Assembly (NCBI GenBank): GCA_945920215.1
Contig: CAMEJM010000012.1
Coordinates: forward strand, 1-47,500
Origin: an uncultured bacterium
GTDB lineage: Bacteria > Bacillota > Clostridia > Oscillospirales > CAG-272
Length of the DNA stretch: 47,500 nucleotides
Reading direction: 5' to 3'
How positions within the stretch are numbered: the first letter of the stretch is position 1; every line of letters starts with the position of its first letter. Of this stretch, positions 1 through 47,500 are shown piece by piece. The translations under genes and the position numbers were made by a program. The notes beneath the pieces were generated by a model. That model made no database searches. It saw nothing but the letters and a program-made list of their open reading frames with translations, and had not been told where the DNA came from.

Positions 1-525
1 GCGGAAATCACAGCGCTGACAGCGGGAAATAATGGTGGACGGCAGCTTGGAAAGCTCGGTGGTCGCCAAAATGAACAGCACGTAAGAGGGCGGCTCCTCC
101 AGCGTTTTGAGCAGAGCGTTGAAAGCGCTCGGACTCATCATATGCACCTCGTCGATGATGTACACGCGATACTTCAACTCCGCGGGCATAAACACGATTT
201 CTTCCTTGAGGTCACGGACGTTATCCACGCCGTTGTTGGACGCGGCGTCCATTTCAATGACGTCTGTGGCGGCGCCGGCGTCGATAGCGCGGCACGCCTC
301 GCACCGGTTACAGGGGTTCCCGTTCTGCGGGTGCAGGCAGTTGACCGCCTTGGCAAGGATCTTGGCACAGGTGGTTTTGCCTGTCCCACGGGAGCCGCAG
401 AACAGGTATGCGTGTGAGATTTTCCCCTCAGACACCTGATATTTGAGAATATCGGTGATCTGTTTCTGCCCGCATACATCGTCAAACGTCTGCGGACGCC
501 AAGTGCGATACAACGCGCGATACAT
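1..525 (-). CDS. dnaX: DNA polymerase III gamma/tau subunit, N-terminal part (runs off the window)
   Basis: The reading frame is open from an ATG at 525 to the first base of the window, giving about 175 residues of the clamp-loader ATPase. It starts MYRALYRTWRPQTFDDV, the usual DnaX opening. It continues with the Walker A segment GSRGTGKTTCAKILAKA, a four-cysteine zinc module (CLHPQNGNPCNRCEAC) and the Walker B/DEVH segment IIDEVHMMS. The protein loads the sliding clamp and organises the replicative polymerase. A GGAGGG ribosome site lies 9 bases before the ATG. The SRP RNA lies just upstream on the same strand, the classic Firmicutes ffs-dnaX order. The C-terminal part is outside the window, so tau length or frameshifting cannot be judged. 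Confidence 0.96.
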   Translation of the reverse strand, partial: MYRALYRTWRPQTFDDVCGQKQITDILKYQVSEGKISHAYLFCGSRGTGKTTCAKILAKAVNCLHPQNGNPCNRCEACRAIDAGAATDVIEMDAASNNGVDNVRDLKEEIVFMPAELKYRVYIIDEVHMMSPSAFNALLKTLEEPPSYVLFILATTELSKLPSTIISRCQRCDFR

Positions 526-550
526 ACCGGATTGCCCTCCCCAAGGTCAA

Positions 551-601
551 GATAAAAAACAAGGTGCGGAACCGATGGGGTGTCCCCCGCTTTCCCGCAC
601 C
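551..601 (-). terminator. Rho-independent terminator after the SRP RNA
   Basis: On the minus strand a GGTGCGG/CCGCACC-type stem (563-601) is followed by a T-rich run, TTGTTTTTTATC. It lies between the SRP RNA and dnaX. A second perfect 7-bp hairpin (CGCATGG/CCATGCG, 601-619) directly precedes it. Confidence 0.75.
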
Positions 602-614
602 GCATGGATACGCC

Positions 615-932
615 ATGCGTGTCAGACAACGAATCATACGCCGCACTCTGGATACGCTCTTTACACCCGTTAACCGCAGTCTCCGCTCCAAACAGGCTTC
701 CTCACGGCACATCGGGTACACTGTTTAATGCTGCTTGGTCCCCCACCTGACATGGTTCACAGCTCCCGATTGCGCAAGACCCATCCTTCAACACGAATTC
801 TGCGGCGCAGACAGCACAAGGAGCAACCGCAAGCGCGGCTTCACCCCCGCTATAGCGGATTTCGGGTACAGGGCACCGCTACCGCCCCGGCTAGTATGAT
901 TCTGCCTGACACGCAAAGCACAGTCAGCCATC
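615..932 (-). ncRNA. ffs: Signal recognition particle RNA, large (Alu-domain) type
   Basis: The minus strand carries the conserved SRP core GTGAACCATGTCAGG (plus 746-760), followed by AAGCAGCATTAA. It also has the 5' Alu-domain segment CTAGCCGGG...GGTAGCGGTGCCCTGTA familiar from Bacillus scRNA. The two ends pair over about 20 bases (894-914 with 617-639), closing a rod of about 300 nt. The RNA forms SRP with Ffh and targets membrane proteins co-translationally. Exact ends are inferred from the promoter (start near 932) and the closing helix. The apical loop differs slightly from the commonest GGAAGC form (GGGGGACCAAGC). Confidence 0.93.
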
Positions 933-938
933 CCTCAT

Positions 939-967
939 AGTATACCAAAGGGCGGCATGAAATGCAA
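939..967 (-). promoter_or_regulatory. Sigma-A promoter of the SRP RNA
   Basis: On the minus strand, -35 TTGCAT and -10 TATACT are separated by 17 bases. Predicted start near 932, just before the 5' end of the RNA. Confidence 0.85.
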
Positions 968-993
968 GCATCTGCGTGAAATTCTCTCAAAAA

Positions 994-1710
994 TCAAATG
1001 ACCATCCCGCCGTTGGGACTGATGACCTGTCCCGTGATAAACCCGGCTCCCTCACCGGCGAGATAGACGGCGCACGCCGCGATTTCCTCCGGAGTACCCA
1101 GCCTGCCGAGCGGCGTCTCGTCACAGAGCGTCCTCAAGTCCTGCTCCGACAGCGCGGCATTCATATCGGTTGCAATCACGCCGGGAGCGATACAGTTGAC
1201 CGTGATACCGGACGGTCCAAGTTCCTTGGCAAGCGCGCGGGTCATGCCGATCAGCGCCGCTTTAGAGGCGGAATAATGCACCTCGCAGGAAGAACCCGTC
1301 AGCCCCCAGATGGAAGATATGTTGATGATTCTCCCGCTTTTCTCGTGAATCATATGCGGGAGTACCGCCTGCGTTGCGTAAAACGCGCCGTCCAGGTTGA
1401 CCGCCATGGTTCTGTGCCATTCCTGCGCCGTAATATCCGAAAACAAGCGGAAAGAAGCAATACCCGCGTTATTGACAAGGACATCGACCCCACCGTTTTT
1501 GCGTGTCGCCTCCTCGACCGCCGCACGGACCGCCGCTTCCTCTCCCACATCCGCGCACAGCGCCAAAGCGCCCGTCTCGGCGGCAAGTGCTTTTGCCGCT
1601 TCCGCGGAAGAAATGTAGGTGAAGCTCACTCGGTCCCCTGCTTTTATAAAGGCGCGTACCGCGGCGGCGCCGATCCCGCGGGATCCTCCCGTAATGAAAA
1701 CATGTCTCAT
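994..1710 (-). CDS. SDR-family oxidoreductase, 3-oxoacyl-ACP reductase (FabG)-like
   Basis: The 238-residue protein is a classical short-chain dehydrogenase: TGGSRGIG cofactor loop at residues 7-14, NNAG at 80-83, catalytic Ser133, Tyr146 and Lys150 (YSASK), and a C-terminal PNGGMVI end. Such enzymes reduce 3-oxoacyl-ACP or similar ketones with NAD(P)H in the cytoplasm. It stands alone, away from other fatty-acid genes, so the substrate is not fixed by context and a dedicated FabG role is only one possibility. Start ATG 1710 is supported by homology of the first residues to the family. It has its own promoter, overlapped by a palindrome. Confidence 0.9.
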   Translation of the reverse strand: MRHVFITGGSRGIGAAAVRAFIKAGDRVSFTYISSAEAAKALAAETGALALCADVGEEAAVRAAVEEATRKNGGVDVLVNNAGIASFRLFSDITAQEWHRTMAVNLDGAFYATQAVLPHMIHEKSGRIINISSIWGLTGSSCEVHYSASKAALIGMTRALAKELGPSGITVNCIAPGVIATDMNAALSEQDLRTLCDETPLGRLGTPEEIAACAVYLAGEGAGFITGQVISPNGGMVI

Positions 1711-1746
1711 AACTGTGTTGCGGGCGCGGCAATCGCGCCTCTCCTA

Positions 1747-1792
1747 ATTGTATAGTATGTAAATTATACAATACAGCACAGGAATAAGTCAA
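1747..1792 (-). promoter_or_regulatory. Promoter of the SDR gene with overlapping operator-like palindrome
   Basis: On the minus strand, -35 TTGACT (1787-1792) and -10 TATAAT (1763-1768) lie 18 bases apart. A perfect inverted repeat ATTGTATA / TATACAAT (1747-1754 and 1765-1772, 10-base spacer) covers the -10 box and the start site, the position of a repressor operator. No regulator can be assigned. Confidence 0.75.
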
Positions 1793-1828
1793 GTTATGAA
1801 AACGTGTTTTCATCCGATAAGGCGAGAG

Positions 1829-1857
1829 TTGCAAAGCAAGCGTTTTTTTGATATAAT
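1829..1857 (+). promoter_or_regulatory. Sigma-A promoter of the winged-helix regulator gene
   Basis: -35 TTGCAA and -10 TATAAT with 17-base spacing, 30 bases before the ATG at 1887. It is divergent from the SDR promoter. Confidence 0.8.
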
Positions 1858-1886
1858 TCTGGTAAAACCCAACTTAGGAGACCGTC

Positions 1887-2552
1887 ATGATACTTGTTCT
1901 TTGTTCGGATGAGGACGTTGTGCTGCGGTGGCGCAGACTTCTCTTTTCACGCGGATTTCTGAGCAACTCGGTCAGTTACCGCTACGCCATTAACACGCAT
2001 TTTCAATCAGAGACAGAAGCCGTGCTGATTCCCATGCCGCATGACCCTGCCAAACCCATGCGCTTCTGCTATTCATGGCACCCGCGCCACCCGAACATCC
2101 CGGTGGTGATGATTACCTCTCCCCTTCGCGACGCCACGCGCGATGAAGAAGAAGCGGACATCCGCCTGTCCTCCGATCTGGCGCCCGCCGTCCTGATGGA
2201 CCGATTACTGCTGGGGCTTTCCGCCTTTCACGGAAGAGATATTGCAGATTGCGTCAAGGGACCCGCGCGCGACCACATGATGATGCCTGCACCCACTTGG
2301 GGCGGCGTCCCGTTTCATCTGACGCCCACCGAACGCACCATTTTCCGTTATCTGCTTCAGATTTATCCGCAGACAGCGACCGCCAAGGAACTTCTGCGCA
2401 ACTGCTCGAAGCCCGGTACCTCTCCCACGCTGTGCAATATTCCGAGCCATATTTACCGTATCAATCTCAAAGCCACCCAGGCGTTCGGACACCATGTCAT
2501 CGGTATGCCGCAGGGAATCGGCTACCGCCTGCTCTCGCCGGACGAGCTTTGA
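1887..2552 (+). CDS. Winged-helix regulator with degenerate receiver-like N-terminus
   Basis: The 221-residue protein ends in an OmpR/PhoB-like winged helix (about residues 145-216: LTPTERTIFRYLL ... VIGMPQGIGYRLL). The first 110 residues resemble a receiver fold (ILVLCSDED at the start, VVMITSP later). However, the position of the phosphorylated aspartate reads AVLIPMP, and no conserved switch lysine is apparent. I infer a phosphorylation-independent or atypical DNA-binding regulator. There is no neighbouring histidine kinase. AGGAG precedes the ATG, with a promoter upstream and a terminator hairpin behind it, so it is monocistronic. Confidence 0.75.
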   Translation: MILVLCSDEDVVLRWRRLLFSRGFLSNSVSYRYAINTHFQSETEAVLIPMPHDPAKPMRFCYSWHPRHPNIPVVMITSPLRDATRDEEEADIRLSSDLAPAVLMDRLLLGLSAFHGRDIADCVKGPARDHMMMPAPTWGGVPFHLTPTERTIFRYLLQIYPQTATAKELLRNCSKPGTSPTLCNIPSHIYRINLKATQAFGHHVIGMPQGIGYRLLSPDEL

Positions 2553-2598
2553 GAGGGCACGCTGCAAATACATCTTCCGGCGTAAAACAAGCATTTAT

Positions 2599-2632
2599 CC
2601 GCATATGCTGTGACATATGCGGACTTTTGTTT
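2599..2632 (+). terminator. Terminator between the regulator gene and sigK
   Basis: Perfect 9-bp hairpin CCGCATATG / CATATGCGG with a 6-base loop, followed by ACTTTTGTTTT. Confidence 0.75.
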
Positions 2633-2645
2633 TGGGAGGATTGTT

Positions 2646-3356
2646 ATGTTTCGGTTACTTCAAAAGCTGTTCGGACATCTGGCGTCCCTCATCCTCGGCA
2701 TCTCCACGGGGCAGAATTATCCGCCGCCGCTGCCGCGCGCCGAAGAAACCGCGCTGTTCCTGCGCATGAAAGAAACGGGCGACGAGGAAGCGCGCGCCGC
2801 ACTGATTGAACACAATCTGCGGCTGGTGGCACATATCGTGCGCAAATACTACACAGGCTACCAAAGCAGTGACGAACTGATTTCCATCGGCTCCGTGGGG
2901 CTGATCAAAGCGGTGGATTCCTTCAAAGCGGAAAACGGCGCACGCTTCGCCACATACGGCGCGAAATGTATTCAAAACGAGATTCTGATGTTTTTCCGCG
3001 CGCAGAAAAAACTGTCGCAAGAGGTTTCCCTCTCCGACGCCATTGACGTCGACCGTGACGGCAATCCGCTGACATACATCGACATCATCGGCGACGACAC
3101 CGACATCCCGCGGGAGCTTGACCGCAAGATGAACATAGAACGGCTCGGAAAAATGATATACACGGTGCTGGACGACCGTGAGCGCGAGATTATCTGCCTG
3201 CGTTACGGACTTGGCGGCATTCCCTCAAAAACCCAACGGGAGGTGGCGAAGCAGCTCGGGATTTCCCGCTCCTATGTTTCCCGCATCGAAAAAAAGGCGC
3301 TTGATAAGCTCCGCCGCGAATTCGGGGACTGCATTCCGGATTTCTCGGACAACTGA
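2646..3356 (+). CDS. sigK: Sporulation RNA polymerase sigma-K factor
   Basis: This 236-residue sigma-70-family factor has the SigK layout. A hydrophobic pro-sequence (MFRLLQKLFGHLASLIL) of about 20 residues would tether and silence the factor until cleavage. Region 2 follows (HNLRLVAHIVRKYY, DELISIGSVGLIKAVDSF, FATYGAKCIQNEILMFFRA), and region 4 carries the helix-turn-helix TQREVAKQLGISRSYVSRIEKKAL. SigK directs late mother-cell transcription (coat, cortex). The gene is intact here, without a skin-like interruption. Start 2646 is chosen because GGGAGG lies 6 bases upstream and the pro-sequence then matches the family; a longer in-frame start at 2610 falls inside the terminator hairpin. The main alternative would be SigE, but the processing sequence and region 4 fit SigK better. 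Confidence 0.9.
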   Translation: MFRLLQKLFGHLASLILGISTGQNYPPPLPRAEETALFLRMKETGDEEARAALIEHNLRLVAHIVRKYYTGYQSSDELISIGSVGLIKAVDSFKAENGARFATYGAKCIQNEILMFFRAQKKLSQEVSLSDAIDVDRDGNPLTYIDIIGDDTDIPRELDRKMNIERLGKMIYTVLDDREREIICLRYGLGGIPSKTQREVAKQLGISRSYVSRIEKKALDKLRREFGDCIPDFSDN

Positions 3357-3449
3357 ACTTCGGTGACCCGTTTTCCTTTTGTTTTCCGTATTTTTCAAAG
3401 AATTGCCTTTTGAAAATGCATAACCGCGGCGTCGGGTGGCACACTAAAA

Positions 3450-3478
3450 GTGACGAACAAATGTTTCGTTACTATGTT
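3450..3478 (+). promoter_or_regulatory. Promoter with a LexA-type SOS box
   Basis: CGAACAAATGTTTC at 3454-3467 matches the Gram-positive LexA/DinR consensus CGAACRNRYGTTYC at every position. It sits between a weak -35 (GTGACG, 3450-3455) and -10 (TATGTT, 3473-3478) spaced 17 bases apart, where a repressor would block transcription of the gene at 3494. Confidence 0.6.
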
Positions 3479-3493
3479 AGGGGGTTGTCAGCA

Positions 3494-3709
3494 ATGATAC
3501 TTGACAGAATTGCTTTGGTACTCACCATCATCGGCGCGCTCAACTGGGGCAGCATCGGTCTGTTCTCCTTTGACGTTGTAGCGTGGATCTGCGGCGGACA
3601 GGGCGCGGTCTTCGCAAGAATCATCTATACGATCGTTGCACTTGCGGGACTGTGGTGCATCTCCCTGCTGTTCAGACCTCGCGAGGAAGCAGCGCACACA
3701 GCCGAATGA
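3494..3709 (+). CDS. DUF378-family small membrane protein
   Basis: The 71-residue protein starts MILDRIALVLTIIGALNWGSIG, the signature of DUF378, and has two predicted membrane helices (about residues 5-25 and 38-58) joined by FSFDVVAWICGGQGA. The function of the family is unknown. Start 3494 is chosen because GGGGG lies about 9 bases upstream and family members begin with this motif; the longer frame from 3410 would overlap the promoter. The promoter carries a LexA-type box. A terminator-like hairpin follows. Confidence 0.85.
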   Translation: MILDRIALVLTIIGALNWGSIGLFSFDVVAWICGGQGAVFARIIYTIVALAGLWCISLLFRPREEAAHTAE

Positions 3710-3740
3710 CGGCACCCACGCGCAAGGGGTGACCGACGGT

Positions 3741-3778
3741 AGGGCACAGCGGTGTCACGCCGTCCGGTTGCCCTTTTT
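3741..3778 (+). terminator. Probable terminator after the DUF378 gene
   Basis: AGGGCA / TGCCCT stem with an inner CGG/CCG pairing, followed by TTTTT. Confidence 0.55.
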
Positions 3779-3922
3779 CACATCTGCAGGAGAATTTCAA
3801 TACCATATTAGTGAGAGACTTTTTTCCGTCGTGTGATTAAAAAGCCGGGATGTGGCAAAGACTATGTATGCGGAAATACCATCCAAATACGGAAAGGAAA
3901 GCGCGAAAGCGAACATACGGAA

Positions 3923-4333
3923 ATGAACATAAAGCGCGGCGATATTTTCTATGCCGACCTCTCCCCCGTTGTCGGCAGTGAGCAAGGGGGTCTGCGCCCC
4001 GTCCTGATAGTGCAGAATGACATCGGCAACCGCTACAGTCCTACGGTGATTGCCGCCGCCATCACCAGCAAGCTCGGCAAAGCCAAACTGCCGACGCACA
4101 TTGACATTTTCGCCTCAGAGGTGGGGCTGACAAAGGATTCCGTTGTTCTCTTGGAACAGATCCGCACCCTTGACAAGCGCCGTCTGCGTGAAAAAATGGG
4201 GCATTTGCCGGAGCAGGTCATGGAGCGCGTCAATGACGCCATCACGGTCAGTTTCGGTCTGTCGGAGGCGCCTGCGGCGCGCCCCATCCCGGCAGCGGAG
4301 CCGAATCTCCGGGAGGTTTCCCCGAACGTCTGA
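3923..4333 (+). CDS. mazF: MazF/NdoA-type endoribonuclease toxin (PemK family), no adjacent antitoxin
   Basis: From residue 1 the protein reads [20 protein letters not shown] and continues [38 protein letters not shown] and [15 protein letters not shown]. This is very close to Bacillus NdoA (EndoA) along its whole length. The family cleaves mRNA at short specific sequences. The protein is 136 residues, about 20 longer than usual because of a proline/alanine-rich tail. In Bacillus the antitoxin ndoAI lies directly upstream, next to alr. Here no MazE-like frame exists between 3357 and 3923, and alr is 12.5 kb away. Start 3923 is chosen by homology; an in-frame extension upstream looks non-coding, and the ribosome site is weak. 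Confidence 0.92.
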
Positions 4334-4334
4334 C

Positions 4335-4363
4335 TTGACTTTTCGCGGTGATCGGACTATAAT
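4335..4363 (+). promoter_or_regulatory. Sigma-A promoter of the acyl-ACP thioesterase gene
   Basis: -35 TTGACT and -10 TATAAT, 17-base spacing, 34 bases before the ATG. Confidence 0.85.
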
Positions 4364-4396
4364 TTTCCTCGGTTTTCAAACAAACGGAGGAAGAAA

Positions 4397-5116
4397 ATGA
4401 GCTGGACGATTCACCTGACCACCGACGCGCACGACGAGGACTACAACCGCGTTATCCGCGCCTCCGCCATTCTGCGCTACCTGCAAATCGCAGCCAACAC
4501 GCAGCTGCACGAATGCGGACCTACAACCGAAGAATTACTGGCAGCGGGGCAAGCCTTCCTTCTGAGTTCCATTGACATGACGTTTCACCGTGCCCTGCCG
4601 TCATACCGGGAAATCGAATGCACGACTTGGCCATGCCCGGCGCGCGGCTTCACTTTTCCGCGCTGCTACACCCTTTCCGACCGTGAGGGCGAGGCAGTCC
4701 GCGCTGTCTCGCAATGGGCGCTGATCGACATTGCGAGCAAAAATATCCTGCGTGCCTCGGATGTGTCCTTTTCCCTGCAGACGGAGCCGCCGCTTGAAAC
4801 GCGCGTCGTACGGTTCACCGTGCCGCATATCTCCGAGATGCGCCTTGCGGGCACCTACCCCGTCACGTATGGGCAGACCGACCTCAACCATCATCTCAAC
4901 AACACCTACTATCCCGATATGTTCACATCGTTTGTCTCCATGGACGCGCGCCGCGTAACCCACCTCGGCATCCGTTTCCTGCATGAAGCGCCCCTGGGAG
5001 AAGTCCTGTCCGTCTACGTCCGGGAGGAGGGCGATACCTGCCGCTTCGTTTCCGTGCGCACCGACGGGCAGATCAACGCAGAAGCGGAAATTACTTTTGC
5101 GCCGCTTGAGGCATAA
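4397..5116 (+). CDS. Acyl-ACP thioesterase (FatA/FatB-type, double hotdog)
   Basis: The 239-residue protein fits the bacterial acyl-ACP thioesterase family. It has two hotdog halves, the first with NRVIRASAILRYLQIAANTQLHECG and the second with YPVTYGQTDLNHHLNNTYYPDM. The second holds the Asn/His catalytic segment (DLNHHLNNTYY). It would hydrolyse acyl-ACP to free fatty acid in the cytoplasm. It has its own promoter, a good GGAGGA ribosome site, and a strong terminator behind it, so it is a single-gene unit. No fatty-acid biosynthesis genes are adjacent. Confidence 0.88.
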   Translation: MSWTIHLTTDAHDEDYNRVIRASAILRYLQIAANTQLHECGPTTEELLAAGQAFLLSSIDMTFHRALPSYREIECTTWPCPARGFTFPRCYTLSDREGEAVRAVSQWALIDIASKNILRASDVSFSLQTEPPLETRVVRFTVPHISEMRLAGTYPVTYGQTDLNHHLNNTYYPDMFTSFVSMDARRVTHLGIRFLHEAPLGEVLSVYVREEGDTCRFVSVRTDGQINAEAEITFAPLEA

Positions 5117-5140
5117 TATATCATCATACGACATACTCCG

Positions 5141-5177
5141 ACCGATATGATTTTGTCAAATCATATCGGTTTTTTTC
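5141..5177 (+). terminator. Strong terminator after the thioesterase gene
   Basis: Perfect 13-bp stem (ACCGATATGATTT, 5141-5153, with its complement 5158-5170), TGTC loop, then TTTTTTT. Confidence 0.9.
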
Positions 5178-5264
5178 TATTAACGCCGCAAGGTTCTTTT
5201 GGTACATTTCCCCGCATACAATGAAGTGTATTACAAACAAAAGAATCTGAAAAAGGAGTATGAT

Positions 5265-6197
5265 ATGTATCCGTATCAACCTGAGGGGTCCCTCTTTGGG
5301 GGAATTGAAAACCAAGAATTTCTCAGCAGTCGTCCCGGACTGGAAAAGGCAATGGAAAAGCAAAAGATATTGGAAGCGGTAGCCCTGCTCTGCGACAATG
5401 ATTTTTGCCTGCACTTCGACCTTGGCGCTATGCGCGGCATCATGCCGCGGGAGGAGGTCGCCCTGACGCGCGGCGGGGAGGAAGTCAAAGACATCGCGGT
5501 GCTGACCCGAGTGGGCAAGCCCGTCTGCTTCAAGGTCATCGGCTTTTCGCGCGATGCGGACGGTGAAATCTGCGCCATGCTCTCCCGCCGCGCCGCACAA
5601 CAGGAGTGTATGACCCACTACATATCTTCCCTTGTTCCCGGGGACATCATTCCCGCCACCGTCACGCACCTTGAAAACTTCGGCGCCTTTGTCGACATCG
5701 GCTGCGGCATCATTTCCCTTTTGTCCATCGACAGCATTTCCGTCTCCCGCATTTCTCACCCGCGCGTGCGCTTCTCGCCCGGCGACAAAATCTTTGCCGT
5801 GGTGAAAAGCATTGACGAGGAGGGGCGCATTTACATCTCCCACCGGGAGCTGCTCGGCAACTGGGAGGAAAACGCGGCGCTGTTCACCCCCGGTCAGACG
5901 GTCGCCGGCATTGTCCGCTCCATTGAGCCGTACGGTATTTTCGTGGAACTGACGCCGAACCTTGCGGGTCTGGCGGAACTCAAAGAGGGGGTCGAGGTGA
6001 ATCAGATTGCCGCGGTTTACATCAAGAGTATTCTGCCGGAAAAAATGAAAATCAAGCTGATTATCATTGATTCCCAAACAGCCGACCGCACTGTCAAGCC
6101 CATGCGATATTTTACCGATACGCGCGAAACGCCCCATATCGACGCATGGCGTTATTCCCCCACCTGCTGCGACCGTGTGATCGAAAGCGTTTTCTGA
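5265..6197 (+). CDS. S1-type RNA-binding protein (RpsA-like)
   Basis: The 310-residue protein contains at least two S1 OB-fold domains. One is at about residues 122-190 (GDIIPATVTHLENFGAFVDI ... IYISHREL) and another at about 205-265 (GQTVAGIVRSIEPYGIFVEL). A diverged domain precedes them (LHFDLGAMRGIMPREE). Proteins of this kind in Clostridia bind mRNA or the ribosome and are often annotated as S1 homologues; the four-to-six-domain architecture of true ribosomal S1 is absent. Start 5265 follows AAGGAG by 6 bases; a longer in-frame start at 5199 has no ribosome site. Confidence 0.82.
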   Translation: MYPYQPEGSLFGGIENQEFLSSRPGLEKAMEKQKILEAVALLCDNDFCLHFDLGAMRGIMPREEVALTRGGEEVKDIAVLTRVGKPVCFKVIGFSRDADGEICAMLSRRAAQQECMTHYISSLVPGDIIPATVTHLENFGAFVDIGCGIISLLSIDSISVSRISHPRVRFSPGDKIFAVVKSIDEEGRIYISHRELLGNWEENAALFTPGQTVAGIVRSIEPYGIFVELTPNLAGLAELKEGVEVNQIAAVYIKSILPEKMKIKLIIIDSQTADRTVKPMRYFTDTRETPHIDAWRYSPTCCDRVIESVF

Positions 6198-6264
6198 GCG
6201 ACTTGATTCTCTCCCCCTCGCGTGCTAAAATAAAAGAAAAAGCGCGCATGAGGGGGATTTTTGT

Positions 6265-6945
6265 ATGCTCAGGCTCGGAAATGACTGGGACGAAATCATC
6301 GGCGGGGAGTTTGAAAAGCCCTACTACCTTGCCCTGCGGGAATTTCTGAAAACCGAATATTCCACCAAGCGTATCTATCCGGATATGTACCATATCTTCA
6401 ACGCACTGAAAAGCACGCCGTACCACGCAGTCAAGGCTGTGATTCTGGGGCAGGACCCCTATCACGGTCCCGGACAGGCGCACGGTCTTTGCTTTTCGGT
6501 ACAGCCGGGAGTGGAGCCACCCCCCTCTCTTGTGAATATCTTTAAGGAGCTGCACAGCGATCTCGGAATGCCCCGCCCGAAAAGCGGCTGCCTGCAAAAA
6601 TGGGCGCAGGAGGGAGTTCTGCTCCTGAACACGACCCTGACGGTGCGCGCAGGCGCGCCCCAAAGCCACAAGGGGCACGGCTGGGAGACCTTTACCGACG
6701 CGGTGATCGAAGCGCTTGACCGCGCGCCGCACCCCATTGTATTCCTCTTGTGGGGCGGAAATGCACGCGCCAAAAAAGCCCTGATTCACAACCCCCGCCA
6801 CTTGGTGCTGGAAGCGGCGCATCCAAGCCCGCTTTCCGCCTACAACGGTTTTTTTGGCTGTCGCCATTTTTCCCGCTGCAACGCATTTTTGACGCAGAAC
6901 GGAATTGCTCCCGTGCGTTGGGACGTGCTGTGCGACGAGGACTGA
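6265..6945 (+). CDS. ung: Uracil-DNA glycosylase, family 1
   Basis: The 226-residue enzyme shows both family-1 signatures: the water-activating loop GQDPYHGPGQAHGL (Asp64) and the C-terminal HPSPLSAYNGFFGCRHFS (His186). Between them is the uracil-binding segment LLLNTTLTV. It removes uracil from DNA to start base-excision repair. Length is normal. A GGGGG ribosome site precedes the ATG, and a strong inverted repeat follows the gene. Confidence 0.97.
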   Translation: MLRLGNDWDEIIGGEFEKPYYLALREFLKTEYSTKRIYPDMYHIFNALKSTPYHAVKAVILGQDPYHGPGQAHGLCFSVQPGVEPPPSLVNIFKELHSDLGMPRPKSGCLQKWAQEGVLLLNTTLTVRAGAPQSHKGHGWETFTDAVIEALDRAPHPIVFLLWGGNARAKKALIHNPRHLVLEAAHPSPLSAYNGFFGCRHFSRCNAFLTQNGIAPVRWDVLCDED

Positions 6946-6971
6946 CGGCGTTTGTTTCTTCTGTTGCAATG

Positions 6972-7012
6972 ACAAAGCGGAGGCGTATTTTCAGCCTCCG
7001 CTTTGTACTTTT
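6972..7012. terminator. Bidirectional terminator between ung and the ABC permease gene
   Basis: Perfect 13-bp stem ACAAAGCGGAGGC (6972-6984) with its complement at 6994-7006 and a 9-base loop. It serves the converging genes on both sides. Confidence 0.85.
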
Positions 7013-7019
7013 GAAGCAA

Positions 7020-7916
7020 TCAGCGTTTTTGCTTTCTCAAAATGCCGATGAGGATATACACCCCGATCAGCAGCGCCGTCGCGCCCGCCAAAGCGGCATA
7101 CATAGCGCCGATGCTCACCTTATTGCCGAAGAAATAGAGATTGCAGTCAATACTGTCCTTGATTTTCTCCACCGTATCCTCCGGGAAGCCCTGCGCCGCC
7201 ATTTCACGGTACACGCCGGCAAGCGCGTGGTTGCGGATAAGGGAGGTGCCGTAGGTTCCGGGGAGGAACGAAATGACCTTCTGCAACCCCGCGGAGAACT
7301 GGGAAATGGGCATATAGGCGCCGCAGATAAAGCCGTATCCCGCCGAGATAACGGTGCCGACGGCGGAAATCTGCCCCTGCGAGGACAAAAATGTATTGAT
7401 GATACAGGAAAAAGCCGTGCCGAACATGGTCAGCACCAGAACGTCGAGCAGGAGAAACAACACATCGCCCACCGACAGATACCAGCCTTTTACCGCGATA
7501 TACAAAAAGCAAGCGCCCGTAGCCGCATAGGTGACGATCAGGGTGGTCAGCAGGGTTGCCGTATAGTAGGAAGTTGCAAGCGTGCTCTTTTTCACAGGGG
7601 TCACCATGAAATCCCGGATGACTCCCGTGACCTTATCCTGCGCCATCAACGTGTTAGAGCAGAAAGCAACCGTCACACAGCAGACGGCAAGCAGCGAGGA
7701 AAACAGCTCTCCGCCGACGGTGCCGTTGATCAGTTTTTCTGGTATTGTGAAACCGTCGGGCATCCCCGAAGTAAAACTGTCGCGGTATACCTTTGCCAAA
7801 AAAGTGGCGTACAGGACAAGAAGAATCACCGGAGTGATGAGGGAGGTAAAAAACATTCCCTTGTCCTTGAAGAACATCTTGACGTTTCTTTTCGTCATGG
7901 ATAAATATGTGTTCAT
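7020..7916 (-). CDS. ABC-2 type transporter permease
   Basis: The 298-residue protein has about six hydrophobic segments, with one near residues 22-45 after a short cytoplasmic start (MTKRNVKMFFKDKG). It has the central ABC-2 pattern (VKKSTLATSYYTATLLTTLIV, GAYMPISQFSAGLQKVISFLPGTY). It would form the membrane part of an exporter for a drug, lipid or peptide with the ATPase gene directly upstream. Its ATG follows the ATPase stop by one base, implying coupled translation. The substrate cannot be read from sequence. Confidence 0.9.
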   Translation of the reverse strand: MNTYLSMTKRNVKMFFKDKGMFFTSLITPVILLVLYATFLAKVYRDSFTSGMPDGFTIPEKLINGTVGGELFSSLLAVCCVTVAFCSNTLMAQDKVTGVIRDFMVTPVKKSTLATSYYTATLLTTLIVTYAATGACFLYIAVKGWYLSVGDVLFLLLDVLVLTMFGTAFSCIINTFLSSQGQISAVGTVISAGYGFICGAYMPISQFSAGLQKVISFLPGTYGTSLIRNHALAGVYREMAAQGFPEDTVEKIKDSIDCNLYFFGNKVSIGAMYAALAGATALLIGVYILIGILRKQKR

Positions 7917-7917
7917 G

Positions 7918-8826
7918 TCAGTTCCCTCCCTCCAGCTTTTTGCCTGTCACCGCTAAAAATACGTCGTCCATTTTCCCTTTGGTAATCTCAAAGTCGGTGA
8001 ACAGATCCGGGTGGGCTATGATCAGGTCTCTTGCCTCTCTTGTGTCCCTGACGGCAATGCGGCAGGCGTCGCGGATGACTTCGCAGGGGTAACCGAGGGC
8101 TTTGATTTCTTTCTCCTCCGCTCCGTAAACGGTGATAAAATCCCCGGTGTAGGTATTTTTCAGCGAAAGCGGCGTTCCCTCGGCGGAAATTCTGCCGCTG
8201 TCGAGAATCACCACATAATCCGCGTCCGCCGCTTCCTCCATGTAATGCGTGGTCAGGAACACGGTCATCTTTTCGGTTTTGCGATAGTTTTCAATCACAG
8301 ACCACAGGGTCTTACGGGTCTGCGGGTCAAGTCCGGTGGTCGGTTCGTCGAGAATCAGGATCTTCGGTCTGTGCAGCAGCGCTCTTGCCACGTCAATCCG
8401 TCTGCGCTGTCCGCCGGAGAGCTTGCCTACCGTTCTGCCCAAAAGTTCCCCGAAATCCAAAAGCGCCGCCAACTCACCGATACGCGTCGTTGCCTCGGTG
8501 CGGGAAATGCCGTAAAGGCTTGCGCGCGCATACAGATTGTCGCGGACGGACAAGTTGCCGTCAAGGACGGAGTTCTGGAATACCACCCCCAGCTCTCTTG
8601 TGACGTCCTCCATCTGTGTTTCGATATTCCGACCGTCTATCACCACACTGCCGCTGTCCTTGGCAAGGCTGCCGCACATGATGGAAATGGTGGTGGATTT
8701 CCCGGCGCCGTTGACGCCGAGGAAAGCAAACAGTTCCCCTTTCTTCACGTGAAACGTCAGGTCATTGACGGCGTGTACGTCGCCGAACGATTTATGCAGG
8801 TGCTGTATCTCAATGATGTGTTCCAT
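7918..8826 (-). CDS. ABC transporter ATP-binding protein
   Basis: The 302-residue ATPase has Walker A GVNGAGKST, signature LSGGQRRRIDVARALL, Walker B ILILDEPTTGLDP and the switch histidine (TTHYMEEA). It is of the CcmA/DrrA exporter type. After the nucleotide-binding domain it carries about 80 residues ending in a conserved KGKMDDVFLAVTG motif typical of this group. Start 8826 (MEHIIEIQHLHKSFGD) is chosen over an in-frame ATG at 8889 because GAGGA lies about 9 bases upstream and the family starts here. It is the first gene of a two-gene operon. Confidence 0.92.
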   Translation of the reverse strand: MEHIIEIQHLHKSFGDVHAVNDLTFHVKKGELFAFLGVNGAGKSTTISIMCGSLAKDSGSVVIDGRNIETQMEDVTRELGVVFQNSVLDGNLSVRDNLYARASLYGISRTEATTRIGELAALLDFGELLGRTVGKLSGGQRRRIDVARALLHRPKILILDEPTTGLDPQTRKTLWSVIENYRKTEKMTVFLTTHYMEEAADADYVVILDSGRISAEGTPLSLKNTYTGDFITVYGAEEKEIKALGYPCEVIRDACRIAVRDTREARDLIIAHPDLFTDFEITKGKMDDVFLAVTGKKLEGGN

Positions 8827-8891
8827 TCTCTGATCCTCGTATGATTTCTTCCACGCTCTTTTCTGTGAGCAGACTTTACACAGCTGCATAC

Positions 8892-8920
8892 ATTGTAATC
8901 CAAATTTTCGTGAAAATCAA
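8892..8920 (-). promoter_or_regulatory. Promoter of the ABC exporter operon
   Basis: On the minus strand, -35 TTGATT and -10 TACAAT lie 17 bases apart, about 65 bases before the ATPase ATG. The rest of 8827-9167 holds only this promoter and the opposing one at 9030. Confidence 0.75.
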
Positions 8921-9029
8921 GCGCTTAGGCGCACGATACTTACCGTATGGCAATTTGCGCCCCTGCCCGACAAAGGGAAACCGCCTTTTCTTCCGTTTCC
9001 GGCTTTCTTATCAAAAAGGCAGGAATATA

Positions 9030-9058
9030 TGGAAATGCCAATATGAATATGCTATAAT
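9030..9058 (+). promoter_or_regulatory. Promoter upstream of the membrane-protein gene at 9168
   Basis: Extended -10 (TGC TATAAT, 9053-9058) with a weak -35 TGGAAA 17 bases upstream. Confidence 0.6.
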
Positions 9059-9167
9059 CGGTATAAGATACAGGGGAGAGGCATGATAAGCTTGTCACCT
9101 CTCGCAACCCACGACCGAAATCTACCGGCAGGTCTGAAGCACTTGGAAACAAGGAGGATACCCGGCT

Positions 9168-10142
9168 ATGAAACCCACTCTCAAAACGATCGTATGCCTT
9201 CCCGTTTTTCTCTTCTGCATTTTGTTTGCGGCAGCCGTCCTCCCTTTCTCGGCAAGCGCAGATACGGGACCCAAGCCATCGGTTCGTATCAACTTTGAAA
9301 ATATGAGCGACGAGCTTTGCTACGGCACATTACTTTCGGATAAGCAAAGCACCGGTCCCCACAGCGTATGGGACGGCAACGAAGAAGATATCCGCAACTA
9401 CGGCGATTTGGATTTGGAAATCTGGAGAGCCTTTGCGGAATATGAAGATACCGACGGCTTCTATTTCTTGCAGATAGGTTGGCAGGTAAACGAAACAAAA
9501 GAGATTGCATGGACGTACTATCCGCCCTACACCTTCAAAATTCTTCTGTATTTTCCGCAGACCGACAGATTTGCTGTCAGCGGCATCTGTGAGAGGTATG
9601 CATTTGATACCTACTATACCGTGGATATGGACGGCGTGAATATCGGTTCAGTTGTTTTCGATGAAGAAAACAGCACTGACGAACGACAGAACGCAAACAA
9701 ACCTTATTTCGATGAAGAGATCAGCACCGACGAACGATTGAACGCATACAAATCCTATCAATGGCGGCAGGAAATCATTTCCCTCGTTGCCCGCATTCTT
9801 ATCACGATAGCCGTTGAAATGGGTGTTGCGCTCCTGTTCGGCTTCAGAGGAAAGAAACCGCTTCTGTTCCTTGTAATTGTCAATACGGTCACACAGATCA
9901 TTCTCAATGTGATTTTGAACGTCATCAACTTCAATTCGGGGCAAGCGGCGTTCATTGCAGGTTACATCATCCTGGAACTTGCCGTGTTTGCCATGGAAGC
10001 AACTCTGTACTGTTTTCTGATGAAAAAGTATACCGAAAAAGCAAAACCCATTTGGTTCTATGTGCTTTACGCTTTTGTGGCAAACGCAGTATCCTTTGGC
10101 GCGGGGCTTGCCATCGCAAATATCTTGCCGGGTATATTCTGA
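9168..10142 (+). CDS. Secreted/membrane protein of unknown function with a C-terminal membrane domain
   Basis: I do not recognise the family. The 324-residue protein starts with a signal peptide (KTIVCLPVFLFCILFAAAVL, then FSASA-DTG). An extracellular domain of about 170 residues rich in aromatic and acidic residues follows, then a tandem 17-residue repeat (residues 164-197). The last 120 residues hold about four membrane helices (ITIAVEMGVALLFGF; LLFLVIVNTVTQIILNVILN; AGYIILELAVFAMEATLYCF; FVANAVSFGAGLAIANIL). This signal-peptide, ectodomain, multi-helix layout is common in small Clostridia membrane proteins of unknown role. AAGGAGG lies 10 bases before the ATG. The gene is AT-richer than its left neighbours and starts the accessory patch. 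Confidence 0.75.
   Translation: MKPTLKTIVCLPVFLFCILFAAAVLPFSASADTGPKPSVRINFENMSDELCYGTLLSDKQSTGPHSVWDGNEEDIRNYGDLDLEIWRAFAEYEDTDGFYFLQIGWQVNETKEIAWTYYPPYTFKILLYFPQTDRFAVSGICERYAFDTYYTVDMDGVNIGSVVFDEENSTDERQNANKPYFDEEISTDERLNAYKSYQWRQEIISLVARILITIAVEMGVALLFGFRGKKPLLFLVIVNTVTQIILNVILNVINFNSGQAAFIAGYIILELAVFAMEATLYCFLMKKYTEKAKPIWFYVLYAFVANAVSFGAGLAIANILPGIF
9657..9758 (+). repeat. Two tandem 51-bp copies inside the coding region
   Basis: Copies at 9657-9707 and 9708-9758 encode FDEENSTDERQNANKPY and FDEEISTDERLNAYKSY, an in-frame duplication in the linker before the membrane domain. Confidence 0.85.
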
Positions 10143-10306
10143 TATATTCAAAGCAAAAACCACCGCAAGAGTATTCCCGTCAGGGATCGTGTAAATGCAA
10201 TAAAATTACCTTATGGGACCCCCCTTGTTGGAACCTCCGTTAGGCGGGCGGAGAATATCGGCAGGTTGTGGGGATTTCGTCTTTATTATATTTTTTAGGT
10301 GCAAAG
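10143..10306. other. Intergenic stretch with a decayed repeat remnant
   Basis: AAGCAAAAACCACCGCAAG at 10151-10169 matches the left half of the tRNA-Tyr terminator repeats found at 11601-11620 and 12401-12422, but what follows is different. No convincing promoter was seen for the carboxypeptidase gene. Confidence 0.45.
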
Positions 10307-11362
10307 ATGAACATTACAAAGGATTTCACCGGCGGGAATATCCGGCTGGGCGATAGCGAGAGAGGCATTGTGCATTTGAAAAATGAAATGCGCGAATCCG
10401 AGGGAGACTGGTTCTATTGGGCGTTCTGCGTGAGCGGGGCTGCCGGAGAAACCGTCAGGTTCGAGTTTGACGAGCCGAACAGAGTCGGCTATTTCGGCGC
10501 GGCGGTCAGCCATGATCTGAAAGAGTGGCATTGGAGCCACAGCCGCGTGGACGGCTCCTCTTTTACATACACATTTTCTCCGCAGGAGGATCGCGTGTAT
10601 TTCGCACACGATATGCTGTATACGCCTGAAATGCTCTTTGACTTCGCGTGTCAAAAGGGGCTCACGCTCAGAACGCTTGCTGAAAGCCGCAAAGGACGCG
10701 AGATCCCGTATTTGACATTCGGGCGGGGAGAACGGCATCTTGTTTTGACCGCTCGGCACCACGCCTGCGAGTCTACCGGGAGTTATGTCCTCGAGGGGCT
10801 GTTGGAGGCGCTGTGGAGGGATCCTCCTGAGAATACCTTGGTATTCTGCGTCCCGATGATGGATTATGACGGCGTATACGACGGCGACCAGGGGAAAAAC
10901 AGGTCTCCTCACGACCATAACCGCGACTATGACCCGCGTGTGCCGGCAATCTATGAAACCACCGCCGCGGTGCGAAAGTATATCGATGAAAACCATGTCA
11001 CCATGGGGTTTGACTTTCATTCCCCATGGCATTTGGGTGGAAGAAACGACAAGGTGTTCATTGTCCATAAGGACCCTGAGTTTGAGAATCGTTTTCTGAA
11101 ATTCGGGAAGTTCCTACGGGAAAGCATCACACCCGCGTCGCTCCCCTATGACGGCACCGGCGACATCCCGGCGAACACGGAGTGGAACAGCGACGCGTCT
11201 CATACCTTCGCGAGCTATATCCTCCGAAACCCGTCTGCCGATATTGCATTTACGCTGGAAACCTGCTATTTTGGTGAAGAAGGGCAGGAATTTACGCAGG
11301 AAAGAGGACGGGAGTTGGGAAGGTGCTTTGCGCAAGCGCTCAGAAGGTATCTGCGTGCATAA
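10307..11362 (+). CDS. Zinc carboxypeptidase, M14 family, cytosolic-carboxypeptidase-like
   Basis: The 351-residue protein has an N-terminal beta-domain of the cytosolic carboxypeptidase type (DFTGGNIRL ... GDWFYWAFCV), then an M14 catalytic domain. The latter shows the zinc pair HACE (His152, Glu155), a second zinc histidine in GFDFHSPW (His238), substrate-binding NRDYDP, and a catalytic Glu in TLETCYFGEEG. It should remove C-terminal residues from peptides or protein tails in the cytoplasm; no signal peptide is seen. ATG 10307 is chosen because the GTG at 10268 lies in non-coding-looking sequence, though the ribosome site is weak for both. It lies in the accessory patch beside repeat remnants. 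Confidence 0.82.
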   Translation: MNITKDFTGGNIRLGDSERGIVHLKNEMRESEGDWFYWAFCVSGAAGETVRFEFDEPNRVGYFGAAVSHDLKEWHWSHSRVDGSSFTYTFSPQEDRVYFAHDMLYTPEMLFDFACQKGLTLRTLAESRKGREIPYLTFGRGERHLVLTARHHACESTGSYVLEGLLEALWRDPPENTLVFCVPMMDYDGVYDGDQGKNRSPHDHNRDYDPRVPAIYETTAAVRKYIDENHVTMGFDFHSPWHLGGRNDKVFIVHKDPEFENRFLKFGKFLRESITPASLPYDGTGDIPANTEWNSDASHTFASYILRNPSADIAFTLETCYFGEEGQEFTQERGRELGRCFAQALRRYLRA

Positions 11363-11447
11363 CGCCTCTCTCAAAAAACAAGCAACCACGGCGCAAGGGT
11401 GACAGCACTTGCCGTACGTTGGCAAGAGAGAATACGGCTTCCGAAAA

Positions 11448-11479
11448 CGAAACAGCCCCACACGAGGTGGGCTGTTTCG
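11448..11479. repeat. Hairpin of the outermost tRNA-tail repeat unit
   Basis: Stem CGAAACAGCCC (11448-11458) with its complement at 11469-11479. It occupies the same place relative to copy A as the tRNA-Tyr terminator hairpin does relative to copy B, but with a different stem. It may act as a terminator in either direction. The stretch 11371-11447 to its left holds a further decayed unit (AACCAC..GCGCAAGGGTG at 11384-11401). Confidence 0.65.
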
Positions 11480-11480
11480 T

Positions 11481-11610
11481 TTTGGTGAGGGAAGCTTACA
11501 TAGTGTAAATCGGGGCAATTCGCACGGATGTTGCAATGTACGAACATAAGGTATCGCCCCGAACCGTCCACCGGACGGTTCGTCCGACTCCAGCTTCCCA
11601 AAACAAAAAA
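11481..11610 (-). repeat. tRNA-tail structured repeat, copy A (tRNA-Tyr type)
   Basis: About 130 bp closely similar to copy B at 12284-12410. Read on the minus strand it starts with TTTTGGGAAGCTGGAGTCGG, an inverted copy of the tRNA-Tyr T-arm/acceptor end. It contains a 9-bp hairpin GAACCGTCC-GGT-GGACGGTTC and a TTCGTAC/GTGCGAA stem. It ends with AAGCTTCCCTCACCAAAAC, a direct copy of the tRNA-Tyr 3' end including CCA. Sequence differences between copies A and B in the hairpin are compensatory. Confidence 0.85.
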
Positions 11611-11616
11611 CCACCG

Positions 11617-11662
11617 CAAGGGAGAGGTTACGTAAGGAAGTAGCCTCTCCCTTGATTTTTTT
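11617..11662 (+). terminator. Left end hairpin of the GNAT cassette, terminator-like
   Basis: Perfect 11-bp stem CAAGGGAGAGG (11617-11627) with CCTCTCCCTTG (11644-11654), extendable to about 15 bp, inner loop with CGTAAGGAAG, then ATTTTTTTG. Confidence 0.7.
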
Positions 11663-11717
11663 GTTGAGATTCTAATATAATAAGCATAATAAACGGAATA
11701 TGTGAGGGTAGTACAAA

Positions 11718-12158
11718 ATGAAAGACCGAATTATTGACAACGAAATTAAGCTGATACCATATTACAGAAATGATGCAGCATCGTTTCCGTGGTATCAGGA
11801 TTTAGACGTTTGTAAACAGATAGACAATCGAGACGAACCATATGATTTGGAACTTTTACATAATATGTATGACTTTCTTAATACTCATGGAAATTGTTAC
11901 TATATAGAATATAAGGGCATATTAGTAGGCGATATTTCCTTGAGAGATAATGCCGAAATAGCCGTTGTTGTTTGCAAAGAATACCAAAATCAACACATCG
12001 GAAGACGGTGCGTTATGGATATGCTGAAACTGGCAAAGGAGAAAGGAATGAAAAAGGTAAAAGCCAATATTTATTCTTTTAATAAGCAGAGCCAGTCTAT
12101 GTTTCAATCTGTTGGTTTTGAGAGAACTGATGATGAATGGTACGAGTATACGCTCTGA
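11718..12158 (+). CDS. GNAT-family N-acetyltransferase
   Basis: The 146-residue protein has the GNAT fold: a central beta-strand IAVVVCKEYQNQHIGRRCVMDML carrying the acetyl-CoA loop (QNQHIGRR), then VKANIYSFNKQSQSMFQSVGFERT, the usual C-terminal helix and strand. The acceptor substrate is unknown; short GNATs like this often modify small molecules or ribosomal proteins. The gene is conspicuously AT-rich compared with genes left of 9 kb and right of 12.8 kb, which fits recent transfer. It is the only gene between two matching halves of a terminator repeat. A GAGGGTAG sequence precedes the ATG. Confidence 0.85.
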   Translation: MKDRIIDNEIKLIPYYRNDAASFPWYQDLDVCKQIDNRDEPYDLELLHNMYDFLNTHGNCYYIEYKGILVGDISLRDNAEIAVVVCKEYQNQHIGRRCVMDMLKLAKEKGMKKVKANIYSFNKQSQSMFQSVGFERTDDEWYEYTL

Positions 12159-12231
12159 TGAATTGCAGGAATACTATGATCAAATTCAGTTTATATTCCA
12201 ATGGCGCACTTATTCACCATCATCCGGAAAG

Positions 12232-12280
12232 CCACCTTGGGGCACCTTCCTTACGGAGGATGCCCCAAGGGTGGTTTTTT
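12232..12280 (+). terminator. Right end hairpin of the GNAT cassette, terminator-like
   Basis: CCTTGGGGCA (12236-12245 region) pairs with TGCCCCAAGG (12261-12270), with an outer CCAC/GTGG pairing, loop containing CTTCCTTACG, then TTTTTTT. The loop is the reverse complement of the left-end loop. Confidence 0.7.
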
Positions 12281-12283
12281 TGC

Positions 12284-12410
12284 TTTGGTGGGGGAAGCTT
12301 ACAAAGCGTAGGTCGCGGCGGTTCGCACGGAAGTTGCAGAGTACGAACACAGTTTTAGTCCCGGAACCTCCACCGGAGGTTCCGTCCGACTCCAGCTTCC
12401 CAAAACAAAA
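12284..12410 (-). repeat. tRNA-tail structured repeat, copy B (tRNA-Tyr type)
   Basis: Same unit as copy A, lying immediately 3' of the tRNA-Tyr terminator. The minus strand has the inverted tRNA end (TTTTGGGAAGCTGGAGTCGG), a hairpin GGAACCTCC-GGT-GGAGGTTCC, the TTCGTAC/GTGCGAA stem, and a direct tRNA 3' end (AAGCTTCCCCCACCAAA) identical to the last 15 bases of the gene plus CCA. Confidence 0.88.
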
Positions 12411-12437
12411 AACCACCGCAAGGGTGGTTATTTGTTT
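12411..12437. terminator. Terminator of tRNA-Tyr
   Basis: AACCACC / GGTGGTT stem (12411-12417 and 12423-12429) with a GCAAG loop; on the minus strand it is followed by TTTTTTG directly after the tRNA. Confidence 0.8.
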
Positions 12438-12522
12438 TGGTGGGGGAAGCTGGATTCGGACCAGCGAAGTCAGAGACAACAGATTTACAGTCTGCCCCCT
12501 TTGGCCACTCGGGAATTCCCCC
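12438..12522 (-). tRNA. tRNA-Tyr (anticodon GTA), CCA encoded
   Basis: A class II tRNA on the minus strand. The 7-bp acceptor pairs GGGGGAA (12516-12522) with TTCCCCC (12442-12448). The anticodon loop CTGTAAATC gives GTA; there is a long variable arm and a T-arm ending in GGTCCGAATCC, then discriminator A and CCA. Downstream lies a chain of structured repeats copying its 3' end. Confidence 0.97.
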
Positions 12523-12551
12523 GTTTGACTGCCTTGTTCGGGCACCTGCAA

Positions 12552-12581
12552 AGTATACCACAAAGCGCCGCGTTTTGTCAA
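12552..12581 (-). promoter_or_regulatory. Promoter of tRNA-Tyr
   Basis: On the minus strand, TTGACA and TATACT with 18-base spacing, 29 bases before the tRNA. The stretch 12582-12790 upstream holds nothing else I can name. Confidence 0.85.
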
Positions 12582-12786
12582 CACGTTTTCAAAAAAAGTC
12601 GCAAATCCCGCAAAACTTTTCGTGCTTTTGCAGTCGAATACGGCTTCTCGTTTCCGTTCACTTCCCGCTGCGCTTCCCTGCTTGCCGCAATTTATGTCTC
12701 TTGTGCACTTTCATGCGCTGAATGATGCTCTTTTCCGATTTGCATCGATAAAGTTAAAAGTGGGGTATCATGAGATTCATAACACA

Positions 12787-12825
12787 AGCAAACAAAAGCC
12801 TGCCGCGGGCATGACCGGCGGCAGG
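12787..12825 (-). terminator. Terminator after the PAP2 phosphatase gene
   Basis: CCTGCCGC / GCGGCAGG stem (12799-12806, 12818-12825), followed on the minus strand by CTTTTGTTTG. Confidence 0.75.
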
Positions 12826-12874
12826 TATTTTCATTTCATTTGCATTGTCGATTGGTTTTTGAAAGGGCGCCCTG

Positions 12875-13477
12875 TTATTCTTTTCCCTCTGTTTTTTCAG
12901 ACTCACCCTCTCCATGGCTTTTGTCGCCTTTTTTTCCACCCGCAAGCAGGGTTTCAAAGCGGGGAGCAAGGAAACGGTGCGCCGCATAGCCTGCCAGGAA
13001 TCCCAGTACTGCGCCGACTAACACGTCGGACGGGAAATGCACATAGAGGTACAGGCGCGAAAAGGCAATCAGGGTCGCCAAGGCGAATGTGGGAACGGCG
13101 AAGCGCCTGTCGCGGAATGCAAGAACTGTCGCGGCGGCAAACGAGGAAAGAGAGTGCCCGGACGGAAAAGAGTAATCTCTCGGATTGGCAATCAGAAGCT
13201 GTACCTCCTGCGCAATCCATGACGGGCGGGCGCGGGCGACCAGCGGCTTTACCACCACGTTCCCGACAAGCGTCCCGACGGCGAGCGCGCTCAGAAGCGT
13301 TAGTCCCGCGGCGCGGTATTTCCGTGAGAACAGCAGAAGCATTCCGAGGGTAATCCAAAAAGCGCCGAAATTACCGAGGCGCGTGACAAACGTCAGAAGC
13401 ACGTCCAGAAAGCCGCACCTGAGATGCACTTGTATTCCGTTCAGTATATTCCATTCCCATTCAAAAAAAGCCGCCAC
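12875..13477 (-). CDS. PAP2-family membrane phosphatase (undecaprenyl-diphosphatase type)
   Basis: The 200-residue membrane protein has the three PAP2 motifs: KPLVARARP, FPSGHSLSSF and SRLYLYVHFPSDVLVG. They lie among about five to six helices, and a charged C-terminal tail follows (GGKKGDKSHGEGESEKTEGKE). Such enzymes dephosphorylate undecaprenyl diphosphate or related lipid phosphates at the outer face of the membrane. I choose the GTG at 13477 because GAGGGAG lies 6 bases upstream and a -10/-35 pair falls further up; the ATG at 13585 would place the promoter inside the gene. Monocistronic. Confidence 0.85.
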   Translation of the reverse strand: MAAFFEWEWNILNGIQVHLRCGFLDVLLTFVTRLGNFGAFWITLGMLLLFSRKYRAAGLTLLSALAVGTLVGNVVVKPLVARARPSWIAQEVQLLIANPRDYSFPSGHSLSSFAAATVLAFRDRRFAVPTFALATLIAFSRLYLYVHFPSDVLVGAVLGFLAGYAAHRFLAPRFETLLAGGKKGDKSHGEGESEKTEGKE

Positions 13478-13505
13478 GTTTTTCTCCCTCTCTTTGCTGT
13501 ATTCT

Positions 13506-13534
13506 ATTTTACACATCTTTTCCCTGAATGTAAA
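13506..13534 (-). promoter_or_regulatory. Promoter of the PAP2 gene
   Basis: On the minus strand, TTTACA and TAAAAT with 17-base spacing, start near 13499. It supports the GTG start at 13477. Confidence 0.7.
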
Positions 13535-13597
13535 GCCATTTTCTTGCATGACGCGCCGCGGTATGTTAAAATAATGACGGCACACGTAATTTTTACA

Positions 13598-13659
13598 TTT
13601 AACGCAGATTTAACAAAGGTATGCTTGCGGATTTTACGCAGTACGGGATACTATATAAT
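13598..13659 (+). promoter_or_regulatory. PHO box and promoter of the HD-phoP-phoR operon
   Basis: TTTAAC at 13598-13603 and 13609-13614 are 11 bases apart. A further TTTTAC at 13632-13637 is nearly in phase, 16 bases before the -10 TATAAT (13654-13659). There is no good -35 box, as expected for a PhoP-activated promoter. Spacing matches the 11-bp direct repeats bound by PhoP in Bacillus. Confidence 0.65.
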
Positions 13660-13679
13660 TGGAAATGAGGCGTAACGTA

Positions 13680-14354
13680 ATGGAACAGAAAAGCAAAATC
13701 ACATACGATACTATCAGAAAAGACGACGCGATCCGCACATACATTACCCACGCGGACGAGAGTCTTGCCGCGCTCGGTTTTACGGAACATTCCTTTGCGC
13801 ACGTGACAAAAGCGGCGCAGAACGCCGCCTATATCCTTGAAACGCTCGGCTACGACCCCCATACGATCGAACTTGCGAAAATCGCGGGCTATATGCACGA
13901 TATCGGCAATCTGGTCAACCGCGTCGACCACTCCCAAAGCGGGGCGGTCATGGCGTTCCGTATTCTCGACAACATGGGAATGCCGGCGAACGATATTGCC
14001 ACCATCGTCTCCGCCATCGGCAACCACGACGAGGGGACGGGGGTACCCGTCAACGCCGTGGCGGCGGCACTGATCCTGGCAGACAAAACCGACGTACGCC
14101 GCAGCCGCGTACGCAACCGTGACATCGCCACATTCGATATTCACGACCGCGTGAACTACTCGGTCGAGAAATCCACCCTCACCGTCAGCGAAGATAAAAA
14201 GACCCTGCTTCTGCGGCTTTCCATTGACACCTCCATGAGCTCCGTGATGGACTACTTTGAAATTTTCCTCGCCCGCATGGTCATGTGCCGCAAGGCGGCG
14301 GACAAGCTTGGGCTTCACTTCAAGCTGATGATCAACGACCAGAACGTCATGTAA
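13680..14354 (+). CDS. HD-domain phosphohydrolase
   Basis: The 224-residue protein has an HD metal-binding domain: His41 (HSFAHV), His73-Asp74 (YMHDIGN) and Asp108-type GNHDEG, with RVDHSQSG between. Its substrate is unknown; HD proteins hydrolyse phosphate esters of nucleotides or related compounds. It is the first gene of a unit with phoP-like and phoR-like genes (20 bases to the next ATG) and is preceded by a PHO box, so a link to phosphate starvation is inferred. Start 13680 is used because 13659 lies in the -10 box; GAGG is 9 bases upstream. Confidence 0.82.
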   Translation: MEQKSKITYDTIRKDDAIRTYITHADESLAALGFTEHSFAHVTKAAQNAAYILETLGYDPHTIELAKIAGYMHDIGNLVNRVDHSQSGAVMAFRILDNMGMPANDIATIVSAIGNHDEGTGVPVNAVAAALILADKTDVRRSRVRNRDIATFDIHDRVNYSVEKSTLTVSEDKKTLLLRLSIDTSMSSVMDYFEIFLARMVMCRKAADKLGLHFKLMINDQNVM

Positions 14355-14374
14355 ATCCGAAAGGAGGATTTCCC

Positions 14375-15064
14375 ATGATTTTTCTCTTGGAAGACGACGA
14401 CAGCATCCGGGAACTGATTTGTTATTCCCTGAGCAAGACGGGAATGGAGGCGCGCGGGTTCGCCACCCCCGCCGCTTTTCGGAATGCCCTGCGAGAGCAG
14501 GTGCCGGAATTGCTGCTGCTTGACATCATGCTGCCGGAGCAGGACGGTATTTCGGTCCTGCGGCAATTGCGCGCGGAGGAACGCACCCGGCGCCTCCCCG
14601 TCATTATGCTGACGGCGAAGTCCACGGAATTCGACAAGGTTTCCGCCCTTGACGCGGGCGCGGACGATTATATCACAAAACCGTTCGGCGTCATGGAACT
14701 GCTGGCGCGCGTCAAAGCCCTGCTCCGCAGGACGGGAAAAGAAGAAAAAGCAGATACGGAAAAGCCGACCTATACCGTCGGCCCTCTGACCGTAAACTGC
14801 GCGGCGCACACCGTCTGCGCCGCAGGACGGGACGTACAACTGACCTATAAAGAGTTTGAGTTGCTCACCTTTCTTTTGGAACACCGCGGGACGGTACTTA
14901 CGCGCGACATGATTCTCCAGTCTGTCTGGGGCTATGAATTCGACGGTGAAAACCGCACCGTGGACGTCCATATCCGCACGCTCCGTCAGAAGCTCGGCAG
15001 CGAGTGCGGGGCGCTGATTGAGACGGTCCGCGGGCTTGGCTACAAAATCGGAGGAAGTCTATGA
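14375..15064 (+). CDS. phoP: PhoP/PhoB-type response regulator
   Basis: The 229-residue protein has a receiver domain (acidic EDDD at residues 6-9, phospho-acceptor Asp50 in LLLLDIMLP, Thr/Lys switch TAKST and TKPFG) and a PhoB/OmpR winged helix at the C-terminus (LTYKEFELLTFLLEH ... VRGLGYKIG). With the kinase whose ATG overlaps its stop (ATGA), it forms a two-component system. PHO-box repeats before the operon and before the phosphate cotransporter gene identify it as the phosphate-starvation pair by inference. AAAGGAGG precedes the ATG. Confidence 0.88.
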   Translation: MIFLLEDDDSIRELICYSLSKTGMEARGFATPAAFRNALREQVPELLLLDIMLPEQDGISVLRQLRAEERTRRLPVIMLTAKSTEFDKVSALDAGADDYITKPFGVMELLARVKALLRRTGKEEKADTEKPTYTVGPLTVNCAAHTVCAAGRDVQLTYKEFELLTFLLEHRGTVLTRDMILQSVWGYEFDGENRTVDVHIRTLRQKLGSECGALIETVRGLGYKIGGSL

Positions 15065-16710
15065 CAAAAGCGATATTCCGCAGCATTCTACTGGTTTCGC
15101 TTGCCGTGCTGCTGGTAAGTCTGTTCACCATTTTCGGGATTACATATTCCTACTACAACAGTCAGCTGCGCGCCGAAATGCGGCAGGAGGCAGTCTATGT
15201 GGCAGCCGGGCTGCAGGAGAGCGGCGAAGCGTATCTGGAGCGCCTCAAAGACAGCGATATGCGCCTGACGTGGGTGGCGGCGGACGGCACCATCCTCTAT
15301 GACAACAAAGCCGACCCCGCGCAGATGGGCAACCACCGCGACCGCGAAGAGATTGCAACGGCGCTCTCCGAGGGGGAAGCATATGCCACCCGAAAATCCG
15401 ATACCCTTTCCGAGAGAACCGTGTATTACGCCGTCAGGCTCGGAGACGGAACGGTGTTGCGCATTTCCAGTACACAGTATTCCCTGTGGGTCGTTATTTT
15501 CAGCATGATGCAGCCCATTCTGATCGTCTGCGCGGTTGCCCTGCTGTGCGCGGCGCTGATTGCCGTGCGGCTCTCTCACAAAATCGTCGACCATGTGGCG
15601 GAGATTGATCTTGACCACCCGACAGACGTCCCCGTTTACCCGGAGCTGTCCCCGATTGTCAACCGTTTGTGCGTACAGAACCGTAAGATCGCGCGCCAAA
15701 TGGCGGAGCTGACTGCCAAGCAGAATGAGTTCAATACCATATCCGGCAATATGAACGAGGGGATCATCATCATCAACTCCCAGGCGGAAATTCTGAGCTG
15801 CAACCGCAGCGCTCTCACCGTCTTTCACGTAACGGGCGAAACGCCTAAAAGCGTCCTTGCGCTGGATGATTCCGACGATTTTCGCGAAGCGATCGCACAG
15901 GCGCTGTCCGGCAGGAACGGATACGGATGCCGCGAGGTCGGCGGGCGCTATTTCAGCATCATGACGACCCCGGTGACCAACAGTGACGGCACGGTGGACG
16001 GCGCGCTGATTTTTATCCAGGACGAAACCGAAAAGGAGGCGCGGGACGCCCTGCGCCGTGAATTCACCTCGAATGTGTCTCATGAACTCAAAACCCCGCT
16101 GACCTCCATTTCCGGCTTTGCCGAACTGATGATGAACGGCATGACGGACGGCGAAGAAACCAAGCATTTTGCGGGCAACATTTACCGCGAAGCGCGGCGC
16201 CTGATCACCCTGGTGGAGGACATCATCCGTCTGTCCCGCCTTGACGGCAATGAGGTGGAATACGAACGGGAGCCTGTGTCCCTCAAAGCCCTCTCCCGCG
16301 ACGTTCTCGAGCGTCTTGCCCCCATTGCGGCGCAAAAGCAGGTCACCCTGCAATGCACGGGCGACGACGGCACGCCGGAGAGCAACCCCTCTCTTCTGGA
16401 GGAGATCCTATACAACCTGTGCGACAACGCCATCAAATACAACCGACCGGGTGGCAGTGTGGAAGTCAGAATCACCGCCGGGGACGGTCATCCTGTCGTG
16501 CAGGTCATTGACACGGGTATCGGCATTGCGCCCGAGGAGCAAAGCCGCGTTTTCGAGCGCTTCTACCGCGTAGACAAGAGCCATTCCCGCGAGGTCGGGG
16601 GCACAGGACTCGGACTCTCGATTGTCAAGCACGGCGCGGCGCGGCTCGGTATTCAGATCGACTTGAAGAGCGCCCTCGGCAGCGGCACGACCGTGACCCT
16701 GACCTTTTAA
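15061..16710 (+). CDS. phoR: PhoR-type sensor histidine kinase
   Basis: The 549-residue membrane kinase has a first transmembrane helix at about residues 7-30, an extracytoplasmic sensor region (about 31-140), and a second helix at about 143-165. A linker and a PAS domain follow (about 220-330), then the dimerisation/phosphoacceptor domain with NVSHELKTPLTSISGFAEL (His near 341). The ATPase domain has N-box LCDNAIKYN, G1 VIDTGIGIAPEEQ, F-box FERFYRV and G2 GGTGLGLSIVKH. Layout and length match PhoR of Firmicutes. It overlaps phoP by 4 bases. A GC-rich hairpin follows it. Confidence 0.88.
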   Translation: MTKAIFRSILLVSLAVLLVSLFTIFGITYSYYNSQLRAEMRQEAVYVAAGLQESGEAYLERLKDSDMRLTWVAADGTILYDNKADPAQMGNHRDREEIATALSEGEAYATRKSDTLSERTVYYAVRLGDGTVLRISSTQYSLWVVIFSMMQPILIVCAVALLCAALIAVRLSHKIVDHVAEIDLDHPTDVPVYPELSPIVNRLCVQNRKIARQMAELTAKQNEFNTISGNMNEGIIIINSQAEILSCNRSALTVFHVTGETPKSVLALDDSDDFREAIAQALSGRNGYGCREVGGRYFSIMTTPVTNSDGTVDGALIFIQDETEKEARDALRREFTSNVSHELKTPLTSISGFAELMMNGMTDGEETKHFAGNIYREARRLITLVEDIIRLSRLDGNEVEYEREPVSLKALSRDVLERLAPIAAQKQVTLQCTGDDGTPESNPSLLEEILYNLCDNAIKYNRPGGSVEVRITAGDGHPVVQVIDTGIGIAPEEQSRVFERFYRVDKSHSREVGGTGLGLSIVKHGAARLGIQIDLKSALGSGTTVTLTF

Positions 16711-16749
16711 TTTGCCGCCCTTTCCCTACCCCATACCCACAACATGATA

Positions 16750-16782
16750 CGGAGCGCCGCGATACAGCGGCGCTCCGCGTTT
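16750..16782 (+). terminator. Terminator after phoR
   Basis: Perfect 11-bp stem CGGAGCGCCGC (16750-16760) with 16767-16777, 6-base loop, then CGTTTTC. Confidence 0.75.
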
Positions 16783-16867
16783 TCTTCCGGCGCCTTTTGC
16801 TGCACACAAGCACACCTTTTCCCGGCGCGGCATACCGTACAGTAAAAGAAAAAAGGAGGCGGGTGCC

Positions 16868-18007
16868 ATGGAGCACGGGCACGCGTGGGCAGAGATAGAC
16901 ATGGGGGCGGCGGCGGAAAATTACCGTACCTTACGCGCCCTGACTGCCGCAAAGTCAAAGTTCTGCTGTGTGGTAAAGGCAAACGCCTACGGGCACGGCG
17001 CCCTGCCGCTTTCCCTTTTGTGGCAGGGGCTGGGGGCGGACGCATTTGCCGTGGCGGACATTGAGGAGGCGGAGGAGCTTCGCCGCGGCGGAATTTCACG
17101 CCCCATACTGATTTTGGGCTACACGCCGCCCGAGGAAGCGGCGCGGCTTGCAGCGCTCGCCCTGACGCAATGCGTCTATTCTCTCTCTTACGCGCGGGAA
17201 CTGAACGCCGCGGCGGAGGCGCATGGTGTGACCCTGCCGGTGCACATCAAGCTGGACAGCGGCATGGGACGTATCGGCTTCCGCTGCGGTGGGGAGGGCG
17301 ACGACTCTCCCTTGGGGGCGCGCGAGGTCCTTTCGCTTCCGCACCTGTCCGTGCGCGGCGTTTTCACGCATTTCGCGGTGGCGGACGAGGGAGAAGCAGG
17401 GCGAGCCTATACCCAAGAGCAGTACAGGGCTTTCACAGACGCGGCTTCCTATCTGGAGGGCGCCGCCGGTAGGGTGCTCACCCGCCACTGCGCCAACAGC
17501 GCGGCGCTGCTCTCTTACCCCGCCGCGCACTGCGATATGGTGCGGTGCGGTATCGCGCTGCTCGGGGTTGATCCGACCGTACAGGCAGCCGCCTCTCCTC
17601 GCTTGCGCCCGGTCATGCGCCTGAAAACCACCGTCATCCACTGCAAGCAAATGCACCGCGGGGAGAGTATCGGATACGGGCGCAGCTACGTTCTTCCGTG
17701 CGACAAATACATTGCCACCCTGCCGGTCGGATATGCGGACGGCGTGGCGCGGAGCTGGGCAGCGGGCGGTGTGGAAGTCGCCGTCCGAGGGGTACTCTGC
17801 CCTCTTGTCGGGCGGGTCAGTATGGATCAATGCACGGTGGACGTCAGCGGCGTGCCCGATCTGCGCATAGGCGAGGAAGCGGTTCTGTTCGGCGGCGCCG
17901 ACAGCCTGTCGGCGCCCGAAATCGCGCTGCGGGCGGGCACCATCCCCTATGAAGTATTCTGCGGAATCGGCAGGCGGGTCAAGCGCCTGCAAACCGGCGG
18001 GGCGTGA
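16868..18007 (+). CDS. alr: Alanine racemase
   Basis: The 379-residue PLP enzyme converts L- to D-alanine for peptidoglycan. The PLP lysine is Lys37 in VVKANAYGHG, the second catalytic base is the tyrosine in ESIGYGRSY (about residue 268), and phosphate and ring contacts appear in GRVSMDQCTVDV. Length is normal. AAAGGAGG lies 9 bases before the ATG, and a clean terminator follows. In many Firmicutes alr adjoins mazEF (ndoAI-ndoA); here the mazF homologue is 12.5 kb away. Confidence 0.95.
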   Translation: MEHGHAWAEIDMGAAAENYRTLRALTAAKSKFCCVVKANAYGHGALPLSLLWQGLGADAFAVADIEEAEELRRGGISRPILILGYTPPEEAARLAALALTQCVYSLSYARELNAAAEAHGVTLPVHIKLDSGMGRIGFRCGGEGDDSPLGAREVLSLPHLSVRGVFTHFAVADEGEAGRAYTQEQYRAFTDAASYLEGAAGRVLTRHCANSAALLSYPAAHCDMVRCGIALLGVDPTVQAAASPRLRPVMRLKTTVIHCKQMHRGESIGYGRSYVLPCDKYIATLPVGYADGVARSWAAGGVEVAVRGVLCPLVGRVSMDQCTVDVSGVPDLRIGEEAVLFGGADSLSAPEIALRAGTIPYEVFCGIGRRVKRLQTGGA

Positions 18008-18020
18008 CCCCGCCTTTTTT
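17996..18020 (+). terminator. Terminator after alr
   Basis: GGCGGGG / CCCCGCC stem, CGTGA loop, then TTTTTT; the stem overlaps the alr stop codon. Confidence 0.88.
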
Positions 18021-18073
18021 ATATATGGATAGATACGTGTGTCTTTTACCGAATACTTTACAACGGCGTTTGA

Positions 18074-18129
18074 TTTAACCTGTATTTAACATGACTATAC
18101 CCGTGGATTTAACACAGACCCTATATAAT
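18074..18129 (+). promoter_or_regulatory. PHO box and promoter of the Na/Pi cotransporter gene
   Basis: TTTAAC at 18074-18079, 18085-18090 and 18108-18113 (spacings 11 and 23), with a decayed copy (TATACC, 18096) between, then -10 TATAAT at 18124-18129. No -35 box. This is a typical PhoP-activated arrangement. Confidence 0.75.
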
Positions 18130-18178
18130 AAGATTCAAGATAAAATAATGTTATTATTCGGAAAGAGGTCTGACGGAT

Positions 18179-19960
18179 ATGGATTTTTTCGACGCACTGA
18201 CCCTGCTCGGCGGTCTTGCCCTTTTCCTGTTCGGTATGCACGTGATGGGAGAGGCGCTGGAAAAGCAGGCGGGCGGGAAGCTAAAGCGCTTTTTATCCAC
18301 ACTGACAAGCAATCCCGTCAAGGGGTTCCTCCTCGGAATGTCCGTCACGGCGGTGATACAATCCTCCTCAGCGACGACCGTCATGGTGGTGGGGCTTGTC
18401 AGCGCGGGTGTGATGACCCTGCGGCAATCCGTCAACATCATCATCGGCGCCAACGTGGGTACCACGGTCACGGCGTGGCTTCTGTCCCTGACGGGGATTG
18501 AGTCCGATAATTTCTTTATCAGTCTCCTCAAGCCCTCCTCCTTTACGCCCGTGCTCGGAATTGTCGGCGTCGGGCTGCTTCTGATGAGCAAAAGCTCCAA
18601 GAGCAAAGGCATCGGCACTGTACTCATCGGCTTTGCGACCCTGATGTTCGGCATGGAAACCATGTCGGGCGCGGTCAGCGGGCTGAAAGACGTCCCCGCG
18701 TTCGGAGAACTTCTGCTGAAGTTTTCCAACCCTGTCCTCGGCGTTCTTGCGGGCGCGCTCCTCACCGCCGTGATACAGTCTTCCTCCGCCTCGGTCGGCA
18801 TTCTGCAAGCCCTCTGCTCCACCGGCATGGTCACCTATGCCTCTGTCATTCCCATCATCATGGGGCAGAATATCGGCACCTGTATCACCGCGTTGATCTC
18901 CTCTGTCGGGGCGACCAAAGAAGCCAAGCGCACCGCCATGGTACATCTGTACTTCAATCTGATCGGCTCCCTGCTCTGCCTCGTGGTCTTCTACGTCCTC
19001 AATGCCATCTTTGCCTTCCCGTTCGTTGCTCTGGCGGCAAGCGAGATGGGAATCGCGGTGATTCATTCCGCTTTCAATATCATCTGCACGCTGATCCTGC
19101 TGCCCTGCGGCGGACTTTTGGCAAAGCTCGCCACCCTCACCGTCAGAAGCGCGCCCGAAAAAGAAGAATTCCGCCTTTTGGACGAAAGACTTCTCGCTAC
19201 TCCTGCGGTTGCCCTGGAGCGTTGCCGCGCCACCACCGTCAACATGGCGGAGGACGCTGTCGGCTCCCTTTCGCAAGCTATGGACAATCTGTTCAACTGT
19301 CAGAACAAGGCGGCGCAGAGCATCCGCGACAGCGAAACGCGCGTGGACGAATACGAGGACAAAATCGGCTCCTATTTGGTACGTATCTCCGCCGAGCCGC
19401 TTTCGGATCAGGACAGCCGCGTCACAACCCAGCTTCTCCGCCTGATAGGCGACTTTGAGCGGATTTCCGACCATGCCGTCAATCTTGTGGAATCCGCCGA
19501 GGAAATGCGGGACAAAGGAATTGCTTTCTCTCCCGACGCGCAGCGGGAGCTGACCGTCATGACCGCCGCTGTCCGTGAAATTCTCGAAATCACCCTACGG
19601 GCGTTCCGCGACGGCGATATGGCGCAAGCCATGCAGGTGGAGCCGCTGGAACAGGTTGTGGACCTGCTCAAAAAGCAAATCCGCCTGAATCATACGCTCC
19701 GCATCCGCAAGAACGAATGCACCATCGAGCACGGATTTGTTCTTTCCGATATTTTGACGAATCTGGAGCGGGTCTCCGACCATTGCTCCAACATCGCCGC
19801 CTGCCTGCTTGAAATGTCCCGCCACGAGGCGCTTGATCTTCACAAATACCTGGAGGACTATAAGTCCAACAACCAATACTTTGACGAGGAATACAAAAAA
19901 TTCCGGAAGAAGTACAGTCTCCTGCCGGACACACAGCCCCCGGCTCCGCAACCTGTTTGA
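18179..19960 (+). CDS. Na/Pi cotransporter family protein with C-terminal PhoU-like domain
   Basis: The 593-residue protein has the duplicated NptA/PNaS transport core with the two signature repeats AVIQSSSATTVM (about residue 60) and AVIQSSSASVGI (about 203). About eight membrane helices reach to residue 320. A cytoplasmic helical region (about 345-570) follows, with two PhoU-like three-helix repeats (LLRLIGDFERISDHAVNLVE and LTNLERVSDHCSNIAACLLE). It should take up phosphate with sodium. The PHO box in front indicates induction at low phosphate, probably by the PhoPR pair two genes upstream. GAAAGAGG precedes the ATG. Confidence 0.93.
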   Translation: MDFFDALTLLGGLALFLFGMHVMGEALEKQAGGKLKRFLSTLTSNPVKGFLLGMSVTAVIQSSSATTVMVVGLVSAGVMTLRQSVNIIIGANVGTTVTAWLLSLTGIESDNFFISLLKPSSFTPVLGIVGVGLLLMSKSSKSKGIGTVLIGFATLMFGMETMSGAVSGLKDVPAFGELLLKFSNPVLGVLAGALLTAVIQSSSASVGILQALCSTGMVTYASVIPIIMGQNIGTCITALISSVGATKEAKRTAMVHLYFNLIGSLLCLVVFYVLNAIFAFPFVALAASEMGIAVIHSAFNIICTLILLPCGGLLAKLATLTVRSAPEKEEFRLLDERLLATPAVALERCRATTVNMAEDAVGSLSQAMDNLFNCQNKAAQSIRDSETRVDEYEDKIGSYLVRISAEPLSDQDSRVTTQLLRLIGDFERISDHAVNLVESAEEMRDKGIAFSPDAQRELTVMTAAVREILEITLRAFRDGDMAQAMQVEPLEQVVDLLKKQIRLNHTLRIRKNECTIEHGFVLSDILTNLERVSDHCSNIAACLLEMSRHEALDLHKYLEDYKSNNQYFDEEYKKFRKKYSLLPDTQPPAPQPV

Positions 19961-20060
19961 TTTTCTATTTCAGGATAAGCGAAAAGGCTCCCTAAATATT
20001 TGATATTTGTTGGACATTAGAAATAAAATCAATTAATTTCATTTAAAAAATAGTGAGTTC

Positions 20061-20107
20061 ATAAAAAAGGCTTCCTTTCGTTCAATACAGCGAAAAAGGA
20101 AGCCTTT
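20061..20107 (-). terminator. Terminator of the HxlR regulator gene
   Basis: Stem AAAGGCTTCCTTTCG (20066-20080) with 20091-20107, followed on the minus strand by TTTTTTAT. The stretch 19961-20060 is AT-rich with nothing else recognisable and marks the left edge of the AT-richer island. Confidence 0.8.
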
Positions 20108-20111
20108 CATT

Positions 20112-20438
20112 TTATAAACTTGCCTTATATTCTGTTCCCCAAACGTGCATAGCGTCAAGAATGGGTTTCAACGTTTTACCGAGTTCGGAAAGAGAATATT
20201 CGACACGAGGCGGAACTTCGGCAAAGACTTCTCTCTCTATAAGTCCGTCATCTTCCAAAGCACGAAGATTGTCGGTTAAAACTTTCTTGCTTATTCCCGG
20301 AACGGTCTTTACGAAGTCGGTAAATCTTTGCTTCCCATTATACACCAGATTACGGATAATCAGCAATTTCCATTTGTTTCCTATAAGTTGTACGGTTGTT
20401 GCCACGGGACATTCAGGCAATTCTTCTCTTGTCAGCAT
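20112..20438 (-). CDS. HxlR-family winged-helix transcriptional regulator
   Basis: The 108-residue protein shows the HxlR pattern: an N-terminal cysteine (ECPVATTVQLIGNKWKLLIIRNL), then RFTDFVKTVPGISKKVLTDNLRALEDDGLI and a wing VPPRVEYSLSELGKTL. Family members, such as HypR and YodB, sense electrophiles or oxidants through the N-terminal cysteine and control a divergent oxidoreductase gene. Here that gene is the NAD(P)-binding protein at 20640, and the intergenic region holds a perfect palindrome. A redox-sensing role is inferred. Confidence 0.9.
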   Translation of the reverse strand: MLTREELPECPVATTVQLIGNKWKLLIIRNLVYNGKQRFTDFVKTVPGISKKVLTDNLRALEDDGLIEREVFAEVPPRVEYSLSELGKTLKPILDAMHVWGTEYKASL

Positions 20439-20526
20439 AAGAAAACTCCATAATTTTAAGATAAAACTATTATATCAGGTAATGAAAACAAAGTCAATGG
20501 TTCAAAATAGAAACCAAGTTATAAAT

Positions 20527-20543
20527 CTATTATCAGATAATAG
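20527..20543. promoter_or_regulatory. Operator-like palindrome between the divergent genes
   Basis: CTATTATC-A-GATAATAG, a perfect 17-bp palindrome, 14 bases before the -35 box of the oxidoreductase gene. A degenerate second site (CTATTATATCAGGTAATG, 20468-20485) lies near the HxlR start. Probable HxlR-family binding sites. Confidence 0.7.
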
Positions 20544-20556
20544 AAAAGTAACGTTC

Positions 20557-20585
20557 TTGTATTCTTTTTTCGCCTTTGCTATACT
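20557..20585 (+). promoter_or_regulatory. Promoter of the NAD(P)-binding protein gene
   Basis: TTGTAT and TATACT, 17-base spacing, about 55 bases before the ATG. Confidence 0.8.
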
Positions 20586-20639
20586 TCGGGTGTAATCAAC
20601 GAGGTTACGAAATTAAATTATTCCTTTGGAGGTATTATT

Positions 20640-21281
20640 ATGAGCAAGAAAGTAGCAGTTGTATGCGCGGCAGGCAAACAGGGCAAGTTGTTGGTTGACG
20701 AAGCGGTTTCTCGCGGTTATGCCGTTACAGGATTTGTCCGTGGCAACACCAAGGTGGAAAATGCGCAGGCGAAAACGGTCGTTAAGGATCTTTTCGATTT
20801 GACAAAGGACGATTTGTCCGGATTTGACGTGGTAATCGACGCATTCGGTGCGTGGGCTCCCGAAGTTCTTCCCCTGCACAGAACGTCGCTTAAACACCTC
20901 TGCGATATATTAAGCGGAACGGATACCCGTCTTCTCGTCGTCGGCGGCGCGGGCAGTCTGTATGTGAATAAGGAGCACACCTTGCAGGTTAAGGATTTAC
21001 CCGATTTCCCTGAAATCTATAAACCGCTTGCAAACGCGCAGGGCGCGGCTCTCGAAGATTTGAGAAAGAGAAACGACGTTAAATGGACTTTCCTTTCCCC
21101 CGCAGGTAACTTTGTCGCAGACGGCGAAAGAACGGGCAAATACATTCTCGGCGGAGAAGAATACTTTGTCAACGAAAGGGGCGTGAGCGAAATCAGCTAT
21201 GCCGACTACGCTATCGCAATGATTGACGAAATCGAAAACGCAAATAATATTCAGAAAAGATTTTCGGTTATCGGAGAGTAA
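20640..21281 (+). CDS. NAD(P)-binding atypical SDR (NmrA/YwnB-like)
   Basis: The 213-residue protein starts with a Rossmann fold (KKVAVVCAAGKQGKLLVDEAVSRGYAVTGFVRG). It lacks the Tyr-x3-Lys catalytic pair of classical SDRs and continues VVIDAFGAWAP, LLVVGGAGSLYV and TFLSPAGNFVADGERTGKYILGG, the usual pattern of NAD(P)H-binding proteins of the NmrA/YwnB group. These act as redox sensors or quinone/flavin reductases. It is divergent from an HxlR regulator, GGAGG precedes its ATG, and a terminator follows. Confidence 0.87.
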   Translation: MSKKVAVVCAAGKQGKLLVDEAVSRGYAVTGFVRGNTKVENAQAKTVVKDLFDLTKDDLSGFDVVIDAFGAWAPEVLPLHRTSLKHLCDILSGTDTRLLVVGGAGSLYVNKEHTLQVKDLPDFPEIYKPLANAQGAALEDLRKRNDVKWTFLSPAGNFVADGERTGKYILGGEEYFVNERGVSEISYADYAIAMIDEIENANNIQKRFSVIGE

Positions 21282-21297
21282 ATTATTCTGCATAAAA

Positions 21298-21324
21298 GCG
21301 CAACCGATTACCGGTTGCGCTTTT
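21298..21324 (+). terminator. Terminator after the NAD(P)-binding protein gene
   Basis: GCGCAACCG / CGGTTGCGC stem with ATTAC loop, then TTTT; it ends 11 bases before the next ATG, so the next gene probably depends on readthrough or an unseen promoter. Confidence 0.8.
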
Positions 21325-21335
21325 AACTATGAATC

Positions 21336-21953
21336 ATGGAAAAGACAGAAATATTTCGATTTTTGCAAGAGCAAATTCATACAACCGCCGTAGCGACGAA
21401 TAACGAGCAAGGACTTCCCGTGACTTGCGCAATTGACATTATGGATTACGACGAAAAAGGTCTTTACTTTCTTACTGCCAAAGGCAAGAATTTCTATAAA
21501 AGATTAAAGGCAAACGGCTATCTTTCTCTTACGGGAATACAAGGCGATAACACGATGTCTTGCATTGCCGTATCCGTTTGCGGCAAAGCAAAGGAAATCG
21601 GTTTTGAACGCTTACAAAGATTGCTCGATAAAAACTCGTATATGTATGAAATCTATCCTACCAAACAATCGCGCGAAGCACTTACGGTATTTTGTATATA
21701 TGAAGGGAACGTCGAATGGTTTGACCTTTCAAAAAAGCCGATAGAACGTTTTTCCTTTTCATTCGGTAGAAGTATCGGCAGAGCAGACGGATATTATATT
21801 ACGGATAAATGTATTGGCTGCGGAAAGTGTCTTTCCTGTTGTCCGCAAAATTGTATCGTATTGAACGGGCAAAAAGCGTCTATTAGACAAGAAAACTGTT
21901 TGAATTGCGGGAATTGTATAAATGTATGTCCGAAGGAAGCGGTTATAAGGTAA
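21336..21953 (+). CDS. Flavin-binding (PNPOx-like) protein fused to a 2x[4Fe-4S] ferredoxin domain
   Basis: The 205-residue protein has an N-terminal split-barrel flavin domain of the pyridoxamine-phosphate-oxidase type (TTAVATNNEQGLPVTCAIDIM ... LYFLTAKGKNFYKRL, about residues 1-130). A bacterial ferredoxin module follows (CIGCGKCLSCCPQNCI at about 154-169 and CLNCGNCINVCPKEA at about 186-200). All eight cysteines are present. It probably moves electrons between ferredoxin-type centres and a flavin; the partner is unknown. It lies 8 bases before the macrodomain gene. Confidence 0.88.
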   Translation: MEKTEIFRFLQEQIHTTAVATNNEQGLPVTCAIDIMDYDEKGLYFLTAKGKNFYKRLKANGYLSLTGIQGDNTMSCIAVSVCGKAKEIGFERLQRLLDKNSYMYEIYPTKQSREALTVFCIYEGNVEWFDLSKKPIERFSFSFGRSIGRADGYYITDKCIGCGKCLSCCPQNCIVLNGQKASIRQENCLNCGNCINVCPKEAVIR

Positions 21954-21961
21954 GTAACGCT

Positions 21962-22738
21962 ATGGAACAAGAACAGAAAAGGATTTTTTTAATTGAGTAT
22001 TTTCTCTCGGAAAACAATTTGCAAGTGGAAATACCGACGGACGAAATTTCCCAAAAACGCTTACTGCGCGCGCTTTTTAATGTGCGTATGCCAAAAAAGG
22101 CAAGCAGTGAGTTTTTACGGATTCAGGACGAGTATTTGCAAGAAGAATTAAGGCTGAAAGGCATAACGGATGTTTCCACCCTAATGCCTATCGTTCCCGA
22201 TATTTATTTATGGAAAGGCGATATTACCACGCTGAAATGCGACGGGATAGTAAACGCTGCCAACTCGCGGCTTCTCGGTTGCTTTTGTCCTAATCACGGG
22301 TGTATAGATAATGCCATCCATACCTTTGCAGGGATTCAGTTGCGGCAGGAGTGCGCGGAAATTATAAAAGCGCAAAACGGCGAAGAACCTACGGGGACGG
22401 CGAAGATTACAAAGGCTTATAATCTGCCCTGTCGATACATTTTACACACCGTCGGTCCAATCGTTTACGATAGCCTTACCGAAAAGGACGAAAGACTGCT
22501 TGCTGACTGTTACCGTTCCTGTCTTAACCTTGCCGATAAAAACAGATTGAACAATCTTGCTTTTTGCTGTATTTCCACGGGAGAATATCACTTCCCGAAT
22601 GAAAAAGCTGCGCAAATAGCCGTTCAGACGGTAACAGATTACAAAACGCAGACGAAAAGCAAAATCCAAGTGGTATTCAACGTGTTTAAGGAGACCGATT
22701 ATGCAATCTACGCAAGAATTCTCGGAGCAACTACATAA
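21962..22738 (+). CDS. Zinc-containing macrodomain protein, probable protein-ADP-ribose hydrolase
   Basis: The 258-residue protein has an N-terminal helical region of about 75 residues, then a macrodomain starting DIYLWKGDITTLKCDGIVNAANSRLLGC. The segment GCFCPNHGCIDNAIHTFAG holds the Cys/His residues that bind zinc in the SirTM-linked macrodomain class. VNAANS, GTAKITKAYNLPCRYILHTVGP and CCISTGEYHFP form the ADP-ribose pocket. Family members remove ADP-ribose from proteins. Start 21962 is chosen (AAGG about 10 bases before); a frame from 21905 runs inside the previous gene. It overlaps the sirtuin gene by 38 bases. Confidence 0.92.
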   Translation: MEQEQKRIFLIEYFLSENNLQVEIPTDEISQKRLLRALFNVRMPKKASSEFLRIQDEYLQEELRLKGITDVSTLMPIVPDIYLWKGDITTLKCDGIVNAANSRLLGCFCPNHGCIDNAIHTFAGIQLRQECAEIIKAQNGEEPTGTAKITKAYNLPCRYILHTVGPIVYDSLTEKDERLLADCYRSCLNLADKNRLNNLAFCCISTGEYHFPNEKAAQIAVQTVTDYKTQTKSKIQVVFNVFKETDYAIYARILGATT

Positions 22739-23549
22739 GATAAACGATGCGTTGAAAAATGCAGAAGCGATCGTCATCGGAGCGGGCGCAGGGCTTTCCA
22801 CTTCGGCAGGACTAACATATGGCGGAACAAGATTTTTCAAATATTTTGCCGATTTCCACGCAAAATACGGCATTACGGATATATATTCAGGCGGCTTTTA
22901 CCCTTTTCAGACTTTGGAAGAATACTGGGCTTGGTGGTCACGACATATCTATTATAACCGCTATACCGAACCTCCGAAGCCCGTTTACAGAGAGCTTTAC
23001 GGGCTCGTAAAAGATAAAAATTATTTTGTGATTACAACAAATGTCGATCACTGTTTCCAAAGAGCGGGATTCGATAAACGTCGCTTGTTTTATACGCAGG
23101 GCGATTACGGACTTTTTCAATGTTCCGTTCCCTGTCACGATAAAACCTATGATAATGAAGAACTCGTGCTCCGTATGGTTGTGGAACAAAAGGATATGAG
23201 AATACCGTCGGAACTGATTCCGCGTTGCCCCGTATGCGGAAAACCAATGACGGTAAATTTGCGCTGCGACAACACGTTCGTAGAGGACGAAGGTTGGCGT
23301 TCCGCTTGCCGAAACTACGAGAGATTCATACAAGACAACAAGCGAAAAAAAGTATTGTTTTTAGAACTTGGAGTGGGAAACAACACGCCCGTAATCATTA
23401 AATATCCTTTTTGGGAAATGAGTTATCAGAACAGAAAAGCTACTTATGCCTGTATCAATCTTCACGACGGTTATTGTCCGAAAGAGTTAGAATCCCGTTC
23501 GATTTGCATATCCGCGGATATTGCAGAAGTCATAAAATGTTTGCTCTGA
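22701..23549 (+). CDS. SirTM-class sirtuin, probable protein ADP-ribosyltransferase
   Basis: The 282-residue SIR2-family protein has the NAD loop VIGAGAGLSTSAGL (about residues 26-39), TTNVDHCFQRAGF where classical deacetylases have TQNID-LH, and a Cys pair CPVCGK with a probable second zinc pair. It ends LFLELGVGNNTPVIIKYPFWE. These deviations and the overlapping macrodomain gene mark it as class M (SirTM), known in staphylococci and streptococci to ADP-ribosylate a lipoyl-carrier protein (GcvH-L). No GcvH-L or LplA gene is in this window, so the target here is unknown. Confidence 0.9.
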   Translation: MQSTQEFSEQLHKINDALKNAEAIVIGAGAGLSTSAGLTYGGTRFFKYFADFHAKYGITDIYSGGFYPFQTLEEYWAWWSRHIYYNRYTEPPKPVYRELYGLVKDKNYFVITTNVDHCFQRAGFDKRRLFYTQGDYGLFQCSVPCHDKTYDNEELVLRMVVEQKDMRIPSELIPRCPVCGKPMTVNLRCDNTFVEDEGWRSACRNYERFIQDNKRKKVLFLELGVGNNTPVIIKYPFWEMSYQNRKATYACINLHDGYCPKELESRSICISADIAEVIKCLL

Positions 23550-23780
23550 CAATCATACAATCAAAGATATGGCATATGCCCCCTTCTTACCGGTTTTGAT
23601 ATGCATCCGCATGCCTGTTTTCTGACGGCAAGTGAGATGCCTGTCAGCGTAATATTCCACTTTGCGGATCGATATTGGTCCGTCTGCGAAGTACAGAAAA
23701 ATGTACTATCGCTTTGCGTAGCAAAATATCACTTTAAGGGCAAGGGAAAGTATAACTGTTAACAATGAAATAGCATCACT
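23550..23780. other. Gene-free stretch with several small hairpins
   Basis: No coding frame supported by homology. Several short inverted repeats (for example CTGAC..GGCA/TGCC..GTCAG around 23618-23644, GTAC..GTAC around 23690-23705) and the text CTATCGCTTTGCGTAGCAAA resemble the hairpin-module repeats seen at 45630-45700. It marks the right edge of the AT-richer island. Confidence 0.4.
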
Positions 23781-23781
23781 G

Positions 23782-23823
23782 AAAAACGCACCGTACTTTC
23801 ACAGAAAACTGAAAGTACGGTGC
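23782..23823 (-). terminator. Terminator of the branched-chain amino acid operon
   Basis: Perfect 13-bp stem GCACCGTACTTTC (23788-23800) with 23811-23823; on the minus strand followed by GTTTTTC. It lies 80 bases after the last gene of the operon. Confidence 0.75.
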
Positions 23824-23904
23824 ACTGTATTTTGTGCTGTTTTGTAAAACGACCGCTATCGGACCGCAAGGCGTCGGGCGCAAGCGGCGCTGTTCCCCGC
23901 CGTC

Positions 23905-24375
23905 TTATTTCAAGCCGGTGTTTGCCGTGCGGAACGCGCGGCGGGCGAGAGCCGCCTCCCAGTCCTCTTTTTCTTCGTCGCCCACCGGAATCAGCGGCGG
24001 GACGGGGGTCGGGTCGCCGCGCTCATCGAGCGCGACAAGCACCAGATACGCTACGTTGATCAAATCTCTCTGACCGCCGAGGCTCTCTACATAGGTGCTG
24101 ACGCGCACCTCCATGGAGGTGGTGCCCGTATAGGTGAGTTCCCCGCGCAGAATCACGGTCTGGTCTTCATGGGCGGGCTTCAGGAAACTCAGGTGATCAA
24201 TACAGGCGGTGGTCACATGAACCCCGGCATGGCGGCGTGCCGTCACGGCGGCGATCTCGTCAATCCACGCCATGAGAGTGCCGCCGAATAGTCTGCCGGC
24301 GCCGTTGAGATGCTCCGCCAGTACGATTCTCACGCTTTCCGTCATGCTGTCCCGTCTGAATTTTCCTTGTTTCAT
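23905..24375 (-). CDS. Hotdog-fold acyl-CoA thioesterase
   Basis: The 156-residue protein fits the YciA/BACH type: RIVLAEHLNGAGRLFGGTLMAWIDEIAAVTARRH with the catalytic acidic residue in the long helix, then CIDHLSFLKPAHEDQTVILRGELTYTGTTSMEVRV. It would hydrolyse acyl-CoA. It is the last gene of the VOR operon, its ATG one base after the gamma-subunit stop, which suggests control of branched short-chain acyl-CoA levels. Start 24375 is supported by GAGGG 7 bases upstream; earlier in-frame ATGs fall within the preceding gene. Confidence 0.87.
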   Translation of the reverse strand: MKQGKFRRDSMTESVRIVLAEHLNGAGRLFGGTLMAWIDEIAAVTARRHAGVHVTTACIDHLSFLKPAHEDQTVILRGELTYTGTTSMEVRVSTYVESLGGQRDLINVAYLVLVALDERGDPTPVPPLIPVGDEEKEDWEAALARRAFRTANTGLK

Positions 24376-24376
24376 T

Positions 24377-24913
24377 TCATCCCTCTTGATAATCATACCC
24401 CATGCGAATGGCTTTGAGGTTGACGTCAAAGAGATCCGCGTGCTTTGCGGAGACAACCTTTTTCAGCGCGTCCTCGATATGGTTGCCGCCGAGCCCGGTC
24501 TCACGCATCAGCTTGCCCATCATCATCATGTTGGCAAGCGTCGGGAAGCCGGATTCCTGCGCCATACGGGTGGCGGGTATGTAATAGGTGCTGACGTCCG
24601 CGCGCTCCACCTTGCGTTCAATCAATGTGGAATCCACGAAAATCTTGGCGCCGGGCACTGCCGCCGCTTCGTACTTATCCAGCGAGGGCAGATTCATCAC
24701 CATCAGCACGTCGGGCTTGGAAACAATGGGAGAGCCGACGGGATCGTCGCTGATGATCACGCTGCAATTCGCCGTACCGCCGCGCATTTCGGGTCCGTAC
24801 GACGGCAGCCAGCTGACCTGCTTCCCGTCCATCAGACCGCCGTATGCCAGAAACTTGCCCGCGAACAGAACGCCCTGCCCGCCGAAGCCTGCAATCAAAA
24901 TACGGGTCGTCAT
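24377..24913 (-). CDS. 2-oxoacid:ferredoxin oxidoreductase, gamma subunit (VOR type)
   Basis: The 178-residue protein is the PFOR gamma-type subunit ([45 protein letters not shown], then [10 protein letters not shown]). With the alpha, beta and ferredoxin subunits encoded immediately upstream it forms a CoA-, TPP- and ferredoxin-dependent oxidoreductase. It overlaps the beta gene by 4 bases. Separation into four subunits is typical of the VOR/KOR group rather than the single-chain PFOR. Confidence 0.93.
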
Positions 24914-25659
24914 GCCTCTACCTCCTTGTCTTTATCCTTATAAACGCCGAGGGGATAGTACGGAATCATCTTTTCCTCCACCCAAGCAAGCGCCTTTTCG
25001 GGGGTCATGCCCCAGTTGGTCGGGCAGGAGGAAACCACTTCGATGAGCGAGAAGCCCTTGCCCTGCACCTGGTTCTCAAAGGCGCGCTTGATTGCCTTTT
25101 TCGCCGCCTTGACGTGCTTGACGTTGTTGACGGCGACGCGCTCAATGTACGCGGGTCCGTCCAGCGCCGCAAGCATTTCGCAGACGCGGATGGGATAACC
25201 GACGGTTTTGACGTCGCGCCCGTAGGGAGAGGTCTGAGTGACCTGCCCGGGCAGCGAAGTAGGCGCCATCTGCCCGCCTGTCATACCGTAAATGGCATTA
25301 TTGACGAAAATGACGGTAATATTCTCGTTGCGGGTGGCGGCGTGTACGGTTTCCGCCATGCCGATGGAAGCAAGGTCGCCGTCGCCCTGATAGGTAAAGA
25401 TAATATTCTCGGGCATGGCGCGCTTCAATCCGGTTGCGACCGCGGGAGCTCTGCCGTGCGCCGCCTCCACCATATCGCAAGCGAAATAATCATATGCCAT
25501 GACGGCGCACCCGACGGGCGCCACGCCGATGCACTTTCCCTCAATGCCCAGCTCGTCTATCGCCTCTGCGACCAAACGGTGGATAATCCCGTGGGTACAA
25601 CCCGGACAATAGTGCAAGGGGGCGTCGGTCAGGGATTTCGGTTTTTCAAAAACTGTCAT
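24910..25659 (-). CDS. vorA: 2-oxoacid:ferredoxin oxidoreductase, beta (TPP-binding) subunit
   Basis: The 249-residue subunit has the TPP pattern: [26 protein letters not shown], then the diphosphate motif [31 protein letters not shown] with [14 protein letters not shown]. It holds the active-site cofactor for oxidative decarboxylation or, in reverse, reductive carboxylation of 2-oxoacids. Operon position beside ilvE points to branched-chain 2-oxoacids. The gene overlaps its neighbours by 4 bases on both sides. Confidence 0.94.
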
Positions 25660-26720
25660 GCCTCACAACCTCCACTCAATTTTTTGATGGCTTCCAACAC
25701 CTCTTCGGGCGTCGGAATCATACCGCCCGTACGGTTGCACAGGGCAACGGGGCGGCGGCAGGAGGTGGCAAGACGCACATCCTCAATCATCTGCCCCATG
25801 GAAAGCTCCACGGATAAGAAGCCTTTTACGCGCTCCGCCGCCTCTGCCAGCGCCGCGGTCGGAAAAGGCCACAGGGTGATGGGGCGAATCATGCCCACCT
25901 TGATACCGGCTTCGCGCGCCGCTTTCACGGCGTTCTTGGAAACGCGCGCGGCAATCCCGAAGGCGACCACGCAATACTCTGCGTCGTCCATCAGATAGGA
26001 CTCATACAGGACCTCGTCCCGTTCCACCTTGCGATAGCGCTCAAAGCGCTCGAAATTGGTTCTTTCCAGCTGCTCGGGATTCAGGTAAAGAGAGTTGATG
26101 ATGTTGTGCTTTCTCTTCATCTGCGTACCGGTGACCGCCCACGGCTTTTCAACAGCGGCAGTTTTGACCTCCGGCAGCGCAACAGGCTCCATCATCTGCC
26201 CCATGGTTCCGTCCGCAAGCAGCATCACGGGCATACGGTATTTGTCTGCCAGATCAAACGCTTTTACGGTCATATCCGCCATTTCCTGCACCGAAGCGGG
26301 CGCCAGAACGATCAGGTGATAGTCGCCGTGGCCGCCGCCCTTGGTCGCCTGAAAATAGTCCGACTGGGAGGGCTGAATCCCGCCGAGTCCGGGGCCGCCA
26401 CGCTGCACGTTGACGATCAGCGCCGGCAGATCCGCGCCGGCTATGTAGGAGATTCCCTCCTGCTTCAGGGAGACCCCGGGGCTGGAGGAGGACGTCATCA
26501 CGCGGAAGCCCGCGCCGGCAACGCCGTACACCATGTTGATAGCGGAAATTTCACTTTCCGCCTGCAAAAACGTCCCGCCGATCTTGGGCATCCGCTTTGC
26601 CATATACGCGGCAATCTCGGTCTGGGGGGTAATCGGGTAACCGAAGTAATGGCGGCAGCCTGCGAGAATCGCGGCTTCCGCAATCGCCTCGTTGCCTTTC
26701 ATCAAAACCTTTTCTTGCAT
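25656..26720 (-). CDS. vorB: 3-methyl-2-oxobutanoate:ferredoxin oxidoreductase, alpha subunit (VorB)
   Basis: The 354-residue subunit starts VLMKGNEAIAEAAILAGCRHYFGYPITPQTEI and carries QAESEISAINMVYGVAGAG and TSSSSPGVSLKQEGISYIAGADLPALIVNVQRGGPGLG, the domain I pattern of the KorA/VorB group. It pairs with the TPP subunit. Discriminating VOR from 2-oxoglutarate oxidoreductase rests mainly on the operon (ilvE, acyl-CoA ligases, Val/Ile T-boxes). Confidence 0.92.
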   Translation of the reverse strand: MQEKVLMKGNEAIAEAAILAGCRHYFGYPITPQTEIAAYMAKRMPKIGGTFLQAESEISAINMVYGVAGAGFRVMTSSSSPGVSLKQEGISYIAGADLPALIVNVQRGGPGLGGIQPSQSDYFQATKGGGHGDYHLIVLAPASVQEMADMTVKAFDLADKYRMPVMLLADGTMGQMMEPVALPEVKTAAVEKPWAVTGTQMKRKHNIINSLYLNPEQLERTNFERFERYRKVERDEVLYESYLMDDAEYCVVAFGIAARVSKNAVKAAREAGIKVGMIRPITLWPFPTAALAEAAERVKGFLSVELSMGQMIEDVRLATSCRRPVALCNRTGGMIPTPEEVLEAIKKLSGGCEA

Positions 26721-26729
26721 CTTTCTGCC

Positions 26730-26936
26730 TCACTTCTCGACCGTAATCACGCAGTCGGGGCACATGGTTGCGCAAAAGGCGCAGCCGATGCACGCTGCCT
26801 GATCTGTGATTTCAGCCGGAGAATGTCCTTTCTGATTGATTTTATCCCGTGCGATGACAAGCAAATGCTTGGGGCACGCGCCGACGCACAGACCGCAGCC
26901 CTTGCACAAGTCGACGGAAAATGTAACCTTTGCCAT
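26730..26936 (-). CDS. 2x[4Fe-4S] ferredoxin (delta) subunit of the VOR complex
   Basis: The 68-residue protein has two clusters: CKGCGLCVGACP and CIGCAFCATMCP. It is the electron-transfer subunit of the four-part oxidoreductase. I use ATG 26936 because the ATG at 26942 is only about two bases after GGAG; the 26936 start has normal spacing. It follows the MinD-like gene with 2 bases between stop and start. Confidence 0.93.
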   Translation of the reverse strand: MAKVTFSVDLCKGCGLCVGACPKHLLVIARDKINQKGHSPAEITDQAACIGCAFCATMCPDCVITVEK

Positions 26937-26938
26937 TT

Positions 26939-27634
26939 TCATTCTCCTTTGATATCAAAATATTTGGTTTGCAGTTTCAGGGGGAACGCCTCGCCCGGCG
27001 CCATTTCCCCGGCAACCGAGGCTTCCGCCGCGTTCATCATCACCGGCAAGCCGGAGAGCGCGGAGAGCCGTTCTGCCGCCGCGTAGGTGGCGCGCAGGGT
27101 TTCGGGGGTTGTGGCGTGCGCGAGGTTGGAGTTGTTGACAATGGCGGTAAACGGAATGCCGCCTGCGGCTTCGATCTCACGCATGACCGTCAAAGCGTCC
27201 TCGGGTGTGCGGGTGAGCGGGCGGCAGAAGTTTGCGACGAAAATCATCTCATAATTGTTCTCCGCCAGAATGGAGGGGGTATATCTGCCGAGGGCGTAAG
27301 CCCCGCGGTCGTCCCCGCCGACGTCGAGCACCGCCATGTGTTCCCTGTTCTCCACCACCTCGTACAGTTCCCGCGGCAAAGCGGGCAAATCCACGTTGGA
27401 ATTGGCATACGCGGGCGAGACAAGCGGGATTCCCGCCGCCTCCAGCTCCGCCGCGCTGTCCTTGGTGCGGAAATAGGGGTTGACAATATCGAGGTCCGCG
27501 ATACTCACCCGGTGACCGAGCGAATGCAGATACAGCGCCCAGTTGACCGCAAGGTTGGTTTTCCCGCTGCCGTAATGCCCGGCAAACAGGGTCACACGGC
27601 GCAGAGGGCGCTTCTCCCACGGCGTGTTCAGCAT
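26939..27634 (-). CDS. MinD/ParA-like P-loop ATPase
   Basis: The 231-residue protein has a deviant Walker A LFAGHYGSGKTNLAVNWALYL, switch IADLDIVNPYFRTKD, and VLDVGGDDRGAYALGRYTP, as in the MinD/Mrp group. It overlaps ilvE by 7 bases (ATGCTGA) and precedes the ferredoxin subunit. Its place inside the VOR operon suggests a role in assembling or charging the iron-sulfur enzyme, like Mrp-type carriers, but no cysteine motif of Mrp is seen, so the role is open. Confidence 0.78.
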   Translation of the reverse strand: MLNTPWEKRPLRRVTLFAGHYGSGKTNLAVNWALYLHSLGHRVSIADLDIVNPYFRTKDSAAELEAAGIPLVSPAYANSNVDLPALPRELYEVVENREHMAVLDVGGDDRGAYALGRYTPSILAENNYEMIFVANFCRPLTRTPEDALTVMREIEAAGGIPFTAIVNNSNLAHATTPETLRATYAAAERLSALSGLPVMMNAAEASVAGEMAPGEAFPLKLQTKYFDIKGE

Positions 27635-28698
27635 ACCTTATGGCACCAGCCGAACGTATCGGGTTCCTTGCCCCACTGAATACCGGTCAGGTTATCGTAC
27701 AGCTTCTGCGTGATCTCTCCGATTTGGCCCCCGCTGACCACGTATTCCGTATCCTTATAACAGAGTTGACCGATGGGGGATACAACGGCAGCGGTGCCGG
27801 TGCCCCATGCCTCCTCCAGGGTACCGTCGGCTGCCGCGCGGGTCAGTTCGTCCACCGAGAACAGGCGTTCTTCAACCTCATATCCCCAGCTGCGGAGCAG
27901 CTCAATGCAGGATTTGCGGGTGATACCGGGCAATACCGAGCCGGTCAGAGCGGGGGTGACGATCTTTCCCGCGACCTTGAACATGACGTTCATGCTGCCG
28001 ACTTCCTCAATGTATTTTCTCTCCACGCCGTCCAGCCAAAGCACCTGCGTATAGCCTTTCTTCTCGGCGCGCGCGCCGGCGCGGAGACTGGCGGCGTAGT
28101 TCCCGCCGCACTTGGCGTAGCCCGTCCCGCCGCGCACGGCGCGGACATCGTCGCTTTCGATGATGATTTTCACGGGATTGATTCCCTCCGCGTAGTACGC
28201 GCCGACGGGGGAACAGATAATGACAAACACGGCGTTATGAACGGCGTGTACGCCGAGGTGAGGGTCGGAGCCGTACATGAAGGGGCGCAGATAGAGAGAG
28301 GTACCCTCGCTGTGCGGGACCCAGTCCTTTTCCAGTTCGACAAGCGTATCCAAAGCTTTGAGGGCAAATGCCTCATCCAGCTGCGGCAGGCACAGGCGCT
28401 CCGCGGAATTGTTCATGCGGCGGATGTTCTCCTGCGGGCGGAACATACGGATATCGCCGCTCACGGTGCGGTAAGCCTTCATCCCCTCGAAAATCTCGGT
28501 GCCGTAATGCAGAACCGAGGCGGCAGGGTTCATCGGGATATCGCCGAACGGAACGATGCGGGGGTCATGCCACCCTTTCCCCTCCGCGTACTCCATGATG
28601 AACATATGATCGGTGAAAATCTGACCGAAGCCGAGCTTGCTTTCGTCCTTCGGCTTTTCTTTCGGCGCCGTTGTGCGAACAATCCGAATCTCTTCCAT
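27628..28698 (-). CDS. ilvE: Branched-chain amino acid aminotransferase
   Basis: The 356-residue fold-type IV PLP enzyme has ASVLHYGTEIFEGMKAYR, RMNNSAERLCLP, the PLP lysine in GTGYAKCGGNYAAS (Lys196), LWLDGVERKYIEEVGSMNVMF and the C-terminal EEAWGTGTAAVVSPIG. It interconverts Val/Leu/Ile and their 2-oxoacids. As part of the ligase-ilvE-VOR unit it would aminate the oxoacids made by VOR. Start 28698 is chosen since AAAGGAG lies 8 bases upstream (the ATG at 28719 lacks a site). Confidence 0.96.
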   Translation of the reverse strand: MEEIRIVRTTAPKEKPKDESKLGFGQIFTDHMFIMEYAEGKGWHDPRIVPFGDIPMNPAASVLHYGTEIFEGMKAYRTVSGDIRMFRPQENIRRMNNSAERLCLPQLDEAFALKALDTLVELEKDWVPHSEGTSLYLRPFMYGSDPHLGVHAVHNAVFVIICSPVGAYYAEGINPVKIIIESDDVRAVRGGTGYAKCGGNYAASLRAGARAEKKGYTQVLWLDGVERKYIEEVGSMNVMFKVAGKIVTPALTGSVLPGITRKSCIELLRSWGYEVEERLFSVDELTRAAADGTLEEAWGTGTAAVVSPIGQLCYKDTEYVVSGGQIGEITQKLYDNLTGIQWGKEPDTFGWCHKVC

Positions 28699-28740
28699 GA
28701 CTCTACTCCTTTGTTTCACTTTCAGATATATTGTTGATAA

Positions 28741-31041
28741 TTAAAGTTTATTTCTCTGTATCTTACCGCTGGTCGTCTTGGGCAATTCGTCGCGGAACAC
28801 GACAATGCGGGGGTACTTGTAGGGGGCGGTGCGCTGTTTGACGTAATCCTGGATTTCCTTTTTCAGCTCTTCCGTGGGGACCGTGCCGCGGGTCAGGACG
28901 ATGCTTGCCTTGACCACCTGTCCGCGCAACTCATCCGGCGCGGCGGAAACGCCGCATTCCAGAACGTACGGCAATTCCATAATCACGTTCTCGATCTCAA
29001 ACGGCCCTATCCGATAGCCGGAGGACTTGATCAGGTCATCGATTCTGCCCACGTACCAGTAGTAGCCGTCCTCATCGCGCCAAGCGGTGTCACCGGTATG
29101 GTAATACCCGTCGTGCCAGCACTCTTTGGTCTTTTCCTCATCGCGGTAATAGCCGCAGAACAGCCCGCACGGTGCACCGTTGCGCACGTCGATGCAGATT
29201 TCCCCGACCTCGCCGTCCGCCACGGGCTTACCGTCATGTCCGAGCAGCTCCACATGATAGAGCGGCACGGGCTTCCCCATAGAGCCGAGGCGGGCGGTAG
29301 TACCGACAAGATTGGCGACGGCGCAGGTGGTTTCGGTCTGCCCGAAGCCCTCCATGATCTGAAGCCCGGTCGCCGACTCAAACTGGCGGAACACCTCGGG
29401 GTTCAACGCCTCGCCCGCCGTGGTCATGTGCTGAATGGAGGACAAATCGTACTTGGCAATGTTCTCCTTAACCATCATGCGCAGCATGGTGGGCGGCGCG
29501 CAGAACGTCGTGATATGATATTTGCTGAACAGAGGCAGAATGTCCTCCGCGTCAAATCGGTCGAAGTCATAGACGAAAATCGGTGCTTCACAGAGCCACT
29601 GCCCGTAGATCTTGCCCCACGCCGCCTTTGCCCAGCCGGTATCGGAAATGGTGAAGTGCAAGCCGTCCGGGTCCACGCAATGCCAGTACTTGGCGGTGTG
29701 GAAGTGTCCGAGCGGATATTTATAGTTGTGCATGGCGATTTTGGGGTTGCCGGAGGTGCCGGAGGTGAAGTACATCATCATGAGTTCATCGCCGCAGGGC
29801 GCGTCCTCCGTGCGCTCAAACTTCCCTGTGAACAGCCCGTATTCGTTGTCAAAGTCGTGCCAACCCTCGCGGCAGCCGTCCACCATGATTTTGACGGTCA
29901 GGGTGTCCACGCGCGCCGCCGCCAGATCCACCTGCTCGCTGACGTCGCCGTCCGCCGTGCAGATAACGGCTTTGACCCCTGCCGCCCGGAAGCGGTAGGT
30001 CAGGTCGTGCTCCTTGAGCTGGTTGGGCGCCGGAATGGCGACCGCGCCGAGCTTGATCAACCCGAGTATGGCAAACCAGAACTGATAGTGCCGCTTCAGA
30101 ATCAGAATCACGCGGTCACCGCGCCGGATACCGAGGGAACGGAAATAGTTTGCCGCCTGCGAGGAGGCGCGCTTGATGTCCGCAAAGGTAAAGCGGCGCT
30201 CCACCTTATGTCTGTCGAGATGCAGCATGGCGAGCTTCTGCGGCTGTTCCCTGCCGAGGCGGTCGATGACGTCAAAGGCAAAGTTGAATTTATCCTCATT
30301 GCGGAAAGAAATATGCTTCAGAGCGCCACTCTCGTCCTCCTCCACGGAGATGAAGTCCTCCCAGACCCAACTGCGCTTTGGCGCGGTACGCGCGGGCAGA
30401 GTGACGAACTCCCGCACGCCGTTGTGCGTCAGGTTGGAGATGGGCTCGCCCGCCGGGTTCAGGACGATGGCGTAGAACACGCAGTCAGCCCCCTCGGCGG
30501 CGATCATGCCGTGGGGCGTGCCGCTGTCATAGTAAATACTGTCGCCGGGGCGGAGGATTTCCACGTGCTCCCCGACCTGCACCTTCAGCACGCCGCTGAG
30601 AACGATGTCGCACTCCTGCCCCTCATGGGTCGTCAGCTCAATCGGGCGGTTCTGCGCCGCCGCGCTGTATGAAGAAACGACGTACAAGGGTTCCGCAATA
30701 CGGTTTTTGAAAGAGGCGGCAAGGTTGTAATACACCATGCCGTGCGCCTGCTCAATCTTCTGCCCCTGCCCGGCGCGTGTGACGACGCAACTTGCCAAAC
30801 GGGGGCTGGTCCCCTCGATGATGTCGGTCACGTCGACGCCGAGCGCCTGCGAGCAGCGGTAGAGGAACGCAAAGTTCAGGTCGCTCTGCCCGGCTTCGCA
30901 CGCAGAATATTCCGCTTCGGTCACATCCGTTTTTTCCGCCATTTCCGCGGCGGAGAGCCCGACGATTTCACGCAGCGCGCGGATACGCTGCGCCATTTCC
31001 AGGATTTTTTCTTCAAGCCCGGTCTGTGTTGTCATAGTCAT
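28741..31041 (-). CDS. HTH-cupin-acyl-CoA ligase fusion protein (paralogue 2, Val T-box)
   Basis: The 766-residue protein is a three-part fusion. First is an XRE-type helix-turn-helix (about residues 19-76: RIRALREIVGLSAAEMAEKTDVT ... LGVDVTDIIEG). Second is a small cupin (about 133-192: THEGQECDIVLSGVLKVQVGE, GDSIYYDSGTPHGM). Third is an adenylate-forming ligase (about 240-766: MYFTSGTSGNPKIAMHN, EGFGQTETT, YHTGDTAWRDEDGY, SSGYRIGPFEIE, PKTTSGKIQR). The ligase resembles medium/short-chain acyl-CoA synthetases. The gene is headed by a T-box leader and is the first gene of the operon with ilvE and VOR, so I infer activation of branched short-chain acids. The HTH-cupin part may bind DNA or may be retained as a sensor. 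Confidence 0.9.
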   Translation of the reverse strand: MTMTTQTGLEEKILEMAQRIRALREIVGLSAAEMAEKTDVTEAEYSACEAGQSDLNFAFLYRCSQALGVDVTDIIEGTSPRLASCVVTRAGQGQKIEQAHGMVYYNLAASFKNRIAEPLYVVSSYSAAAQNRPIELTTHEGQECDIVLSGVLKVQVGEHVEILRPGDSIYYDSGTPHGMIAAEGADCVFYAIVLNPAGEPISNLTHNGVREFVTLPARTAPKRSWVWEDFISVEEDESGALKHISFRNEDKFNFAFDVIDRLGREQPQKLAMLHLDRHKVERRFTFADIKRASSQAANYFRSLGIRRGDRVILILKRHYQFWFAILGLIKLGAVAIPAPNQLKEHDLTYRFRAAGVKAVICTADGDVSEQVDLAAARVDTLTVKIMVDGCREGWHDFDNEYGLFTGKFERTEDAPCGDELMMMYFTSGTSGNPKIAMHNYKYPLGHFHTAKYWHCVDPDGLHFTISDTGWAKAAWGKIYGQWLCEAPIFVYDFDRFDAEDILPLFSKYHITTFCAPPTMLRMMVKENIAKYDLSSIQHMTTAGEALNPEVFRQFESATGLQIMEGFGQTETTCAVANLVGTTARLGSMGKPVPLYHVELLGHDGKPVADGEVGEICIDVRNGAPCGLFCGYYRDEEKTKECWHDGYYHTGDTAWRDEDGYYWYVGRIDDLIKSSGYRIGPFEIENVIMELPYVLECGVSAAPDELRGQVVKASIVLTRGTVPTEELKKEIQDYVKQRTAPYKYPRIVVFRDELPKTTSGKIQRNKL

Positions 31042-31070
31042 ACTTCCCTTCCGGGGGCGGAATACAAAAA

Positions 31071-31342
31071 GACCCGCCCCAAAGATGTGATTCTTTGAGA
31101 CGAGTCGAATAAACTACCCGCGGTACCACTCAAATTGCACGGGAACCGTGCCCCTCAGGCTCTGACAAGCCGTATGCGTTCACGCAGCAATCACGGAAGG
31201 GTTCTACTCGGCATACGCCTTTCTTCCCTTCGGCTCGGAAGCTACAAGCAAACCGCCCCGCCCGCATGGCTCGCACCGACCGCCACTTCTCTGAACTCCG
31301 GAGACAATCGCCCTCTTCTTCAACGCCTTTTATATTGAATAT
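31071..31342 (-). promoter_or_regulatory. T-box leader, specifier read as GUA (Val)
   Basis: The minus strand contains the T-box core GAGTGGTACCGCGGG (plus 31117-31131) and AGAGA/GGTGCGAGCC stem I elements. It ends in a terminator (GACTCGTCTCAAAG with CTTTGGGGCGGGTC, then TTTTTG; 31071-31106) directly before the ligase gene. By alignment of stem I with other T-boxes the specifier triplet precedes GCTTCCGAG and reads GTA (plus 31243-31245). Antitermination on uncharged tRNA-Val would turn on the ligase, ilvE and VOR genes. Confidence 0.88.
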
Positions 31343-31348
31343 GGTAGA

Positions 31349-31377
31349 AGTATATCACATCCTGCCGATATTGTCAA
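31349..31377 (-). promoter_or_regulatory. Promoter of the Val T-box operon
   Basis: On the minus strand, TTGACA and TATACT with 17-base spacing. Confidence 0.9.
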
Positions 31378-31399
31378 GCACTTTTCCAAGCGCTTTTGA

Positions 31400-33673
31400 T
31401 CACAACTTATTGCGCTGGATTTTGCCGCTGACCGTCTTGGGAAGCTCGTCGCGGAACACCACAAGACGCGGATATTTGTACGGTGCAGTGTGCGCCTTTA
31501 CATACTCCTGAATCTCCTTTTTCAGCTCCTCGGTCGGCTCCGTCCCTTTGGTCAGGACGATGCTTGCTTTCACGATCTGCCCGCGCAACTCGTCGGGCGC
31601 CGCGGAGACGCCGCATTCCAGAACGTACGGCAATTCCATAATCACACTCTCGATCTCGAACGGACCGATGCGGTAGCCGGAGGACTTGATGACGTCGTCC
31701 ACGCGGCTGACATACCAAAAGTAGCCGTCCTCATCGCGCCAAGCAGTGTCGCCCGTGTGGTAAAAGCCGTCGTGCATACATTCTTTGGTCTTTTCCTCAT
31801 CGCGGTAATAACCCGCGAACAGTCCGACCGGCACGCCCTCCGACAGGTCGACGCAGATCTCGCCCACCTCGCCGTTTTCCACCGGCTTGCCATCCGGGTC
31901 GAGAAGCACGATCTTATATTGCGGAGACGCCTTGCCCATGGACCCGATCTTCGGCACGGTGCCGGCAAGGTTGGCAATGGTCAGCGTGGTTTCGGTCTGC
32001 CCGAAGCCCTCCATGATGTCAAGCCCCGTCGCCGCCTTGAACTGGCGGTGCACCTCGGGGTTGAGCGCCTCGCCCGCCGTGGTCATATGCTTGACGGAGG
32101 AAAGGTCGTAATCCGCCAGGTTTTCCTTGACCATCATGCGCAGCATGGTGGGCGGCGCGCAGAAGGTGGTGATATTGTATTGGGCGAAGAGCGGCAGCAG
32201 GTCGGACGCCTTGAAGCGGTCAAAGTCATAGACGAATACCGCGCCCTCGCACATCCATTGCCCGTAGAGCTTGCCCCACAGGGATTTGCCCCAGCCGGTA
32301 TCGGAGATAGTGAAATGAAGCCCGTCGCGCTCGCAGCAGTGCCAGTACTTCGCGGTCACGAAATGCCCCAGCGCATAGGTATGCTTATGGGCAGCCATCT
32401 TGGAGTTGCCTGTGGTGCCGGAGGTGAAGAACATCAGGGCGATTTCGTCCCCGCAGGGGGCGTCCTGCGGACGCTCGTAATGACTGGAGAAGAACTGATA
32501 CTCGCTGTCGAAATCATGCCAGCCCTCACGCTTACCGCCGACAAGAATCTTGGTTTTCAGCGTGGGGCAGGAGGCAGCCGCCGCGTCCGCGATCTCCGCC
32601 ACGCCGTCGTCGGCGGTGCAAAGCAGAGCCGAGACGCCCGCCGACTCAAAGCGATAGGTAAAATCATGCTCCTTGAGCTGGCTGGTGGCGGGAATGGCGA
32701 CGGCGCCGAGCTTATGCAGGGCAACCATGGCGAACCAGAACTGGTAATGCCGCTTCAGCACCAGCATGACCCGGTCGCCGCGCCCGATGCCCAGCGAACG
32801 AAAATAATTGACGCAGCGGTTGGACGCCCGCTTGATGTCGCGGAAGGTAAAGCGGCGCTCCTGCTTATGCTTATCGAGGTGCAGCATGGCGAGCTTGTCG
32901 GGATATTTGTCCGCGATGGCGTCCACCACGTCGAAGCCGAAGTTGAACGACTCGGTATTCTCAAAGTGAATGGCTTTGAGCGCGCCGTTCTCATCGATTT
33001 CCGGCTTGGCGAATCTGTCGCAGATCAGCCCCTCGGCGCTGTCGGCAACCTGCACCACTCCGGTCTGCTCCCGCTCGGTCTTATCCTCGCCCGGCAGCAC
33101 CACGGCGCAGAACACGCAGTCCTCGCCGTCCACCGCGATCATCCCGTGGGGGGTGGAGCTGTTGTAATAAATGCTGTCCCCCTCGTGCAACACTTCTGTG
33201 TGCTCCCCGACCTGCACCTTCAGATGCCCGCGCAGCACAAGGTCAAATTCCTGCCCGGAGTGCTTGGTCAGATGAATGGGTTTCTCCTGCAGGTCCTGCG
33301 AATATTCGTAACGCACCCAGTACGGCTCGGCAATTTTTCCGCGGAATTTTGGAGCGAGGTTCTGAATCAGGATGCCTTCCTCCTTTGCGGTCTGCTCGCC
33401 CGCGCCGCGACGGGTGACGGTGTAGGAGGACAGGTTGGGTTCCCGCCCCTCCAGAAGCTCTGTCAGCTCGATGCCGAACGCCAGCGCGCACTTATGGATA
33501 AAGGTGAACGGCAGATCCTCTTTCCCGCTCTCATAACTGCGATACGCCTCCGGGGAAACCTCGGTGCGCGCCGCCATCTCCTCACAACTCCAGCCGAGGA
33601 TCTCACGCATCCCCTTGATGCGCGCGACGACCTCGAACATCTGCTGCATGGTGGTGTCCTTTCCGACATTCAT
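31400..33673 (-). CDS. HTH-cupin-acyl-CoA ligase fusion protein (paralogue 1, Ile T-box)
   Basis: The 757-residue paralogue of the protein at 28741 has the same three parts: HTH (about residues 15-72: RIKGMREILGWSCEEMAARTEVS ... FGIELTELLEG), cupin (about 130-190: HSGQEFDLVLRGHLKVQVGE, GDSIYYNSSTPHGM) and ligase (MFFTSGTTGNSKMAAHK, EGFGQTETT, YHTGDTAWRDEDGY, PKTVSGKIQR). The two copies are highly similar along the ligase part. Start 33673 follows AGGAGG by 8 bases; an in-frame start at 33817 would lie inside the T-box. Behind an Ile T-box it probably activates the precursor of isoleucine (2-methylbutyrate), by inference. Confidence 0.9.
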   Translation of the reverse strand: MNVGKDTTMQQMFEVVARIKGMREILGWSCEEMAARTEVSPEAYRSYESGKEDLPFTFIHKCALAFGIELTELLEGREPNLSSYTVTRRGAGEQTAKEEGILIQNLAPKFRGKIAEPYWVRYEYSQDLQEKPIHLTKHSGQEFDLVLRGHLKVQVGEHTEVLHEGDSIYYNSSTPHGMIAVDGEDCVFCAVVLPGEDKTEREQTGVVQVADSAEGLICDRFAKPEIDENGALKAIHFENTESFNFGFDVVDAIADKYPDKLAMLHLDKHKQERRFTFRDIKRASNRCVNYFRSLGIGRGDRVMLVLKRHYQFWFAMVALHKLGAVAIPATSQLKEHDFTYRFESAGVSALLCTADDGVAEIADAAAASCPTLKTKILVGGKREGWHDFDSEYQFFSSHYERPQDAPCGDEIALMFFTSGTTGNSKMAAHKHTYALGHFVTAKYWHCCERDGLHFTISDTGWGKSLWGKLYGQWMCEGAVFVYDFDRFKASDLLPLFAQYNITTFCAPPTMLRMMVKENLADYDLSSVKHMTTAGEALNPEVHRQFKAATGLDIMEGFGQTETTLTIANLAGTVPKIGSMGKASPQYKIVLLDPDGKPVENGEVGEICVDLSEGVPVGLFAGYYRDEEKTKECMHDGFYHTGDTAWRDEDGYFWYVSRVDDVIKSSGYRIGPFEIESVIMELPYVLECGVSAAPDELRGQIVKASIVLTKGTEPTEELKKEIQEYVKAHTAPYKYPRLVVFRDELPKTVSGKIQRNKL

Positions 33674-33718
33674 ATGAAACCTCCTGCGACCATAGCCGGT
33701 CAAAAATGAAATAAAAAA

Positions 33719-33985
33719 GCTCGCCTCAAAGAAACCTTTGAGACGAGCGTAACTGATGTTATACCCGCGGTACCACTCAAATTGCACGGTGACCCGTGCC
33801 CCTTCAGGCTCCAACAAGCCCTATGCCTTTACGCGGCAGCTTCGGGAATACCTACTTGCATACGGCTTTGGGCATTCCGGCTCGGAAGGGATAAGAATGA
33901 ACGCTCTGCTGCCGGGATTCCACCCTCCCCGGCTCTCTGTGAAGTGATTTCGCTCTTCCGTCTTCGTCACAGCCTTTATTCGATT
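33719..33985 (-). promoter_or_regulatory. T-box leader, specifier read as AUC (Ile)
   Basis: T-box core GAGTGGTACCGCGGG on the minus strand (plus 33764-33778), AGAGAG stem I element, and a perfect 13-bp terminator (33719-33731 with 33736-33748) followed by TTTTTT. The triplet before CCTTCCGAG reads ATC (plus 33890-33892), the position of the specifier. The base after it is C, not the usual purine, so the Ile reading is less certain than the T-box itself. Confidence 0.87.
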
Positions 33986-33991
33986 GTGCCT

Positions 33992-34020
33992 ATTATAGCA
34001 CGCGGAATGCGCTTTGTCAA
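33992..34020 (-). promoter_or_regulatory. Promoter of the Ile T-box transcript
   Basis: On the minus strand, TTGACA and TATAAT with 17-base spacing, start near 33985. Confidence 0.9.
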
Positions 34021-34303
34021 GCGCCGCGGAGAAAAAAAGTGAGCGCCCGGAATCGCCCCGATTCCCGCCCGGGTACACAAGTGCGTTTTTATCCGTCCCG
34101 ACAAGCGCAACGCCGACCGCAGGCAGGCGTGCTTTATTTTATAATATTGCCTGCTTTGCAAGATGAAATCGCCGCTTTTTCCGTTGTTTTTCATACTCTG
34201 CGTATTTACAAATACGTAAGTATAAAACAGCAGAAACGAGGTCCGCTCGGTATGCTCTCGACGAGGGACGGGGTTTGCAATCACGTACAAAATGTGCTAT
34301 GAT
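34021..34303 (+). promoter_or_regulatory. Intergenic stretch with the promoter of the beta-helix lipoprotein gene
   Basis: TTGCAA (34275-34280) and TATGAT (34298-34303) lie 17 bases apart, about 95 bases before the ATG at 34403. A small GGAATCG/CGATTCC hairpin lies at 34050-34066. Nothing else is recognisable here. Confidence 0.65.
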
Positions 34304-34402
34304 AGAATAAATACGTCGGAAAGCGCGATGCAAACGTGCCGGGGCAAGCAAAAGGCGCCGGTCAGGGCTTTTCGTCGCAGGCATTTGAAGAGGAGATATT
34401 CC

Positions 34403-36178
34403 ATGAAACAACGAGGAAGAATGGCGCTTTGCTTTTTGCTGTCTTTCCTGCTTTCGTGCGGGTTGTTCGGCTGCGGCATAACGGAGGACCCGGATCAGCA
34501 GACCCCTCCGTCCGAGCAAAGTCCAACGGTAGATTCCGGGGAAGACCCGATTCCGGGGGAGGAGCCGACTGAGCCGACTGAACCATCAGAATCGACCGAC
34601 CCCTCAGAGTCGACCGAGGAGACAGACGACCATTTGTATCAGGTAGCGGTTGAGGGACTTGTGGCGGGAGACGTGGCTGCCGCCTCTGCCAATACGCTGG
34701 CGCTGACAGGCGCCATTTCCTCTGCTAAAGAAAGCACTACCCTCCTTGTAGGAGAGGGGACTTACTATTTTTCAAGCGTGTCGCTTTTCGGAAATCAGTT
34801 CACGATTGCCGTCAACGGAAAAAAAGACCTGACCATCCGGGGGCAGGCGGGGAAAACCCTGTTTGTCAATACCTCCTATTCGCCCAAGGAACGCTGTAAT
34901 CCGGACACCTACCAGGCAAGCAATCTGCTGCTCATCAACGGCTCGGAGGACATTGCGATCGAGGGCATTGCGTTTGACTACCTCTCCCCCACCAATCTCT
35001 CGGCGACGGTCGTCGAGGTATCGACGAGCGGCAACTATACGATTCTGCGCCCCCTGGACGCAAACGACGGAGTGACGGGCGGGGAATACGTTTTCTGCGT
35101 CAATCTTTTCTCTGCCGACGGCAAACCGAAATCCGAGCAATGGATGGCGAGCGGGAACCCGAGCGAGCTGACCGCTGTCGGCGACGGCACCTTCCGCCTT
35201 TCTGGAGTTTTCGGCTCCGTCGGAGATTTGGCTTGCGCCCGCTTCACCTCCGGCACCTACGCGAGCCCCCTGCTCTATGTGCAGGACACCCACGGTCTGA
35301 CGGTAAAAGACTGCCGGGTGTATTCCTGCCCCAGCGCAACCGTCTATGCGCCGGGCGGCAATGCCGATTTTACCTTTGTACGCTTCTTTATCGGGAACCG
35401 GGAGGGGGAGCACAACCTTTTCTGTTCCAACGAGGACGGCATCCATATCAAGGGACTGCGCGGCACCCTGACCATCCGGAACTGCGGATTTGAGGGGATG
35501 GGCGACGATGTGCTGAACATTCACAGCAAAGCGGCGACGGTATCGTCGGTTTCGGAGAATACCGTGACCGCAAAAGACGGACGGAGCGGCGGCGCGCTCG
35601 ACAAGAACTGGGCGCAGGTCGGAGACACCGTGGATTTCTATTCCAAGAACCTTGTGAAACTCGGCTCCGCCGTGATCACCCAAATCAACGATTCCGCTTT
35701 GACCTTTGACGCGCTTCCCGGCGGCGTGAGCGCAGGCGTGATTTTGCAAAACGTATCGAACACGCCGACCTCGGTGACCATCTCCGGCACCTCGGTAGTG
35801 CGGAGCCGCGCGCGGGCATTCCTGTTACAATGTCCTGTCGCATCCGTCACAAATTGTGAGATCCGTGACACGGCGCTCTCCGCGATTCTCATAGCCCCCG
35901 ACATCGGGCAATGGTACGAAATGGGACCTACGCGCGAGGTGCTGATCGAGAACTGCGTTTTTGCCCGGTGCGGCACGAGCAGCCACGCCGCTGTCGCGAT
36001 ACGCGCGTGCCATGACGACGCTTCCCTGTCCTCGGTTTCCACGCCTCTGCACGGCAATGTGACCATCCGCGGTTGCACGTTCTCGAACTGCGTCATCTGC
36101 ATATATGCAAGGCGGGTGGAAAATCTCTCGATTGCCAACTGTACTTATACAGACTGTGCCAACAAAGTCGACCGGTAG
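34403..36178 (+). CDS. Lipoprotein with right-handed beta-helix, GH110-like
   Basis: The 591-residue protein has a lipoprotein signal peptide (lipobox LFGC, Cys24). A low-complexity linker (repeats of EPTEP and ESTDPSEST, about residues 28-75) and a long parallel beta-helix follow. The segment EDGIHIKGLRGTLTIRNCGF, followed by EGMGDDVLNIHS, closely follows the motif of GH110 alpha-1,3-galactosidases, including the adjacent acidic pair (DD). It would sit outside the membrane and may act on host or plant galactosides. The GH110 assignment is by motif only. GAGGAG lies 10 bases before the ATG. Confidence 0.78.
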   Translation: MKQRGRMALCFLLSFLLSCGLFGCGITEDPDQQTPPSEQSPTVDSGEDPIPGEEPTEPTEPSESTDPSESTEETDDHLYQVAVEGLVAGDVAAASANTLALTGAISSAKESTTLLVGEGTYYFSSVSLFGNQFTIAVNGKKDLTIRGQAGKTLFVNTSYSPKERCNPDTYQASNLLLINGSEDIAIEGIAFDYLSPTNLSATVVEVSTSGNYTILRPLDANDGVTGGEYVFCVNLFSADGKPKSEQWMASGNPSELTAVGDGTFRLSGVFGSVGDLACARFTSGTYASPLLYVQDTHGLTVKDCRVYSCPSATVYAPGGNADFTFVRFFIGNREGEHNLFCSNEDGIHIKGLRGTLTIRNCGFEGMGDDVLNIHSKAATVSSVSENTVTAKDGRSGGALDKNWAQVGDTVDFYSKNLVKLGSAVITQINDSALTFDALPGGVSAGVILQNVSNTPTSVTISGTSVVRSRARAFLLQCPVASVTNCEIRDTALSAILIAPDIGQWYEMGPTREVLIENCVFARCGTSSHAAVAIRACHDDASLSSVSTPLHGNVTIRGCTFSNCVICIYARRVENLSIANCTYTDCANKVDR

Positions 36179-36285
36179 GGCAGAGATTTTGCGCCCCGGT
36201 TTGCAAGCAATTTAACTTTGGGGCGCGTCAGTGATAAGCAACGCCGGAATTTTCGGTTTGCACGGCAATTTTTATTCGCCAGCCC

Positions 36286-36314
36286 TTGACAAGTCTTTCT
36301 TTTGTAGGTATAAT
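36286..36314 (+). promoter_or_regulatory. Promoter of yceD-rpmF
   Basis: TTGACA and TATAAT with 17-base spacing, an ideal sigma-A promoter, about 74 bases before the GTG. Confidence 0.92.
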
Positions 36315-36387
36315 AGTTTGCATGACTTTGAAAGGGCTTTTTCCCGGAGAAGTCGGTCATCATTTACCGGAAGCGGAGGAGGCGCCT

Positions 36388-36951
36388 GTGAAACTTGATT
36401 TGAGAGCGATGCTCGCAGGAGAGTGCCGCACCCTCACAATCGATTACACGCTCACTCCCGAGCCCGACCCGGACGACCGTACCAGCACACTGTGGGGTGT
36501 CCGTTTTCCTTCTCCCATGGAGGTGAAAGGCGAAATTGTGAATACCGCGGGTTATATGCGGATGTGCCTGAATCTGTCCCTTGATTATGTGGCACCCTGC
36601 GCGCGGTGTTTGACCGATGTGTCAGGCAATTTCACATTCTCTCTTGAGAAAACGGTAGCGCCGCGCAATCTGCTTGAGGGTCTCGGCGAGGACGTTCTGG
36701 ATGACTATGCGATTATAGAGGACGGCTTCCTTGACATGGACGAGCAGTTGCTTGAGCTGCTTGAAATGGAATTCCCCCGCAAGATTCTCTGCCGGGAGGA
36801 TTGCAAAGGTCTGTGCCCCCACTGCGGCAAGAACCTGAACGATGGTTCCTGCGACTGTAAGGAAGAACTTGACCCCCGCATGGCGCCGCTGGCGAAGATA
36901 CTGGCGGAAATGAAAGCAAACGAACAGAATTCAAATAATGAAAATAAATGA
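36388..36951 (+). CDS. DUF177/YceD-family protein
   Basis: The 187-residue protein starts MKLDLRAML, the usual YceD opening, from a GTG. It has LDYVAPCARCLTD, the acidic FLDMDEQLLELLEMEFP and a C-terminal CREDCKGLCPHCGKNLNDGSCDC zinc-type cluster. YceD genes precede rpmF across bacteria and are tied to 23S rRNA accumulation. The GTG at 36388 is chosen because GGAGGAGG lies 6 bases upstream; a longer ATG frame starts inside the promoter. It is 39 bases before rpmF. Confidence 0.9.
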   Translation: MKLDLRAMLAGECRTLTIDYTLTPEPDPDDRTSTLWGVRFPSPMEVKGEIVNTAGYMRMCLNLSLDYVAPCARCLTDVSGNFTFSLEKTVAPRNLLEGLGEDVLDDYAIIEDGFLDMDEQLLELLEMEFPRKILCREDCKGLCPHCGKNLNDGSCDCKEELDPRMAPLAKILAEMKANEQNSNNENK

Positions 36952-36990
36952 CAGGGTATAAACACCCGTAACCGTTAGGAGGATGAAACC

Positions 36991-37176
36991 ATGGCAGTAC
37001 CGAAGAAGAAAGTGTCCAAAGCGCGCAGAGATAAAAGACGTTCCAGCACCTGGAAGCTCGAACAGCCCAATCTCGCAAAGTGCCCCAAGTGCGGTGAGAT
37101 GAATCTCAATCACCGCGTGTGCGCGAACTGCGGCTACTACAAGGGCGAGGAGATCATCTCCAAAGAGCAGGCATAA
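36991..37176 (+). CDS. rpmF: 50S ribosomal protein L32
   Basis: The 61-residue protein starts MAVPKKKVSKARRDKRR and carries the zinc ribbon CPKCGEMNLNHRVCANCGYY with all four cysteines. A large-subunit ribosomal protein in the standard yceD-rpmF pair. AGGAGG precedes the ATG. Confidence 0.98.
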   Translation: MAVPKKKVSKARRDKRRSSTWKLEQPNLAKCPKCGEMNLNHRVCANCGYYKGEEIISKEQA

Positions 37177-37196
37177 GTTTGCCCCTCTTCCCTTTC

Positions 37197-37232
37197 AGAG
37201 CCCCCGCCGATGGCGGGGGCTCTGGTTTTTTT
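37197..37232 (+). terminator. Terminator after rpmF
   Basis: Perfect 12-bp stem AGAGCCCCCGCC (37197-37208) with 37212-37223, three-base loop, then GGTTTTTTT. Confidence 0.92.
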
Positions 37233-37329
37233 ATGAAAATTCCCGAGAACAGAAGCGGCGCGGTCCCGGAGCATCCCGGTCCCGCGCCGTATTTGCTTGG
37301 GCTTGCGTCAATCCCGATTCCCGTTCCGG

Positions 37330-37986
37330 TCAGTTTTCCCCGGCATTGCCGAGCAGGGCGCAAAGATCGCGCGGCTGTGCCGCTAAAAACTCCGCACCGT
37401 GCGCGGTCAGTTCCTCTCTGCTGCCGTACCCCCACAGCGCGCCGACGGCGCGCAGACCGACGGTGTGGGCGCCGTCCATATCATGCTCACGGTCGCCAAT
37501 CATCAGCACGTCACTCGGGGCGGGACTGCCGAGGCGGGAAAGCGCGTCACGGATGACGTCCACTTTGGTTCCGCTTTCGTCCGGAGTGGTCCCCGCCACA
37601 AGGTCAAAATAACGCGTCAGATCAAAATGGTCTGTGATTTCAACGGCGAAATGCTCCGGCTTGGAGGTGGCAACCGCCAAACGATACCCCGCGGCGCGCA
37701 GCGCACTGAGGGTTTCCGGGATTCCGTCATAGACTTTATTCTCAAACTTTCCGACAGAGGAATACCGTACGCGGAACAGGCGGATCGCCTCCTGCGTTTC
37801 CTGCTCGCCGAGACCGTAATAGTGCGGAAAAGACCATGTCAGGGGCGGACCGATAAACTTTTTAAGCGTTTTCTCATCCGGGATAATCTCCATCTGACCG
37901 AGCGCCGCGGCAACCGACTTGACAATCCCCTCCTCGGAATCGGTCAGGGTTCCGTCCAGGTCAAAAAACAGTATGTGTTCTTTCAT
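37330..37986 (-). CDS. HAD-superfamily hydrolase, phosphoglycolate-phosphatase-like
   Basis: The 218-residue protein has the HAD motifs: FFDLDGTLTDSEEG (nucleophile aspartate), VATSKPE (motif II), and IGDREHDMDGA (motif IV). An alpha-helical cap includes GPPLTWSFP. It is of the Gph/PpaX kind and dephosphorylates small phosphate esters. It lies 66 bases behind the acyl-CoA synthetase gene on the same strand, probably cotranscribed, with no obvious metabolic link. Confidence 0.88.
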   Translation of the reverse strand: MKEHILFFDLDGTLTDSEEGIVKSVAAALGQMEIIPDEKTLKKFIGPPLTWSFPHYYGLGEQETQEAIRLFRVRYSSVGKFENKVYDGIPETLSALRAAGYRLAVATSKPEHFAVEITDHFDLTRYFDLVAGTTPDESGTKVDVIRDALSRLGSPAPSDVLMIGDREHDMDGAHTVGLRAVGALWGYGSREELTAHGAEFLAAQPRDLCALLGNAGEN

Positions 37987-38052
37987 CTCCGAGGCTCCTC
38001 GCCGTCTGTTTTCTCGATTTGATAACCCGCGCCATGGCGCGCCGCATTCCGC

Positions 38053-39756
38053 TTACTTCACCAAATGGCGGCGAATCTTGCGGGAGGTGGTCTTTTCAAA
38101 TTCCTCGTGGCGAAGCTCCAAAGCACGCACGTGCTTGAAAGACGCCAGCTTTTTATTCAGCGCCAGTATGCGCTGCCGCAGCGCCGCGTGAATCTCATCG
38201 TCGCTCATACCGGGGAACAGATCGAAATCCGGCACCACGATGGCGGTCAGGATGATTTCATCGCTGTCGGCGGCTTTTCTGCCGACGACCACGCTTTCCT
38301 TGATGCCTTCGATTTCACCCAGATACTCCTCAATTTCCTCCGGAAAAACATTCTTTCCGTTTTCGAGGACGATCACCGACTTGAAGCGACCGGTGATATA
38401 GATATATCCGTCCTTGTCCATATGCCCCATGTCGCCGGTACGGAACCAACCGTCCTCGGTGAACGCGTCCGCGTTGGCGGCAGGATTGTTATAGTATCCC
38501 AGCATGACGTTATCGCCGGTGGCGACGATCTCTCCGGTTTCGCCGGGAGGCAGGATTCGACCGTCCTGTTCAATACGCACACTGCAATGCGGCACCGCGG
38601 GTCCGACCGATCCGGAATGGGGCGCATAATAGGGGTTGACGGAAATCAGAGGAGAGCACTCGGTGATGCCGTACCCCTCGGAAATCTGAATCCCGAACTC
38701 ATAGAACACATCGCACATCTGCGGGTTCAGAGGGGCGCCGCCGCTGATGATCTTCTCAAGGCGGCCGCCGAAAGAATCCAGCACGTCTTTGAACAACTTG
38801 CGGCGGATATCGATGCCGACATGACGCAAAGTGCGGGAGAGTTTCAGGGCGAAGCGCAGTTTCTTTTCTCTGCCCGTTTTGCGCGCCTCGTCAAAGACGC
38901 GGCGGTAAATCGTATTGACAAACAGCGGCACAAGCACAAGCCCCGTGGGGGCAAACAGCTTGAAGTTTGTCAGCACGTGCTTGAGAGAATCGTTGATACC
39001 GATGGTCATCCCGTAGTTCATGCCCGCAAGCATACAGCACAGCTCATAGGTATGGTGAATGGGCAGAACCGACACGATGGTATCGTCAGAACTGAAGTTC
39101 ACGGTTTCGCAGGCGGCGTTGACGGCGGACACAATGTTCTTCTCGGAGAGCATCACGCACTTGGAGGTGCCTGTGGTGCCCGAGGTGAACAGCATTTCCG
39201 CCATGCGGTTGATATCCGCGGTGACAGGGAAGGTATAAGCAGTGTTTTCCCTGCCTGCTTCCAGAACGCGCGACAGGGGAAGCACCTTTTCACTGTCAAG
39301 ATAGTCTGCGCCGTCGGGGTCCATGGGAACAAAGTACTTCAGCGTCGGGTGAGAGGCAACGGCGTGGGCAAACTTCGCATTGAAAGACTTGGCGTATACC
39401 AAAACCTCTACGCCCGCACTCTCAAGCAGCCCCTCCAGCTCCTCAATCAGAAGTTCCTTATCCAGCGGCACCGCAACGCCGCCTGCGGCGATCGCCGCCA
39501 GATAACTTGCCACCCACTGCGGCGAAGTCTCGCCTATTACGGCGATTTTCCTGCCCGCAAGCCCGAGCTTTTCAAACCCCGCCGCCTCATCGCGCACCAT
39601 GGCGGCGAACGCGGCATAGGTCATATCCGAGATGGTCTTGGGGGCTGTATAATACCTGTACAGAATCTTATCACCATGCTTTGCAAGATGATCGATCAAT
39701 GAACGGACATCTGTCGCAGGGGTATAGATCCGCGGATTCTTTTTCACTTTGTTCAT
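38053..39756 (-). CDS. Long-chain acyl-CoA synthetase-type AMP-binding protein
   Basis: The 567-residue enzyme has the adenylate-forming signatures: MLFTSGTTGTSKCVML (about residue 190), ISEGYGITECSPLISVNP, GWFRTGDMGHMDKDGYIYITGRFKSVIVLENGKNVFPEEIEE and a C-terminal lysine in TTSRKIRRHLVK. It resembles the FadD group and activates fatty acids with ATP and CoA. It has no HTH or cupin part, unlike the two ligases at 28-34 kb. It has its own promoter 120 bases upstream and leads a two-gene unit with the HAD phosphatase. Confidence 0.9.
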   Translation of the reverse strand: MNKVKKNPRIYTPATDVRSLIDHLAKHGDKILYRYYTAPKTISDMTYAAFAAMVRDEAAGFEKLGLAGRKIAVIGETSPQWVASYLAAIAAGGVAVPLDKELLIEELEGLLESAGVEVLVYAKSFNAKFAHAVASHPTLKYFVPMDPDGADYLDSEKVLPLSRVLEAGRENTAYTFPVTADINRMAEMLFTSGTTGTSKCVMLSEKNIVSAVNAACETVNFSSDDTIVSVLPIHHTYELCCMLAGMNYGMTIGINDSLKHVLTNFKLFAPTGLVLVPLFVNTIYRRVFDEARKTGREKKLRFALKLSRTLRHVGIDIRRKLFKDVLDSFGGRLEKIISGGAPLNPQMCDVFYEFGIQISEGYGITECSPLISVNPYYAPHSGSVGPAVPHCSVRIEQDGRILPPGETGEIVATGDNVMLGYYNNPAANADAFTEDGWFRTGDMGHMDKDGYIYITGRFKSVIVLENGKNVFPEEIEEYLGEIEGIKESVVVGRKAADSDEIILTAIVVPDFDLFPGMSDDEIHAALRQRILALNKKLASFKHVRALELRHEEFEKTTSRKIRRHLVK

Positions 39757-39877
39757 GGTAGATTCCCTTTTCTCATTTCATGAATGCCGCCTGTTTCCCG
39801 GGCACCGCCGCGCCGGATTTTTCGTCCCTGTACGCCGGTGTTCCGTGTGAAAAAACGGTGTCAAAAACAGCAGTGCT

Positions 39878-39906
39878 ATTATATCACCGTTATCCTATAA
39901 AGTCAA
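39878..39906 (-). promoter_or_regulatory. Promoter of the acyl-CoA synthetase gene
   Basis: On the minus strand, TTGACT and TATAAT with 17-base spacing. The rest of 39757-40065 holds only the hairpin listed next. Confidence 0.88.
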
Positions 39907-40010
39907 GCGCACGCGCGCGTAAAAGCCGCGCAGGATAAAGAAGCGGGCGGCGCGCCCTCGCCGCGTTAGGCAAGCGAACGGGGCGATTCGACTTTGGCTT
40001 TTCAATGCAA

Positions 40011-40039
40011 GGGCGGCGCCGCATTTTGCGGCGCCGCCC
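40011..40039. terminator. GC-rich hairpin after nfnB
   Basis: Perfect 12-bp stem GGGCGGCGCCGC with 40028-40039, ATTTT loop. The T-run on the minus strand is poor, so termination is plausible but not certain. Confidence 0.55.
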
Positions 40040-40065
40040 CGTGATTTTGGTATTGTTTTGCGAAC

Positions 40066-41484
40066 TTACTTCTTGTTCTGAATGTACTCGTCGATGGCGG
40101 CTGCGGCGTTCTTGCCGGCGCCCATTGCAAGGATGACGGTAGCGGCGCCCGTCACGGCGTCACCGCCGGCATAAATCCCCTCACGGGAGGTCTTGCCGTT
40201 CTCACCCTCGGTAATAATACCGCCCCAGCTTTGGGTATCCAGCCCCTTAGTGGTGCTCTTGATCAGCGGGTTCGGCGAGGTGCCGAGCGCCATAATGACG
40301 CACTCTGTTTCAATCTCGAAGTCGCTGCCCTTTTTCTCAATCGGGCGGCGGCGCCCGCCTGCGTCCGGCTCACCCAGTTCCATTTCCACGCAGCGGATAC
40401 CGGTGACAAAGCCGTTCTTCGGGTCGCGTCTGTTTTCCTTGTTCTCGTATCCGAGAATTTCGACGGGATTGGTCAGTGTGCGGAAGATGATTCCCTCCTC
40501 CTGCGCGTGCTCCACCTCTTCATGTCTTGCGGGCAGTTCCTCCATGCCGCGGCGGTACACCACCGTGACCTCGGCGCCCAGACGTCTTGCGCAGCGCGCG
40601 GCGTCCATCGCGACGTTGCCGCCGCCGACGACTACCACCTTGGTAGCGTGCTCAATGGGGGTGTCTGCACCCTCCTGATACGCTTTCATCAGGTTCATAC
40701 GGGTCAGAAATTCGTTAGCGGAATACACGCCCTTATAGTGCTCACCGGGGATCCCCATGAATTTGGGTAAGCCGGCGCCGCTTCCGATGAACACGGCTTC
40801 AAAGCCCTCTTCGCCCATCAGCTCGTCGATTGTGACGGTCTTGCCGACGACGGTGTTGGTTTCAATCTTCACGCCGAGCGCGCACAGCCCGTCGATTTCT
40901 TTTTTAACAATCGACTTGGGCAGACGGAATTCCGGAATCCCGTATACCAGCACGCCGCCGGGGGTATGCAATGCCTCAAAGACAGTGACGGCATAGCCCT
41001 TCTTGGCAAGGTCGGAAGCGCAGGCAAGACCTGCGGGGCCGGAACCGACAACGGCGACCTTATGTCCGTTTGCTTTCGGCTTTTCCGTCTCCCCGGCGCT
41101 GTGGGCGGCGTGCCAGTCGGCTACGAATCGTTCCAGACGTCCGATTCCGACGGATTCCCCTTTGATCCCTCTGACGCACTTGCCCTCGCACTGATTTTCC
41201 TGCGGGCAGACTCTGCCGCAGACGGCAGGCAGAGACGACGACTCGGAAATGATACGGTAAGCCCCCTCAAAATCTCCCGCGGCGACCCGTTCGATGAACG
41301 CGGGAATGTGAATTTTCACGGGGCACCCGCTCACGCAAGGCTGATTTTTGCAATGGAGGCATCTGGTGGCCTCATCGATCGCCTGCGCCTCCGTATAACC
41401 GAGGGCAACCTCTTTGAAGTTCCCCGCGCGAACCGCCGGATCCTGTACCGGCATTTCATTCTTTTTCAGTGACATATTCGGCAT
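40066..41484 (-). CDS. nfnB: NfnB: NADPH-binding subunit of electron-bifurcating transhydrogenase (GltD-like)
   Basis: The 472-residue protein has an N-terminal two-[4Fe-4S] domain (CLHCKNQPCVSGCP, CGRVCPQENQCEGKC), then FAD and NAD(P) Rossmann motifs (VAVVGSGPAGLACASDLA, VVVVGGGNVAMDAARCARRLGAEV). It ends GIYAGGDAVTGAATVILAMGAGKNAA. By itself it looks like the small glutamate-synthase subunit, but the partner gene directly upstream is the NfnA reductase subunit, so NfnAB (NADH-dependent reduced ferredoxin:NADP+ oxidoreductase) is the better reading. It links ferredoxin made in fermentation to NADPH supply. GGAGG lies 9 bases before the ATG. Confidence 0.9.
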   Translation of the reverse strand: MPNMSLKKNEMPVQDPAVRAGNFKEVALGYTEAQAIDEATRCLHCKNQPCVSGCPVKIHIPAFIERVAAGDFEGAYRIISESSSLPAVCGRVCPQENQCEGKCVRGIKGESVGIGRLERFVADWHAAHSAGETEKPKANGHKVAVVGSGPAGLACASDLAKKGYAVTVFEALHTPGGVLVYGIPEFRLPKSIVKKEIDGLCALGVKIETNTVVGKTVTIDELMGEEGFEAVFIGSGAGLPKFMGIPGEHYKGVYSANEFLTRMNLMKAYQEGADTPIEHATKVVVVGGGNVAMDAARCARRLGAEVTVVYRRGMEELPARHEEVEHAQEEGIIFRTLTNPVEILGYENKENRRDPKNGFVTGIRCVEMELGEPDAGGRRRPIEKKGSDFEIETECVIMALGTSPNPLIKSTTKGLDTQSWGGIITEGENGKTSREGIYAGGDAVTGAATVILAMGAGKNAAAAIDEYIQNKK

Positions 41485-41485
41485 T

Positions 41486-42325
41486 TTACTTTTCCTCCCG
41501 CAACAGGTTGCAAGTCTCTTCGCGTTTTTTCTTCTCGAAAGGCGCGTACATACTGTTTCTCATCATGGCTTCGTCAAAGTCGATTTCATGCCCGTCAAAA
41601 TCAGGACCGTCCACGCACGCGAACACGGTTTTCCCGCCTACGGTCAGGCGGCAGCCGCCGCACATTCCCGTACCGTCAATCATGATCGGGTTCATCGAAG
41701 CCACCGTCTTGATACCGTATTCCTTTGTCAGAGCGCAAACGAATTTCATCATGATCAGAGGACCGATGGTAATGACCTCGTCATACTTCTCTCCGCTCTC
41801 GATCAGTTTTTTGAGCGCGTCCGTGACAAGTCCCTGCTCCCCGGCGGTTCCGTCGTCGGTCATCAGGCAGGTCTTTTTGCTGACGCGGCGGAAATCATCC
41901 TCCAGAATCACCAGATCCTTGTTGCGGAAGCCGATGATGCTGTGCACCTCACAGCCCTGCTCCGAGAGTTTCTTTGCCACGGGGTACGCAATCGCGCAGC
42001 CCACGCCGCCGCCCACTACGGCAACCTTTTTCAGCCCCTCGGTATGCGTGGGTTTTCCGAGCGGCCCCACAAAGTCGTGCAGGCACTCGCCCTCTTTCAT
42101 ATGACCCAGCTTCTCGGTGGTGGCGCCCACGATCTGAAAGATGATGGTGACGGTGCCGGCATCCCTGTCATAGTCCGCGACCGTCAGCGGGATTCTCTCC
42201 CCGTTTTCATCGGTGCGCAGAATGATAAACTGCCCCGGCTCGGCTTTCCGTGCCACGCGCGGCGCATAGATGTCCATACGCGTTACCGTCTCGTTCAGTT
42301 GCACTTTTTTCTTGATTTCAAACAT
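41486..42325 (-). CDS. nfnA: NfnA: ferredoxin-NADP+ reductase-like subunit of NfnAB
   Basis: The 279-residue subunit has a FAD-binding barrel (EPGQFIILRTDENGERIPLTVAD), an NAD-binding domain (KKVAVVGGGVGCAIAYPVAKKL) and a C-terminal [2Fe-2S] cysteine set (MCGGCRLTVGGKTVFACVDGP). It matches the ferredoxin-NADP reductase alpha subunit found with NfnB. Start 42325 is chosen because GGAGAGG lies about 9 bases upstream; the ATG at 42364 has no ribosome site. One base separates its stop from nfnB. Confidence 0.92.
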   Translation of the reverse strand: MFEIKKKVQLNETVTRMDIYAPRVARKAEPGQFIILRTDENGERIPLTVADYDRDAGTVTIIFQIVGATTEKLGHMKEGECLHDFVGPLGKPTHTEGLKKVAVVGGGVGCAIAYPVAKKLSEQGCEVHSIIGFRNKDLVILEDDFRRVSKKTCLMTDDGTAGEQGLVTDALKKLIESGEKYDEVITIGPLIMMKFVCALTKEYGIKTVASMNPIMIDGTGMCGGCRLTVGGKTVFACVDGPDFDGHEIDFDEAMMRNSMYAPFEKKKREETCNLLREEK

Positions 42326-42431
42326 GATTTTTACCTCTCCGTTTGATAAATAGAAATTACCCATATTATTTTAACATATTGCCCATGGCGGCGCAAGCGC
42401 AAAGTATTTCCAAGAGCGCCTGCCCTCACAA

Positions 42432-43409
42432 TCACTTCAGCGCGCTTTCGGCAAGCTCCCGCACCCGGGCGCACACCTCGTCGGGCGCCGTCACGCGCAT
42501 TCTGCCGCCGTATTCAATGACCCACGCGAGGAATACGGGAGAAACCTGCACCCGCACGCTCACACGAAACTGTTCCTCTCCCACCGGAATCAGAGTGACG
42601 CCCTCTCCGAAACGGTCGAGGATCACTCCGACAAGGCTCCTATCGCACAAAAGCGTGACCAGCGTCTCTTCACCCCCGTACATACCGAACGTCTCTTTGG
42701 CGTATCCCGCCGGGTCAAGGCGGGCAAAGCGCTCTTCTCCGCCGCGGCGGTTTTCGGTTTGCGTCACATTCGTCATTTTATCCACGCGGAAGTGCTTGAG
42801 GGCGTCTTTTTCGTCCTCATAGGCAACCAGATAATAGTTCCCGTCCTCCCACGTCAGAAGATACGGGCTGACCGTATAGAGCGCGCCGCCGCGGCGGGGG
42901 CGCAGGGTCTTGTCGATCGTCCATTCGTTATAGCGGAATGAAATCTGCGTTTTGGCGGCGATGGCGCTGTGGATGGCGTCCACCGCGTACAGCGCAGCGG
43001 TGTTCTCGGTTTTTACCCTGCCTGAAACATAGACCTGCCGGGTCAACCCCATCGCTTCATGGCGGGAGGTCAGGGTGCAGAGCTTCCCGATCAGGGCGCG
43101 GCTTTTCTTTTCCGAAATGAATTTGGAGCACTGCACGGCGTCCACAAGGAGCTTCAGCTCCGCCAACTCAAAGAGCTGGCCGTCAAGATAGTACCCTCCG
43201 CCGCGCCCGCGGCGGTTTTCAATGGGCAGACCGTAGTTTTCAAGGGCGTGAAGATCGTCCAGCACGGTTTTCCGCTCCGCAATCACGCCGCGGGAAGCAA
43301 GGGCGGCGCGGAGACGCTCCTCGGTCATGGGGTGCGCCGCATCCGTCTCGGTACGCAGAATATCAAAAAGCGTTAAAATCCGTGTTTTCTGCTCGGCGCT
43401 CTTGGGCAT
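42432..43409 (-). CDS. WYL-domain transcriptional regulator
   Basis: The 325-residue protein starts with a winged helix (EQKTRILTLFDILRTETDAAHPMTEERLRAALASRGV, ERKTVLDDLHALENYGL). A WYL domain (about residues 140-215: AIAAKTQISFRYNEW, VSPYLLTWEDGNYYLVAYEDEK, FRVDKMTNV) and a C-terminal WCX extension follow. WYL proteins bind ligands or nucleic acids and control varied genes, including defence and DNA-damage genes; no target is evident here. Start 43409 follows GGGGAGAG. It has its own promoter. Confidence 0.9.
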   Translation of the reverse strand: MPKSAEQKTRILTLFDILRTETDAAHPMTEERLRAALASRGVIAERKTVLDDLHALENYGLPIENRRGRGGGYYLDGQLFELAELKLLVDAVQCSKFISEKKSRALIGKLCTLTSRHEAMGLTRQVYVSGRVKTENTAALYAVDAIHSAIAAKTQISFRYNEWTIDKTLRPRRGGALYTVSPYLLTWEDGNYYLVAYEDEKDALKHFRVDKMTNVTQTENRRGGEERFARLDPAGYAKETFGMYGGEETLVTLLCDRSLVGVILDRFGEGVTLIPVGEEQFRVSVRVQVSPVFLAWVIEYGGRMRVTAPDEVCARVRELAESALK

Positions 43410-43441
43410 GACTGACTCTCCCCGCAATTTCTGTCACATTC

Positions 43442-43470
43442 AGTATAATCCGATTTTATGACAAAGTAAA
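43442..43470 (-). promoter_or_regulatory. Promoter of the WYL regulator gene
   Basis: On the minus strand, TTTACT and TATACT with 17-base spacing, start about 25 bases before the ATG. Confidence 0.75.
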
Positions 43471-43509
43471 GATAAAAAAACAGATAAAAAATGAACGCGC
43501 CGTTGTGAA

Positions 43510-43546
43510 AAACGAAAAAGCGACTTGCAAGCAAGTCGCTTTTTCA
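43510..43546 (-). terminator. Terminator after mgtE
   Basis: Perfect 14-bp stem AAAAAGCGACTTGC (43515-43528) with 43531-43544 and T-run on both strands; 14 bases after the mgtE stop. Confidence 0.88.
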
Positions 43547-43557
43547 AAAACAGAGGA

Positions 43558-44940
43558 TTATCTTAATGCGGGAATCAGCGTGCGGGCGATTCCGAAATAC
43601 ACCAGCAGCGAAACCGCGTCGACGATCGTCGTGATAAACGGGCTCGCCACCACAGCGGGGTCGAGCTTCACACGGCGGGCAAGAATCGGCAGCGAACAAC
43701 CGATCACCTTGGCACAAATGACCGACAGACACAGCGTTGCCGCCACGGCAAACGCCACATACATGGTCACGTCGGGGTTGCGCATCAGCAGGCGGTCCAC
43801 CAAAAGCACCTTACCGAATGCCAGAACGGAAAGGCTCACGCCGCACATGAGCGCCACGCGAATTTCTTTCCAGACCACTTTCAGCCAGTCGGAAAGCTGC
43901 AAATCTCCCGTAGAAAGGCTGCGGATGACGGTGACGGAAGCCTGAGCGCCGGAGTTTCCGCCGGTATCCATCAACATGGGGATAAAGGCGGTCAATACGA
44001 CGACCTTGGCAAGCGCGGACTCAAAGGACGAAATGATAATCCCCGTAAAGGTGGCGGAAATCATCAGCAGCGCCAGCCACGGGAAGCGGCTCTTCCAAAT
44101 GGAGAAAGGAGAGGTGCGCAGATAAGGCGTCTCATTCGGGGTTATTGCCGCCATCTTCGAGAAGTCCTCTTCCGCCTCGTCTTGCAGAATTTCAACCGCG
44201 TCGTCGATGGTGACGATACCGACCAAACGGTTCTCGGTATCCACAACGGGGAGCGCCATCAAGCCGTACTTGGACATGGTCTGCGCCACGGTCTCCTGGT
44301 CCTCAAGGGTCTGAACGGAGATGACGTTTTCTTCCATAATGTCCCCGACAATCCGGTCGCCGTCAGACAGCAGCAGATCCTTGACCTCGACAATGCCGAG
44401 CAGATGGCGGTTATTGTCCGTGACATAGCAGGTGTAAATGGTTTCCTTATTGATTCCGACGCGGCGGATCTCGGCAAGCGCCTGGAGTGCGGTAAAGTCG
44501 CGCTTGAGGCGCACATACTCGGTGGTCATGACGCCGCCCGCGCTATCGGCGGGGTAGCGCAGCAGCTCATTGATCACGCGCCTGTCCTCGGGGGTGCTGT
44601 TGGCGATGATACGCTGCACCACGTTGGCGGGCATTTCCTCGATCATATCGACGGTATCGTCGTAGAACATCTCGTCCAGGACGTTTTTAAGTTCGGCGTC
44701 CGAGAAAGCGGTAATCAGAACTTCCTGTTCCTCGGACGGCATTTCCGCAAACACCTCCGCGGCTATCTCCTTGTGCAGAATCCGAAAGAAGCGGCTGTAA
44801 TACGCTTCCGGCAGTTCCGCAAACAATTCTGCAATGTCCTCCGCCTGCATATCCTCCGTCATTGCGCGCAACTCGGCAATGCGGCGGCTGTCCATCAATT
44901 CAACAATCAGCTCCGGTGTGAGCTTGTTTTCTTCATTCAT
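43558..44940 (-). CDS. mgtE: MgtE-type magnesium channel/transporter
   Basis: The 460-residue protein has the full MgtE layout. An N-terminal helical domain (about residues 1-130) has EMPSEEQEVLITAFSDAELKNVLDEM, two CBS domains follow (about 135-255, MTTEYVRLKRDFTALQALAEI and VISVQTLEDQETVAQTMSKYGL), and then a five-helix pore domain with FIPMLMDTGGNSGAQASVTVIRSL. It carries Mg2+ into the cell and is gated by cytoplasmic Mg2+ binding at the N and CBS domains. AAGGAGGG precedes the ATG. A structured leader with a terminator lies upstream, so transcript-level Mg control is likely. Confidence 0.96.
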   Translation of the reverse strand: MNEENKLTPELIVELMDSRRIAELRAMTEDMQAEDIAELFAELPEAYYSRFFRILHKEIAAEVFAEMPSEEQEVLITAFSDAELKNVLDEMFYDDTVDMIEEMPANVVQRIIANSTPEDRRVINELLRYPADSAGGVMTTEYVRLKRDFTALQALAEIRRVGINKETIYTCYVTDNNRHLLGIVEVKDLLLSDGDRIVGDIMEENVISVQTLEDQETVAQTMSKYGLMALPVVDTENRLVGIVTIDDAVEILQDEAEEDFSKMAAITPNETPYLRTSPFSIWKSRFPWLALLMISATFTGIIISSFESALAKVVVLTAFIPMLMDTGGNSGAQASVTVIRSLSTGDLQLSDWLKVVWKEIRVALMCGVSLSVLAFGKVLLVDRLLMRNPDVTMYVAFAVAATLCLSVICAKVIGCSLPILARRVKLDPAVVASPFITTIVDAVSLLVYFGIARTLIPALR

Positions 44941-44995
44941 CTCGTTCCCTCCTTAACCAAGAGTATGCGTGGATGAGGTCGATACGATGAAGATA

Positions 44996-45158
44996 CAAAA
45001 AGAGCAACACCACAAAGACCGGTGTTGCTCCCTGTTTTCAGCGAAAAGCAAGGCAACCGACGCCGGTGGGGCTATTCTTTTGATGCATCTCGGTCGTACT
45101 GTGACAACTGTCCGCGTCCATTGAACCCGGTTAGCCTCCTTTACAGTATTGATTTTGC
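44996..45158 (-). promoter_or_regulatory. Structured mgtE leader with terminator, possible Mg riboswitch
   Basis: About 218 nt of leader separate the promoter from mgtE. It has a long-range closing pair (GGCTAACCG near plus 45129-45137 with CGGTTGCC near 45053-45060). It ends in a perfect 10-bp terminator (GAGCAACACC at 45002-45011 with 45021-45030, then TTTTTG). Pieces reminiscent of the M-box (GGAGGCT, CAATGG, ACAG, ATGCA) appear in order, but the central M-box segments are missing. Riboswitch class is therefore unproven. Confidence 0.55.
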
Positions 45159-45164
45159 GTTTGT

Positions 45165-45193
45165 ATTATAAACGCATTTTGTTCTGCCGTCAA
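45165..45193 (-). promoter_or_regulatory. Promoter of the mgtE leader
   Basis: On the minus strand, TTGACG and TATAAT with 17-base spacing, start near 45158. Confidence 0.88.
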
Positions 45194-45303
45194 GGGTTTT
45201 TGTCTTTCTTGCGTGTATTTCGGCTGTCATTCTATTTTACGCCCCTTTTTCAACGGCGGATACTCTCCCGAGCAGCCGCTTCAAACTTTTTTCCCGCAAG
45301 CGG

Positions 45304-45332
45304 TTTACTTTTTCGGTCCGATGTGCTACAAT
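45304..45332 (+). promoter_or_regulatory. Promoter of tRNA-Arg
   Basis: TTTACT and TACAAT with 17-base spacing, 12 bases before the tRNA. Confidence 0.75.
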
Positions 45333-45343
45333 ACATCTGTTCT

Positions 45344-45420
45344 CTACCCGTGGCACAGCTGGATAGCGCGTCAGACTCCGACTCTGAAGGTCGCAGGTTC
45401 GAATCCTGTCGGGTAGGCCA
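45344..45420 (+). tRNA. tRNA-Arg (anticodon CCG), CCA encoded
   Basis: Acceptor CTACCCG pairs with CGGGTAG, D-arm GGCACAGCTGGATAGCGC, anticodon arm TCAGA-CTCCGAC-TCTGA giving CCG, T-arm GCAGGTTCGAATCCTGT, discriminator G and CCA. It decodes CGG. Its 3' end is repeated twice downstream. Confidence 0.97.
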
Positions 45421-45462
45421 AAAAAGCAACCGTTGCCCTTTATGGGTGGCGGTTGCTTTTCC
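45421..45462 (+). terminator. Terminator of tRNA-Arg
   Basis: GCAACCG (45427-45433) pairs with CGGTTGC (45451-45457), continued by wobble pairs to a TTTAT loop, then TTTT. Confidence 0.82.
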
Positions 45463-45582
45463 TGTCAGACAGGATTTGAAGGACGAACGGCACAGAGCAA
45501 CCTTCCGGTGGACGGTTGCGACCGTTCGCGACCAAGGCGAGGTTACGCCGAGCCGCGAATCAAATCCTGTCGGGTAGGCCAA
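45461..45582 (+). repeat. tRNA-tail structured repeat, tRNA-Arg type
   Basis: It begins with GACAGGATTTGA (45469-45480), an inverted copy of the tRNA-Arg T-arm end. It ends with TCAAATCCTGTCGGGTAGGC and CA (45561-45582), a direct copy of the tRNA-Arg 3' end with CCA. The two pair over 12 bp. Inside is a hairpin GCAACCTTCC-GGT-GGACGGTTGC, the same core (AACCnTCCGGTGGAnGGTT) as in the tRNA-Tyr repeats, within a CGAACGG/CCGTTCG stem. Confidence 0.85.
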
Positions 45583-45587
45583 AAAGC

Positions 45588-45619
45588 AGGCGCCTCTTTC
45601 GGGGCGCCTGTTTTTTGCT
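45588..45619 (+). terminator. Second terminator hairpin of the tRNA-Arg array
   Basis: CAGGCGCC / GGCGCCTG stem with a CTCTTTCG-type loop, then TTTTTTG; directly after the first tRNA-tail copy. Confidence 0.78.
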
Positions 45620-45765
45620 TATCCGCAGAGAGACCTGTCGCGCAAGCGAAGCAGGTTCACATGCCGCCGTCAGGCGGCATCACGAGCAAAGCGAGTTACT
45701 CTGTCGGGTAGGCCAAAAAAGCAACCGTTGCCCTTTATGGGCGGCGATTGCTTTTCCTGTCAGAG
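45620..45765 (+). repeat. Second tRNA-Arg tail repeat with hairpin modules
   Basis: Three short hairpin modules (ACCTG..CAGGT; ATGCCGCC-GTCA-GGCGGCAT; CGAGCAAAGCGAG) are followed by CTGTCGGGTAGGCCA and the tRNA-Arg terminator again. The stretch 45701-45761 repeats 45408-45468 almost base for base. Confidence 0.8.
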
Positions 45766-45826
45766 GGGATTTGTTGCTACTGAATACATAAGAATCGTTT
45801 GCAATGTTTCACCTTTTTTGAAAAAT

Positions 45827-45856
45827 CGAGCCGCTCGGAACATCACGAACGGCTCT
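45827..45856 (-). terminator. Terminator of the beta-helix surface protein gene
   Basis: GAGCCG / CGGCTC stem, followed on the minus strand by GATTTTTC; 28 bases after the stop. Confidence 0.6.
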
Positions 45857-45883
45857 TGTTTTCGTCTTATGACTTATCGCTTA

Positions 45884-47500
45884 TTACTTTTTGAAAATGC
45901 CTTTGATTGCCGCGATAAGGTCTGCAAATTTCTTTTTCTTGATAGCAAACCAAAAGATAGAGAATCCGCCGATTTCTGCAACCGCAACGGTGCCCACCGT
46001 AATGCCCACGATCGCTCCGGTCGAAAGCCCGCCCTTTTCGGGTTCTTTGCCGGGTTCTTCTCCGCCAATAGTTAATTTTGCTATCGTCAGGTCGGTAATT
46101 TCGTTGCCGTCTGCGCCAAAGTGTTTATGGCAGAAATCACAATCCTTATGTCCCTTTACGCCTTCGGCGTCTTCCGTCGCCGGAAGTTCTTCTATCCATT
46201 CGCCAAAGCGGTGCGCGGTGGAATCGACTGCAACTAACAAATCGGTAATTTCGTTGCCGTCCGCGTCAAAGTGTTTATGGCAGATTTCGCAATCTTTGTG
46301 CGCTTTCACGCCTTCGCTCGCGCAAGTTGCGGAAACCTCTGCAATCAAAACCGTAAACGAATGCTGTACGGGCAGAATGCCCCACGCATTGATATCCGCA
46401 ATCTCGACGGTAGCCAAGGCGTCTTCAAAGTATTTGCCGCACGCGCAGGACCAGTATTCCTCTTTGCCGTCGTGGGTGCAATCGGGTTCGACCTTATCAA
46501 CCTTCGTCAAATCATGAGAAAGGCTCCATACAGCGTAAAGGGTCTTGTCGCCCGTCAGGTTTATGGTATCGCCTGCCGTATAGGCAGCCGAGGTGGCGTC
46601 GGCGTTATCTGCCCAGCCAAGGAACACGTGGCATTTGCGGCTCGGCAACTCGGATGTGATCTGCACGCTGCCGTCGGATGTAAAGGTTTTGCAGATGCTG
46701 TCTGCAACGGTGCCATCGCCGCCGTTGAGGTCATATCTGACCATAAACTTGGTGAAATCAGACGTCAGCGCCAGCTTGTTGTCGGCGGGGTTGTATCCGA
46801 TGTGGTAATCGTCGCTGTCGGCGCTGAACAAGTGGCTGTAGTCGGTATCGTTTGCCGTTGAAATGATCCACGGATTGCGCAGTGCGGTCACGCCGATGCG
46901 CGAGCCTTCCGTCAAGGCTGTCAGGTTGATCACATAATTCTTGTTATCGGTGAGATAGAGGTTAGAGCCTTTGTTATCCATGATGATAATGTCAGCGGTG
47001 GTAGCGTTCATCGTAAAATTGGTATTCTCGTAGAAATAGATGCCGCCGCCAACGCCGCCGGCCTTGTTCTTTTCTACCGTACCGCCCGTAATAGTAAACG
47101 TACTGTCGGCACTACTCCATCCGCCGTTGCCGAACAGGAATATACCGCCGCCGTTGCACTTGCTTTCGTTGTTTTTCACAACGCCGCCGTTCATCGTAAA
47201 GGTTGAGCCTTGACAGAGCGATACACCGCCGCCGTTGCCGTGAGCCGTATTTCCTTCGATCACGCCGCCGTTCACGGTCAGAGTTCCGTAAGATTCTACT
47301 CCGATACCGCCGCCGCGCCCTGCCGCGGTATTCCCTTTGATACTGCCGCCGTTCATAATAAACTCACCGCCGCTGACGAACACGCCGCCGCCGTTCGAGC
47401 CGTTTTCATTATTTTCGATGACTCCGCCGTTCATTATGAATTTAGTACCCGTTTTCACAAAAACGCCGCCCCCCTCGTCGGTGGCTCTGTTGCCCGAAAT
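45884..47500 (-). CDS. Surface protein with beta-helix, InlB-type repeat and C-terminal anchor (N-terminus outside window)
   Basis: The frame stays open through the right edge, so the N-terminus is missing; about 538 residues are visible. They hold a polymorphic-outer-membrane-like beta-helix of GGGVFVSGGEFIMNGGSI-type repeats. A Listeria-Bacteroides (InlB B) repeat follows (VRYDLNGGDGTVADS ... AGDTINLTGDKTLYAVW), then two near-identical units GVKAHKDCEICHKHFDADGN and GVKGHKDCDFCHKHFGADGN with conserved Cys/His. A transmembrane helix (GAIVGITVGTVAVAEIGGFSIFWFAI) and a lysine-rich tail end the protein. No LPXTG was seen. Likely a cell-surface protein; function unknown. Confidence 0.85.
   Translation of the reverse strand: MSGNRATDEGGGVFVKTGTKFIMNGGVIENNENGSNGGGVFVSGGEFIMNGGSIKGNTAAGRGGGIGVESYGTLTVNGGVIEGNTAHGNGGGVSLCQGSTFTMNGGVVKNNESKCNGGGIFLFGNGGWSSADSTFTITGGTVEKNKAGGVGGGIYFYENTNFTMNATTADIIIMDNKGSNLYLTDNKNYVINLTALTEGSRIGVTALRNPWIISTANDTDYSHLFSADSDDYHIGYNPADNKLALTSDFTKFMVRYDLNGGDGTVADSICKTFTSDGSVQITSELPSRKCHVFLGWADNADATSAAYTAGDTINLTGDKTLYAVWSLSHDLTKVDKVEPDCTHDGKEEYWSCACGKYFEDALATVEIADINAWGILPVQHSFTVLIAEVSATCASEGVKAHKDCEICHKHFDADGNEITDLLVAVDSTAHRFGEWIEELPATEDAEGVKGHKDCDFCHKHFGADGNEITDLTIAKLTIGGEEPGKEPEKGGLSTGAIVGITVGTVAVAEIGGFSIFWFAIKKKKFADLIAAIKGIFKK

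Follow-up and report, generated by a model that had tools for sequence, protein, structure and literature searches.

Structured repeats at tRNA gene ends in Clostridia, a probable clostridial form of tRNA-linked repeats

The closest described counterparts of the repeats reported here are the tRNA-linked repeats (TLRs) of Escherichia coli, which were first described in 1978 (PMC8144298). According to the passages of this source that deal with them, there are 22 TLRs at ten loci, and 18-19 bp at their 3′-end are identical to the 3′-end of the upstream RNA gene. This paper of 2021 states that TLRs have no known function except for its own work on RrA/B/F, RNAs that are encoded between two terminators, arise by readthrough, undergo processing and bind Hfq and CsrA (PMC8144298). 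Enterobacterial repeats similar to rtT are, in the part of PMC2965389 concerned with them, members of the BIMEs, a DNA repeat family. We examined 11 regions of E. coli K-12 by means of a 17-nt search. Four of the 11 regions contained units, which were located behind 11 tRNA genes (argQ, argZ, argV, lysT, lysW, lysY, lysZ, lysQ, lysV, tyrT and tyrV), and the other seven yielded no unit by this search. The rrnB repeat known from PMC8144298 is present in K-12 as an 18-nt match, 13 nt of which correspond to the 5S end, and escaped the 17-nt search. In the tyr, lysV and lysQ units, the insert is preceded by a copy of the 5′ strand of the T-arm, ahead of which inverted T-arm or acceptor sequence was recognized by eye. 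By the criterion used, no T-arm 5′ copy was found in the arg and the remaining lys units.

The window studied here, a stretch of 47,500 nucleotides from an uncultured gut bacterium of the Oscillospirales, harbors a locus that resembles the TLRs, including RtT (RF00391, behind tyrT and tyrV), in that it contains repeats behind a tRNA gene whose 3′-end is copied by the 3′-end of the repeats. Tandem arrangement is likewise common to the TLRs and the clostridial units. A further similarity is that the lysV and lysQ units, like those of the window, are situated behind a terminator-like hairpin. Thus, the preliminary description of this DNA, in which no described element family of such a design was recognized, went too far, as the E. 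coli TLRs including rtT behind tRNA-Tyr are similar.

The anchor of the locus is a tRNA-Tyr gene (GTA; 12438..12522; ARAGORN and Rfam RF00005, 51.2 bits) on the minus strand, whose 3′-end points to the units, and everything behind it runs towards lower coordinates. Read on this strand, on which all features except the acetyltransferase gene are given, the tRNA is followed by a terminator-like palindrome (12402..12437, inverted repeat I5) that separates it from unit B (12282-12401). Unit B comprises an inverted copy of the tRNA T-arm/acceptor end (12384..12401, inside I2, 27 nt, 85% complementary), an inner hairpin GGAACCTCC-GGT-GGAGGTTCC (12363..12383), a middle part with a TTCG that we read by eye as that of a T-loop copy (12300..12362, hereafter the class I core) and a direct copy AGCTTCCCCCACCA of the last 14 nt of the tRNA without mismatches (12286..12299). 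Behind unit B there are a palindrome bordering the cargo (12228..12277, I3), an open reading frame on the opposite strand encoding a GNAT acetyltransferase of 146 amino acids (11718..12158, plus strand; PF00583, E 7.4e-11), a palindrome at the other cargo border (11617..11654, I7) and the right half of a terminator palindrome (11600..11619), which is identical to the stretch before unit B. The position of the GNAT gene is that of the would-be loop of a terminator palindrome. Unit A (11481..11599) consists of an inverted end (11582-11599), a hairpin (11561-11581), a middle part and a direct copy of the tRNA end with one mismatch (11483-11496). It is followed by another terminator-like palindrome (11444..11483, I6, 15 nt, 100% complementary) and possibly by the decayed inverted start of a third unit (11430..11443), a weak resemblance recognized by eye.

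Alignments of units A and B gave identities of 74% over 101 nt, 86% over 74 nt and, with 118 of unit B's 120 nt aligned, 81%. Both units begin with GGGAAGCTGGAGTCGGAC, which except for a single substitution is the reverse complement of GTCCGAATCCAGCTTCCC in the tRNA, and their inner hairpins differ by compensated substitutions (GGAACCTCC/GGAGGTTCC in B versus GAACCGTCC/GGACGGTTC in A). Hence, two units behind tRNA-Tyr with inverted and direct copies of the tRNA 3′-end and compensating changes in a 9-bp hairpin, as claimed previously, were both confirmed. Of the decayed third unit, an inverted start is weakly discernible. The separation of A and B by the GNAT gene and the further copies in the genome had been overlooked.

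A blastn search with unit B disclosed six copies in the genome to which the window belongs (E 9e-58 to 6e-25), two of which are those of the window. Two others form a 152-bp tandem behind a second tRNA-Tyr on contig C29 and possess the 14 nt of the tRNA exactly. The remaining two reside on contig C16, one close to its end and one directly at it; this contig may adjoin C29. In 147 genomes including this one, the same search gave no match outside the own genome. We designated the window's own units, whose insert is shorter than that of the units described below (class II), as class I and built a covariance model (R2) from five of them. The model detected ten places in the own genome, four of which were the antisense strand of the same units; taken together, blastn with unit B and the R2 search revealed no class I copy beyond the six in this genome. 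Elsewhere, R2 gave weak matches in genome G005 (E 0.0036, behind tRNA-Tyr) and G033 (E 0.0048, behind tRNA-Leu). One array of G005 comprises a class I-like unit with a class II unit behind it, and the own genome contains a class II unit behind tRNA-Gln. From the common layout and the shared genomes we infer that the two classes are linked; homology of the core sequences is no part of this link. The apparent covariation of class I concerns few copies, while all statistics reported below stem from the class II core, and conclusions drawn on class II would extend to the units of the window through layout and co-occurrence.

Because the blastn matches were limited to the own genome, relatives were reached via the anticodon arm of tRNA-Tyr. 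It was matched in 93 of 117 genomes searched, and the downstream DNA was read in part of them. In several species of the genus, the tRNA-Tyr terminator turned out to be immediately followed by a structured unit. From 12 units at 10 loci a covariance model (R1) was made, which identified such units in at least 57 of the 69 genomes of the genus, the own one included, at E ≤0.001 when the best 46 candidates per genome were scored, with a maximum of at least 18 places in a genome. In an even sample of the order, at least 10 of 295 genomes were positive at E ≤1e-4 (best 10 candidates per genome scored), two of them from the own genus, five from other genera of the family and three from other families. 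These class II units show the layout known from the window with a different, conserved core of approximately 80 nt. Their parts are, in this order, a terminator palindrome, an inverted copy of the tRNA end, a hairpin, the 5′ strand of the T-stem, the T-loop tetranucleotide TTCR and the core, followed on the 3′ side by the 3′ strand of the T-stem and an acceptor stretch of varying length. The core consensus is CATACCCC..CGAAGATCG-ACAAGCTCGCTTGT-CAGGCGAAG..GGGTAT, after which there is a hairpin TTCGCC..GGCGAA. In a strict test on 85 units, an acceptor run of at least 3 nt immediately after an exact T-stem end was present in 20 and no matching acceptor nucleotide in 46. Thus, a class II unit is a second copy of the tRNA end that carries the core in its T-loop and is mostly truncated. 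Rfam searches of the window (gathering score) and of 14 loci (E up to 1) gave no match covering a unit above the gathering score; the matches obtained were tRNA, tmRNA, SRP, a glycine riboswitch and some below the threshold. Among the literature titles listed, none dealt with the clostridial units.

To avoid a selection for tRNAs, genome contigs were scanned for the core pattern alone, which led to at least 120 loci. The genomes of these loci overlap with those searched by R1, and the two sets are not independent. Application of the core profile to 120 loci yielded 152 cores, 114 of which were assessable after exclusion of 38 cores lying too close to the end of a locus. Among the loci listed, 106 of the 114 cores face a tRNA end. 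This number is made up of 88 cores behind a 3′-end on the same strand (87 tRNAs and one tmRNA) and 18 cores located beyond the 5′-end of a tRNA-Ser on the opposite strand. The other eight have no tRNA within 600 nt, and for three of these a tRNA follows at a distance of 742, 1732 and 2943 nt. The median distance between core and tRNA is 93 nt, and on the far side of the core no tRNA was present within 300 nt at any of the 114 cores. Altogether, units occur at tRNAs of 11 amino-acid types.

The arms of the units follow the host tRNA. This was analyzed with 77 of 87 units, those left out having no ARAGORN tRNA ending in CCA or no motif. In 75 of the 77 units the own tRNA fitted the direct arm better than the mean of the other tRNAs, and the total fit of 1431 exceeded the maximum of 1000 permutations (1159). 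The inverted copies also fitted the own tRNA better on average (9.07 of 13 positions versus 7.41). Moreover, the tetranucleotide preceding the core was identical to positions 54-57 of the own tRNA in 73 of 78 units. Near the start of the core, TTCG, TCCG or TTCA with a subsequent CAT, CAC or TAT is present in 135 of 149 aligned cores, a count that omits three of the 152 cores whose start was not aligned. This motif exists as well in the copies at the 5′-end of tRNA-Ser, whose arms correspond to the reverse complement of the tRNA 5′-end and in which the core is again found after TTCG, as judged from the 16 copies listed among the 18. Since the T-arm plays no part in these copies, the data suggest that the rule is the DNA sequence TTCR near a tRNA end and not the tRNA structure.

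As in the TLRs, a single insert is common to the class II units of several tRNA types, and the placement immediately behind a tRNA or rRNA gene applies to the window and to the 88 class II cores at 3′-ends. The cores at the 5′-end of tRNA-Ser (18 of 114), on the other hand, lie outside the definition of TLRs, and this placement, like the presence of genes between units, was only seen in the clostridial loci. There is also a difference in the extent of the copied tRNA end. The identity of 18-19 bp by which TLRs are characterized compares with 14 nt in the window, and the complete acceptor including CCA occurs without mismatch in three of 85 class II direct copies. In the 12 K-12 rows listed, the final 17 nt of the tRNA are preserved without change, whereas class II units mostly keep far less. 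RtT (RF00391) had no match in the window or in 14 loci, with four matches in the K-12 positive control. As judged from the sequences, part of the E. coli TLR family is built according to the same layout, while the core is not common to both groups.

To assess the constraint acting on the core, base pairs were counted in two alignments. In the larger set, 98.2% of 2,301 cells were paired and 18 of 20 pairs had changed on both sides (398 such cells), a level reached by none of 500 shuffles. In the set of 72 sequences the values were 97.8%, 17 of 20 pairs and 239 cells; both alignments had been fitted to the model and lean towards it. Alignment A4 took in 100 of the 120 loci. Thus, two expectations of the preliminary description, namely that matches in relatives sit at tRNA ends and carry the end of that tRNA and that covariation persists once many copies are aligned, held true for the class II core. 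A functional RNA is expected to resemble tRNAs, and in the acceptor and T-stems of 95 distinct tRNAs from the same loci, which served as control, 90 G-T cells and one A-C cell were counted among 1,140. In contrast, the 16 core pairs of the larger set comprised 14 G-T and 14 A-C cells of 1,927. Owing to the lacking G-T excess, the Watson-Crick covariation of the core looks like the result of a DNA constraint. The smaller alignment A3, in which 17 G-T and 7 A-C cells in core pairs lean to RNA, indicates that an RNA contribution may exist alongside. The lean over all pairs of A3 (46 G-T versus 7 A-C) was set aside as evidence for RNA, because 29 of the 46 G-T cells belong to T-stem pairs copied from the tRNA and because the larger set had no such lean in the core.

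Evidence for movement came from a module consisting of tRNA-Gln and its unit, which is nearly identical in two diverged genomes. The loci L206 (genome G375) and L310 (G308; L250 has the same sequence as L310) exhibit 98.8% identity over 258 aligned nt, while the rpoB genes of the two genomes are only 72% identical over 1,566 nt. The aligned stretch is bounded on one side, to within one base, by the start of the tRNA and on the other by the end of direct copy CCTAGTGCC; neither the promoters nor the DNA downstream are alike. As the body of a tRNA is conserved anyway, the unit is the telling part of this module. The case is based on metagenome bins and misbinned contigs could imitate a transfer between G375 and G308, yet two different flanks would still be left. 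We also compared each core with its nearest neighbour. It was located at the same tRNA in another genome in 16 of 44 cases (expected 3.9) and at another tRNA of the same genome in 7 of 44 cases (expected 5.1). Cores cluster more strongly with those at the same type of tRNA in different genomes than with others of their own genome, so jumps are apparently rare relative to residence, which argues for a long stay of the units at their tRNA.

Attempts were also made to identify a resident enzyme. An integron integrase (TIGR02249) above the cut-off was absent from all 69 genomes. Weaker matches to tyrosine recombinases were obtained in 62 of the 69, but also in all 14 controls. Y1 transposases (PF01797) and reverse transcriptases were present in 18 and 11 of the 69 genomes, respectively, and the unit-rich genomes G002 and G047 (14 and 13 core matches) had a match to neither of them. 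Therefore, the genome distribution does not support integron integrase, Y1 transposase or reverse transcriptase as the resident partner. REP/BIME elements are short palindromic intergenic repeats without a gene of their own. This property is shared by the clostridial units and those REP/BIME elements that are associated with RAYT (Y1) transposases. The clostridial units differ from them by their location at tRNA ends, by their tRNA-derived arms and by the missing Y1 match in G002 and G047.

Units A and B are probably a clostridial form of tRNA-linked repeats, i.e., short, non-coding and non-autonomous DNA elements residing at tRNA ends, an interpretation to which we assign a probability of roughly 0.6. 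The idea of a non-autonomous element inserting 3′ of tRNAs had already been put forward and is the best fit, but it has to be widened to sites beyond the 5′-end of tRNA-Ser. A unit starts at the palindrome adjacent to the tRNA, which is normally the terminator of the latter. Next come the tRNA end in inverted orientation, a hairpin and a direct copy, in whose T-loop the structured core sits after TTCR. Two partners, the genuine tRNA end and the direct copy, are available to the inverted copy for pairing, so that a single DNA strand can form branched hairpins. In our model, the single-stranded substrate, the enzyme and the direction of copying are presumptive. Most likely this folded strand, or the inverted repeats as a duplex, would be the substrate of a recombinase or a repair process that places units at tRNA ends and allows their tandem multiplication and their movement between genomes. 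Between the units, small genes such as the GNAT gene could accumulate. This agrees with the DNA right behind the unit, which varies at tRNA-Cys among four related genomes, and with the ORFs bearing promoter-like sequences between units in L250/L310 and L166 (both described below).

Three other explanations for the units have to be considered. They may be small RNA genes whose transcription depends on readthrough at the tRNA terminator and whose RNA is set free by the enzymes of tRNA 3′-maturation, as proposed for E. coli RrA/B/F (PMC8144298, in its part on these RNAs), and whose core binds a protein or base-pairs. Besides this precedent, the conserved loop sequences of the core, the lean of the A3 core pairs and the terminator-like hairpins around the last units (upstream in 66 of 102, and within 90 nt downstream in 32 of 112 compared with 6 of 112 control stretches) are in line with such a function. 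It is at odds, however, with the balanced G-T and A-C numbers of the larger set, so different from those of tRNA stems, with the scarcity of complete ends among the direct copies (3 of 85) and with the 18 units that are located past the 5′-end of a tRNA-Ser on the other strand and thus out of reach of tRNA readthrough. We thus regard small RNA genes as rather unlikely and do not favour the earlier suggestion of a readthrough RNA cut like a tRNA.

Somewhat less probable still is an origin of the units as remnants of phages or ICEs, whose integration into a tRNA gene adds a new 3′-end at each event while the old one stays. Some direct copies (e.g., in L125 and L147) indeed represent a complete tRNA end with another terminator behind it, tyrosine recombinases are common, and a recombinase-like gene encoding 314 amino acids resides behind the tRNA-Glu units of L302. 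Yet a conserved and covarying core, an inverted copy and a similar size at 11 tRNA types would not be expected of attachment-site remnants; furthermore, the exact core pattern was absent from viral contigs, and seven other integrase regions (L303-L309, five of them with tRNA-Pro) contained no core. Replication errors, in which a fold-back of the polymerase at the terminator palindrome leads to copying of the tRNA end without any dedicated machinery, would account for the fact that several loci (e.g., L034 and L123) have one long palindrome made up of the tRNA end, the palindrome and the inverted copy, and the direct copy could be due to a second fold-back at the inner hairpin. As this mechanism leaves the conserved core after TTCR and its spread over many tRNAs unexplained, it is very improbable.

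Returning to DNA elements as the preferred interpretation, the split T-loop layout, the missing G-T excess, the copies at the 5′-end of tRNA-Ser and the module shared by two diverged genomes all point to DNA mobility. The clostridial units constitute a second and much larger family of tRNA-linked repeats, found at 11 tRNA types and equipped with a core of its own, which turns a curiosity of E. coli into a comparative problem. They raise the questions of which enzyme is responsible for placing a structured core behind the TTCR of a copied tRNA end, and whether the turnover of small genes is organized by tRNA genes in such a way.

A more far-reaching version of the preferred interpretation would be that tRNA genes are the anchors of an integron-like gene capture. 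The unit would then act as a recombination site in the form of a folded single strand, with arms rebuilt on the model of the host tRNA and with TTCG^A in the tRNA end as insertion point, cassettes of a promoter and an ORF (e.g., the GNAT gene) would be gained and lost directly behind it, and the E. coli TLRs would be relics; as a whole, we consider this combination unlikely. Like integron attC arrays, the units are structured repeats among small ORFs with a fixed anchor and varying genes behind it. They differ from integrons in that the anchor is a tRNA gene, in that most clostridial units are gene-free and in that no integron integrase exceeded the cut-off in the 69 genomes. By eye, no attC core sites were recognized on the basis of their consensus. 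A cassette-like layout fits a few loci, namely L250/L310 and L166, in which small ORFs with promoter-like sequences are situated between units, and the tRNA-Cys group, the majority of units having no gene between them. In the tRNA-Cys group the DNA right behind the unit varies among four related genomes, with distances of 0, ~0.07, ~1.6 and ~3.5 kb from the unit to the common flank. In L182 the common flank directly follows the unit and in L103 a remnant of ~70 nt lies in between, while L199 possesses a second unit and about 1.6 kb, and L236 about 3.5 kb of other DNA.

A class II unit, with the ~80-nt core common in the genus, resides behind the tmRNA gene at locus L171 (L171:2597-3132), and its arms resemble the 3′ end of the tmRNA. 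In genome G070, which belongs to another genus of the family, two units of ~161 bp follow tRNA-Tyr (L013:1558-1880). Each terminates in a copy of the tRNA end that matches it exactly. Their insert is a different one, possibly representing a third core class.

The stretch G(G/A)CATCTTTT(T/C)TGTCAACACG(C/A)CTC is common to the loci L102, L177 and L187, where it is located at the end of the cargo, just ahead of the palindrome of the orphan unit, and perhaps constitutes a second conserved border. At locus L302, a tyrosine-recombinase-like gene (314 aa, within L302:3745-5530) lies behind two tRNA-Glu units and starts ~350 nt past the last of them. Several species harbor, 3′ of a tRNA or an array, an ORF encoding a stretch like VYVEITNVCNRSCSFCPG (L035, L039, L042 and L258), whose putative product appeared radical-SAM-like when the sequence was inspected by eye.

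Visual inspection also disclosed a hairpin chain of another type directly 3′ of the tRNA-Tyr terminator at 11 loci (L010, L017, L019, L023, L027, L029, L033, L051, L053, L057 and L067), with spacers between the hairpins that looked CATCATT/AATGATG-like or similar. Within the window itself, the large bacterial SRP RNA (RF01854, 171 bits) is encoded at positions 634-899 on the minus strand.
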